Of a stretch of 50,188 bases of DNA, positions 1 to 50,188 are shown piece after piece. This DNA is from Bodo saltans (Eukaryota > Euglenozoa > Kinetoplastea > Eubodonida > Bodonidae): the NCBI GenBank assembly GCA_001460835.1, contig CYKH01000868.1:2926-53113 (forward strand). Reading direction: 5' to 3'. Below the pieces are notes generated by a model that had not been told where the DNA came from, made no database searches, and was given only the letters and a program-made list of their open reading frames with translations. Position numbers and translations under genes: made by a program. The stretch's first letter is position 1, and each line of letters begins with the position of its first letter.

Positions 1-212
1 AGAACGTCGAACGAACACGTGTACATATATGCACACGAAAAGTGTAAAAAGAACAATTCTTGTAGAGTTTCCAAACCGATGGACTGTAGAGACGAAATAC
101 ACACCTCTTTAAATAATCGAATCATTATGTCTTCGTGTCGATGTGATGTCAGATCGCGCTTTGTTAGATTTGTTTGTTTCACATAGTTGACTTCATTTCG
201 AAGGTCATTTTA

Positions 213-2630
213 ATGTCTTTGATGACGAAGTCGTCGAAGGGGAAGCTGCTTACAGCCATTGGTGTACTGTGGTGCGCGTGCCTCATTGGTTTTTTGTCAA
301 CAGGTAATACCAATGCTGATCAGCTCCTCACCACCGACGCACCATCATCATCTTCGGGAGGGTCCAACACAGCCACATCTCTTCCACGCGCACCATACGC
401 AGATTGGGTTCACGGTGTGTGGGTGTTGACCACCACCTCCGAGGCGCTTGATGTGGTACAGAAGGCGAAATCGCATCGCATCAATATTGCTGCAGTGGTG
501 CTAAAAGATCCATTCTTATTTGCCCTCCATACAACACCACTTTCGTCTGTCACATTACTAGTGAAGTCTCTCAAAGCAATGCGTCCACCTGTCAAGGTTG
601 TGGTGACGGTGGATGGTGTGGTACCGCAAGACAGCTCATGGTACACAAAGGCGAAAGAGGCCGGGTACTTAGTTGACAACGGGGTTATCGTGCAGCAGGA
701 GGACGGAAGGCGAAGTGGTGCGCTGATTGACTTTAGAAAACCAACCGCGATGAAGTGGCTGGAGTCGCTACTCAACCCACTGTTGAAAACAGGAGTTGAG
801 GGGATCTTCAACCCACCTACCGATGCGGCATACATGGCACACCGCCTGCAGTCACACTCACGGCAACAAGGGGATGCGATGGAGGCTGAGGTGTTCGGCG
901 CCACGTATTACTATGAACTTTTTGACTTTGGTAGGAAAGTTGTAGGCTTCGACTTTGTGACAGCATTCAGGCCAGTGGACACGTTTGCACACATGCCTTT
1001 CCGCGCCCTTGGTCCTCAAGATATTTCTATCAGCAGTGTTGTTGCCGGCGACAAGCGACCGTGTGACTTTGCAGGCATCAAAGATACCGCGCTGCACATG
1101 CTGCACAGCGCCGATCGCGGCTACATCAATACAGGCGTTGGTGTATGCGCTCAGCCTGTGGCAGGAACGACGCCGGAGCTTTACGAACGGTGGGTGCAGT
1201 TGGCTGTGTTCTCGCCGTTTGTTATGATCGACGCCAGCATCCCTGGTGGCGCTCACTTCGTAGAAACAATGTGCGGCCGAGACGAGGGGTGTGCAAAGGA
1301 AGTGGTTCGAGCCTTTTCATGGCACGGTGAGCTGCGCCCGTATCTTCATGCGCAAGGCTCGCTTACCTTTCTCCACAAGATATCGAAAGACACACGCCCG
1401 ACTCGAGCAGCGAAACCAACGCCAAAAGAGGGAGTTGTTGAGCCGTTTGTCACTCGTGCGTTGCACACGCAAGAATTTTTATTTCATGACCCCGACTCCT
1501 GGGATTACCTACTCGGCCCAGATCTCTTTGTTGTGCCTGTACTGAACGCCTCACATCACGGATCTACAATCTCTGAGCGCCAAGTGCGGTTCCCAAGTTT
1601 TGGTCAGTGGGTTCCATTCGGTAAGCATGACCATCTCCGACTTCATGGCAGCAGCAGTACAGACGGGCCGCCGATATTCTCTCCCAAGACTCGGACCACG
1701 TTCGACGTGCCGCGCGGGGAGGCGTTAGTGTTTCAGCGGCGAGGGAGCATCATCCCCCTGGAGACAAACGACATGGCAGCAAACTTGTTGACCTTTACCA
1801 TTGCATGCCCCCAGCATATCAAAGCCTCATCGCTCAAGGCAAAGTTTGTTCCTTCGTCGCTGCGGGGAAAGCAAGTCATAGTCGATGAGGACGGAGTATC
1901 TATAAGCACAGAATTTGGTGTTGTCGTCGGCGAACACGACCACGGGATGCTTGTGTCCTACGAGACAACAAGAGACGCCGAAGGTGCTGGTCGTTTTTCA
2001 ATGAACATACGAGCCACCCCATACCACAGACCGATCATGGTTCGACTCGAGCACGTGTATTGCAACGAGGAGTGTAGAGAGCAATCACGGTTTGTGGGTT
2101 TGGGCTATCATGAATTCAAGACTCTTCGAGAGTTCGTGGAGGGTGGGCCTCGTGGCATCGAAAAAAAAAATCAACACATCAAAGCCTCATCGCTCAAGGC
2201 AAAGTTTGTTCCTTCGTCGCTGCGGGGAAAGCAAGTCATAGTCGATGATGACGGAGTATCTATCAGCACCGAGTTTGGTGTTGTCATCGGTGAACACGAC
2301 CACGGGATGCTTGTGTCGTACGAGACAACAAGAGACACCGAGGGGGTTGGTCGTTTTTCAATGAACATCCGAGCCACCCCATACCACAGACCGATCATGG
2401 TTCGACTAGAGCACGTGTTTTGCAACGAGGAGTGTAGAGAGCAATCTCGGTTTGTGGGTTTGGGCTATCATGAATTCAAAACTCTTCGAGAGTTCGTGGA
2501 GGGTGGGCCTCGTGGCATCGGTGTAAGGGCAGTGTACCTCGGCCCGTCTGAGGTGTTCCTCTACGACCCATTTGCCTCCCTAGGGTCCGAGGTGAACATT
2601 GGGCCTCTGCAAGACCATTGGTCTGCGTGA
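213..2630 (+). CDS. GH31-family glycosidase homologue (possible pseudoenzyme), membrane-anchored or secreted
   Basis: An 805-residue protein from the ATG at 213. A hydrophobic stretch at about residues 10-30 could be a signal peptide or signal anchor. The body resembles glycoside hydrolase family 31 (alpha-glucosidase type): an ELYERWVQLAVFSPF segment, an LLGPDLFVVPVL segment, and RRGSIIPLE matching the family's GGSIIPL. The usual nucleophile motif (WxDMNE) appears as GIFNPPTDA and the acid/base motif region reads FAGIKDTAL, so both catalytic acids seem to be missing. A 350-bp stretch is duplicated inside the 3' third (1811-2160 and 2171-2520) around ten A residues at 2161-2170. The 360-bp offset keeps the frame, so the true protein may be 120 residues shorter. 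Family assignment is fairly firm; enzymatic activity is doubtful. Confidence 0.7.
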   Translation: MSLMTKSSKGKLLTAIGVLWCACLIGFLSTGNTNADQLLTTDAPSSSSGGSNTATSLPRAPYADWVHGVWVLTTTSEALDVVQKAKSHRINIAAVVLKDPFLFALHTTPLSSVTLLVKSLKAMRPPVKVVVTVDGVVPQDSSWYTKAKEAGYLVDNGVIVQQEDGRRSGALIDFRKPTAMKWLESLLNPLLKTGVEGIFNPPTDAAYMAHRLQSHSRQQGDAMEAEVFGATYYYELFDFGRKVVGFDFVTAFRPVDTFAHMPFRALGPQDISISSVVAGDKRPCDFAGIKDTALHMLHSADRGYINTGVGVCAQPVAGTTPELYERWVQLAVFSPFVMIDASIPGGAHFVETMCGRDEGCAKEVVRAFSWHGELRPYLHAQGSLTFLHKISKDTRPTRAAKPTPKEGVVEPFVTRALHTQEFLFHDPDSWDYLLGPDLFVVPVLNASHHGSTISERQVRFPSFGQWVPFGKHDHLRLHGSSSTDGPPIFSPKTRTTFDVPRGEALVFQRRGSIIPLETNDMAANLLTFTIACPQHIKASSLKAKFVPSSLRGKQVIVDEDGVSISTEFGVVVGEHDHGMLVSYETTRDAEGAGRFSMNIRATPYHRPIMVRLEHVYCNEECREQSRFVGLGYHEFKTLREFVEGGPRGIEKKNQHIKASSLKAKFVPSSLRGKQVIVDDDGVSISTEFGVVIGEHDHGMLVSYETTRDTEGVGRFSMNIRATPYHRPIMVRLEHVFCNEECREQSRFVGLGYHEFKTLREFVEGGPRGIGVRAVYLGPSEVFLYDPFASLGSEVNIGPLQDHWSA
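1811..2520 (+). repeat. 350-bp direct duplication with ten-A junction
   Basis: Bases 1811-2160 recur at 2171-2520 with a few percent substitutions, many of them transitions. Exactly ten A residues (2161-2170) separate the copies. Both copies end at the same base and copy 2 begins directly after the A run. This is best explained by two overlapping contig ends joined by a ten-base spacer. Confidence 0.9.
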
Positions 2631-2732
2631 CATTTGCTTCAGGCATTTTTTCTTGCGTTCGCTTTTGCCCCGAAAAAAAACCCAAAGCAAAACAAAAACA
2701 ACGCGAATAACATTGCGATCTGGGCAGTTGAT

Positions 2733-2764
2733 TTTTTTTCCACGTGCTTCGTTTCCATTGTTAG
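2733..2764 (+). promoter_or_regulatory. Putative trans-splice acceptor for the Rad1-like gene
   Basis: A T run followed by pyrimidine-rich sequence leads to an AG at 2763-2764, 37 bases before the ATG at 2801. This is the usual layout of a kinetoplastid spliced-leader acceptor. The exact AG used is inferred. Confidence 0.5.
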
Positions 2765-2800
2765 AACAGAGGAAGTGACAGACATCAACAGTCAACCGTC

Positions 2801-3700
2801 ATGTCGGTCCATTGCCGCCTCAGCAACACGTCGTTGATGCTCCGTGTCCTACACACACTCTCGATTGGTAAAGACTCGTGGTCCTCTTGTGTGTTTACCC
2901 GCGATGTTCTTGTGTTTCACACCGCAGGCGACGATCAGGCATCTACCGCTTCGGCTACGATTCCCCGAGCTATGTTTTCGGAGTACGTTGTCTCAACTGA
3001 CATCCCACGCTTTATGATCCACGTGCCATCACTTCTGGACGCATTACTGATGGGCGGGAGTGGGTTGCTGCACAGCACAACGGCCAAGTTCGTGATTGCG
3101 TACCCAACGGGCGACGGTAGACTGCTGGTCGAACTTGAAGATTCACGCAGGACGATTCAAAGCACTCTATCGACCCGGCCAGTGAAGGATCGCCTTTTAG
3201 ATATGCGATTTAGCGATGCTCTCGCAGTCAACCGCATCACAGTACGTGGCGACGCACTCTTGGAGCTGCTTGCCGACATCAGCGCCTTTCAAGCGGACAC
3301 CGTGCGCATCGCCTTCACCCCCACACATCTCCGTATTGTTGGACTTGACAGTCCTCTGGGTACGGCGGATATTACCATCGGCAAGAAGCATGATGCGGTG
3401 CTCGGCTTCGATGTTGGGGACACCACTGTATGCCCCAAGTACCATGCCCAACACCTCTTACGTGCTTGTGGTGCGCACCGAAGTGCAGGCCGTGGACCTC
3501 AGGCAGCCGGTGGAGGCGGTGGCGACATGGGAGGGATGGGCTTTGGGGGGACTAGTGATGGCAGCGGCGGCTTTGAGCGGCTGACGATTGTCATCAATGC
3601 TGAGCGCCAGCTGTGCGTGATGCATCAAGGACTCGACCACTCTATCCCAGCACTAGTGAACATTGTGATCTCCTCCGTATGCGAGCTGGAGGACTTGTAG
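2801..3700 (+). CDS. Rad1-like checkpoint clamp subunit (9-1-1 complex), PCNA-like fold
   Basis: A 299-residue protein, close to the usual length of Rad1 (about 280). In other eukaryotes Rad1 forms a heterotrimeric DNA sliding clamp with Rad9 and Hus1 that signals DNA damage. The protein shows the alternating strand pattern of the PCNA fold, including the RLLVELEDSRRTIQSTL segment, DTVRIAFTPTHLRIVG and a C-terminal acidic tail ending in CELEDL. A glycine-rich insertion of about 28 residues lies near residues 228-255 and resembles a disordered loop. Hus1 or Rad9 are alternatives, since these subunits share the fold and diverge strongly. Confidence 0.5.
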   Translation: MSVHCRLSNTSLMLRVLHTLSIGKDSWSSCVFTRDVLVFHTAGDDQASTASATIPRAMFSEYVVSTDIPRFMIHVPSLLDALLMGGSGLLHSTTAKFVIAYPTGDGRLLVELEDSRRTIQSTLSTRPVKDRLLDMRFSDALAVNRITVRGDALLELLADISAFQADTVRIAFTPTHLRIVGLDSPLGTADITIGKKHDAVLGFDVGDTTVCPKYHAQHLLRACGAHRSAGRGPQAAGGGGGDMGGMGFGGTSDGSGGFERLTIVINAERQLCVMHQGLDHSIPALVNIVISSVCELEDL

Positions 3701-3984
3701 ACTTCGTGGTTGCGTTTGCCCCTCCGCTCATCTGCAACAAGAACGTTTTACTACTGAACGCCCGGCCGTCATCACACACACCCACTGCAAGGGAAAAACA
3801 CTTCACATAGACCCTTTTGAGAGGAAGCAAATTGCTCAACTTTTTTTTTTGTTGCCTTGGAAGCTGGAGTCGAATGCTGTAGCGTTGCTGGATCTTACGA
3901 TTTGCCGCTCTAACAACACATCTTCTTTCTTAAAATTATTGTCCACAGTAACACATAACAAAACACAGCGGTACACAACAGGAA

Positions 3985-5229
3985 ATGGATGTCGTGGAGG
4001 CTCGACTTTCCGAATTGGTGAAAGAGTCGCGTGATCAAATTGAGGCTGTTGTTGCCGCAATCAGCAACCCTGAACACGACGTACCTGCTGACAAAGTTGC
4101 TGTCGCTCTTGCTAGCCGCTTTGATGGCGAGAAGTACGCGCCGTTGCTCCTCTGCACTCTTGCCGTGATGGACGTATTATCACTTCGCATCAAAGGGCAC
4201 CATGATGTGCGTGCTGCGGAGGTCATGGGCTACTTCTTCCGGATGCTGCAGCCGGACCACGTGATGGCGCGGGCATGCAATGGCGCACAGAGCAGCACCA
4301 AAGCGCGCGTCAAGGGGTACATCAAGCGATGGGTGGGTCGGGACTGCCTGACACAACAGCAATGCGATGAAATCTTTCTTGCCATTGAGAATGGTGTGTC
4401 ATCATCAGCGGTGGTGGCCCCGTCTACAAATGAAGCTGCGGATTCACAAGCGGCCCTGGTATCAGCAAGTTCTTCAGGTGCAGCAGCGAGCGCCTCTTCT
4501 TCCATCCCGCGAGAGCTTGCGATTGAAGTGGAGTCCCTTGTCACAACACTGACGGCGCTGCTACAGCGCGTTTCGATAGATGCCGCTGCTTCCATGACCC
4601 AACGAATTGCTCATGTACGCTTTTCTGGGCAATTGTCGCTGGAACACCCAACGATGGAGACTTCATTGACTCTTTCTGGGTTTATCGCGGAGCTCCGTGC
4701 TGTCCTGGCACGAGAAACGAAGCAACGGGACGCTGAAACAGCAGCGGCACAAAGCCGCAGTGCTACTCATTCGTTGCTAGACACTGATGGCGGAGCAAAG
4801 ACCGTTGGGGTTCTGTCCGAATTGCTTCATCAGCGCCACGAGGCATCAGTAGCAGAGAAAACTATTGCGGAGACTGACGCTGCCACGACCCCTAGCTACC
4901 GCCGGAGGCTCGAGTCCGACGTTGGAGGTCATGTTGGTCGAATTTACGCCCAGCCTGGGCACGAGTTCCTACTGGCAGGAAGAACCGCCCAATCAGACAG
5001 TGGAACGTTTCAACCTGCTCGTAGTGAGACGACAATCCGTCGACCGTTCCGAGTACCCAAGCGACCAAGCGGTGCGGGATACTTCAGAACGTGGGGTATC
5101 ACTGATGAGCAGTGGGCGGTGGAAAAGGACATGAGCAGGATCGAGGTGGTGAAGCCTCGTACCGTAACTGGACTGCAGCGGTCGGCGACCTCTGATGGCT
5201 CAGGAGGCCTTAAACGGCCCCGAGATTGA
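3985..5229 (+). CDS. Unrecognised protein with helical N-terminal domain (possibly CID-like)
   Basis: A 414-residue protein. The first 135 residues look helical and globular. They contain a segment reading VKGYIKRWVGRDCLTQQQCD that recalls the last helices of RNA polymerase II CTD-interacting (CID/RPR) domains. The rest is Ser/Ala-rich and probably disordered, with a basic, Gly-containing C-terminus. A CID protein would act in transcription termination or RNA processing, but the similarity is faint and is offered only as a hypothesis. Confidence 0.6.
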   Translation: MDVVEARLSELVKESRDQIEAVVAAISNPEHDVPADKVAVALASRFDGEKYAPLLLCTLAVMDVLSLRIKGHHDVRAAEVMGYFFRMLQPDHVMARACNGAQSSTKARVKGYIKRWVGRDCLTQQQCDEIFLAIENGVSSSAVVAPSTNEAADSQAALVSASSSGAAASASSSIPRELAIEVESLVTTLTALLQRVSIDAAASMTQRIAHVRFSGQLSLEHPTMETSLTLSGFIAELRAVLARETKQRDAETAAAQSRSATHSLLDTDGGAKTVGVLSELLHQRHEASVAEKTIAETDAATTPSYRRRLESDVGGHVGRIYAQPGHEFLLAGRTAQSDSGTFQPARSETTIRRPFRVPKRPSGAGYFRTWGITDEQWAVEKDMSRIEVVKPRTVTGLQRSATSDGSGGLKRPRD

Positions 5230-5364
5230 CGACTGAGACTCCAATCACATTTTTTTGTGCAATAAAACCTTTCATTTTCTGCTGTCTGATTCATCAAAAC
5301 AAAAACAAACCCTATCTACTCTCCGCTATGTTTCTTTGAAAAGTCGAGAAGAACTGGCGTCGCC

Positions 5365-5880
5365 ATGCCAAAACGAGTTGCCGATAAGGCACTAGTGCGC
5401 AAGCACGCGCGTGAAATTCAACACAGGTTGCGTGTTGTCTCTGTCCTTGAGCGAACAATGAACGCTGCTCACAAACAGTGGTGGCGTAAAATGAAGCAAC
5501 AAGAGGTGCTGATTCAAAATCTCGAGCGCGTGGAGAAGGAGCTAAAGGCCGAGCTCACACAGATGAAAAAGAGGAAAATGACGTATTTACACTACAACAT
5601 CACCCCACAACACGCCACTGCTCATTCGACATCAACGCGCTTTGTGGGGGGAAGTGATGGTGCACTTCCGCCGATCGACGTCACTGGTGATGTTAGGCCC
5701 CAGCAACAACGACCGCCGTCGTCCACTCGATTCGAGAAGTTTGTTGCGCTGAGCTTCGAGCCAACGCGGCTGGTCACACCTGACCTCACTTTGGAATCGT
5801 GGCGAGCGCTGGCTGCCCAGGAGTGGTCGATGAAGTCTGAATTTGAGCGATCCCTTTATGGCGACGGAGCAGTTCGATGA
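5365..5880 (+). CDS. Small basic coiled-coil protein, unrecognised
   Basis: A 171-residue protein. Residues 1-75 are basic and helical, with a predicted coiled coil (EVLIQNLERVEKELKAELTQ). The middle is low in complexity. The C-terminus (SFEPTRLVTPDLTLESWRAL onward) could be a short folded or binding segment. No family is recognised. It lies 135 bases after the preceding gene in the same direction. Confidence 0.55.
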   Translation: MPKRVADKALVRKHAREIQHRLRVVSVLERTMNAAHKQWWRKMKQQEVLIQNLERVEKELKAELTQMKKRKMTYLHYNITPQHATAHSTSTRFVGGSDGALPPIDVTGDVRPQQQRPPSSTRFEKFVALSFEPTRLVTPDLTLESWRALAAQEWSMKSEFERSLYGDGAVR

Positions 5881-6048
5881 AACTGGCGCCATTGTAAAAA
5901 AAGTTTTGTTTATATTTAGACGCATTTAAGGAGATTCTACAATTTTATAAAACAAAAGATGAAAATTGCCGTTCGAGTGCTGGCATTTTTTTTCCTGCCC
6001 ATCGTTTTTCTACGTCTTTATCGTCACACGACAAGATTACTAACGAGA

Positions 6049-6402
6049 ATGTCCACAAGCGAAGAAACGCCAACCACACAGTCACTTGCGACGGCCCATG
6101 CCTCAACGACTGTCGTGGCTCCCTCCACTACGAAGCGCTCCGAGATCAAAAAGTGGCAAGAGGTGGCCCTGTGGTCACGGGATATTCAAGTAGGTACGTG
6201 CACAATTTGCCGAAATTACATCATGGACTTGTGCATTGAGTGCCAGAACAATCAGCAGAGTGGTCTTGCAGAGGAGTGCAAAGTGGCCTGGGGAACATGC
6301 AACCACGCTTTCCATTTCCACTGCATTTCCCTATCGCTGAAGACACAAGAAGTCTGCCCACTGGACAACAAAAAGTGGGAGTATCAGAAGTGGGGGCATT
6401 AG
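6049..6402 (+). CDS. Divergent RBX1/ROC1 paralogue (RING-H2 protein)
   Basis: A 117-residue protein from the ATG at 6049, which begins MSTSEETP like the neighbouring copy. The frame stays open to 5959, but the extra 30 residues are hydrophobic, unlike RBX1, and probably 5' UTR. RBX1 is the RING subunit of cullin-RING ubiquitin ligases and recruits the E2. All zinc ligands are present ([25 protein letters not shown]). Key E2-surface residues differ: the RBX1 motif ISRWLK reads ISLSLK, so Arg is Leu and the conserved Trp is Ser at residue 96, and LWSWD reads LWSRD. The cullin-binding strand EIKKW is kept. It may be a non-catalytic or specialised subunit. Confidence 0.85.
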
Positions 6403-6565
6403 TCGTAATTACTCACGTTAGTTTTTCCTGTCGGACTATTATTTGCTTTGCACACACAAAAACGAAACGAGGCCAACTGCATTGCCTCTGAAAACGGGCA
6501 TGTTTTGCTGCCCCATCATCAACTTCCTACCCCTTGTTATGCCTCACAAGATTTTTTTTAGTAAC

Positions 6566-6919
6566 ATGTCCGCAAACGAAGAGCCGCCGTCATCACAGGC
6601 ACCAGCGACGGCCCAGGCCTCTACGGCTGTCGTGGCTCCTGCAGGTACGAAGCGCTTCGAGATTAAAAAGTGGAATGCAGTTGCCCTGTGGTCATGGGAT
6701 ATTCAAGTAGATACGTGTGCAATTTGCCGAAATCATATCATGGACTTGTGCATTGAGTGCCAAGCCAATCAACAGAGTGGCCCCGCAGAGGAGTGCACCG
6801 TGGCCTGGGGAACATGCAACCACGCTTTCCATTTCCACTGCATTTCCCGGTGGCTCAAGACGCGACAAGTGTGCCCTCTAGACAACAAAGAGTGGGAGTA
6901 TCAGAAGTGGGGGCGGTAG
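6566..6919 (+). CDS. RBX1: RBX1/ROC1 RING-box protein
   Basis: A 117-residue protein from the ATG at 6566; the family length is about 108. From [12 protein letters not shown] to the end it matches RBX1 almost residue for residue: [51 protein letters not shown]. It should bind cullins through the N-terminal strand and recruit E2 through the RING-H2 domain, in SCF and other cullin-RING ligases in cytosol and nucleus. It follows a divergent paralogue in tandem, with very similar DNA across the RING, so the pair arose by tandem duplication. In-frame upstream ATGs exist but would add a hydrophobic extension not seen in the family. Confidence 0.95.
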
Positions 6920-7140
6920 AATATTATTGCTTGCAAGTTTGGACGACGTTGTACTTTTTTTTCTTGCTTCGCACACCGACAACGCGATACAACGTCAACA
7001 AACACACAGCACAGACATTTGCCGCCAAGGCATGACGACGAGAGAACACACTATTGTTGCTTTTTGAGCGAAGAAAAGTGAGCAGTCAAAGTCCCCTTCA
7101 GTGAATTTGCATTGCTCGATCGCATTGACGTTACTTCGCT

Positions 7141-7180
7141 CGACCTCTTCTTCCTTTTGCGTTTTTTTTTCCTTCTAAAG
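7141..7180 (+). promoter_or_regulatory. Putative trans-splice acceptor
   Basis: A long pyrimidine tract ends at an AG at 7179-7180, 18 bases before the ATG at 7199. This is one of the clearest spliced-leader acceptor layouts in the window and supports the choice of the downstream ATG. Confidence 0.6.
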
Positions 7181-7198
7181 ACTGCCAATTCAACATTA

Positions 7199-7609
7199 AT
7201 GTCGGCAGGACCTAACAAACCGTTCGTCACGTGGGAAACACCTGACTACGAGGCCTGCCACAACGGCCAAGCAAGAGACATGTATGAGATCCAGCGTCTC
7301 GCTGATATGGAGGCCGCCCGCTACATCATTCAATCGAAAGTAAATGAAGAAGACGAATACGAAGAGATCCCCTCCGCGCTACCGCCTGCCGCAGCCTCCC
7401 CGGAGAGGCCAGTAGCGATGGAAGTAGGTGACGCCAGGCTGTCGACGCCATCATTTGCCACAGGGGATAAATTGCCACTGGCACTCATGGTGGAGCTGGC
7501 GCTTCAAGAAGCACTATCCATTGCGACCATTTACGAGCGACGAGGGCTGAGGTTGAACGAAAAGCACCGAAAACTGCTTGAGGAGCTTGGAAAACTAGCA
7601 GATGCGTGA
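7199..7609 (+). CDS. Small acidic protein, unrecognised
   Basis: A 136-residue protein from the ATG at 7199, just after a strong putative acceptor site. The N-terminal third is acidic with a cluster of EDEYEE. The C-terminal 50 residues are predicted helical (LMVELALQEALSIATIYERR onward). No family is recognised. Confidence 0.55.
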   Translation: MSAGPNKPFVTWETPDYEACHNGQARDMYEIQRLADMEAARYIIQSKVNEEDEYEEIPSALPPAAASPERPVAMEVGDARLSTPSFATGDKLPLALMVELALQEALSIATIYERRGLRLNEKHRKLLEELGKLADA

Positions 7610-7786
7610 GTGCAGCAGTGATGGTTGTACATTCCCTTGAACGACAATAATTGCGAATACAGAGCACATTACTCGCGGAACAGGTGCGACGCCTCACAGC
7701 ACCAAGGAAACTGTTCTCTCTCTTTTCTTTTTTTTTGCTTTAAGTCCCCACCACCACCAACACACTTCCACTCACAAATCAACACT

Positions 7787-8440
7787 ATGGGTTGCCAGAA
7801 CAGCACTCTCAAGCAAGCTCAACCTGCTGTCGTCACCATTGACAAAAAGCCCGAAGTGCCGGTGCTCGAGAAGCCCATTGAGACTGCGGTTACGACAGAA
7901 GTTGTCGCCCCGCTCGACGAGACCCTCGCTCAGCCTCACCTAGAGAAGGAGTTTGAGGTCGTCCAACAAGAAGAACCCTCATGCGTTGCCGAGGAGGAAC
8001 CCGCCTCGGTGCCCATTGTTGAAGAAGTGGTTGTGGTGAAGGCCGCCGCATCTCCAGTGCGTGTGGCATTCGGTGAGCGTGCTGCCAACAAGCCCACAGA
8101 GCAAGCCGTACAGATCGATCAGGCGCCAGCACTGTCGTTCAGCGAGTACCTTAACACAGAGAACACTGTTGCTAGCACCCAGATCAAGCGCAAGGTGATC
8201 TTCGATGCCGAGACTATGCGCAAGAGTGCTCCCAAGTCGATTGCTCCGGCCAACTTGACCAAGAAGCAAAAAGAGATGCTCAAGCGTAGCCACGTGAGCG
8301 TTGGCCGACGAGGTCCTGTCGCTTCCAAGTGGGGCGGCAAGTCTCAGATGCAAACTGATGTCTACCTGGAGATGGCATCTGCATTCGAGCGTCTGCTCAC
8401 GAACGCCGATACCATCAACGCTCACCTGGACAGCCGCTGA
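7787..8440 (+). CDS. Predicted dually acylated protein, MGC family member 1
   Basis: A 217-residue protein beginning MGCQNSTLK. Gly2 fits N-myristoylation and Cys3 fits palmitoylation, so membrane anchoring is likely. The middle is acidic and Val/Glu-rich, probably disordered. The C-terminal 85 residues form a conserved module shared with the next gene: a FDAETMRKSAPK motif, a KKQKEMLKRSHVSVGR motif, and an AFERLLTNADTINAHLDSR end. The ATG at 7787 is chosen because it gives the acylation signal, and the equivalent start is used by the paralogue. I recognise no named family. In kinetoplastids such N-termini often direct proteins to the flagellar or plasma membrane, which is an inference here. 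Confidence 0.75.
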   Translation: MGCQNSTLKQAQPAVVTIDKKPEVPVLEKPIETAVTTEVVAPLDETLAQPHLEKEFEVVQQEEPSCVAEEEPASVPIVEEVVVVKAAASPVRVAFGERAANKPTEQAVQIDQAPALSFSEYLNTENTVASTQIKRKVIFDAETMRKSAPKSIAPANLTKKQKEMLKRSHVSVGRRGPVASKWGGKSQMQTDVYLEMASAFERLLTNADTINAHLDSR

Positions 8441-8988
8441 GCATAATCGATTGACTGGATGTGTGCGAAATGGAAATGCTGCTTTTCAATGAAGCGCCGC
8501 CGTGTGCGTCGTTGTGTGTCCTTTCAACTTGCGATGTGGAACAATTTCGTGAATCTTATCCGGCCTTCCCTGAAGAGCCCCTCAACCACATCGCAGAGAG
8601 GATGTCACAACCCCTCGGTGCGAAAACGACGAGCATCCCTCACACACATTTTGTACTCGCGTCATTTTTTTTCTTCTGTCATTTTTACACCCACACAACA
8701 ACCGAAGAAACTACGTTCATTCACACGACTCAGTTGCTAGCGTTCCATCGCTGACGGCTGACGTGCACTAGAAGCAAGACATTTTTTACCTCAACAAGCA
8801 GCTTTTATGCTGCCCCTACCCTACCTTGTACTTCACAACATGCCAGTTTTAATGTTTCTCTTTTCTAATTCAGCATCTTACAAGGCCATCAGAGGTGTTG
8901 CTAAATTCGTCCATTTGTCATAATCAATTGCTCGCAAAAGTGCACAAGAGTTGTGAAGATACACATTGCAAATAAACAGACAAAATAA
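8441..8988. other. Intergenic stretch with no supported gene
   Basis: It holds the 3' UTR of the preceding gene and the 5' region of the next. Pyrimidine-rich runs lie near 8660-8690. A short open frame at 8461-8754 has no recognisable features and is not annotated. Confidence 0.6.
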
Positions 8989-10197
8989 ATGGGTTGCTCA
9001 GGAAGCACAGAGAAGAAGCCCGCGGTGGCACCGGCTGCACAAGCTCCCACCGCTGCTGAGCAAACAAAAACTCCTGCTGCACAAGCAACTGCGGCTAAGA
9101 CCGGTGCACCAGCTCCAGCTGCCGCTGCGCAGGCACCGGTTCCAGCTGCGAATGCGCAGGCAGCTACACAGCCAGCCCCAGTTCAACCTGCTGTGGAGCC
9201 AACACCTGCCGCTGCTGCTGCGAAGCCGGTGGAGGCGCCAGCTAAGCAAGAGGCCACCCCCGCCGCTGCTGCTGCGAAGCCGGTGGAGGCGCCAGCGAAG
9301 CAAGAGGCCGCCCCCGCCGCTGCTCCCGTTGCCGTGAACAAGCAGGCATCGGACGTAGAACCAGCCACTGCGCCAGTGAAAGTCGTTGAAGCTCCCGCTG
9401 CGAAGCCCGCCGAATCGCCCAAGACTGGCTCTGTGGTTCCGAAGGAGGCCGAGGTGAAGCCTGTAGAGCCTGCTGCTGTTGCGCAGGTTAAGCCTGTCGC
9501 CGAAGCGACCGCTCCCCACGTCGTTGCGGAGAAGCCGGCTAACCCCTCCAAGGAAGCAACCCCTGTTGCCGAGGTTCCTGAAGCGGCTGTTGAGGAAACC
9601 GCTGCTCCACCCACCAACCAGCCCAAGAAAGGCGGCAACAAGGGCGGCAAGCAGAACAACAACGCTGCTCCCTCCAATGGTGAGAAGAAGATCGATGCCG
9701 GCTCCAAGAAGAAAGACACAAAGAAGCAGGTGGATGCTCCCGCAGCCGCTGTAAAGGATGCCCTTGCTAGCAAGAGCAAACATAAGAAAGACCACGCCGC
9801 CAAGAAAGGCGAAAATAACACTAACACCAAGAAGGACGCATCCGTGCTGAAGAAGCCCGTCGCCTCTGAAGCCGTTACGACGACGATGCCAACGTACGAG
9901 GCAATGCTAGAGCAAATCTCTCAAGAGGATGGAGGGAGAAAGAAGGTGGCCTTTGACTCGGAGACGATGCGCAAGTCGGCGCCGAAGACCATTGATTTGA
10001 CCCACATGTCGAAGAAGCAGAAGGAGGCACTGAAGCACAATCATGTGAGCACTGGTCGAAAAGGGCCAGTGTCGTCAAAGCGTGAGCGAGGTAGCAAGTC
10101 TCATATGCAATCAGACAAATATTTGGCCATGGCTGCTGCTTTTGAGCGGCTGCTCACGAATGCGGAGACCATCAATGCTCAGCTCGATAGCCGTTAA
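8989..10197 (+). CDS. Predicted dually acylated Ala/Pro-rich protein, MGC family member 2
   Basis: A 402-residue protein beginning MGCSGSTEKK, a myristoylation and palmitoylation signal. Residues 10-200 are Ala/Pro/Val/Lys-rich and include two nearly identical 21-residue units at about 76-117 (AKPVEAPAKQEA core, DNA period 63 bp). A Lys/Asn-rich segment follows (KKGGNKGGKQNNN). The C-terminal 87 residues are the same conserved module as in the upstream gene: FDSETMRKSAPK, KKQKEALKHNHVSTGRKGP, AFERLLTNAETINAQLDSR. The pair is a tandem duplication that diverged in the linker but kept both the lipid signal and the C-terminal module. The linker may act as a spacer from the membrane. Confidence 0.8.
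   Translation: MGCSGSTEKKPAVAPAAQAPTAAEQTKTPAAQATAAKTGAPAPAAAAQAPVPAANAQAATQPAPVQPAVEPTPAAAAAKPVEAPAKQEATPAAAAAKPVEAPAKQEAAPAAAPVAVNKQASDVEPATAPVKVVEAPAAKPAESPKTGSVVPKEAEVKPVEPAAVAQVKPVAEATAPHVVAEKPANPSKEATPVAEVPEAAVEETAAPPTNQPKKGGNKGGKQNNNAAPSNGEKKIDAGSKKKDTKKQVDAPAAAVKDALASKSKHKKDHAAKKGENNTNTKKDASVLKKPVASEAVTTTMPTYEAMLEQISQEDGGRKKVAFDSETMRKSAPKTIDLTHMSKKQKEALKHNHVSTGRKGPVSSKRERGSKSHMQSDKYLAMAAAFERLLTNAETINAQLDSR
9205..9330 (+). repeat. Two 63-bp tandem coding repeats
   Basis: Two adjacent near-identical 63-bp units encode Ala-run plus KPVEAPAKQEA. They lie in frame inside the Ala/Pro-rich linker and look like natural low-complexity expansion; no A-run junction is present. Confidence 0.7.
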
Positions 10198-10883
10198 TAT
10201 GTGGCGTTTCTTACCTTTTTGTACTGTGCCCTTCTAAGTTGTGCGCGTCGCGCATGTTCTTTCCTTTCATTGGGAGGAGCGATGCGCGTTACCATCATCT
10301 TGGAGAGCCGCTGCCTGTACTACACGTTGTTGCTGATGTTGTGGCCCCCCAACTACTGCTATTCTGCCCTTACTCTCGCCACTCTCAATTTTGCTCCCCC
10401 ACTCTTGACTTCCTGGTTTTAAAACGTGTGCGCACGGTGCGTGGTGCGCACTCCCCTTCATTCATCACAAACAAGAAGACACAATGAAGTCGAGCAGGCC
10501 CTCTATTTTTTTTTCCATTTATTTTTAGACCCAAAAGGAGCAACTGATGAATGATGAGCCAACAAACCCACACACAAAGCGATGAATACGTGGTGACGTT
10601 GTTAGCGATTACGTGGTGATGGGATTGCTGTGGGATGCAAAGGAGAGGTATTTGCGTTTTCCAAAGAAGAAAAGTCCGCTGAATACGCTTGAGATTTGAG
10701 TCGCCACCGAAATGCGAGTGAAGGAAATACTACAACATTACAGAAGACCAAACAATAAAGTTGCAAACCCACGTTGAAGGACATACGTCTGATTGATACT
10801 GCTTCATCCCCAATCCTATTGATCTTCTACTTCTGGCATCGACACACAAACAAACAGAAAAGAAGCTGTGAAGGATTTCACCG
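10198..10883. other. Intergenic stretch with no supported gene
   Basis: It is UTR-like sequence with a T-rich run near 10505-10530. No conserved protein or RNA is recognised in it. Confidence 0.6.
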
Positions 10884-11849
10884 ATGAGAGGGCGCAGCCA
10901 GCTAGCGTTGAGGTGTGTGTGCTCAGCAATACACTGGAGCAGAGTGCATTGCTCCTCCTCCATTTCTACCACGCTGGAGGTTGACGAGGGAAGGCCGTTT
11001 CGTGATAACAGCAGCAACAGTGAAGCAGAATCACTTCCCCCCGTCCCTCCACATTCGTTCGAGGTGATGTACGAGCCAGGAACGCGTCGGTTTACGCTTA
11101 TCGGTACCAGCCCCGTGACCAGTGATTCAGTTGTGGTGCATTGCGATGTGAACCAACGTGCGATGCCCCGGCTAACATGGGACAGTACGTACGGGAAGCC
11201 CTCGCCGCAACCTCGCAGCAGTGTGCGGCGGCAACGAGGGATGGTGCGCAGGTCGATCAGCAAGCACCTTGCGCTCCCAACACACTCCCCAGATGAGCTA
11301 CCGATTCAGTTTCGTGCGTTTGTTGGTTCCGCCCACCGCCCAATGTGCATGGAGTTACGATTGATGTCGTTGGACGGATTGTTGGGCATCGACGGTGTTG
11401 TCATGCACCCCGGCGGCGTCGTTCGGAGTTCTATTGTTGACATGCCGCTGAGCAAACTTGGTAGCTTGTACCAAGGGCCTCACTTGACCCAAGTACACTT
11501 GGCGGCGACCATGACATCCACTCACCGTCAAAGCATCAATCCTTTGGTGCCGTACCGCCAGGCGCTGCTCCAATATGCAGATCGATTTGTGAATCCAAAG
11601 GTGTGCCCATTTTCCCGATTCAACCATCATCCCGTGCACACCGCGCCCGGTCGCGTGACGGACGCATTGGCGGCGTTCGCAAAAGACGTCGGTGTGGATG
11701 ACGAGCTGGCTTTGTTTGTGCACCAGTACGCGTTGTATGTGCAGAATGAGGAGGACGACGCCTGGTTACCCAGGGTCGACGCTGCGCTGGGTGGGTTGCT
11801 TCCTGCGTCACGGGAATTGCAGCGGCATGGGCGTCGTTTGACTCGTTGA
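10884..11849 (+). CDS. p32/MAM33-family mitochondrial matrix protein
   Basis: A 321-residue protein. The N-terminus is rich in Arg, Ser and Cys and poor in acids, as expected for a mitochondrial import signal. The family (human C1QBP/p32, yeast Mam33, trypanosome p22) forms trimeric doughnut-shaped acidic proteins of the matrix linked to mitochondrial gene expression. Matching parts are the strand SFEVMYEPGTRRFTLIG, the FRAFVGSAHRPMCMELRL strand, the YQGPHL motif, and above all the C-terminal helix pair LAAFAKDVGVDDELALFVHQ followed by EEDDAWLPRVDAAL. A basic insertion near residues 105-130 and a region rich in charged residues are unlike short family members. The assignment rests mainly on the C-terminal helices. 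Confidence 0.7.
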   Translation: MRGRSQLALRCVCSAIHWSRVHCSSSISTTLEVDEGRPFRDNSSNSEAESLPPVPPHSFEVMYEPGTRRFTLIGTSPVTSDSVVVHCDVNQRAMPRLTWDSTYGKPSPQPRSSVRRQRGMVRRSISKHLALPTHSPDELPIQFRAFVGSAHRPMCMELRLMSLDGLLGIDGVVMHPGGVVRSSIVDMPLSKLGSLYQGPHLTQVHLAATMTSTHRQSINPLVPYRQALLQYADRFVNPKVCPFSRFNHHPVHTAPGRVTDALAAFAKDVGVDDELALFVHQYALYVQNEEDDAWLPRVDAALGGLLPASRELQRHGRRLTR

Positions 11850-11960
11850 GTGAAAGGTGCGGTTGTTGAACAGGTTGTGTTTCGTTGCTTCCAAAACACT
11901 GCATCATCATGCATACTAGCATACAATGAGTGACAATATGAACTCAAACTCAGCCATTTT

Positions 11961-11989
11961 CCTCACCTTTTTTTTTTGTGTGTGTGAAG
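11961..11989 (+). promoter_or_regulatory. Putative trans-splice acceptor
   Basis: A C/T-rich run with ten or more T residues leads to an AG at 11988-11989, 28 bases before the ATG at 12017. Confidence 0.5.
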
Positions 11990-12016
11990 AGTTGCGTTGC
12001 AATATTACGGAGAGAG

Positions 12017-12793
12017 ATGGGGAATAAATGCACGACGTGCTTCAAAAAGAAGAAAGAGCCACGAAGGAGGCGTTCGCGCTCGGCATCATCAGACAATGCG
12101 AGCGAGTCCGGGGAAAGCAGCGGTGAGAGCGGCGGGAAGGATGACGACATCACATTGCACCATGAAGAGGAGTTTCACGACGAGGAATATTCTGAAGGTG
12201 GGAATAGAATTGCCAGACCTTCACCTTTCGCTGATGCAGCCTTGGCCAACCGGATCAAGCGCCGCGAGAAGCTTGAGAAGCGGATGGAGAAGTATCAGCA
12301 GCTTCAATATGAAGTCTCGATGAAGTTTAATCAATCGACCCACGTCCGTTTCGTGGTGGATTCCAACGACGCGGATCGAGGAGGGCCCCTAGAAGATGAC
12401 GTAGAGCGATCAAGGCAATCTCCAGGCCCTGCCAACAATGACGATCAAAAGTTTAATGTAAGTGGATGCGGTCAAGAACATTGTGAAGTTGACGACAATC
12501 ATAATGGCGGCCACGATGATAGCATCCAGGACGAAAACGCTGCAGGAAATGACGACGAGGATATCAAGCATCTGTTTTGCGTCCCTACCTTGCTCGGGTC
12601 TGGAGACGAGGATCACCCTCACAGCGTGCGCGAAGATAGTGGGAGCACCGATGGCCCTCCAATGACCAGCAACGCTAGCACTCCTACCAGCCGAGGCGCT
12701 CGCCTGGTGTACTTGCCCTTGGGAATCAGTGACGGGACAATCCAAGATAACAAAGCCAGACGGCACAAGAAAAAGGAGGTCCTGATGGACTAA
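12017..12793 (+). CDS. Predicted acylated acidic protein (MGNKC start), unrecognised
   Basis: A 258-residue protein from the ATG at 12017, chosen because it begins MGNKCTTCFKKKK: Gly2 for myristoylation, Cys5 and Cys8 for palmitoylation, then a polybasic run that favours acidic lipids. An earlier in-frame ATG at 11978 would bury this signal. A helical segment at about residues 80-110 (RIKRREKLEKRMEKYQQLQY) is followed by STHVRFV, which faintly recalls the VAFD/VIFD motif of the two MGC proteins upstream. The rest is acidic, His/Asn/Asp-rich and probably disordered. Confidence 0.65.
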   Translation: MGNKCTTCFKKKKEPRRRRSRSASSDNASESGESSGESGGKDDDITLHHEEEFHDEEYSEGGNRIARPSPFADAALANRIKRREKLEKRMEKYQQLQYEVSMKFNQSTHVRFVVDSNDADRGGPLEDDVERSRQSPGPANNDDQKFNVSGCGQEHCEVDDNHNGGHDDSIQDENAAGNDDEDIKHLFCVPTLLGSGDEDHPHSVREDSGSTDGPPMTSNASTPTSRGARLVYLPLGISDGTIQDNKARRHKKKEVLMD

Positions 12794-13808
12794 GAAGAAG
12801 AGCGGGTGTTTACTGATGGTTGTTGCAGGACCATAGGAATATTATTCCATTGTTTGTTTTTTGATGCAAAACTTTTTTTAAAGATATTTTATTTGACGAT
12901 GCTTTGCCAAAGGCGGCTTGTTGTTTCAATTTGAAAGCTCGAAAACAAAAGTTGGTCGGTGTCTTTTTTCCACCACAGGTTTTGCTCCAACCCCCACACA
13001 GCTGTTCTCTGCAAAGCGGACCTTCTCCCACATCTCTTTCCCTGTCGCTTTACCATATGTTCCATGCAGTCTGAGAATTAAAGAAAACGTATCCCTCCCT
13101 TCTCACCTCTTGGTCCTTCTTTAAATGCCTTTTTGTTTGTTATGAATCAAGGCGATCTTTTCTATTCGTTTGCTCCATTTTTTTTTTTTTTTCAGAATCT
13201 TTGATGTCTCCACTTTCTTTTAAAGAACAGCTCACTCCAAAATCCAACCAAAGCGAAATACCACTGATATTGCTTAAATCCAAACAAACGAAACTCAAAC
13301 AAGATCACTTAACGCTACGCATAAACAACAGCAACAAGACTAAAGAGCTTTTTTTTTTTAAACTGTGAATGTGAAGCCATAAAAAAACCTCCCTTTCATT
13401 CCACATCCACAAACCACTACTGCCCACATTTCTCTCGCCCTCCCACAAAACAGTGATCGTTGCACGTGATCGTTACTCTTGCCATTCTCCCGATCCCTTC
13501 GTTCTTTCACGCGTTGATACCTCCCTTTGCACTCCATCCCTCCGCACACGCCACACATGTTTAGCAAACGCCTCTCCTTGTTTAACTGGTGCCGATGTAT
13601 GGCCCACGGATCCTATGAGGTACGCAATTTTATTTCGATGCTAAACATGTTCGCTCTTGTGTTAAACTGTTTCTCCAAATGAACACAACCTGGCTCCTCG
13701 CTATCCTTGTCAATATTATACATCTTACCTTACATCAATCTATCTTCTTGGATGATCTCATTTTCTCACAGACCAGACGCGTGTCACATCCAAAAAAGAA
13801 GTCTCATA
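12794..13808. other. Gene-free kilobase with pyrimidine tracts
   Basis: It is A+T-rich sequence with several T runs. One is 15 T at 13178-13192 followed by cAG; another lies near 13350. No protein or RNA gene is recognised. A long 5' UTR for the downstream SNARE gene, or an unrecognised non-coding transcript, is possible. Confidence 0.55.
13178..13195 (+). promoter_or_regulatory. Strong pyrimidine tract with AG
   Basis: Fifteen T residues followed by CAG at 13193-13195 make an excellent acceptor-like site. It lies 614 bases before the SNARE start codon, so it may mark a long 5' UTR or a transcript not otherwise seen. Confidence 0.4.
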
Positions 13809-14621
13809 ATGGACCTGCATGCGATTCCCGCTACGTCATCTCCGCAAGGCAGCAGTACAAGCGGGCGAGGAGGTGATCCATTCGATGAATCTTTGTCCGA
13901 GCTTCGACAGATTATTTCATCTTCGAGGTCGATTGTATCGAATGCGACAACGCGTGGCGTCGTCACAAGGGAGCTTGTAGACGCATTGAGCTCCAACGTC
14001 GAAGAGGGAGATTCGATGCTGCGATCACTGCAGCAGGTGCTTCAGTCGATTAGAGAGGGGCGACTTCGTGGGTCCATTGAATCATCGGCGCCCCTTCCAA
14101 ACGGAGCCACGTGGCTTCAGCGCGAAGCCGCGGTGGTGAACGCGGCCAACGAGCTCTACGACGTCTCACACGCCGCCAAGAAGCTGATTGACGTGTTTGA
14201 AAAGCACCACCCCCGCAAAGGACCGAACAAGCTGAATGGTAGTGGTGGTGGTGCTGGAGGCGATCATAATGGTGGTTCAACACAGGAGCAGGATGATTCC
14301 ACCTCATCTCACGGTGATTACCTTCAAGCACATCGTGAAGAGCAGGACCTGATGATGGAGGCACAAGATGAATCGCTCTCTAGGATACAGCACGGCCTGC
14401 TGAATTTGAAACACAACGCCACCGAAATTCACAACGAGATGAATCGTCAGGAGGAGATGCTAACTGAAGTCCAAGGACGTGTCGATATGCTCAAGGAGAA
14501 AATGGCTGCGGCGAATAAAAAAGTCGACCACCTCCTGGAGAACATGTCGGATTGCAGGAAGATCTGCATTATCGTTGTGCTCTGCTTTGTGCTTGGATTC
14601 TTGACATTTGCTGTGCTGTGA
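13809..14621 (+). CDS. Syntaxin-6-type Qc-SNARE
   Basis: A 270-residue tail-anchored protein from the ATG at 13809. The N-terminal half starts with a DPFDESLSEL motif like the DPF start of syntaxin 6 and is helical to about residue 135, as in its three-helix domain. A Gly/Asn/Ser linker follows. The SNARE motif spans about 176-236 (QDESLSRIQHGLLNLKHNA), with the zero-layer Gln in NRQEEML. A transmembrane helix at 252-270 (IIVVLCFVLGFLTFAVL) ends the protein. Syntaxin-6 relatives act in trans-Golgi and endosome fusion. Frame continues upstream to 13707 but that part is hydrophobic and lacks family similarity. Confidence 0.85.
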   Translation: MDLHAIPATSSPQGSSTSGRGGDPFDESLSELRQIISSSRSIVSNATTRGVVTRELVDALSSNVEEGDSMLRSLQQVLQSIREGRLRGSIESSAPLPNGATWLQREAAVVNAANELYDVSHAAKKLIDVFEKHHPRKGPNKLNGSGGGAGGDHNGGSTQEQDDSTSSHGDYLQAHREEQDLMMEAQDESLSRIQHGLLNLKHNATEIHNEMNRQEEMLTEVQGRVDMLKEKMAAANKKVDHLLENMSDCRKICIIVVLCFVLGFLTFAVL

Positions 14622-14863
14622 GGAAATAGCAAACAGTCGTTTGATTTACGTTTTGAGCGGTGAGGCTCAGTTCAGATTTTCGTTGCTTTTTGTGCCCTTC
14701 AACCCACTGAAAATATGTTTGAGCATAAGTCACCACTGAAACCTTCGGTGAAAGTCTCCTTTTTTTGTGGCCTGATCACCTTTTCAAGAAAAAAAGAAGA
14801 ACATTTTCACACGATACACCACCACCCAAATAAACCAACGAGTCCTCTCTCACCCACAGCAAT

Positions 14864-15625
14864 ATGGCCAATGTCTTGCAAATGGTGACTCGAAAAGTAG
14901 GCCTATCTCGTGAGGGGGAGCACCACCTTGTCATCACCGTTGAAGACGAGAAACGCCGCGACTTTATGAAGCACATCCATGTAGCGGCCCAGGCTGTGCA
15001 AAGTGCGACGACACGAGTGCAACTTGCCGTGGCGGAGATTGGAGGTGCCCTTGACGCACTTCAGTCTGCCTTTGTGGAACTCGACCGAGTGAGCAAGATG
15101 ACGGTACACGAGAAGTCAGACGCTGAGATTGCAGTGGAGGCAGCGGAGGGGCAGTGCACGACGTTGGAGTCAGCATGCACAGCGTTACGTCTTCAACTGA
15201 GTGAGTTGCATTCATCCGAACAAGACAACGCCGATAAGTATCTACAAGGGGAAGTCCATGAGCCCCTGCAACGTCTGTGTCAGTACCATCGAGAAGTCGA
15301 GGCGCTGCGGCACGCAAGCCATCGCAGTGCGAAGGTTCTCGAGGCGGCCAAGGCAGAAGTTGCGTCGAAAGAAAAGGAATACCAAGGAAAGGGCAGGCCG
15401 ATCACAGAGAGCAAACTGTACCCTCAACTTGCACAAAGTTTGGTGGACGCGACATCGTCTCATGATGCTGCCGCCTTGGCATTCCAAGAGTCGTGTGATC
15501 ACCTGATGAGAGACTCCCTCCTTGTGGCAGCTCAGTGCTTCCAGGCAGCCATCTACAGAATAGGATCGTGGTCCGAGGGGCTCACTGATCGCCTCGGTGG
15601 TGTTGTGAGCCTATGCAATCGCTAG
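14864..15625 (+). CDS. BAR-domain-like protein 1
   Basis: A 253-residue, almost entirely helical protein. It has the length and heptad pattern of a BAR domain, the curved dimer that senses or bends membranes. The strongest family-like part is YHREVEALRHA followed by KEKEYQGKGRPITESKLYP, matching the amphiphysin-type helix 2-3 region where parasite BAR proteins carry K(E)xxYxxxGxPxTxSKxY. The next gene has the same signature. The N-terminus (VTRKVGLSREGEHHLV) could form an amphipathic N-BAR helix. The ATG follows a CAG acceptor candidate (14857-14859) by four bases. Confidence 0.7.
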   Translation: MANVLQMVTRKVGLSREGEHHLVITVEDEKRRDFMKHIHVAAQAVQSATTRVQLAVAEIGGALDALQSAFVELDRVSKMTVHEKSDAEIAVEAAEGQCTTLESACTALRLQLSELHSSEQDNADKYLQGEVHEPLQRLCQYHREVEALRHASHRSAKVLEAAKAEVASKEKEYQGKGRPITESKLYPQLAQSLVDATSSHDAAALAFQESCDHLMRDSLLVAAQCFQAAIYRIGSWSEGLTDRLGGVVSLCNR

Positions 15626-15841
15626 CTGCCCAGACAAACACAACATGAACTTGAATGCGACTACTTTGTTGCTGTTGTCTGAAAATCACACTCAACATTT
15701 TTTATCTAAATGAAGCTGATGAGGTACGTGAAAGGATAACTGAAACTCACATTCTTTTTTTTAAACCAAACGATTAGCTTTTTCCTCACAGTCACAACTA
15801 TTGCACGACAACAAAATACATACGTTGAGCGCAAAGACAAC

Positions 15842-16954
15842 ATGACAATGGAAGCCGTGCAGAACAAAATCATTCTCATGTACCGCGGCAAGCACAGCTC
15901 TGCCTCCGCCGAGTACAATCAGCGACGTGCGAAGCTGAAGAACATCCAGTGCGCCATGGCATCTTTCGAGCTTTCGTCTAAAGCATGGAATCACGCCACG
16001 CTTGAGATGGGTCGAAATTTTGACCTCCTTTGCGATGCCATCCGCGCTCTCCACAGCACCAACGACCTCAGCAGCTCCCAGCAGCTCACCTCGGGAGACA
16101 CCGCGGAAAGCTACGCGATTCCTGCAGCTCGCTCCCCGACGGAGTATGACGACACACACGGGGCGGAGTTGTGTGAGTTGGTGGCGGACCTTAAGCGGGA
16201 CGCTGCGATTGCGTTTAACACGTACACCACCTCGATGCAGCAAGGGGTCACCTCACCCCTGTTTCAGCTCATTCACGACTTCAAGCAAGTGGAAGCCCTT
16301 CGCCATCATCGCGACACCGCCCAGGAGCAATTTGACGTGGACGACAGCTCCATCGAGCGGAAGGAAGAAGACTACAAGAAACGCGGCAAGCCTCTCACGG
16401 ACTCAAAGAAGTATGCAGACATGGTGCTGCACAAGAACGTGTCGCAGGACGCATTGGGTCGAGCGGATGCTGAGTTTGGCGCCGCGTACTTGCAGTTGGT
16501 TGACAAAACATTTCACGAAACACGCTTTGGGGTGACCAAGGCGGCCGCGGAGTGTGGAGTCGCGTTGTATGGCGTATTGAGGGACCGCCTCGCAGAAATT
16601 GCAGCAGCAGCTGCGAAGGCGCAAGGCAACCCAATTATCAACGCCGCGACAGCAGCAATGGCTAAGGGGTTCGAGAAGGGCCGCGAGGTGTTGGAATCTG
16701 CGAAAGCGACGGGACAGCGCGTGCAAGAAGAAGCCAGTGTGCGTGCTTCTGCTGCTGCTGCCCACGTTGCTGCCGCGACTGCCAGCATCAGGAGTGGCGG
16801 TTACGGAAGTCCTTCATCGAGCAACGAGGGTAGTTCCCCCACAGCCCCTGTCCAAGACGATGACAGCACACCTCCACCGTTGCCCTCCAACGCAACAAAG
16901 GAGAACCCGTACAAATACGAGGACAACCCGTTCATGGAAGGATCCAGCGCTTGA
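15842..16954 (+). CDS. BAR-domain-like protein 2 with C-terminal NPF motif
   Basis: A 370-residue protein paralogous to the upstream gene. The BAR-like part covers about residues 1-255, with FKQVEALRHHRDTA and then RKEEDYKKRGKPLTDSKKY at the same spacing. The C-terminus is Ala/Ser-rich and then disordered, ending in NPYKYEDNPFMEG. NPF is the known ligand of EH domains in endocytic adaptors, so the tail may link the membrane-bending domain to the endocytic machinery. The tandem pair implies local duplication followed by gain of a tail in this copy or its loss in the first. Confidence 0.72.
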   Translation: MTMEAVQNKIILMYRGKHSSASAEYNQRRAKLKNIQCAMASFELSSKAWNHATLEMGRNFDLLCDAIRALHSTNDLSSSQQLTSGDTAESYAIPAARSPTEYDDTHGAELCELVADLKRDAAIAFNTYTTSMQQGVTSPLFQLIHDFKQVEALRHHRDTAQEQFDVDDSSIERKEEDYKKRGKPLTDSKKYADMVLHKNVSQDALGRADAEFGAAYLQLVDKTFHETRFGVTKAAAECGVALYGVLRDRLAEIAAAAAKAQGNPIINAATAAMAKGFEKGREVLESAKATGQRVQEEASVRASAAAAHVAAATASIRSGGYGSPSSSNEGSSPTAPVQDDDSTPPPLPSNATKENPYKYEDNPFMEGSSA

Positions 16955-17535
16955 AAGAAGATGCAGCCAGGTATGAATGATGGCGACGTCTTCACGAGGT
17001 CGAAAGGGAGGGAAATATTTGCGGCTAAATTTGAACGTGCGTCCTCAGAAAAAAAGCAAAGGTAGGCGAGTTTTTCATCATCATGTCCGCGGTTATCAGA
17101 AATCGCAAAATTCGTCAAAAGAAATGAAAGGATCCCCACAACAGTTCTGCACATGAATGATGACGTTTTTCGAACAAAAAACAGCCCCTCAACAAAAAAC
17201 AACAACACACAACACAACACAAAACAAACAAGAAAGAACATCTCGATAAAAATAACAAAGGGAGTGAGCGAGAGAGAGCAAACTCAAACCGTCACAATTG
17301 AAAACACATTTTGTTCACCCTCCTCCTCCTTCCTTCTGCAACGTCCCTCAGTGTCGAGGTAACCAAGTTGGCAATCCGTTTTGTCTTGTTTGCCAAGTAG
17401 GTGCTTTGACCGCATTTCATCTCTCACGGATCTCGTGCACTGTTGAAAATACGCTTTCCTTTGCTCTTTGGATCACTCGGCAGCAATGGAAGCGGTGCAA
17501 CGTTAATGGTCCGTGAGAGCGGATGTGTGTGTGTG
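16955..17535. other. Intergenic stretch running into an assembly gap
   Basis: It is A/C-rich low-complexity sequence at 17165-17240 followed by pyrimidine-rich sequence and a short TG microsatellite (about 17523-17535) directly at the gap edge. The 5' end of the gene that ends at 18048 must lie in or before the gap. Confidence 0.55.
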
Positions 17536-17835
17536 NNNNNNNNNNNNNNNNNNNNNNNNNNNNNNNNNNNNNNNNNNNNNNNNNNNNNNNNNNNNNNNNN
17601 NNNNNNNNNNNNNNNNNNNNNNNNNNNNNNNNNNNNNNNNNNNNNNNNNNNNNNNNNNNNNNNNNNNNNNNNNNNNNNNNNNNNNNNNNNNNNNNNNNNN
17701 NNNNNNNNNNNNNNNNNNNNNNNNNNNNNNNNNNNNNNNNNNNNNNNNNNNNNNNNNNNNNNNNNNNNNNNNNNNNNNNNNNNNNNNNNNNNNNNNNNNN
17801 NNNNNNNNNNNNNNNNNNNNNNNNNNNNNNNNNNN
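17536..17835. other. Assembly gap of exactly 300 N
   Basis: Exactly 300 unknown bases, the same length as the gap at 37102-37401. A fixed length suggests a placeholder rather than a measured size. A TG repeat at the left edge probably stopped the assembly. Confidence 0.95.
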
Positions 17836-18048
17836 AGCCTTGGTGGTAAGACGCTTGGCATCGAGGCCGCCAAGGAAATTGTCGATGTGTTCATCAAATG
17901 TGAATTTGAAGGAGAACGTCACATCCCTCGTCTGAAGAAACTTGAGCGTATCGAGGAGGCATCTTCAGATAATAGTGATGCCGTTGTTGCCCATCGCGGT
18001 TCTGTAGGTGGGTTGGGCGCTGCCTCACCGTTCAAGCTCCCTCAGTAG
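17836..18048 (+). CDS. 3' end of an unrecognised gene (5' part in the gap)
   Basis: The last 70 or so residues of a protein are open from the gap to the TAG at 18046-18048. The segment SLGGKTLGIEAAKEIVDVFI is followed by a charged helix (RHIPRLKKLERIEEA) and a Ser/Gly tail. Codon content looks normal for the neighbours. No family can be named from so short a piece. Confidence 0.5.
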   Translation, partial: SLGGKTLGIEAAKEIVDVFIKCEFEGERHIPRLKKLERIEEASSDNSDAVVAHRGSVGGLGAASPFKLPQ

Positions 18049-18281
18049 CTGACGTCTGGCATTGTTCCTGTAAGAATCTATGCCCTTGTCTTTTTATCGC
18101 GTACTTCCAACTTTTTACCATCGGTTAACCGCGTTGCAGAGTTTTTTTTGTTTATGATGCTGGATTTTTTTGTTTGTCGTTTTCACAGTTAGAAAATAAT
18201 CATACTGTCCATTCGCTGTGCCCAGCTCAGCAGCTGCAACAATTACCCTCACATCGTTGTGCCCAGCAGAATTAGCTTCAC

Positions 18282-20207
18282 ATGGAACATCATGCCATAA
18301 CTGCGCTGATGCGACGAAGCGGCCCAAAGGCGACACGCCGCGCGCTGCTATTCCTCAACTGCTTTCGTCAAGTCCGACTGAAGCCTGTCGTTCCACCGAA
18401 GGATAAAATCATCGCAACCGATGCGCCAAAGGTGGGGGCAGATGCAGAGACAGGTGGGGACCCGAGCGGTACAGAGTTCGGCACGAGATTATCACTTGAC
18501 TGCATTCTCTTCATCACTCATGCTATGATCTCGTTTGATCATTCCCCTCCTAGATTTGTGTTTGCAGTGTGCCCGTCGAGCGTTGTGTTGAGGAGTGCAG
18601 ACAGAGGGAGGACGTGGAGGAAGATTACACTCGCTCGTGTGGCCAAAGATGCGCCTAAAGTCCCAACGCCACCACCAATAGAAAAAGCAGCGGCTGCTGC
18701 GGTCTCTCATCAGAATGATGATGCCAAGCAGCTCGCTGATATTTTAGGTTTGTTACCTTCCTCTGACAACGGAGGTGCGGATGACGCAGAGTACGACTCC
18801 GGTGACTCCAACGATGACGATGCAACTTCCACGGTGCCCACACCACCTCTGCAGCCCTTTCCGGTGGGTAGGGTGTCTACACAGCCAGATTTGCTCGCTA
18901 TTTCGTGTTTTCAAGACACTGTGGTTGTTTGCGGTGAGGACGGTATGCTCGCTGTGAGTGTCGACCGCGGTGTCACGTTCAGCTACGCCGATCCACAACA
19001 GCATCTCAGCCTCATCCAGAACCGAACGAAATCGAAGCACGCACTCCATGCAATCCGTGGGGTAGTATTCCTCAACAGCAACACTCTCGCGTTCTACACC
19101 AGCAGCCAAGTGTGCCGTCTCAAGTTTACGACCCAAGGGCTCAACACGGTCGTGTTCGAGGGCAGCGCAGTGAGCATTCTGAAACTGCCTCGTGGGCCCA
19201 TTGGGGGGATGTGGACGATGGACTGGGCCATCACATCATCGTCCTTTCGACCATTGTGGATCTCCACCATCTCAATGCTACGCTTGTCGTGCGATGGTGG
19301 AACATCATGGTTGCCAGTGCCGCATTCAATTGGCCTCGTGCGGGCTGCAGTATTTCCAGACCCATGCGGCCCTCGACCTGCAGTGCACCCGTCGTGGTCA
19401 TCGGCTTTAGAAGCGGTTGGTATTTTACCGGTCACTCAGTCATCAGCCATGGAGGCTCACGCTTCCCCGTCCTCGTTGGCATCGTCGAGCCAGGTGGATG
19501 GCGCGAAACCTGGAACTGCACAAGGCCAACAAAGCAATAAAGTGTTCTCGTTTGCGCTAGAAAGTAAATTCACCACCACTGCTGGGCAAGCAAGCACCTC
19601 ACACCGTGAGTTGGCATGTTGTAGCACCCCAGTGGCGTTGTTAGCACCATCGTCACCGCACTCAACGACCAAGAGGGGAGGAAGCATTGCTCCCTCGTCG
19701 CGGGGCGCCGAACCTGAAGATGGCGCCATCGCCATGGTGTGCTACGCACTTTCCACGAACGGTAAGATTGTCCCGTACGACTTCACGTCTGTGCTGCACA
19801 TTCTATGTACCATCGGCAAGGATAGCACGTCTCCACTGGAGGTACGTGTTCATTCTATCGCATCGTGTGTGGAGTACTTACCGTTTGTGCAGTCCGCGAC
19901 AAATGATCGCGTGGGACTTGACATGGCAGCTCGCCGAGTGGACGATGACGAAGGTGGTCGCGGGCACGTCCTTGTACGCTCCACTGCCGCGGGTGTGTCA
20001 ACGTCGTCCAACTACGGTGAGCGGTCCAGAGAGCCTGCTCGCAGTTTTCTCAGTACAAGCTGCCGCCTAGATGAGGGGTGCTTTGTCTTTGGCTGTCAAA
20101 AGAAGTCCGTCGTTATCACCGAAGACTATGGTGCTACATTTAAGGCCTATGCACTCCCCATCAACTTGCGTGTTGCTGTGATCACTGACATTGCAGTGAT
20201 GCGATGA
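18282..20207 (+). CDS. Asp-box (BNR-type) beta-propeller protein
   Basis: A 641-residue protein with four clear Asp-box motifs (SxDxGxTW type): SADRGRTW at about 105-112, SVDRGVTF near 226, SCDGGTSW near 335 and TEDYGATF near 612. These turns occur in BNR-repeat beta-propellers such as sialidases, VPS10 and related folds. The arginine triad of true sialidases is not visible, so enzymatic activity is not claimed. Acidic and Ser/Pro-rich insertions (about 120-195 and 375-440) separate the blades. No signal peptide is evident; the N-terminus is basic (MRRSGPKATRR), which could suit mitochondrial import. Confidence 0.7.
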   Translation: MEHHAITALMRRSGPKATRRALLFLNCFRQVRLKPVVPPKDKIIATDAPKVGADAETGGDPSGTEFGTRLSLDCILFITHAMISFDHSPPRFVFAVCPSSVVLRSADRGRTWRKITLARVAKDAPKVPTPPPIEKAAAAAVSHQNDDAKQLADILGLLPSSDNGGADDAEYDSGDSNDDDATSTVPTPPLQPFPVGRVSTQPDLLAISCFQDTVVVCGEDGMLAVSVDRGVTFSYADPQQHLSLIQNRTKSKHALHAIRGVVFLNSNTLAFYTSSQVCRLKFTTQGLNTVVFEGSAVSILKLPRGPIGGMWTMDWAITSSSFRPLWISTISMLRLSCDGGTSWLPVPHSIGLVRAAVFPDPCGPRPAVHPSWSSALEAVGILPVTQSSAMEAHASPSSLASSSQVDGAKPGTAQGQQSNKVFSFALESKFTTTAGQASTSHRELACCSTPVALLAPSSPHSTTKRGGSIAPSSRGAEPEDGAIAMVCYALSTNGKIVPYDFTSVLHILCTIGKDSTSPLEVRVHSIASCVEYLPFVQSATNDRVGLDMAARRVDDDEGGRGHVLVRSTAAGVSTSSNYGERSREPARSFLSTSCRLDEGCFVFGCQKKSVVITEDYGATFKAYALPINLRVAVITDIAVMR

Positions 20208-20459
20208 CACCGCCACCCGCCCCCCAAAACAATCGCAACTGAAGGTTCCGTGGGTCCTTGAGGTTCTTTCGTTCTATTTATTTCTCACTTGTGCACTATT
20301 GCGTTAGCTACCTTCAAGCCTCATCCCAACAATGCTCTTGTGATTGTCAGCTGTGTGAAGGGCCCGAGTATCATCACTTTTCCCCCTTCCTTTTGTATTG
20401 CAGCGCATTAGACGAAGAAACACTAGAGAACGCAAATAACTTTTGTTGCAACTGCAGTC

Positions 20460-21815
20460 ATGGGCCAGCAATGTGTTCGTGAGGGTAGTGACGACGAAGG
20501 AGCAGTTGATCATAAGAAGAACGAAGGAAAGCAAAACAGCACCCAGGACTCTAAATCGAAAGCGAAGGGAAATAAATACGCCGCATCGGAGAGAATTATT
20601 TCATTAGAGCATGTCGAGCATCCCCACGCGCGGATGTGCGACGCGGCAAGGATAGAGAAAGGCTTCCGTGAGTTCAGCCGGTTATTTACGATGGGCGAGG
20701 CGGCGTTGTGCGTCGCATCCTGTGATACCTACGGCCCAGGTCATAAGCAGCTCATCACTGGTGGTGAGGACAAGAGCATGTCTATCTTGAATTATGAGAC
20801 TGGGCATGTCATGAAACAGTGGAAGCGTGCCCACGATCGAGATATCAACTGCATCACGAACCCGCATCCCAGCTCCGGTGTGTTCCTCACTGGCAGCCGT
20901 GACACCACCGTACGTGTGTGGAAGCCGACCGAGAGCGCACCTTTGCACATTCTCAAGGGACATAAATTGAACGTTGCATCGGTCACAGTGAATGAGCCTG
21001 GCACGATGGCCTGCTCTGGATCGCGCGATAACACCGTCCGGTTGTGGGACTTAGAAAGCGGCGAGCAACTTTCTAGTCAAGATGTGAAATTAAACCTCGT
21101 CCACTTTGTCCGCTGGATCGATCCTCTCGGCTGCGTCGCGCAGGGTGGCGAAGACTTGACACTGCGACTATGGGACGTGCGCACTGACGGCGGAAAGAAA
21201 TCGTCGCTAGAGCTCCGCGAAACATTCGCCAATTTTGATTACCATCCCATTTGTTGCGATGGGTTGACGACACAAGCAGATCGAGCACATACGCTTTATA
21301 CAGGCCACAACGGTTTCAACAATCAAGGATCGATGATCTATGAATGGGATCTGCGCACAGGGAAGAGAGTTCGGCAGTTGAATGGACACGGATTTACGGT
21401 GCGAGCTGTGCATCTGCTTCGAAGTGAGGCGTTTCAGCGTGTTGGCCTTGCCAACCACCTCGTGTCCGCTAGCGAGGACGGTACGCTGCGGTTCTGGCCG
21501 CTGGCCCACGGCGCTGCTGCTGGCAAGAGCGGTGGGGAGGTTGTGGACCCAGTTGACGTACAAGCGGCAGAGGTGGCCGTACCTGCAGATGCCGCGGCAT
21601 CGTCTGCAGATGACGCTGTGGTGCAAGATGACCAATCGCTGAACTACGAGCTTCAGGAAGGTCGTGTGACTGGGCTCGATGAGACCAAAGAAGGTCTTTT
21701 GTTGTGCAGCTTGCGAAACGGCACGCTGGTGATACTGAAACCTTCAGGCTCAGAAGATGCCCCGCGTCCAATGCAAAGGTTCCGCTATGTCGGCAATCCA
21801 GCCGCAACGTCTTAA
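20460..21815 (+). CDS. WDR31-like WD40 protein, predicted N-acylated
   Basis: A 451-residue protein starting MGQQC, which fits myristoylation at Gly2 and palmitoylation at Cys5. A helix with GFREFSRLF precedes at least six WD-type repeats, among them QLITGGEDKSMSILNYETG, FLTGSRDTTVRVWKP, ACSGSRDNTVRLWDLESGEQ, GGEDLTLRLWDVRT and SASEDGTLRFWPL. Repeat order, the AFQEYS-like element before the propeller and the GSRDNTLLLWD-like blade match vertebrate WDR31, which also has an MG start and works at cilia with ELMOD proteins. Bodonids are flagellated, so a ciliary role is plausible. Another WD40 family remains possible because such repeats resemble each other. Confidence 0.8.
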   Translation: MGQQCVREGSDDEGAVDHKKNEGKQNSTQDSKSKAKGNKYAASERIISLEHVEHPHARMCDAARIEKGFREFSRLFTMGEAALCVASCDTYGPGHKQLITGGEDKSMSILNYETGHVMKQWKRAHDRDINCITNPHPSSGVFLTGSRDTTVRVWKPTESAPLHILKGHKLNVASVTVNEPGTMACSGSRDNTVRLWDLESGEQLSSQDVKLNLVHFVRWIDPLGCVAQGGEDLTLRLWDVRTDGGKKSSLELRETFANFDYHPICCDGLTTQADRAHTLYTGHNGFNNQGSMIYEWDLRTGKRVRQLNGHGFTVRAVHLLRSEAFQRVGLANHLVSASEDGTLRFWPLAHGAAAGKSGGEVVDPVDVQAAEVAVPADAAASSADDAVVQDDQSLNYELQEGRVTGLDETKEGLLLCSLRNGTLVILKPSGSEDAPRPMQRFRYVGNPAATS

Positions 21816-22254
21816 AGAAAAAGCCCGGCGAACGTTTTTTGCACCGCGGAACCTACAGTTGTGTGCTGTTGTGTCAGTCGCAAACGTCACAAATCACCTT
21901 CAACACAACCACTGAGTCTAGATATTTCCTTACGCCACCGGTTGCTGCGGATGTTGCTCTCCCCCTCCTTCACAACGAAAGGCACAATAGCCCCCTGTTT
22001 CACTTCACCTCCCTCACCTCTCGTACCACAGTGGCTCCTTCCCCTTGCCAAGGAAACGTAACATGCTCGCGGGGGTGGTGAAGGCCTCGCTCCGGTTGTT
22101 TTTTATTTTGCATGCAATGGATTTGATAGTTGTGCATCTCATGTTCACCAATTGGTGCAGTTTCCAATATTGCTCCTGATTTTATTCGTTGACCATAATC
22201 AGAAGAAAAGGTATTGTCCGTGTCCATACACACATCTGGTCTGTTTTGAGTTCT
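21816..22254. other. Intergenic stretch with no supported gene
   Basis: UTR-like sequence with pyrimidine-rich parts around 21950-22040 that could serve as acceptor region for the next gene. No RNA gene is recognised. Confidence 0.55.
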
Positions 22255-24252
22255 ATGCAACGCGAGTCACTCCAGTCACCAGCAAGAGTGTCAAGTTCGC
22301 ACGCCACAGAAGAAGACGCTGTGCGCATGGCTTCTGCCTCGCTGCACTCCTCGATTCGGAATTTCCGCCAGACATGCTTGCCGTTGCTAGCGCCACAATC
22401 CAAAGGTCTTCCCGTCAAGCACACCGTGAAGGTTTTTGTGTCACGCATGACGGAAGAAATGACAGCTAGCGCTTTGGAGTGCCTGCGTGTACTGCCACGA
22501 GATCGAGTGCTTTTCGAGAAAAGGAGACGTGACCTGTTGCAGTGGCTTTCCATTTCTCCTCCTTCAAACAACAATGGCAACAATGATGCTACACCGTTGT
22601 CACTCATGTTTCTTAATGACCTGAAGGAGCGACTGACTCTTCACTACGCCGAGGCCGCTGGAGGCGCTGCGTCTCGCTTGACTGTGGAACCCACAACGGA
22701 GACGCTCACTTGCGTTCCGGCAGTCGTAGTGTTGCGTGTGGCGGAGCAGTTATGGGCGCAGAGGCAGACGAGCACCGCTGAGCGTCTTCTCTGGAAGGAC
22801 GGAGTGGAGGAACTACTGACAGTGGGAGGAGAACAAGAAGAAACTTCTGGGACGCTCCCTGCAGAATCGTTCTTGCGCAATTGTGTTGTGTTATCAAAAA
22901 CGGATGAGGTACCTCTTGGTTCTTCTCCAACATCAACAACATCTCGGAGTCTACTGGCTGCCATTGTCGAACTTTGGGCGTGGTGCAAAGCGACTGATAA
23001 CATCAACGCTGAAGAGGAAGTTGAGTCGGCGTTGCAAGAGCAGACGACGAAGTCACTTCTGGCATGCTGGTTTCCTGCCCAGGGAGCAGCGGATGATTCT
23101 TGGCCGCAAGTTATGTCGAGAGTGATGCAGCGTGTGTCAAAAAAAAAAGTGTGTTGTGTTATCAAAAACGGAAGACGCACCGCTTAGTCCTTCTCCAACA
23201 TCAACAACATCTCAGAGTCTACTGGCTGCCATTGTCGAACTTTGGGCATGGTGCAAAGCGACTGATAACATCAACGCTGAAGAGGAGGTTGAGTCGGCGT
23301 TGCAAGAGCAGACGACGAAGTCACTTCTGGCATGCTGGTTTCCTGCCGGAGGAGCAGCAGATGATGCTTGGCCGCAAGTTATGTCGAGAGTGATGCAGCG
23401 TGTGTCATCCTTACAACAGCGAGCACGAAAACGCAACGCGACGACTGTGAGCGATTCTTCACCTGCTGTCTCGCCGTCCAGGCAACAACTTCGCGATCAA
23501 CTTCTGACCGGAGCGCCGGCACGCCCGCCAAATGCATGTCACCGCATTTGTCGCCAGGAGATTTTCACCATATGATGTCGCCTTCCATTAGTGTATCACC
23601 CACCACCGTGCTACAACCTACATCCAATACCATCGTTATGGGAAATTCGCCATATTCTGATGTCGCCACGAAACCAAAATTCCAAGCTCGCCCCATCCGC
23701 ACGGCATTGGTGTCCGTGTCATCGTTTGTTTCCATTGCAAAGACTTCACCATCAACGAGCCACCCACAACAACAGGCAGGGCAACAGCCTCAGCCTCCAC
23801 GCCAATCTCCTCCAGTGGTCCTTAACTGCCGCTCTTTCAAACAATTCACAAGATTTGGCAGTGATGGCTCTCTGCCCACGTCCCCAAGGGGAGGGCAAGG
23901 GTTACCTCCTGTGTCCCCCACAGCGAATCCATCTCCGCGATCCTTCGCCTCTCTCCCTCCTACAGTGTCCCCCCATCCGCTGGGAACTTGTAGTGCGAAA
24001 GATAACGCTGAGCAGCATCCACTACCTCCTTCTTCGGCTAGGGTTGCGTCGTCACCGTCGCTTCTCCGTCCCGCGTCATCACCGCAGAACGCACCACGGC
24101 AACAGAACGTCGGTGCAAGCAGTAACGCAAGAGGTGGCAGCTCTTCGACTGTCATATCGCCAAGAGCGCTGACGTCGGCATCATCTGCTCGTGTTCTCTC
24201 AGCTGGAGGAACAACAAAAAACCGTACGACGTTGACAAAGAAATCAAAATGA
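22255..24252 (+). CDS. Unrecognised protein; frame broken by a duplication junction and a second shift
   Basis: The gene starts at the ATG at 22255 (MQRESLQSPARV). A helical, Ser-containing N-terminal region of about 290 residues includes LAAIVELWAWCKATDN. The DNA 22881-23138 recurs at 23149-23406 after ten A residues, shifting the frame by one and causing a premature stop at 23185-23187. If one copy and the A run are removed, the frame continues to 23575. A further shift near 23530 would then lead into a long Ser/Pro-rich frame ending at 24252, with repeated SPR and PPSS-type segments. One gene with two sequence errors is the simplest reading; two separate genes are possible. No family is recognised. 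Confidence 0.5.
22881..23406 (+). repeat. 258-bp direct duplication with ten-A junction
   Basis: Bases 22881-23138 and 23149-23406 match with a few percent differences. Exactly ten A residues at 23139-23148 lie between them. The offset of 268 shifts the reading frame. Confidence 0.9.
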
Positions 24253-25927
24253 TACTCGCTGAGAAGAAGACGAAAAAAGAATGTGTGAATTTGTCGCTCT
24301 ATTCACCACTGCTTGTCCGTTTTGAGCTCCATTCCTATTTTGTCGTATTCTGTGAAGTTTGCCTTCGACAACTTTGACAGCTGCAAGACTCGATGTGATT
24401 CAGCGTTACTCGGAATCCTACCTCGATAAATTCAGCAGGTAGAAACGCAAAGTTGAAGCTTCGTGTGGGCAAATAGGAAAATAAGAGTGGGGGCTCATTT
24501 TTGTTTTGTTTTGTTTGTTTCCTTTTCACGTAGCGCTGTTTGAGGTCTAAATTTGAATTCGCACTTGTTTGCGTATGAGCTCAGAACAGGTTCAATCCTC
24601 CTGTGTTCCGCAGGGTTGATGTTGATTTATTCGTGTGTTTTTATTGAGAAAAGAGAGAGAGTCTGCTTTTGGATCCGTCAACTACTAATCTGACCACAAA
24701 TACTTTTTTTTTGTTTTTTTTACGTCCGCTCCGTGCCGAGAGGACTCTATTTAAAAATTACCATCTCTGCACCTGTTTGCTTTCCTCCCTCACACTTTTT
24801 TCTTTCTTTGAAGTTGCCGCGTTCGGTTTTTGTTTGTTTTTGTTTTTGTTTGTTTGTTTTGACTGATCGTCCCTCATCCGTGTGGTGCATATCAAAGTGC
24901 TTCAGTCACAAAATCTATTCATGTGTCTGACTAATTGACGTTGTTATTGCGGATATGCCCCTGGCCACCCGGTGACCGAGAGTCTGTTACTAGCTGGGAA
25001 AAAAGGACTCCGTACAAAGCAAGAGTAGGACAACTTACAAAAATCCTTTGACAAAAAGTCAAAAAAAAAATTTGCGGAAATGATGATTTTGGGGTGCACC
25101 CCCTCAGTCCAAAAGTCGGCATGCATTTTCATTTAACGCTGCTCTTGATGCACTATTTTTTCCAAAATGTTTCCCGGTGATCTTTTTTTTGGCCGCCGCA
25201 GGCGCCGCTCTCGGTCAAAAGTGGCCAGGACTATACTAGAATAGAATATCATCCTCAAACAAAAAAAAGGAACGTTCTCGCTCGGATCGTCTGTTGGCCA
25301 GCGTTGCGCATACACTCCTGAACCTCCCTCCTCGTTGATGATCCATGCGTTACCCCCCTTTTTCCCTTACCTTCCGCAATTACCCTCCGCATTCAAAAAA
25401 TACTTGCGGTATATGATCTGCGCGTGTTTTTTAAAAAGAATGAGCCGCACATACACACAAACACAATTCGAGGGAATACATTTAATCGCCAGTTCTGCGA
25501 TTTCCCCTTAAAATGAAACAACATCGTGATGGCCAGCGAAAATCTGAAATTGTCCAAATTTTGAACCTTCGATGAAGAAGTGGTCCAGAATCCGCTCGAT
25601 TAGCAAATGTGAAAGTTTGATTTGTACTGTTTATGAGAGGGGGGGGCATTGGGGGGTATCAGGCCTATTTCTGGCTTATTTCTTGCCTAAGGTATTTTTG
25701 AGCTTTTTTTTGTAGATTGCGATATTTCGAGATATTAATTCTTTCTGTACTTTATTGCGATTTTTTCGTGAAAAAAACCTCAGGAAGCAACGGTACACAT
25801 AGGAGATATTTCGGAGATATTTTGGAGATATTTATTCAAAAAGCGATTGCTAAGGGAGAAAAAAATATTTCTGAAATTGCTCGTTACTGACACCCCTTGA
25901 AAAAATGCCCGCACAAATAATCTGACG
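24253..25927. other. Long gene-free, A+T-rich stretch
   Basis: No conserved protein is found on either strand. It contains T/G runs (24500-24530, 24830-24860), a ten-A run at 25061-25070, a G-rich patch at 25638-25656 (G8 and G6 runs) and GAGATATTT-type repeats near 25719-25833. It may include the 5' non-coding part of the element that follows. Confidence 0.55.
25719..25833 (+). repeat. Scattered GAGATATTT-type short repeats
   Basis: The motif GGAGATATTT occurs three times in near tandem at about 25802-25833. Related GATATTTCGAGATATT sequence lies about 80 bases earlier. The repeats sit about 100 bases upstream of the GIY-YIG frame and might belong to the element's leader. Confidence 0.5.
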
Positions 25928-26548
25928 ATGCACGACATTGGTGTCGTCTACGTTGCGATTTATACTCGGACAAGACAGTTTTACATTGGTCAAACTTCGG
26001 CCGATTGTATGGCTCGATTGAAGGCCCACCATAGCAAGCGAAATGCTACGCACCATTCAGAACTTTCGCATTTTATGCGCATCGTTCCAGACTGCATGTC
26101 GAACATGTTCATCTTGCCAATTGCTCACTCAACGAACGCGGATGAAAGAGCCAGAGAAGAATTGGCTTTTATCGACAAGTACGCGCATCTTAAAGGGATG
26201 CTGAACAGAAACGAAAAGTTCACAAGGAACAGACCCAAGAACAGAACCAGAGATAAGATCTTCGAACCTCGAACGCAAGCCAAACGAACCGACCAGCCCT
26301 TCAACGCAAGACGCAACCTGAACCCTCCGACGGTAAGGCCGCAACCCATTAGCCAGGCAAATCGACTCAAGATGTATTTCGACGAGTCACACGACAAGGC
26401 GAAGCAATTGACGCTGTTACGAACTGCAACGAAAAAATCGGACTTCCAAGCTCATCACTCCATCACTTCAGCAGAAAAATTTCACTACTTCTTCGCTGTT
26501 ATCGACATCCTACTTCTACAAGACAAACTCCAAGTTCCTCACGACTGA
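25928..26548 (+). pseudogene. GIY-YIG nuclease-domain part of the retroelement
   Basis: 206 residues from the ATG at 25928. The motif GVVY at residues 5-8 and YIGQT at 19-23 form the GIY-YIG core. Arg30 in RLKAHH, Glu77/78 in EELAFIDKY and an Asn in MLN match the positions of the remaining conserved residues, so the nuclease part itself may be intact. The C-terminal half is basic and would suit nucleic-acid binding. After the stop at 26546-26548 the same frame resumes with RT-like sequence, so this is probably the N-terminal part of a longer broken protein. Confidence 0.6.
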
Positions 26549-26557
26549 GTACTTCAA

Positions 26558-27354
26558 ATGCGACGCAGACAATTGCACCAAAATCTTGACAACCCGGATC
26601 CAAAAAAGAACTGGGGAGTTAAGGAATGTTTAAGCGCTTCAATACCTCCTCACAACGCTTATTATTCAAACCACTTCGGCATTGTTCAAAAAGCAATTGG
26701 AATTGGAATGGGAATTCCAAACTCCCCTCCAGCTTCTTCAATCGGTCTCTCAATTCCAGAAGCAGACTATTGTCCGCATGATCCAACAAAAGGAAAATAT
26801 TATGTGAGAATGCAACTGCGAAACTTCAAAACCTCCACCAGATGCATCGACGACATGGGAACCGAGTCAGCTGAAATTCCAAGCAAGACAAACTATTTCG
26901 ACATGGAAGTCATCAGAACGGCAAGCTGTCCACCGGATGAATCGATCGATTCTAGCGTATACATTCATGCCTTCTCCAAACGGTATTGTGTCCTTCAAGA
27001 ACAAGCAAGCCAACTTTCCAGTCCTTCTGATCAGATACCCGAGCCATATGACAGTAACCGAGACGAGCAAAATTGGATCGGTAGTTGCAGGAATTTTATC
27101 CATCTACCGAGTGATTGATTCACCATCTTGTTCAAAGCCGGTATCAAAGAATTCTTCGACATTCTTCAAGCACGCAGATTTACCGTAAAACCATCAGACA
27201 AGGGATCCTTAAATTCCTTAAGACGAAATTGCCAACGAGAATACATTGGATTTCTTCTACAACATTTCTTCACAGACATCATCGTCACGTGGCCAGAGAA
27301 CGTGTGGCGAAAGACAGGTCATACCGGCCGTCCGACTACAGCACCATCAGATAG
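26558..27354 (+). pseudogene. Reverse-transcriptase remnant, several frame changes
   Basis: RT-like motifs occur in frame at 26558-27000 (GMGIPNSPPASS, RCIDDM, NYFDMEVI), then move to another frame at about 26937-27118 (FPVLLIRYPSH, VAGILSIYRVIDS). A further change at about 27128 gives FKAGIKEFFDILQARRFT, resembling the thumb region after the palm. The motif A aspartate expected upstream was not located, so that part is lost or too diverged. The copy cannot encode an intact RT. Confidence 0.55.
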
Positions 27355-27990
27355 ACTTCGACACGACCTTGCAAGGATTACAATTCCGCAATATGCCTTG
27401 CACCTTCAGACCCCTTACAGAAAGAACGTTACCACCTCCACCACCGGGATAAGGAAGGTGATTCTTCACGCAGCTCTTCCGCATTTTATTCTTGCGGCAG
27501 CGATTACTATTGACCTCAGAATCTTTTCTGGGGGCCCGCCGGCTGACCACCGAGGGACTAAAATTATTCGAAAGATGGTAATCCCTCTCAACAAAACAAG
27601 GAAACCCACCAACATTATCAGTTGGCCCCTCTCATCACTGACATCAGCTTCAAGTCTTCAGACCGCAATTGTTCCCCGATCTCGAAAGTACCAAGGACCA
27701 TCAACTTTTTCAACATCAACGTACCACAGCAGCGACCATCATCAAGGCGAATCTTCTATTTCAGCAGACAACAGGCGTTTCCAACTTTGACTGCGACAAC
27801 GACCAACAAGGCGACCGACCAACAGCAACTTCCAGGCAAGGCATTCTTCAAGCAACGAGCACCCCCGCAGGCCAACCGATGGCCTAGGCCCCCACACCGC
27901 GAAACGTGCTGGTATTCAAAACGTTGGATTTCTTGTGCCCGGCGCCGACGTTTTAGTTTTGTGAAAGTGTATGTGACCAATAGTTAGTGC

Positions 27991-28504
27991 AACCAAACAT
28001 GTACAACAAACGACAAGCACAAAAAGATGAGAAGCACTTGTTTGACAGATAGCAATATTTCATGAGTTGTTATTTTACTGTGAGTCTTTGCTCGCCCCCC
28101 TTTATTTGATTTTGTATCTCGTGAGAAGAAAGTTGAGTTGGCACCTTGGCAATGATTTAATGTACACAACAGTATGAGCGAGAATTAGGCATTTTGAACT
28201 GAACAGATCGAAGCCTCCGCTGAAAAATCAGTATAACAAAGAAAATCTCACTTGGTTGAGAGTTACCAACGCAGGTGTCAATCCACGATCTTGTTTTTAG
28301 ACAAATTGCATTTGGGATCGTTACAGAGAAGAAATATTTTGAGTGCGCACATTTTCAACAATTCGCCAAAGCCGTATGCTCGACGTACTGTCACAAAAAT
28401 CTTTTTTTTTTTGATGTCAGGTGCAGTGCGAAATGGTGTGTCCAAAAAAATATTTCGAGAGAAAAACCTCTTTTTTTTTTTAAATTCACAAGAAGGCAGT
28501 GGGA
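27991..28504. other. Intergenic stretch between the retroelement and the eIF4E-like gene
   Basis: A+T-rich with two T runs of 11, at about 28402-28412 and 28471-28481. The second is followed by an AG just before the next start codon. No gene is recognised. Confidence 0.55.
28471..28499 (+). promoter_or_regulatory. Putative trans-splice acceptor
   Basis: Eleven T residues are followed by an AG at 28498-28499, five bases before the ATG at 28505. This supports the start of the eIF4E-like gene. Confidence 0.5.
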
Positions 28505-30187
28505 ATGACTACAAGGCTTCATGGCCGATTGAGTTGCATCTGGGCTATTTACACTGATAAAGGGCTCGATTTGAGTGCGCAAGCTGGATCAACATCAAAT
28601 GACCTTAGACTCGTTGGAGAGGCAGACTACGGCGAAGTATTTGTAGAAAAATTGCTCTTGCAAGCGAAAGACTTTGCAGGAGGATTGTACGTGTTCCGCA
28701 AGCATATTTCTCCAACGTGGGACTCGCTGTCAACTGGTGGACATTTCAGAGTGGAGCAGTCACTTTTACAGCAGAATGAAGATGAGCAGAAAAACTCGAT
28801 GGTTGATAAATTTGATTTTATTTGTGATGTTGTGGACGAAAAGTTGGCAAGAACCTCAATGATTGCTGGCGTTGGTCTTTGCAGGACTAGCATGCAGTCG
28901 ATGGTGTTGTCATTGTGGTTGATTGGAACCGAAAGCACTGTTGTGGAAAGCTTGAGGTCGGAGGTTTTCAGTCGTGTTGGCTCCACTGGTAAGAAAGCAA
29001 CGATTCGCTTTATCCATCACAACTCTATCAATGAATCAACAATTTCTCGACCTGGCGCGTTGTCAGTGATGCCAATGTTGCTGCACCTTGCGTTCCCTTC
29101 GATTAACATTAATGATCTGCCAGCTGCGGATGATGCGTCCGGCTTGACTCCCCCGGGAGCAAGTTGGCGAAGAGGAGAAGAGGCAAGCCCACCGCTGGGG
29201 GACCAAAGTTTTCAGCACGACACATTGAACACATCATTGAACCGCCACAGCAGCAGTTTAAGCGTTTTTGAGCACCACAAGGCATCATTTGAAAGCGGAG
29301 GGCTCCCAGCACCAACCCCCGTAACTGATTGGGCAAGCAGTTGGACTCCTTCAATGTTTTTTGCAGCTCATCAAAAGAGTTCCACTTCGACAGATACAAC
29401 GGCAACTTCTGGTCGAGAAAAATCTCCGAATGGCACGCCTCCCCCACAGTATGTTGTTCCTCTGGTTCAAGCCCACCCTTCACTCCCCACAGCAACTCAT
29501 GGTGTTGTTTTTCAAGGGCAGTCACTTTCACCTCCCCAAGTTGCTTTGCCACACTCGCATCTTCCACAACCACAAATTCCAGAGTCCGTTGTGATGTCAT
29601 ATTTGCCAGTTGAAGCAAACGTAAGCTTACCCCAACCTCAACAATTTGCGGTGCAACCTTTGCACTACAGTCATTTCAGCAATCCCCCTCCAGTCATCGG
29701 CTTCGGAGCTCAACAGCAAGTTCAATTCTTTCCCCAAACTCAAAACTTCAACACATCGCAAGGGCCGCAGTCGTATTTCAGAAACTCAGCCCCTGCACCA
29801 CCACCATTTCATCAAAACTTTAGTTATTCACCGTTCGTCAGCGCACCCCCACAGTATTCAACAAGTGTGAAACCCGCTTCTTCGCCACCACCAGCAGACT
29901 TGTCGAAACTCCAGCCAGGAGATCCACTACACCCTCCTCACAGAGGATGCCGAGGAGCACCTCAAAGTGAGAGAAAAGCCTTTGTCTTTCGCGGAAAGGT
30001 TTTTCCTCCCTTTCTCAACCGGAAAGAATACAGACTTATCGTACATCACTGCGACGATACAATCCCACCACCACTGGGTCAAGGTGTTGACAGAATTGAT
30101 GCATTTCCAGCCCCACATGGGGTTGTGGATGGTGATATTGAGCTGGAAGTCTATGAACAGTGGTACCTTGCTCAAAAGAAAAAGTAA
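28505..30187 (+). CDS. eIF4E-like cap-binding protein candidate with Pro/Gln-rich tail
   Basis: 560 residues from the ATG at 28505. Residues 10-200 resemble translation initiation factor 4E. An IWAIY strand near the start matches the WALWF strand, and HISPTWDSLSTGGHF (about 68-81) matches the GIEPMWED..N..GGRW motif, giving the cap-contacting Trp as Trp72. Other parts are weak. A Pro/Gln/Ser-rich disordered region follows (200-470). The C-terminus (about 485-560) is a separate charged, probably folded segment starting near KAFVFRGKVFPPFLNR. Kinetoplastids carry several divergent eIF4E paralogues, some with long extensions. The call rests on a short motif and needs profile support. Confidence 0.45.
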   Translation: MTTRLHGRLSCIWAIYTDKGLDLSAQAGSTSNDLRLVGEADYGEVFVEKLLLQAKDFAGGLYVFRKHISPTWDSLSTGGHFRVEQSLLQQNEDEQKNSMVDKFDFICDVVDEKLARTSMIAGVGLCRTSMQSMVLSLWLIGTESTVVESLRSEVFSRVGSTGKKATIRFIHHNSINESTISRPGALSVMPMLLHLAFPSININDLPAADDASGLTPPGASWRRGEEASPPLGDQSFQHDTLNTSLNRHSSSLSVFEHHKASFESGGLPAPTPVTDWASSWTPSMFFAAHQKSSTSTDTTATSGREKSPNGTPPPQYVVPLVQAHPSLPTATHGVVFQGQSLSPPQVALPHSHLPQPQIPESVVMSYLPVEANVSLPQPQQFAVQPLHYSHFSNPPPVIGFGAQQQVQFFPQTQNFNTSQGPQSYFRNSAPAPPPFHQNFSYSPFVSAPPQYSTSVKPASSPPPADLSKLQPGDPLHPPHRGCRGAPQSERKAFVFRGKVFPPFLNRKEYRLIVHHCDDTIPPPLGQGVDRIDAFPAPHGVVDGDIELEVYEQWYLAQKKK

Positions 30188-30316
30188 TTTATTTAGAACC
30201 GCGGAGGGTTTGAACCTATCCGAATTACTCACGTCAAGCTCCTCATTCCTTCTGCACCCCGACTGTTCTCACTTTCAAACTTCATTTCACGTTGTTTGAT
30301 CTAATTCAAGGAGGGA

Positions 30317-31159
30317 ATGACTGAGAATACTCACGAAGTATCGATCGACGTGCGCTCTACGCAGCCACCAGCAATTGCACTCACTGCAATGAATAGCACA
30401 ATAGCAGCCTCAATGGACACTGCTCTTCGTGGAGAAATCAAGCGCCTGCGAGAGGAAGTCTCCGATTTACGACGAGAGGCTTCTCGAGGCGATGCGCTCC
30501 GATCAGAGGTGGCAATGCTCAGATCAGTTACACTTATGCAAGCTGAAGAAAAAGTTCCTTTGAGACTTCGCGAACTGGAGGCTGAAAATCAAAGATTAAA
30601 GCGTGCCAATCGTTCTTTGGAAGAAAAGTTGATCTCCATTGAAGGAGATTCAAAGTATCGAGACTTGTTGAATTCTTGGACTTCGAGCGAGATCGGTTTT
30701 GCGAATCGATCAAACCCCGTGCAAGCCGAGATGGAGCGATCACTGCATCTTGAAGACGAGGTCTTCCCAACATTCACAAATGGATCAATGCTCTCACACC
30801 CTCTGAACGGCAGTGTTGTTGGAAATCGCGTTCTTGTTTTGAAGCCTCAAAGCAACCCGTGCTTAACATGCGGAACTCGCCTTGTCGCAGCAGAAACCGC
30901 ATTTGACACGGAGAAAAAGAAGCTACACACAACAATTAAGTCTCTTGAGCAGCGACTTGCAGCGGCAAACGACGAAATTCGAGCTGTTCAAGCATGGATT
31001 GCCCCACTTGTCACCTCAATACAACAGTACCCCAGGTCGGCCGACCTTCAACCACTCCAACAACTTCACAATTTCGCCTCACCAACTCGAACTACTGCTG
31101 AGGCACAGCACTACGGTCGGCAAATGCTGGGATCCTCTCTCGGGCTTCACTCTCGGTAG
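30317..31159 (+). CDS. Coiled-coil protein with a CxxC motif, unrecognised
   Basis: 280 residues. Two coiled-coil segments at about 35-112 (EIKRLREEVSDLRREA, RELEAENQRLKRANRSLEEK) and 198-232 flank a less structured middle. A CLTCG motif near residue 182 gives a single CxxC, not enough for a zinc finger on its own unless paired in a dimer. The start ATG at 30317 follows an AG at 30309-30310. No family is recognised. Confidence 0.65.
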   Translation: MTENTHEVSIDVRSTQPPAIALTAMNSTIAASMDTALRGEIKRLREEVSDLRREASRGDALRSEVAMLRSVTLMQAEEKVPLRLRELEAENQRLKRANRSLEEKLISIEGDSKYRDLLNSWTSSEIGFANRSNPVQAEMERSLHLEDEVFPTFTNGSMLSHPLNGSVVGNRVLVLKPQSNPCLTCGTRLVAAETAFDTEKKKLHTTIKSLEQRLAAANDEIRAVQAWIAPLVTSIQQYPRSADLQPLQQLHNFASPTRTTAEAQHYGRQMLGSSLGLHSR

Positions 31160-31234
31160 TTCGGTGTCAACTTGTAAAAGTGTAGAAAACTCGTTCATGA
31201 TGCTTTGTGGGCAATTATTCTTGTTGCGTCGACG

Positions 31235-31260
31235 TTTTTTTTTTTTTTTAACGCCTTTAG
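31235..31260 (+). promoter_or_regulatory. Putative trans-splice acceptor for the ATG5 gene
   Basis: Fifteen T residues (31235-31249) are followed by AACGCCTTTAG, giving an AG at 31259-31260, 21 bases before the start codon. Confidence 0.6.
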
Positions 31261-31281
31261 GAAGTCCGTGAAGCGTGTTGG

Positions 31282-32349
31282 ATGTCAACAAAATTAGAAC
31301 TTTCGAGAGAAGGAACGTTCGAAAAGTCCGAGCAAATTACCGAGAAGGACATTGATTTTGTGGTTCCTGATCCCCTTCTTGAGCAACAATGGAGCTGTGT
31401 CCCAGTGTTGTGCACCCTATCGGAGAGTGAGTCGCTTGATGGAAGGCCAAAGCGATGCCAATTTATTGTTCCTCGACAATCGTATTTGTTCCACTACACA
31501 TACACACAGACAATTACGTCAGCATTGTGCAATTTTGCTCGAGGAAGTGGTTGCCGTTGGTTTAGTTATCGTTCAATGGTCTTTCCGAAGAGTGAGGTTT
31601 TTTTCCCTCTTCCGATTCAGTATCCCGTTCATGTTCTTTGTGATATGATTGCATCAGAGCGAGCATTTAGTGGCATTCCAGCGTTTCGTGCGCCGCTTCA
31701 ACTACGGCTCCACTTCACAGATCCAAAAAAAGAAGAGTTTGAAGCGATGTGTCGGTCCGTACCGGCAGTTCAGCAAAATTTGTTGCCCAGCTGGGAAATT
31801 TTCCAGCAGCGATATCAAGCAGTTCTTCGCCTTGACAACGCGAGAAGCGGGTACAAGTGGCATCGTCACATATTAAAGCAATCTCTGGTTGCAAGGTTTG
31901 GAACAACGCATGCTCTTCAGATGATTGAGCGTGACTTGCCAAAACATGGAGGAGAGCTGATTCAATCGGTTGTTTTCAATCAATGTAGCTCGTTCTGCAA
32001 GGCGAAATGCTGCATCGAGCAATGCGGAGAGATGAAAACTACGAAGGATGAGCATCACTTGATTATGATTCACCATGGTCTAAATCATACTCAACTTGTG
32101 GTTTGCAAGAACAGCACTCAAAAACTCGGACTTTTCTTGAAGGAGCACATTTCAGCGTTTGCACAACTTGGCCGCGATCAAGTTCACACCAACCTCCCAT
32201 GCAACGTCGTCTTCGTCCAAGGATTAAACCCTTTGCTCTCCACCCCGCTTGATGCTTTGTTTGATTTGTTCACATCGTGCGACCTTGCAGTCCACATCAT
32301 TCTAAAAAGTGAGGTTTCAATTGCACAATACTTGAGAAACGAACATTGA
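31282..32349 (+). CDS. ATG5: Autophagy protein ATG5
   Basis: 355 residues, near the family length (about 275-300, longer in some protists). ATG5 is joined to ATG12 and, with ATG16, promotes lipidation of ATG8 on growing autophagosomes. The N-terminal ubiquitin-like domain matches at WSCVPVLCTLSESES, FIVPRQSYLF and PIQYPVHVLCDM (family WHYPIGVLFDL), then LQLRLHF. The C-terminal ubiquitin-like domain matches at VFVQGLNPLLSTPLDALFDL followed by DLAVHIIL (family IHGIxPxLxTPLxWLSEHFSYPDNFLHI). The helical region that carries the ATG12-acceptor lysine in other species has no lysine between residues 151 and 191. Confidence 0.8.
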   Translation: MSTKLELSREGTFEKSEQITEKDIDFVVPDPLLEQQWSCVPVLCTLSESESLDGRPKRCQFIVPRQSYLFHYTYTQTITSALCNFARGSGCRWFSYRSMVFPKSEVFFPLPIQYPVHVLCDMIASERAFSGIPAFRAPLQLRLHFTDPKKEEFEAMCRSVPAVQQNLLPSWEIFQQRYQAVLRLDNARSGYKWHRHILKQSLVARFGTTHALQMIERDLPKHGGELIQSVVFNQCSSFCKAKCCIEQCGEMKTTKDEHHLIMIHHGLNHTQLVVCKNSTQKLGLFLKEHISAFAQLGRDQVHTNLPCNVVFVQGLNPLLSTPLDALFDLFTSCDLAVHIILKSEVSIAQYLRNEH

Positions 32350-32430
32350 GCTGGTTGCTTTTCTTTTGTTCGCTCGAAACTTGCTGTATGTGGTTATGGG
32401 TGAGTGCAACCCAACAACTGATATTGCTTC

Positions 32431-32450
32431 CACTTCATTCATTTGTTCAG
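32431..32450 (+). promoter_or_regulatory. Putative trans-splice acceptor for the giant gene
   Basis: A pyrimidine-rich run ending TTTGTTCAG places an AG at 32449-32450, seven bases before the ATG at 32457. Confidence 0.5.
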
Positions 32451-32456
32451 GAAGGA

Positions 32457-35400
32457 ATGCTCCCTCATGTTAGAAGACCCATGTCAAGCAATCCGAGGAG
32501 TGATGCCCTTCATTTACTTTTCCTTCAGCGACAAGGGGATGAAGGCGATAAATCTCCACCAGCAACGAGTAGCTCAGCGAAGTTTCAGACTGTTGTCGTC
32601 GCAACTGCTGAAGGGGAACTTGGATGCCCACACTGCTGTGAAATGTTCAAAGATGAAGTGTCATTAAGAAGCCACGTGTTCCGTTGCCGCATGGATCACG
32701 AAATTGATCCGCTCCTTCCGCTAAACATTTTGTATCGACGACACCGAATGCAAGAAGTAGCTCACATTCCAGTTTCCCAGCGACGCACGCAAAGCGCTCG
32801 TGGAAAAGTCGACCGCTACTCTTCAGCCAACACAACAATGGAGCCACGCCTCCCACACGATGACTTAACGAGAATAATGCGGCCCATTGAACGTAGCGCT
32901 GACATCGAGCACAAGCAACTGATTTCTCCACGGTTGTCGAGCAGGGTTGTGCCAACACCACCAATTTTGCCAACGTCCCAAGCATCCCATCGACGACAAG
33001 CTGGAGTCTACGGAGGATCAAACAAAAAAATGACAAACGCTGACAGCTTGGAGCTTTGGCAAAAACCACTTCGTATCCTCCTCGCCAATACGTCAGTGAG
33101 ATCAGGAAACGTTTTTGCAGTGTCAGACAAACTCGTGTCATCGTTGTTGGCGCTCGCTACCCAGCCTCTCGAGGATGACTGTGTTCTTGACCTTTCATCA
33201 TTAGCAGTCATACATCAATGTGATGTGGCATTACTGGTGCGAGTTCTTTCTCCAAGCCGCCGCGCTGAAGCATTACCGATAACCACCCTCAACATTTCAG
33301 GATGTACCTTCGAGCACATGTCTTCGGAAGAAGCGTTGCTGGAGTCGCTTCGATGCCATCCGACGCTACAGAACCTCCTCTCAAACTCCACCACTTGGAA
33401 ACTTCGAGTGCGCTACCAAAGTACCACAACATTTCCTTCGCTGGGGGCAGTACTGCAACGTTGTGCGCTGAATAGTATGCGAGCACGACTTGAGGCAAGT
33501 GAGCGTGAGCTTGAATTGCAAGCATCAGCATTCAAGAGTTGGCAGCGTCAGCATTTACAAGAGCGTCAGCACGTTGACGTATGTGCGCTGGAGGAACGCA
33601 CAGCTCTCGCAAAAGACGAAATCGCAGATCGTAAAGTCATTCAAGAGTTTGCTGCGCGAACAACTCACAATCAAGTACAGTTGGAGAAGAAGCGTCGAAT
33701 AAAGGAGAAAAAAGAAGTCCAGCGGGGTGAAGTGGTGGTGGCAGAAGAAAGAGCTCGCGGTCGAATGGCAGCAGCCTTTTTGTCGCTTCTTCTCAACATT
33801 TATGAGCAATTGGAGAGCGCGGCACGGCGAGAGTTGATCGAAGAACGAGAGCTCTGTCGCCTGCGACTTCGAGTAGAAGATAGAGAAGATGTTTTCAGAG
33901 CGAAGATTCACGAAATCCAGCGTGTCGAGCGTGAAGCTGCTCAAAGACTAGAGGTTGAAAGTCACCTTGAAGTCAGGCTGGTTCAAGTTATGGCGGAAAG
34001 TGCTGAAGAGCTAGAACAGATCGGAAAGCAGAAGGCAAGGCACAAGGCCTACACACAATGGAGACGAAGGCAAAAAGAAGAACTTGACCACATGATTCGT
34101 CAAGAACGGCTTGCAAGAGATACAATAAGGGGCGAGGAAGATGGTTATTTCGTTAGTGGGCGTGAAAAGCTGTCTCGCACAATTGAGAGCATCCAAATTC
34201 GCTACGCTAATCAACGCGAATATGTAGAGACGTCCGAAAATAACGTACGATCCATCGTTGAGAAGAGTATGATCTCGTGGATGCAATTGTCGCTTCATTT
34301 TTTCGAATCGGAAACACGCCTGATACTTTCCTGGCAGAACTCGGTTGCAAAAGAAAACTCGCGAGTAGAGTGCCTGACGACTCTGCCCACTTTAGAGCTT
34401 GTTGAGGGTGCTCCACAGCCATTGACGCTCTTTGGTGCAGCAACACCTGGCCACGACGCACCTCATCCAATTCCCGTCTTTCCTTCATCAGTCAAGTTGC
34501 AACTCTCGATGGGGCCAGAATGGCAACAACGCTTTCATGACATCACCCAGCGATGCAAACGGGCTTCGCAGGATGAAATGAGTGCATTTTCTGAGCATAT
34601 GCAGGGGCTGAATCGATTTTGTCGGCTGTTTCGTGACAGCTATGCTATTGCATTTGAGACACCACTTGAGGAGCTACGAAATTCATACATGCAACCCTTA
34701 ACACGCATGCAGCAAATCATGAGTGGCGCCTCAAGCACCACAGCACCGCGCGCATCAGTGAGCCCCCCGTTCGGCAGCTGGACACCTCCCAACGAAGACT
34801 TGTCAGTTTCAATACGTCGAGACAAATCAAAGCGAAAACTCTCTGTTGCACCACTCCCAATCGAGCCTGTTTCTGATCCTGTGTTTCTGGAGCTGTCACA
34901 AAAGGCACTGCGGTGGCGAGGAGCATGGCATGACCGATTTTCACCACATCACGTGAAAAATGAGAAAGAATCGATTCGCCATGCGTTTGTTGAGTTCACG
35001 ATAGAGGATAGCGTCACTTCGCCAGCCTCTCCAACTAAAGCTCAACGATCGGAGGATGATTTGAGTTCGACGCACCGGCTACAGACTAAAACAAGCCGCT
35101 CATACTATGCTGATGAGGTTTTAATTGTTCCAGCTGAACAATCGGCTTCCCAAGTTGACGTTGATCAAAGCAGTCCAACGACGTCTCCGCATGCAAACAC
35201 ATCACTCAATGACTTCGACACAGCTACCGGGCGCTCTGAGAGTGTCACAAGCGCCAGCCCTATCATGCCGTCGGGCGCAAGGAACACTTTACGTGTTGAC
35301 ATCCGCCTTCCAAGTGAAGATGCCGACCTTGACTCTTCACTGTCCTCTGATCCTCGCACACCTTCATCGAATTCAAAAGCGCGAGGCAAAGAAGCCCACT

Positions 35401-38200
35401 GTTTGAGCACGGATGACATCAGCGCCGAGTTGCAGAAAGTATTATACCAGTGCATCGTAAGTGGCGCAGATATGCAACGCCGGGGTGGATGCGGTCTTGT
35501 CAAGATTTCATTCACGATCGCAGCAACTGTAACAGTTTCAAACGTCTACTGTGATGCCCTATTAGCTCCAGATGTTTTTGGTTATGCCCCTCGAATGCCG
35601 GTAGTCGAAACTCGGAACATCGTTATTGAAACTAGGGGATCGTGCTTCATTGGAGTGGTCCCATCTTGCTTTGTGATCGTGAGTCCTGAGCAACCACTGC
35701 CCATCGAATTACCCCCAAGGATTCTTGTCGAGAAGCAAATGGATGAAGTAATCATCTTCCCTTCGATCTACAAGATCAATGGGCCATTGCAGGTTCATCG
35801 CTCGAAAATGTCTTCAATGCTAGCAACGGCCGAAGATGCGAATCAAGGCTTCGCTGGTGGTGCATTGACCATCGAAGTCGTCGACGGAAGCTCAAGTGAT
35901 CGGCTGAGCCTTCGTGATGATTTGCCATCATTGAAATTCGAATGTCATGAGAAAACGCGCGCTGTGCGAACCATTACACTGAATGGCTCTACTATCGGAG
36001 AAGTCGTTGACGGATCAATTCAATCAACCAAGTATGTGCTGTCAACAAACAATCTCCACGTTGCACCAAGAGTGGTGATTTCCTTGAGGGACCTTGCTTC
36101 AGCCGCCAGTCGAATTAGTCCAGAGTCTGTGAAGACCATATTAACTCGCTTGCGCTATCACAATTATGACGTTGACCCTCAAGAAGGCCCTCGCATTGTC
36201 CGAGTCACACTACGTGGCTCGAACGGTGCGCAAAGCGTCCTCGACACTCACTTCGAAATTGAAGGGATCGACAAGCCGACTGAGTTGCGCATCGTGCACC
36301 AAAAGGTAACTCATCGCGCACCATTCTTGAGTTGCCCACCAGTTCTGCGAAGCAGTCTCATCAACACATTTCTTCCAGTGTTTCCAATGTGTGTTGTTTT
36401 TGATGAAGACACCGACCGCTTTAGCGGAGGAGGACTGCGCTTGACTCTCCAGGGAGGAGTGAAGGGCGACACTCTTGTCTTTGTACCAGACACCCGTGTC
36501 CTTTCTTTAGTAGATGAGATGATCGACACACTACCAGTGTTGCGCATCGTAGATCAGAATCAAGTCGTGTTTCAAGACCGCGTCGTTGCAACACTCATCG
36601 AGGGTAACGTAGCGCTTGACCAGGAGTTTCTTGACGCAAGCACAGCCTCAGAGACTCCATCACTTCGATTCGAGTTTGCGTCCGATGATGAGTGTAGTAT
36701 CAGTGCTGTCCAAGCGATCTTGTCCGTAACGCGGAAATGCAGATTAAACCCTGGTCTAAACCTCCCTTTCAACGCAACACTTCAGCGAGAAGTTCTATGC
36801 GAGCTCCAAATTCAAGACAATGAACAACCGACCCATATCACTGAGACTGTAACAGTTCGTGCTGCGGGTCATAGTATTCAGCTCCCTGATAAGGCGGCTG
36901 TTATCGATTTCAAAGAAGGAAGCCCACCAATCAAAATTGGAAATATTGATGTCAGTAATGACCGGGTGAAACCAATCACAACATTTTCAGGCTCGCAGAT
37001 TCTGGTGTACATTGGGGATGGCTATACTGAGGGTGATGTTATCGGCTTGAAACAAGACGACACTGAGTACAAAATATTGGAGCAAAAGCGTTCGGCAAAA
37101 CNNNNNNNNNNNNNNNNNNNNNNNNNNNNNNNNNNNNNNNNNNNNNNNNNNNNNNNNNNNNNNNNNNNNNNNNNNNNNNNNNNNNNNNNNNNNNNNNNNN
37201 NNNNNNNNNNNNNNNNNNNNNNNNNNNNNNNNNNNNNNNNNNNNNNNNNNNNNNNNNNNNNNNNNNNNNNNNNNNNNNNNNNNNNNNNNNNNNNNNNNNN
37301 NNNNNNNNNNNNNNNNNNNNNNNNNNNNNNNNNNNNNNNNNNNNNNNNNNNNNNNNNNNNNNNNNNNNNNNNNNNNNNNNNNNNNNNNNNNNNNNNNNNN
37401 NTTTCTTAGAGCTGTTCAAGTGACTGTAGTGTCACCACTTGAAGCTTCCGGGCGCCGTTCCATCTCCATTCACCCTGAGCCCGTCTATAGCATGCAGGAG
37501 CCTACCAATTCGCCAGCGCGCTCTCCTCTTCTTCAAAAAAAAAAGCATTTGACTTCAAGCCATCAGTTGCAGGGACGAAAGTAAAGCCGATGACGAAAAA
37601 CGCAATGCAACTGTTTCTTAGAGCTGTTCAAGTGACTGTAGTGTCACCACTTGAAAAAAAAAAATAGCATTTGACTTCAAGCCATCTGTTGCAGGAACGA
37701 AAGTAAAGCCAATGACGAAAAACGCAATGCAGCTATTTCTTAGAGCTGTTCAAGTGACTGTAGTGTCACCACTTGAAGCTTCCGGGCGCCGTTCCATCTC
37801 TATTCACCCCGAGCCCGTGATGAATGCATCTGCGTTCAATACATCAGCGTTCGGCACGTCCGGCAGCATCCAGGAGCCTACCAATTCGCCAGCGCGCTCT
37901 CCTCTTCTTCGTGACATAGCCATGCCAGAGATGCGAATCGATGAGCCCGCTGACAACGACCGAAAGCGTGCGTCGCTTGGTGGTAGCACTTCACCACAGC
38001 TCAAAGGCTTCATGGCAGGCCGCTCCCCTCGTGGGAGTATTTCACCAGTGACCAACAAACTTGTGCTTCCTCGTCCCAGGTCATCGCTTTCCAATGCACC
38101 GGAAGACGAAGAAGACGATACAACGCTAACTGTTCGGTGGACCCTTCATGACGGGAAGCATTTGTCACAGCTAACCGGCACAGTGGTCCCAAAACGATAG
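32457..38200 (+). CDS. Very large protein: zinc-finger-like motif, coiled coil, cadherin-like repeats; interrupted by a gap
   Basis: About 1,548 residues are read before the 300-N gap. After it come duplicated contig pieces and then roughly 180 residues to the stop at 38200. The start is taken at 32457. A CPHC..H..C zinc-binding motif lies at about 57-77, followed by an LRR-like piece near 250-310. A long Arg/Glu-rich helix at about 340-590 may be a coiled coil. From about residue 1,090 come at least two beta-rich repeats of the type FxGGxLxxxVxxGxxxDxLxxxxxLP ... ILTRLRYHNYDVDPQEGPR, like the cadherin-like repeats of bacterial giant adhesins and some protist proteins. No signal peptide or membrane segment is seen. 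A cytoskeletal or flagellar scaffold is only a guess. Confidence 0.65.
37102..37401. other. Assembly gap of exactly 300 N inside a gene
   Basis: Exactly 300 unknown bases fall inside the large repeat-containing gene. The sequence just after it recurs twice downstream, so the assembly is unreliable up to about 37,740. Confidence 0.95.
37402..37920 (+). repeat. Overlapping duplicated pieces joined by two ten-A runs
   Basis: Three pieces overlap in content: 37402-37534, 37545-37654 and 37665 onward. They are separated by ten A at 37535-37544 and eleven A at 37654-37664 (ten plus one native A). The first piece lacks 42 bases (14 codons) relative to the third within the Ser-rich tail, an in-frame length difference typical of alleles. 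The order of pieces is inconsistent with a real gene. Confidence 0.85.
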
Positions 38201-38376
38201 TTGTGCTATTTTTAGAAACTTCAAGACGCTGTGGTCATTCTCCACTCGTCATTTGTGTACAACACTTTTGTGCCCTCTCTGTAAATTAGCCCTCATCGTT
38301 TCCTGAATGAAACTCTTACGTTCTTGTGGAATAGAATTTCCTAAACTTTTTTCCTCATTCAAATGTCAAGTATCAA

Positions 38377-40294
38377 ATGTCGTCAACGAGCACACGGACA
38401 GCGCTCGATCGGCTTGTGCGCGAACACGAAGCCAAACGACGCCAAGAGGCGTATGGTACCCGAGCTAAGCTCCTTCTTTTGTCGATGATCTCCAGCGTAG
38501 CTGCTGTTGTGTACACAGTGTGCACGGCGCGACTGTGGTTGTTCACAACGCCACTAAGGACAGTCGTCATTGATGGTGTGATGGTCGATGTGGTAGCGGA
38601 CGATACCACGACGCATCTCTTGGCGCGTGCATCAGGTTTTGTTGTTGTGTTGTCGCTGAGTGTTATGGCCGCTATCAAGCTTGAGCTAGGGAAGTTGGTG
38701 TATGGGGAGGAAACGCCATCCACATCTTACCCGAGCTAAGCTCCTTCTTTTGTCGATGATCTCCAGCGTAGCTGCTGTTGTGTGCACAGTGTGCACGGCG
38801 CGACTGTGGTTGTTCACAACGCCACTAAGGACAGTCGTCATTGATGGTGTGATGGTCGATGTGGTAGCGGACGATACCACGACGCATCTCTTGGCGCGTG
38901 CATCAGGTTTTGTTGTTGTGTTGTCGCTGAGTGTTATGGCCGCTATCAAGCTTGAGCTAGGGAAGTTGGTGTATGGGGAGGAAACGCCATCCACATCTTC
39001 ACAAAGTTCAAGTTTGAAGCCACCCAACGCGCCTGCGCCCTCTGCGTTGTCCATAGCCCAGCGTCCTCAAAATCTCTCAAGCGACAACTCAGCAATGTGG
39101 TGGAACAGCACCAATTTGTCAGCCAACATTGCCATCACCAACTCTGAGGCGACGGTGCGCACTCTTGAAGATTTAGATGCTCTTATCCAACAAGGGAAGG
39201 GCCAACACAACGCACACAGAGAGGGCGATGCGTTAAGCGGTGGTCTCTCTAGCTTTGCTCCACCAAGTTACAGCGGCGTAAATGGACTTTTTTCCATGGG
39301 CGCTACTCACTCGCAAGCAGGTGGCATTGCTGTTCGGTACCAATCGTTGTCAGGAGGAGCGTTGGCGCCACATGATCACAACCAGAGGCAGGCTGCCACC
39401 TCGGAGTCTGAGTTCTCAGCGCTTGGCGTTCTTCAACCTGAGCGCTCCCTGCTGAAACTACGCCAATGGGCTGCTGGGTTATGCAAAGCTGTCGTGGAGG
39501 ACATCGACAAATGCGATGCGTGGCTTTCAGAAAAGCGGGTGCGTGGCTTTGATTGCAGTAGTTTATTATCCGAGCAGTACGAGTTACCCACGGCAGGGGG
39601 CTTTGCTCCCCGGCCCCCAGCAACTGGAACCTTCGGCACATTCGGAAGTGGCGCCATGGCACAGCCCGTTCAAGCGGCACAGCCAACAAAAATCTCGAAG
39701 AGCGAGGCACTTTTGAATGAAAAGCGCAAACTTCAAATGCAAAATGCGTCATCGATGGAAACATACGATTGCATGCATCGAATCGATTTACGATTGTCGC
39801 TGGAACAAGTGCTGGACGTTGGCGCTACATTTCCAAACATTGGTGGCTCGTCAAATGCTCAATCCGCAGCGCGAATGCGCCAAGGCATTATTCAAAGGTT
39901 GCGAGCCCTCGGCCAAAGTCGAAATCTTTCAAACATGACGACTAACAGCGACAAACCGTGGGTGCCAGCAGATCCATACATTTTGACGCACATTCTGAGG
40001 ATGCGAATTCCTTGCTTGGCGAACTATTTGCAACTTCCATACGCGATCCCGAGCGGGAGCAGCAGCGCACGAGATCTACGAATTTACGTTGGTGGGACAG
40101 GCGATCCTTACTTCTATGTCCGCCACCGAACTGGCATGCAGGAGAAACACATGAACACCGCCGAAGGCCCTGATTCACTTTTTGAGGCTCTACTGCTTTT
40201 CTTTGCCGTGATTCAAAGAGTCTACCATGGCGCCTACGGAAATGTTGAAGGGGTCGTCGACCTCAAACAACTTAATCTAGACACCATTTTGTGA
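38377..40294 (+). CDS. TMEM209-like (cytochrome b561 N-terminal family) membrane protein; frame split by a 271-bp duplication
   Basis: It starts at the ATG at 38377 (MSSTSTRTALDRL). Two hydrophobic segments follow (SMISSVAAVVYTVCTARLW and ASGFVVVLSLSVMAAIKL), then a long disordered region and a C-terminal domain of about 180 residues. That domain contains IIQRLRALGQS, WVPADPYILTHILRM and SLFEALLLFFAVIQRVYHGA, which match the MQRIKELAQ and LWDSILLLCHRIKVGYGG parts of the plant/animal TMEM209 family of nuclear-envelope proteins. The 271-bp direct duplication (38457-38727 and 38728-38998) introduces a stop at 38737-38739. With one copy, the frame is open from 38377 to 40294. Confidence 0.6.
38457..38998 (+). 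repeat. 271-bp perfect-tandem duplication, no spacer
   Basis: The segment from 38457 recurs at 38728 with an offset of 271 and almost no differences (for example TGTACACAG against TGTGCACAG). There is no A run at the junction. The offset is not a multiple of three and breaks the reading frame of the membrane-protein gene. Confidence 0.9.
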
Positions 40295-40369
40295 TAGTTG
40301 TCGAGCTTGTGTTAAGGGCTGTTGCGGAACAATGTGCGTTGTGCTTAAAGATGATATCACAACCCGATC

Positions 40370-40404
40370 TTTTTTTTTCTTCTTCAAATAATTAAAGTTG
40401 TTAG
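40370..40404 (+). promoter_or_regulatory. Putative trans-splice acceptor
   Basis: A T/C tract at 40370-40385 is followed by AG at 40396-40397 and again at 40403-40404, just before the ATG at 40406. Confidence 0.45.
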
Positions 40405-40405
40405 A

Positions 40406-42948
40406 ATGATGAAGCGTGCTGAATCCAACCGAGAGCAGTTGCTGCACTTGGGCGTCACCGTTTGCCCACCACTGTTGTCATCGATGCTAGCACCGAAGGG
40501 GTGCGTGGGTGACCACGTGACCTGCCCCATCTTCGTGACGGAGCAGGAGGTCGCCACCCTCGAGGTGTTTTTCGCGGCACCCCTTATCGCGCCATCCTCT
40601 GGTAGAATTCCTCACGGGGCGTGTTACCGCTCAGAGAGGCGCTCTTGGTACGACATTTGCATTCACCCCAAAGGACTTTCGGATGCAGGTACAGACAGGC
40701 GACGAAGTCAACGTCCAACGTTTGGAGATTACTCATGGCTAAGAGTTGATCTCAAGCCATCGGAATTGACAGTACTTGAGGGGTATGGGGTGTCCACCAC
40801 CAGCACACCGACTCCAGGCACGCAATCATGGAGAGCACGTGTCGTATTGTTACTATGCCAATGGGTGCGAAATGCTTGGCTCATTAAGGAGCATGAAAAC
40901 TTCACCAACACTGTAGGAATACATGAACGCCTTGCGTTCGAATATTACTCCTTTCTTTGCGGCATTGCAGAAACATCTCAGCAGTGGGATACAGCATCTA
41001 TTCGCAGCAACCCCGCTACGTGGATGCAGCTGCATCCCCGGGTCATTATGTATTTCGACTCCATCGCATCCTCTTCGTCCACATTAACGTTTGGGGGAGC
41101 TTCAAGAGTACGCTGCCGCATCCCACTGCTGCAAGACACAGAGGTTGCGTCGAGGATCGACAGACAGTTATTACTGTGGATGGACCTTCGCGGCAAACTG
41201 CTCGACCTCCCCACAGCTCGCAGGAGCCACAATCGTCTCAAACTTGAAGCAACATTACGCATGGATTTGGGATTGATGAACTCTGTTGCGTATCGTGTTG
41301 ATGGTGAACGCGTGCACTGCTCGTTCGAGCACGCTGCCACCAGCACGAGTTCAGGCGAACATGCAGATTGGAGTGCTTGTCGCGATGTACTCCAAGTGAG
41401 CACTCTTTATTTTCTTGCAGAGGACCTCCCATACCAGAACAGGGACAATAGTTCGCCTTCTCTGTCGCCGCGAGCTGTGAATGATGTAGCACCAAGCGCT
41501 TCGCTTCGAGGCATCCCACCCTTCGCTGTGCTCCACCGATTGCAAAACGCAACGATCATGGAGTACCTCCCGACACTTGAGGAAAACATCATTGAACACT
41601 GCGTCGACACACCAGTGCATTACTTAAGTTTGTTATGGGCGATCACAGAGCACTTCGGGAGGCCGATTGACTTCTCAACCATCATGTGGAATGATGGCGG
41701 GCGTGAGTCGGACAAACGTAGTGCCACGTTTTTGGCGCCGTGGCCTCAGGAGCTTCGAATCTTAGTGGAAGTTATTTACAAAGGGCCTAGGGTGCTGCCC
41801 ACCGTAGCAGTACGATGCCCAGGCGTCATGATTCCTGGCACAACCAACCCGTTACAAACTGTTGCCAGGCTCCACGAAGGTGCTCTTCTCTTTTCCACAC
41901 GCCAATCCCTATTCAACGTCCAAACAATGGCCCAGGTCATTTTAGAAAGTGTCAACAAACGATGCGAGCAGATGTGGTCCATCATTGAGACTGCACGGCG
42001 GGAAGATCAAGAAAAGGTCATCGGCGAAGAGAGTCAGTGTCGTCTGGAGCTTTTGACAGGTGAGGGCGAGGCGATCGGCATCATAACGAACCAAGAAGCT
42101 GAAGACGTGACTTTGCGCCACGCTGCAGTCCAACAAGTAATAGCACCGGTCCCTGCTCACGTAGACCCGGTGATGGAACTGTTCTCTTGTCCACCCCAGC
42201 GTACCCACGCTCATGTGCAACTTTTCGAAGAAGACTACTTGAGTGTGCTGCAACCTCCAATTCGAACTCGAGAGTCAGTGCGGAGGGAAGATACAGCATT
42301 CCCTCGTAGTACGCTCATCGCTACTCCGGAAGGTGAACTTGAAATGACCCCAGCCGCACTGGAGCTTTCAGAGCCGCACAAGGATGCGGATGGAAACGAG
42401 ACGCCAGTGCAACACGTCACGATGAACCTCGTCGCAGACGCGTCTCAAGATGTCCTTTGTTCTAGTCATCGAGAACTATCTCCCGAGCAAGTAAGAAGAC
42501 ACGCAGCGGATGCAATATTGACCACTGAACCAGTAGAAGAGCCTGATGACATACCTACGTGCAGTGATCACGTTTCGACTGCCGATGCAATGAAGACAGA
42601 TGAGAATGGAGAACGTACTGCTGAGGCCACTGCTGCAGGCGACGAAGCCGTTGCGCTCTCCTCGGAAGATACGCCGAATGACGTAGTGATCACGTTTCGA
42701 CTGCCGATGCAATGAAGACTGATGAGAATGGAGAACGTACTGCTGGGGCCACTGCTGCAGGCGACGAAGCCGTTGCGCTCTCCTCGGAAGATACGCCGAA
42801 TGACGTGGTAGTGGCTGTTCCAGGTGATCCTCCTCTCTCTCGTGATGCAACTACCATTGCAGGTGAAGTAGAGGTTTCACTTCCTTCTCCAGCACTGATC
42901 GATGCCCCACCAATCAACGGTTTGTTACCATCCACAGGGGCGGAATAG
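40406..42948 (+). CDS. Unrecognised large protein; 3' end shifted by a 122-bp duplication
   Basis: The frame from the ATG at 40406 runs 769 residues to a stop at 42713-42715. A 122-bp direct duplication just before that stop shifts the frame. With one copy the protein would instead continue to 42948 and end near LLPSTGAE. The first 570 residues look folded, with strands and helices (QLLLWMDLRGKLLDLPTARR, TPVHYLSLLWAITEHFG, WPQELRILVEVIYKGPRVLP). The C-terminal 200 residues are acidic and probably disordered. No family is recognised, and no signal peptide or membrane helix is seen. Confidence 0.6.
42564..42807 (+). repeat. 122-bp tandem duplication, no spacer
   Basis: The segment starting at 42564 (GTGATCACGTTTCG) recurs from 42686 with an offset of 122. 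The copies differ at a few bases (GAAGACAGATG against GAAGACTGATG, GCTGAGGCC against GCTGGGGCC). The offset is not a multiple of three and moves the stop codon. Confidence 0.9.
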
Positions 42949-43101
42949 AAAACACTACTTCGCGTGGCTTCTGTTTTGCTTTTTGTTGCTACATCGTTGC
43001 TCAACATTGAATTTCAATCACGCATAAGCGATCAATGACCTCTTTTCTCTGTATTTACATTCATGATGCTCTTTCATGTTGGAAGTTTGTTTTAGAGTGT
43101 G

Positions 43102-44886
43102 ATGTCAAAAGCCACTGGAGGGACCGAGGCCAAGTCGGCCATGTCTGAGCTCATCACTGAGCTGGATCGTACACGCAAAGAGTTTGCTAAGTCCGCTATG
43201 CAAGTCACCCAACTTGAGACACAGTTGCAGACGACAAGAGATGATCTTGTTCGAAAAGATCAGCGTATTCTTACTTTAGAAAGTGACCTCACAGCAACTG
43301 AAGAGCGACATAGACAACTAGTCAACACGATGGAGGAATCCTACAAAAGCAAAGAGCTAGCGTGGCTGCATCGAGTAAAAACGTTGGAGCTTGAGGTCAA
43401 CCGACTGCAAGCAGAGAACGAGGCAATGCTTCTGCTGGAAAGGGAAAACCGCCAACTCCGTGATACAATATTGGAAAACCAATCAGTGATGGAGCGTCTG
43501 CAGTCGATCAACGACGATTTGCGGAACAAGGCGAAGGAGGAGAACAAGGATCAGTCAGCCTTCCTCGAAACTGAATTCCGCAAGCGCCTTGCAGACAGCG
43601 AGAAAAAATTCCGTGCTGAGGCGTATCGTGCTCTTAGTGAGGAGGCAAAGCTTGCACTCCAAGGTAACGACCACCTGCAAACGGTGCTACAGCGACAAAA
43701 CGACAGCATTGAGGCCGTGCTTCTCCGTTGCAAGACGTTAGAACAATCACATAGTAAAATTCAAGAGGAGCAAGAAGAAAACTTGTCCAGCATCAACGCA
43801 CATGTATCCGAGATTCAGCGATTGAAGAAGCAGTTGCTTGAGGCCCGCTCGAAGGGGAACATGATGGATGAAGCACTCAAGCAGCGTCGTGTTGAGCGAG
43901 CCAGCTTGGAGCTCCTCTTTGTGGAGTATGAGACCACTCGAAAGCAGCTTGCCCAAGTACGCGAGCGTTGTCGTCGCGCGCAGCGAGAAAGTGAACGTTG
44001 GAAGAACCGAGCTGTACAGCTAACGCACGAGTTGGACGACGAGCAGCGTGAGTCAGCGGAGGCGAAGCTATCAGCAATGCAGCAGCAGTCAGACAACATC
44101 GAAACTCATCTCGAGAAAAAGAAACAGCGAGATTCCAAGCGAGCCCGAGTGTTGGCGTCAAACGCTGATGGGGCAACGGCACTTCGTCAAGCGGAGGATG
44201 CTGCAGCGGCAATGTGGAGCGATGGAGGTGAGAGCGACGCAGCTGCATGGGACGCGATGTCTGATGAAGAAGAGCAACACGGTGGGCGCGGCCTCAACCA
44301 CCGCACAGTGGACCCAATGGAAATTCTTGCCATGTGGAACGTAAACTTTGACTCATGGCGCCCAAGCCGCGACGAGGAGAACAGCCCTACTAAGGTACAG
44401 TCGTTCGAGAAACCTGTAGGTCGAGTACAACCTGTGGAGACAATTTCGGACGTGGCAGAGATGCGCCCGGGCTCAGGGCCAGCGCCCGTTAGTCTTGGAG
44501 GCGTCGGCGCCCAGACGAGCAGCGAGCTCCCCCCAGTAGGCACAAGCCCGGTCGGTGGACAAAGTCACATGATCGCCTTCCCTCCTCAAGCTGGGAGCAC
44601 CAATATGCGCGTTGCGGATCGCAGAGCGCTGCTGGACTCCAAACTATCAGTCCTCTCGCAGCCAAAATCAACGGCAGTTCCTCCAGGAGCACGGCATTAT
44701 GCAAAAAACATCCCCAAGCGTCCATTGGATCTCCAGCGTGCACCTATGCCCCCAATGCAGGAGCTGAACACAGTCTCCAAAGGCGAATTTAAGAAACGTT
44801 TCGCGCCTCCATCACCTCCACTACCCGCCAAGGAGCAAGGGATTAGTAGTACATTTGTTGAGTGGCGTCGCGTAGCGTCTTGGTAA
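43102..44886 (+). CDS. Long coiled-coil protein, possibly BBOF1/CCDC-like basal-body family
   Basis: 594 residues from the ATG at 43102. Residues 10-340 are a nearly continuous coiled coil. The segment FRKRLADSEKKFRAEAYRAL, then EEAKLALQGNDHLQTVLQRQ, resembles the pattern around the DUF4515-type coiled coils of BBOF1 and related ciliary proteins, but coiled coils align easily by chance. The C-terminal 230 residues are acidic and then Pro/Ser-rich, with a possible helical motif near EILAMWNVNFDSW. A flagellar or basal-body role is an inference. Confidence 0.6.
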   Translation: MSKATGGTEAKSAMSELITELDRTRKEFAKSAMQVTQLETQLQTTRDDLVRKDQRILTLESDLTATEERHRQLVNTMEESYKSKELAWLHRVKTLELEVNRLQAENEAMLLLERENRQLRDTILENQSVMERLQSINDDLRNKAKEENKDQSAFLETEFRKRLADSEKKFRAEAYRALSEEAKLALQGNDHLQTVLQRQNDSIEAVLLRCKTLEQSHSKIQEEQEENLSSINAHVSEIQRLKKQLLEARSKGNMMDEALKQRRVERASLELLFVEYETTRKQLAQVRERCRRAQRESERWKNRAVQLTHELDDEQRESAEAKLSAMQQQSDNIETHLEKKKQRDSKRARVLASNADGATALRQAEDAAAAMWSDGGESDAAAWDAMSDEEEQHGGRGLNHRTVDPMEILAMWNVNFDSWRPSRDEENSPTKVQSFEKPVGRVQPVETISDVAEMRPGSGPAPVSLGGVGAQTSSELPPVGTSPVGGQSHMIAFPPQAGSTNMRVADRRALLDSKLSVLSQPKSTAVPPGARHYAKNIPKRPLDLQRAPMPPMQELNTVSKGEFKKRFAPPSPPLPAKEQGISSTFVEWRRVASW

Positions 44887-45188
44887 CATGACAACCTGAA
44901 CAGTTACTCTTGAGATATGTTGCTGCCATATGGCATTTTGTGAAATTACGAATTTCTTTGTGTTGTCTTTCGTCACCAGTAGAAATCACTTCTCAACACG
45001 TAAGCCAAGGTGGTCCGATAAACCTTTGAAAACAATCTATCTGGTGCTCTCGAAGGTTTTACAGTCGTATGCGATGGAGGGTGTGGCGACCGGTGTCGCT
45101 AATGATACGCCGCTACCAGTACCGCCGGAGCTTGATGCTAAGTCCCCGACGACCGTGACGGCCGATATGCTACGGGTCGAAGTGACGG
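44887..45188. other. Intergenic stretch; possible upstream coding start for the PUF gene
   Basis: An ATG at 45074 opens a frame (MEGVATGVANDTPLPVP) that looks protein-like but leaves the PUF frame. It might be the true N-terminus joined by a frameshift, or plain 5' UTR. Confidence 0.4.
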
Positions 45189-46484
45189 ATGGGCAACCCC
45201 ATGCATCAGTCGTACGGAGCACATCACGCCACCCACGTCGCGCTGCCCCCTTCATGCGGCTTCAGCGCTACGGCACCAACAGTCACTGTGGGTAACGTGA
45301 GCACGTCTTCCGTCGCCTCATCGCGTGCCTCTTCACACGCCAACGCGGGAACAGCAGCCACAACAAAGCGTTACACGCACAACCCATACGCATCCGAGCC
45401 CTCGACGCCGACGTTGTCCGCCAACTCCTCCATCAACATCAGCAACGACCACCTCAGCGGCTCTTTCCAACAGACACCCACCGCCTACAGCCCTGTGTAC
45501 GCTGCCGAGGGTAGCTACCAAGAGTCCAACAATAACAACAACAGCATGTACCCCTCGATGGGTAACATCACTGAGCAGTTTTACTCCATGATTGGCTCCA
45601 TCGCCCACTCTTCGTGCAGTGCTCGCGGTCGTCACCTTCTGATCTCCGTCCTCCGCCTCCAGCACTTGGACAAAATTCAAATGATTTTCGACGAGATTCT
45701 CCCTCAGGTGAACACATTGATCCTCGACGCTCAAGGCTGTCACGTCATCCGTACCCTCCTGGAGTACTTGAACGACGAGCAGTTGACGACGTTGACCAGC
45801 TACCTTGAGGAAGCCACCATCATTTCCACTGCCACGTCGTCGCAGCACACGCGCCGTGCGCTGCAGACGCTTTTCGAGCGCCACCGCAGCAGTGCTCTTG
45901 ACTACATTGTGCAGGTGGTTGCTGCGGACGCCACACGCCTTGCCATGACACAGCAAGGCTGCATCGCAGTGATGCGCATGATTGAAAACTCACTTCCTCA
46001 TCAGAAGCAGCACTTGGTGTCCGCACTGATCCCCTCACTGCCCACTCTGACGATGGACCCCTACGGCAATTACGTCGTGCAGTGCATTCTCCAAAATTTC
46101 GACGCTCACCTCACTGCCTCCGTTGTGTGCGATGCGTACACTGGCCACTGGGTTCCACTGTCATGCAACAAGTTCGCGTCGAACGTGATGGAGAAGGTGG
46201 TCCGCATGATGACAGGCCCCGCTCGCACGACTCTTGTCCGTGAGCTGGTCTTCGACACCAACAACCTCCTTTGCTTGATGCAGGATGGCTTCGGTAACTT
46301 CGTTCTCCAGGCGATCATCGACTCTTCCACAGATCCCGCTGAGTTCCGCACCATTGCTGACGCCGTGCGACCACAACTGCACACGAGCCCCTATGGCCAC
46401 AAGATTGACGGCAAGCTGAAGTCAAAGAGAATGCAGCGTAGCAGCAGCACTGCCTCATCCAGCAGCAGCACAAGCGCCAACTAA
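45189..46484 (+). CDS. Pumilio/PUF-domain RNA-binding protein
   Basis: 431 residues. After a Ser/Thr/Asn-rich N-terminus, residues of about 120-410 form PUF repeats: DAQGCHVIRTLL, MTQQGCIAVMRMI, MDPYGNYVVQCILQ, LSCNKFASNVMEKVV and MQDGFGNFVLQAII. By the known PUF code, the last three base-reading triplets are Asn-Tyr-Gln (U), Ser-Asn-Glu (G) and Asn-Phe-Gln (U). Together they specify the UGU core found in Pumilio targets, where the C-terminal repeats contact the 5' bases. The N-terminal repeats are less regular, and fewer than eight are clear. PUF proteins act on mRNA 3' UTRs to control stability or translation, which is important in organisms relying on post-transcriptional control. Confidence 0.9.
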   Translation: MGNPMHQSYGAHHATHVALPPSCGFSATAPTVTVGNVSTSSVASSRASSHANAGTAATTKRYTHNPYASEPSTPTLSANSSINISNDHLSGSFQQTPTAYSPVYAAEGSYQESNNNNNSMYPSMGNITEQFYSMIGSIAHSSCSARGRHLLISVLRLQHLDKIQMIFDEILPQVNTLILDAQGCHVIRTLLEYLNDEQLTTLTSYLEEATIISTATSSQHTRRALQTLFERHRSSALDYIVQVVAADATRLAMTQQGCIAVMRMIENSLPHQKQHLVSALIPSLPTLTMDPYGNYVVQCILQNFDAHLTASVVCDAYTGHWVPLSCNKFASNVMEKVVRMMTGPARTTLVRELVFDTNNLLCLMQDGFGNFVLQAIIDSSTDPAEFRTIADAVRPQLHTSPYGHKIDGKLKSKRMQRSSSTASSSSSTSAN

Positions 46485-46907
46485 ATGTTGCTGCAAAAGC
46501 CGGCCATAGAGAGATCAACCGCCCCATCAGAACAATAGAGCGCGTGCATGGAAAGACCTCCTCGTGACGATGGACGGAAAAGTCCGAAAACTCTAGATCA
46601 AGTTCGGAAGCGTAAAAAAGAGAAAACAACACGAACCCATTCCCCAACCCGCAACAATTAGATCACCCCTCACTCTACATTAGACTCAGCACACAACATC
46701 CCCCTCCCTCATACAGCGCCTCTACTTGTGAGTGGCCTTCTTTCCATTTCAACGCTACAAACATCAAAACACTTCAAAGGGTTCCAACATGCAATCACTC
46801 ATATGTGACAAAAGCAAAAGGGGGAGCATTATGATTCGTATCATTTATTGTTAGCGTTGCTCGTTTATTTTTTCCACTAAACACAAAGCTGCAGCGAAAC
46901 ATACGCG
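46485..46907. other. Intergenic stretch with no supported gene
   Basis: It carries the 3' UTR of the PUF gene and A/C-rich sequence with a T-rich run near 46862-46875 that could be the acceptor region for the following gene. Nothing else is recognised. Confidence 0.55.
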
Positions 46908-47774
46908 ATGCAACGGACATTAATAGCTCGGTTCTTCAGCCAGCACCGCACTCCTGTCATGCCGCAGGTGACAGTAAGCACGCCTTTGGATGCTCAGCAA
47001 AAGACGGTGCGGGTGGGGTATCTTTTGTGTCGAGGGCAAGTTGTGAAACACGCACCGCATCCAATCGAAACTGAGTTTTCGTATACCGTCGAGCGTGAGC
47101 ATCAGCGTTACTGCCGCCATGATGGCAGTGAGTCCGTGACGCACTTCTTAGCAACCCGAGGCCAAACAATGGACACTGTCAATCGCTCAGACGCGACTCA
47201 AATAATGGGGGACTTCTACAATTTAGACCTGTACCAGGACGCCGTGCGTGTCGTGATGCAGCGATTGCAACCAGAGAAGCGCAATACAGACGGTGATTTT
47301 ATGAGGCCACTAGACCCAGCGCTTGCCAATGGACCTCCATCTAGGATAACACTGAACAGGTCGCTGGACGATTTCTTGTATTTGATCATCAAGAACAAGG
47401 ACACTGGAAAGTGGACCATACCGTCATCGCTGCGCAAGGAGAACGAATCGCTAAGGACAGCAGCTGAGCGAACGATCACGGAGCACAATGGTGAAAACTT
47501 TGACACGTACTTGTGGTCCAACGCCCCAACTGCCGTGGTGCGCAGCGTGCCGAAGTCTGGGGACTCTACAACAGAAGAGCTGTTGTTTTTGTACTCTGCG
47601 TCGTATTTAGCTGGCCGCCCCCAGTTTGAGGCCATGGGTGCCGTTGACCACGCGTGGGTGCGCAGGGCTGAGATTCCCCAATACTTGGAGCAAGGATTTG
47701 AACACAAAGATATGATGTCTGTGTTGATGGACGTGACAATGGACGGCACGTTTGACGGTGCTGGTAGCTCTTAA
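46908..47774 (+). CDS. MRPL46: Mitochondrial ribosomal protein mL46 (MRPL46), NUDIX-like fold
   Basis: 288 residues, close to the family length. The first 20 residues (MQRTLIARFFSQHRTP) look like a mitochondrial targeting sequence. The NUDIX-like core matches mL46 at FLYLIIKNKDTGKWTIPSS, then ENESLRTAAERTI (family ETLRxTAERxL), and FLYSASYLAGRP followed by VDHAWVRRAEIPQYL (family KASYLSG..xDHVWVTRDELPEYL). The hydrolase signature of active NUDIX enzymes is absent, as usual in this family. It is a structural protein of the large mitoribosomal subunit. Confidence 0.85.
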   Translation: MQRTLIARFFSQHRTPVMPQVTVSTPLDAQQKTVRVGYLLCRGQVVKHAPHPIETEFSYTVEREHQRYCRHDGSESVTHFLATRGQTMDTVNRSDATQIMGDFYNLDLYQDAVRVVMQRLQPEKRNTDGDFMRPLDPALANGPPSRITLNRSLDDFLYLIIKNKDTGKWTIPSSLRKENESLRTAAERTITEHNGENFDTYLWSNAPTAVVRSVPKSGDSTTEELLFLYSASYLAGRPQFEAMGAVDHAWVRRAEIPQYLEQGFEHKDMMSVLMDVTMDGTFDGAGSS

Positions 47775-47828
47775 GAGCAGCAAATTGTCTTTTCGTGTAT
47801 TGTGCTGTCAATAATATTGTGTGCTGCG

Positions 47829-49340
47829 ATGGACGTCATTCATTTCGTTTTGTCTTGCTTATCAACAAGTAGTTGGGCGTTCATGCAGGTAGCCAACGCA
47901 ATCGTCGACGCTGCGCCGGAGGCCAAACCGCGCGACGTCGAGGGGGCTCCGGCGAACACCAACTCCCCACCTCCTAGCGCTCCACGTGTCTCGTCGTCAT
48001 CGTCGATAAGAGTCACAACTACAGGAAACCATTCCTTCATTGGAAACTCACCATCCAGGGCAGTGTCGTTTGCAGGGCCATCTGAGGGCTCCCCAAACAA
48101 AGCGGGAACTTCTCCAAAGGTAGGGGGCTCCACTCAGGCTCCTCAGTCCGCACACAGTCCGTCGTACACGCTTCATTCAAGCATCAGCGGCGCGACCGAC
48201 TTTGGATGGGACGACTCAGATAGCCAGTCGTCCATGTCTGGATACTCTGCGTACAGCGGTGGGAGGAAAGAGCGGCGAGGCTCTGATGGTGATGGGACGC
48301 TTGGTCAAGCAAACTCGTACTACATGCGCTTAGCCAGATTTTACAAAGCGTACAACCCAGAGAAGCTAGGCCGGATTGAAGAGTTCCTTGCTGCATACAA
48401 AGGAGAAGAAGAACAACTATTTCGAATCTTGGTGAGCAAGTACGGGGCAGAGCCGTCAGTCACCGGGGATAGAGCAGATAGCGGCGGCACACGACCACAG
48501 GATGCGGATGGGAAGAGCGACAACGGCTCGATGTACCACTACGCAGGGGCTCGCTGGAGCCTTCCGAAAACAGTGACGCCACTTCAAGGAGGCACAGATG
48601 TCGACACGCCGTACTGGCCGGGAAATCGCGCGATTAGTGACGTTGACCTCATGTCGCTGCTGAAAAATCTACGCACCGAAAACGAAGAGCTTAGTAGGTG
48701 CTTCTTGGGTGTCCTTGCACAGCATCCTACCACTTCTTTTAACGGCGTGGTCTACATCACAAAAACACCTCTCCCTCCGAGTGACGGGAGGGAGTTATTT
48801 CTTGGGCATCTGTGGGCAGGGCGATTGGCCAACAACAAGAGTCTTGTGCACCAGAATGTCACCTTCACAAGAAATGTGCTTCACTGCACGGAGGCGTGTC
48901 AGCATGGCCAGGGGCGGTTAGGCGCACATGAACGATGGAGACTCACGGTATACTTCAGTGAAGGCAGCCCGTTGTCATTGTACCGCGTTATGTGGGACCC
49001 AATTTTGGAGCAGGAGCCTGCAAGCACGTCCTCCGGCACAGGCACAGCTGGGGGTGAGTTGTCTCGTACCACTAGTCTAGGAAGTCTCACGAGGGACCAC
49101 GCACGAAGAGTTCGTCCAATGGAGCAACCTGTTCAACCTGCGTCACCCCCCAAGCACACGGATGCAGCGACGCCGCCAGCTGCTAGCACTCCATTGGATC
49201 CTGCGCAAGCGCAGTCAGTCATTAGTCTTGTCGATTCAAAGCTGCAACAATTCTTTACGGGATTCGAAAGCGCCGTTGTCAGACGTCTGACCGACTTGGA
49301 GAAACGTGTGTCGACTCTGGAAGCCAGAGGGCGGCAATAA
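47829..49340 (+). CDS. Unrecognised protein with a kinetoplastid-type YYxRLxRFYxxYNPEK domain
   Basis: 503 residues from the ATG at 47829; a second in-frame ATG at 47883 is possible. A Ser/Pro-rich N-terminus is followed at about 163-210 by SYYMRLARFYKAYNPEKLG, then IEEFLAAYKGEEEQLFRILV and SKYGAEP. I recall the same YNPEKL...YxGxExxLFxxLVxKYG(P)EP pattern in many kinetoplastid proteins, often repeated and near kinesin or flagellar proteins. A second folded region covers about 240-390. A short coiled coil (LQQFFTGFESAVVRRLTDLE) ends the protein. Function unknown. Confidence 0.65.
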   Translation: MDVIHFVLSCLSTSSWAFMQVANAIVDAAPEAKPRDVEGAPANTNSPPPSAPRVSSSSSIRVTTTGNHSFIGNSPSRAVSFAGPSEGSPNKAGTSPKVGGSTQAPQSAHSPSYTLHSSISGATDFGWDDSDSQSSMSGYSAYSGGRKERRGSDGDGTLGQANSYYMRLARFYKAYNPEKLGRIEEFLAAYKGEEEQLFRILVSKYGAEPSVTGDRADSGGTRPQDADGKSDNGSMYHYAGARWSLPKTVTPLQGGTDVDTPYWPGNRAISDVDLMSLLKNLRTENEELSRCFLGVLAQHPTTSFNGVVYITKTPLPPSDGRELFLGHLWAGRLANNKSLVHQNVTFTRNVLHCTEACQHGQGRLGAHERWRLTVYFSEGSPLSLYRVMWDPILEQEPASTSSGTGTAGGELSRTTSLGSLTRDHARRVRPMEQPVQPASPPKHTDAATPPAASTPLDPAQAQSVISLVDSKLQQFFTGFESAVVRRLTDLEKRVSTLEARGRQ

Positions 49341-49539
49341 CGGCAAATGATGCGATGACACTGATGATTTATCTCACTTCCTCCCTTCGTTTATCACACA
49401 GTTCATACACTTCGCTTAGTTGTGAGACGGGTTGACGCGTCCAAAACTGCTAACACGTCTGAAATTTTACTACTTTGAGAGCCTAAACTTTTCTCTACCG
49501 CTTGATTTATGTTGTGAGTGGAACACAGAATCGATCGAC

Positions 49540-50188
49540 ATGCTTCCCGATACGCGGAAGCATCCCAACGTGACATCGTCAGATGCACTCACTGCCATGG
49601 CCCCTGCTCCTCCATTGAAACCAAAGCAAGGCACACGAATACCACGACCACCGGTGGCGATGGAGCCATTGCCGCCAATACACTCAGAGGTGCACCGCAA
49701 CCATGTGCCAACACCAATAGACATCAAACATAGACAAAAGTCGACCTCCACTTCAGTGACCGAGTTGCTCAATGCGACTTTGAATGATGCACCGCCATAC
49801 TTCCGAACCTTCGATAAGTCGGAGGGGAGAGTGGTGCTGCACTACTCCAGCGAGATTCCTCAGCCCGACAAGCGTGCCAGTTCTATCTTCACTGCACTGA
49901 AAAAAGATCTGTATGAAGTAGAACAGGCCGAGCTTCGAGTGACCACGTTGTCAGAGGTTGAGCAAGTACGGCTTGCTGCGATGTCACTTAAGCGCAAAGC
50001 CCAACGTGAACTCAAGAGAACTATTCGGAAAGGTCTGCTTGACGCCAGCGCTGCGCTCGTGAGGACTCAGCAGACACTTCTCGCCGATTTCAACGACACG
50101 ATCGGCCACCTTGGTACCGACACGCAGGAGCTATCGCTCATACGCGTTCACAACGCGGCAACAGATGAGGTGCTGTACCAGAAAGCTC
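49540..50188 (+). CDS. 5' part of a coiled-coil protein, runs off the window
   Basis: An open frame from the ATG at 49540 to the end of the window, 216 codons without a stop. A Pro-rich N-terminus (PPLKPKQGTRIPRPPV) leads to a folded-looking segment (LLNATLNDAPPYFRTFDK) and then charged helices (KRKAQRELKRTIRKGLLD). Codon use and spacing fit its neighbours. The 3' end is outside the window. No family is recognised. Confidence 0.65.
   Translation, partial: MLPDTRKHPNVTSSDALTAMAPAPPLKPKQGTRIPRPPVAMEPLPPIHSEVHRNHVPTPIDIKHRQKSTSTSVTELLNATLNDAPPYFRTFDKSEGRVVLHYSSEIPQPDKRASSIFTALKKDLYEVEQAELRVTTLSEVEQVRLAAMSLKRKAQRELKRTIRKGLLDASAALVRTQQTLLADFNDTIGHLGTDTQELSLIRVHNAATDEVLYQKA

Follow-up and report, generated by a model that had tools for sequence, protein, structure and literature searches.

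On the evidence of its sequence, the region 25897-28100 (+ strand) of the window, the whole 50,188-nucleotide stretch of Bodo saltans DNA analysed here, is a decayed, 5'-truncated, internally deleted and frameshifted 2.2-kb copy of a permuted Penelope-like element (PLE). The probability that this stretch is a dead PLE-class retrotransposon copy with permuted domains (GIY-YIG, CxC linker and TERT-like RT in one ORF) in a kinetoplastid is put at roughly 0.88. The assignment to the PLEs is made because the RT of its relatives is TERT-like by predicted fold and because GIY-YIG lies in the same ORF. The extent of 25928..27354 given in the initial annotation is too short, as tblastn with the relatives and the shared 3' end carry the copy from about 25897 to 28100. 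The features are as follows.

25893..25896, + strand: CCCC at the 5' junction, likely a piece of the target C-run (sequence; C-runs at the 5' junctions of other copies)
25897..28100, + strand: decayed permuted PLE copy (tblastn with P0001, P0003 and P0004; 3' end common to 21 of 25 other matches)
25928..26548, + strand: 206-aa ORF with GIY-YIG and the linker start, its last ~46 codons off the element's frame (ORF list, tblastn)
25940..26206, + strand: GIY-YIG nuclease domain, in which GVVY, YIGQT, R30, E78 and N93 are kept
26210..26401, + strand: linker start, RPQPISQANRLKMYFDES..., aligning with RPQPISKANRVKLYFDES of P0004 (tblastn)
26401..26407, + strand: deletion junction, ~330 codons gone (CxC linker and N-terminal part of the RT; nothing in the copy matches P0004 residues ~286 to ~613)
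26407..26585, + strand: RT fragment with a ~173-nt deletion at 26531/26532 (against the C291 copy and P0001)
26558..27118, + strand: 186-aa ORF with GIPNSPPAS (26711-26737) and RCIDDM (26840-26857), aligning to GSPHSPPAS and RYIDDM of P0001
27015..27125, + strand: FPVLLIRYPSHM..., part of the RT read in a shifted frame (tblastn)
27128..27513, + strand: C-terminal RT coding with frameshifts, closing in ...GSDYY TGA (P0001 residues up to 637)
27514..28100, + strand: 3' UTR, of which 27926-28100 is a repeat family present at 24 other places (genome sequence search)
28090..28100, + strand: common 3' terminus GCTCGCCCCCC (copy ends compared)

Nuclease, linker and RT pieces follow one another on the window in the order that matches P0001, P0003 and P0004 in tblastn, with homology to P0004 starting at 25907. 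The motifs first noticed are present in the DNA: GVVY...YIGQT in the ORF 25928-26548, GIPNSPPAS and RCIDDM in the ORF 26558-27118, and, in a different frame from these two, FPVLLIRYPSH (27015-27047), within a region (27015-27125) that is presumably the thumb, to judge by its motif. Taken as sequence, the motifs exceed chance. The nuclease half had been described as apparently intact, and indeed the GIY-YIG domain retains all of the residues that are invariant among eight aligned proteins and is predicted to fold like I-TevI. The Pfam GIY-YIG match of the ORF 25928-26548 is below the cut-off (19.8 bits, E 0.001, against 22.6), while in a large protein database the ORF finds P0003 (222 aa) at E 7e-37, the one match among 51 candidates, with 66% identity over 59% of the query. 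P0003 itself is above the Pfam cut-off, with 25.9 bits against 22.6.

The RT half, described as broken, has frameshifts, deletions and one stop relative to P0001. The ~173 nt lost at 26531/26532 include RT motif A (DFSTMYTNFP in the C291 copy and in P0001), and a second gap relative to the C291 copy, of 45-49 nt, lies near 26585. The RT-like pieces can nonetheless be assigned to an RT, as over 26585-27412 they are colinear with P0001 at 59% identity; the alignment includes several gaps and a single stop, and its E of 1.6e-101 was computed against just seven sequences. The TGA at 27511-27513 closes the RT reading, and 587 nt of 3' UTR follow. The initial annotation had named a lack of hits to RT profiles as grounds against its reading, and the RT pieces indeed have no match in Pfam, including those in the ORFs 26558-27118 and 27128-27790; but near-intact relatives are missed too, so the Pfam RT profile is blind to this PLE family. 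Sequence searches of the PDB gave nothing of note, whether with the RT pieces, with the GIY-YIG ORF or with a profile of the family. No hammerhead or other RNA is matched in Rfam within 25000-28700 of the window up to E 5, in a copy that is truncated. There is CCCC before the 5' start and CCCCCC at the 3' end. This copy is dead and cannot work, since deletions and frameshifts have destroyed its linker and RT.

Three protein searches returned twelve relatives, P0001-P0012. With the RT piece of C291 as the query, P0001 (637 aa, 99% identity) and P0002 (628 aa, 81%) are the sole proteins at E <= 1 among 122 candidates, and a profile of these two finds at least 11 proteins including both, each at E 6e-70 or better, among the best 7993 candidates scored. 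Half of the relatives (P0004, P0006, P0007, P0008, P0009 and P0010) have GIY-YIG and RT in a single ORF of 967-1114 aa. Each of the six has the nuclease ahead of the RT, which agrees with the nuclease-before-RT order claimed for the window, where the two halves are in that order in different frames. The nuclease is above the Pfam GIY-YIG cut-off in P0006 and P0008 and below it in P0004, P0007 and P0009, and in P0010 (Pfam E 0.12) it is carried by alignment. P0009 begins right at the nuclease; P0005 begins in the linker, without the nuclease; and P0011 and P0012 are fragments that also lack it. The CxC pair between nuclease and RT is invariant in all seven of the relatives that cover the region and is deleted in the window copy. 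CCHH is not conserved at the nuclease, in that no Cys before the CxC is common to five or more relatives (six have the nuclease region). A telomerase-like fold is expected of PLE RTs, and the solved folds closest to the predicted fold of P0004, over the RT and part of the linker, are telomerases. The tree of these proteins is among the relatives only, with no outgroup.

A second copy of the element, C291:15428-16325, corresponds in sequential order to window 26407-26672, 27504-27610 and 27926-28001, and this colinear match was the first sign that the window pieces belong to one element. The C291 copy is open through the motif-A segment lost from the window copy and is without window 26673-27503. 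A 661-base query around the 3' end has 26 matches including the window itself; the 25 others represent 24 places, two of them being the halves of one split copy at C372. Pieces of the element, mainly its 3' end, are present at no fewer than 24 other places. Starts vary over query 27-164, while the ends of 21 of the 25 other matches lie within query 192-212 (window 28091-28111), the remaining four being at C896 (contig end), C918 (running into N), C372 (first half of the split copy) and C291. Most copies end ...TGCTCGCCCCCC or close variants, followed by unrelated flanks, and at C400 (L028) there is a tandem stub after the copy, with no full pseudo-LTR noticed among the copies viewed. In the protein searches, with the best candidates scored, no intact copy was found in the assembly and long RT coding is kept only in the window and C291; C218 retains 26 residues of the RT C-terminus. 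An intact copy may be present on short contigs other than those covered here, given the identity between P0001 and the C291 piece, which is 99% over 165 residues and 97% over a longer piece.

The linker part 26292-26399 is found again at C405. There the element's linker start is present once forward (C405:6805-6921) and as two short inverted pieces nearby (L045 4806-4922, 7302-7386), a scrambled remnant. At C246:14865-15263 there is a weak match (E 0.038) to P0004 residues 148-281, with a 258-codon open frame.

A short repeat family ending TGAGTTAATGCTCGCCCCCC (C372:11662-11785, C771:11486-11573, C121, C533, C157 and others, L059 and L060) is often beside the PLE copies. Indeed this other C-ended terminus is on the 5' side of L026, L028, L014, L015 and L039 and on the 3' side of L021. 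The last ~20 bases, TGAGTnnnTGCTCGCCCCCC, are common to the short family and the element. The search for the short family gave 16 matches with varied starts, including the query's own place; 5 of the 16 begin where a contig does, at its first base, the query stops at the C-run, and the common 3' end rests on seven places read directly. In the loci examined there is no protein relation between the short family and the element. The simplest reading would be that the short family is non-autonomous and is moved by the element.

CCCC is present at 12 of 19 scorable 5' junctions (20 bases before to 3 after), against a background of 2724/46346 (5.9%), an excess with a binomial P of 6e-11 in which the 19 copies are not all independent. 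In 5 of these 12 the C-run comes from the end of the short family. The count leaves out L029 (N at the 5' side), L033 (C291), L036 (half of the copy at L015), the window copy, and L025, L006 and L008, where homology continues upstream. By eye, there is a C-run at the true junction at C13 (L008), and none at C765 and C836. When the flanks of 25 loci were compared, L020 and L032 were found to share duplicated flanking sequence, and no target-site duplication was identified beyond the C-runs. A preference for C-runs as the target is plausible from these junctions.

The copies also lie in the sense of their neighbouring genes. Among flanks with a longest stop-free stretch of at least 200 codons, 26 of 27 have it on the element's strand, the one antisense exception being the downstream flank of L025. 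This count was made by eye on 44 flanks of 23 loci, with 27 kept and the RT flank of C291's own copy dropped, and it is independent of how the contigs are oriented. In the assembly the word TGCTCGCCCCC is found 69 times on the forward strand and 6 times on the reverse, a count that takes in the short family too, whereas its backward-read control gives 6 and 4. The nine PFR matches of the assembly all run forward, but two of its four RT matches are reverse; the 69:6 bias may come in part from many contigs being oriented in gene sense. C-runs on the sense strand were considered as the full cause of the sense bias and found insufficient: runs of 5 or more number 36 for C and 22 for G in the window, so target supply alone does not explain it. 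Selection against antisense insertions may be behind the bias.

The kinetoplastid setting that had been assumed for this DNA is borne out by its genes. PFR (PF05149), presumably a euglenozoan protein, has nine matches in the genome. It was searched for in 14 control genomes as well, which look prokaryotic, so that its absence from them says little. MRP-L46 is encoded at window 46908-47771, and its best PDB matches are 7aih/7ane (E 8e-86) and 6hiv/6hix (3e-81), which are taken here to be the Leishmania and Trypanosoma mitoribosomes; of 15 matches in all, the next is at 5e-7. Against PDB the PFR protein has no match at 1e-10, and the ORF 28499-30184 has none.

Other features of the genome were seen in passing. 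Tyrosine-recombinase/DIRS-type (YR) retroelements, VIPER/TATE-like by eye, are present at C144:4940-5284, C90:23188-23715 and C431:9083-9424, one of them with a 1884-codon open frame. A second GIY-YIG gene, with a 671-codon open frame and unrelated to the element, is at C547:17572-17805 (L051) and is presumably SLX1-like, going by its layout. The window itself has five two-copy tandem duplications (1818-2520, 22882-23407, 37535-37777, 38457-38999 and 42563-42806), with units of 122-360 bases and 94-99% matches, which are recent duplications or assembly artefacts.

It might be supposed that the GIY-YIG is a gene in its own right, either a homing endonuclease or a nuclease of the host (SLX1, for example), that an RT fragment adjoins by chance. 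The genome does hold a separate GIY-YIG gene at C547, and the predicted ORFs of the closest RT relatives, P0001 and P0002, begin upstream of the RT core and include neither linker nor nuclease, while P0003 is a nuclease-only call without RT. Six single-ORF fusions in the same order nevertheless answer this objection, which the initial annotation had itself raised; the linker after the nuclease in the window is also that of the fusion protein P0004, with part of it recurring at C405, and chance adjacency is therefore very improbable. Less credible still is that the element is one of the kinetoplastid YR retrotransposons (VIPER/TATE, DIRS order), with the C13 tail as a VIPER end. C13 does have an RVT_1 match, VIPER-like by eye, 1.3 kb upstream of the tail copy, but the alignment, judged by eye, puts the start of that tail copy behind a C-run of its own and downstream of the RT fragment, and a VIPER origin of the 3' tail was rejected. 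The C291 tail, moreover, follows the end of the PLE ORF, and the element's RT does not look like the genome's RTs at C144, C90 and C431, which are YR-type by eye. The twelve relatives P0001-P0012 have no Pfam match to a tyrosine recombinase or RNase H, which could be carried by another ORF on their short contigs.

With the permuted PLE as the preferred reading, there is the matter of which group it belongs to. A CxC linker is reported for the nuclease-first PLEs by Craig et al. (2021), with CCHH reportedly absent from the Chlamys group. Chlamys elements have an N-terminal GIY-YIG, CxC, the RT last and no CCHH, and they insert at simple repeats. The present family is like them in its N-terminal GIY-YIG, CxC linker, RT in last place, absence of a conserved CCHH in or before the nuclease, and insertion at simple repeats; it differs in its kinetoplastid host and in favouring C-runs between genes. 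Naiad elements, which are found in animals, share the N-terminal GIY-YIG, CxC linker and RT, but the Naiad nuclease has the CCHH that is not conserved here. Neither group is known to have a hammerhead ribozyme, and both have an insertion-in-fingers domain in the RT. Because the CxC is invariant and there is no conserved CCHH, the marks tentatively point to Chlamys. A third, separately permuted PLE clade outside Naiad and Chlamys, with a TERT-related RT and an N-terminal GIY-YIG, would fit an RT so divergent that RVT_1 misses it, and the preference for C-runs. It is unlikely, given that both the CxC linker and the absence of conservation of CCHH agree with Chlamys.

Telomerase reverse transcriptase has the closest solved fold to the RT and part of the linker, but telomerase has no nuclease and is not mobile. 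Like the canonical Penelope/Poseidon elements, exemplified by PAc of Anolis in the portion of PMC11167929 consulted, the family has a TERT-like RT and GIY-YIG in one ORF; there the nuclease is C-terminal and a hammerhead is present, while here the nuclease is N-terminal and there is no Rfam match. The Chlamys elements of the brown alga Ectocarpus were called the first PLEs in TSAR in a 2025 paper, as excerpted (PMC12477816). VIPER/TATE, ingi and CRE are from the same host group (PMC12278014, PMC4728078 and PMC6681497, in the sections available) but have other RTs, with other nucleases or recombinases, and the word GIY was not found in the available text of PMC12278014 and PMC6681497. The B. 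saltans genome paper, in the part consulted, lists ingi, SLACS/CZAR, VIPER and TATE (PMC4728078), a 2025 survey of 57 trypanosomatids again has four clades, named for B. saltans too, in the excerpt available (PMC12278014), and Merlin was reported, in its accessible text, as the first DNA transposon for kinetoplastids (PMC8101967). A literature search, thin on subscription journals and drawing on partial texts, found no report of a PLE in a kinetoplastid, with ingi, CRE, VIPER, TATE and Merlin credited instead.

In an active element, the GIY-YIG would probably nick a C-run in intergenic DNA; reverse transcription would then be primed by the G-ending strand once it had paired with the element RNA, which ends in ...GCCCCCC. 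Early stopping of reverse transcription could then leave 5'-truncated copies with one common 3' end. It is possible, although at present doubtful, that kinetoplastids host their own nuclease-first PLE lineage, which would target C-runs (polypyrimidine tracts) between the genes of polycistronic units, in sense, and mobilise, in the manner of a SINE, a short non-coding partner family with the shared last ~20 bases (TGAGTnnnTGCTCGCCCCCC).

The C-run target between genes gives a simple priming model. The element is of a known kind, and kinetoplastids appear to be new among its host groups. PLEs are the retroelements closest to telomerase, and their spread across eukaryotes is therefore relevant to how telomerase arose. 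With a kinetoplastid host, that spread would gain another deep branch, which would suggest that the permuted form is old or moves between lineages.
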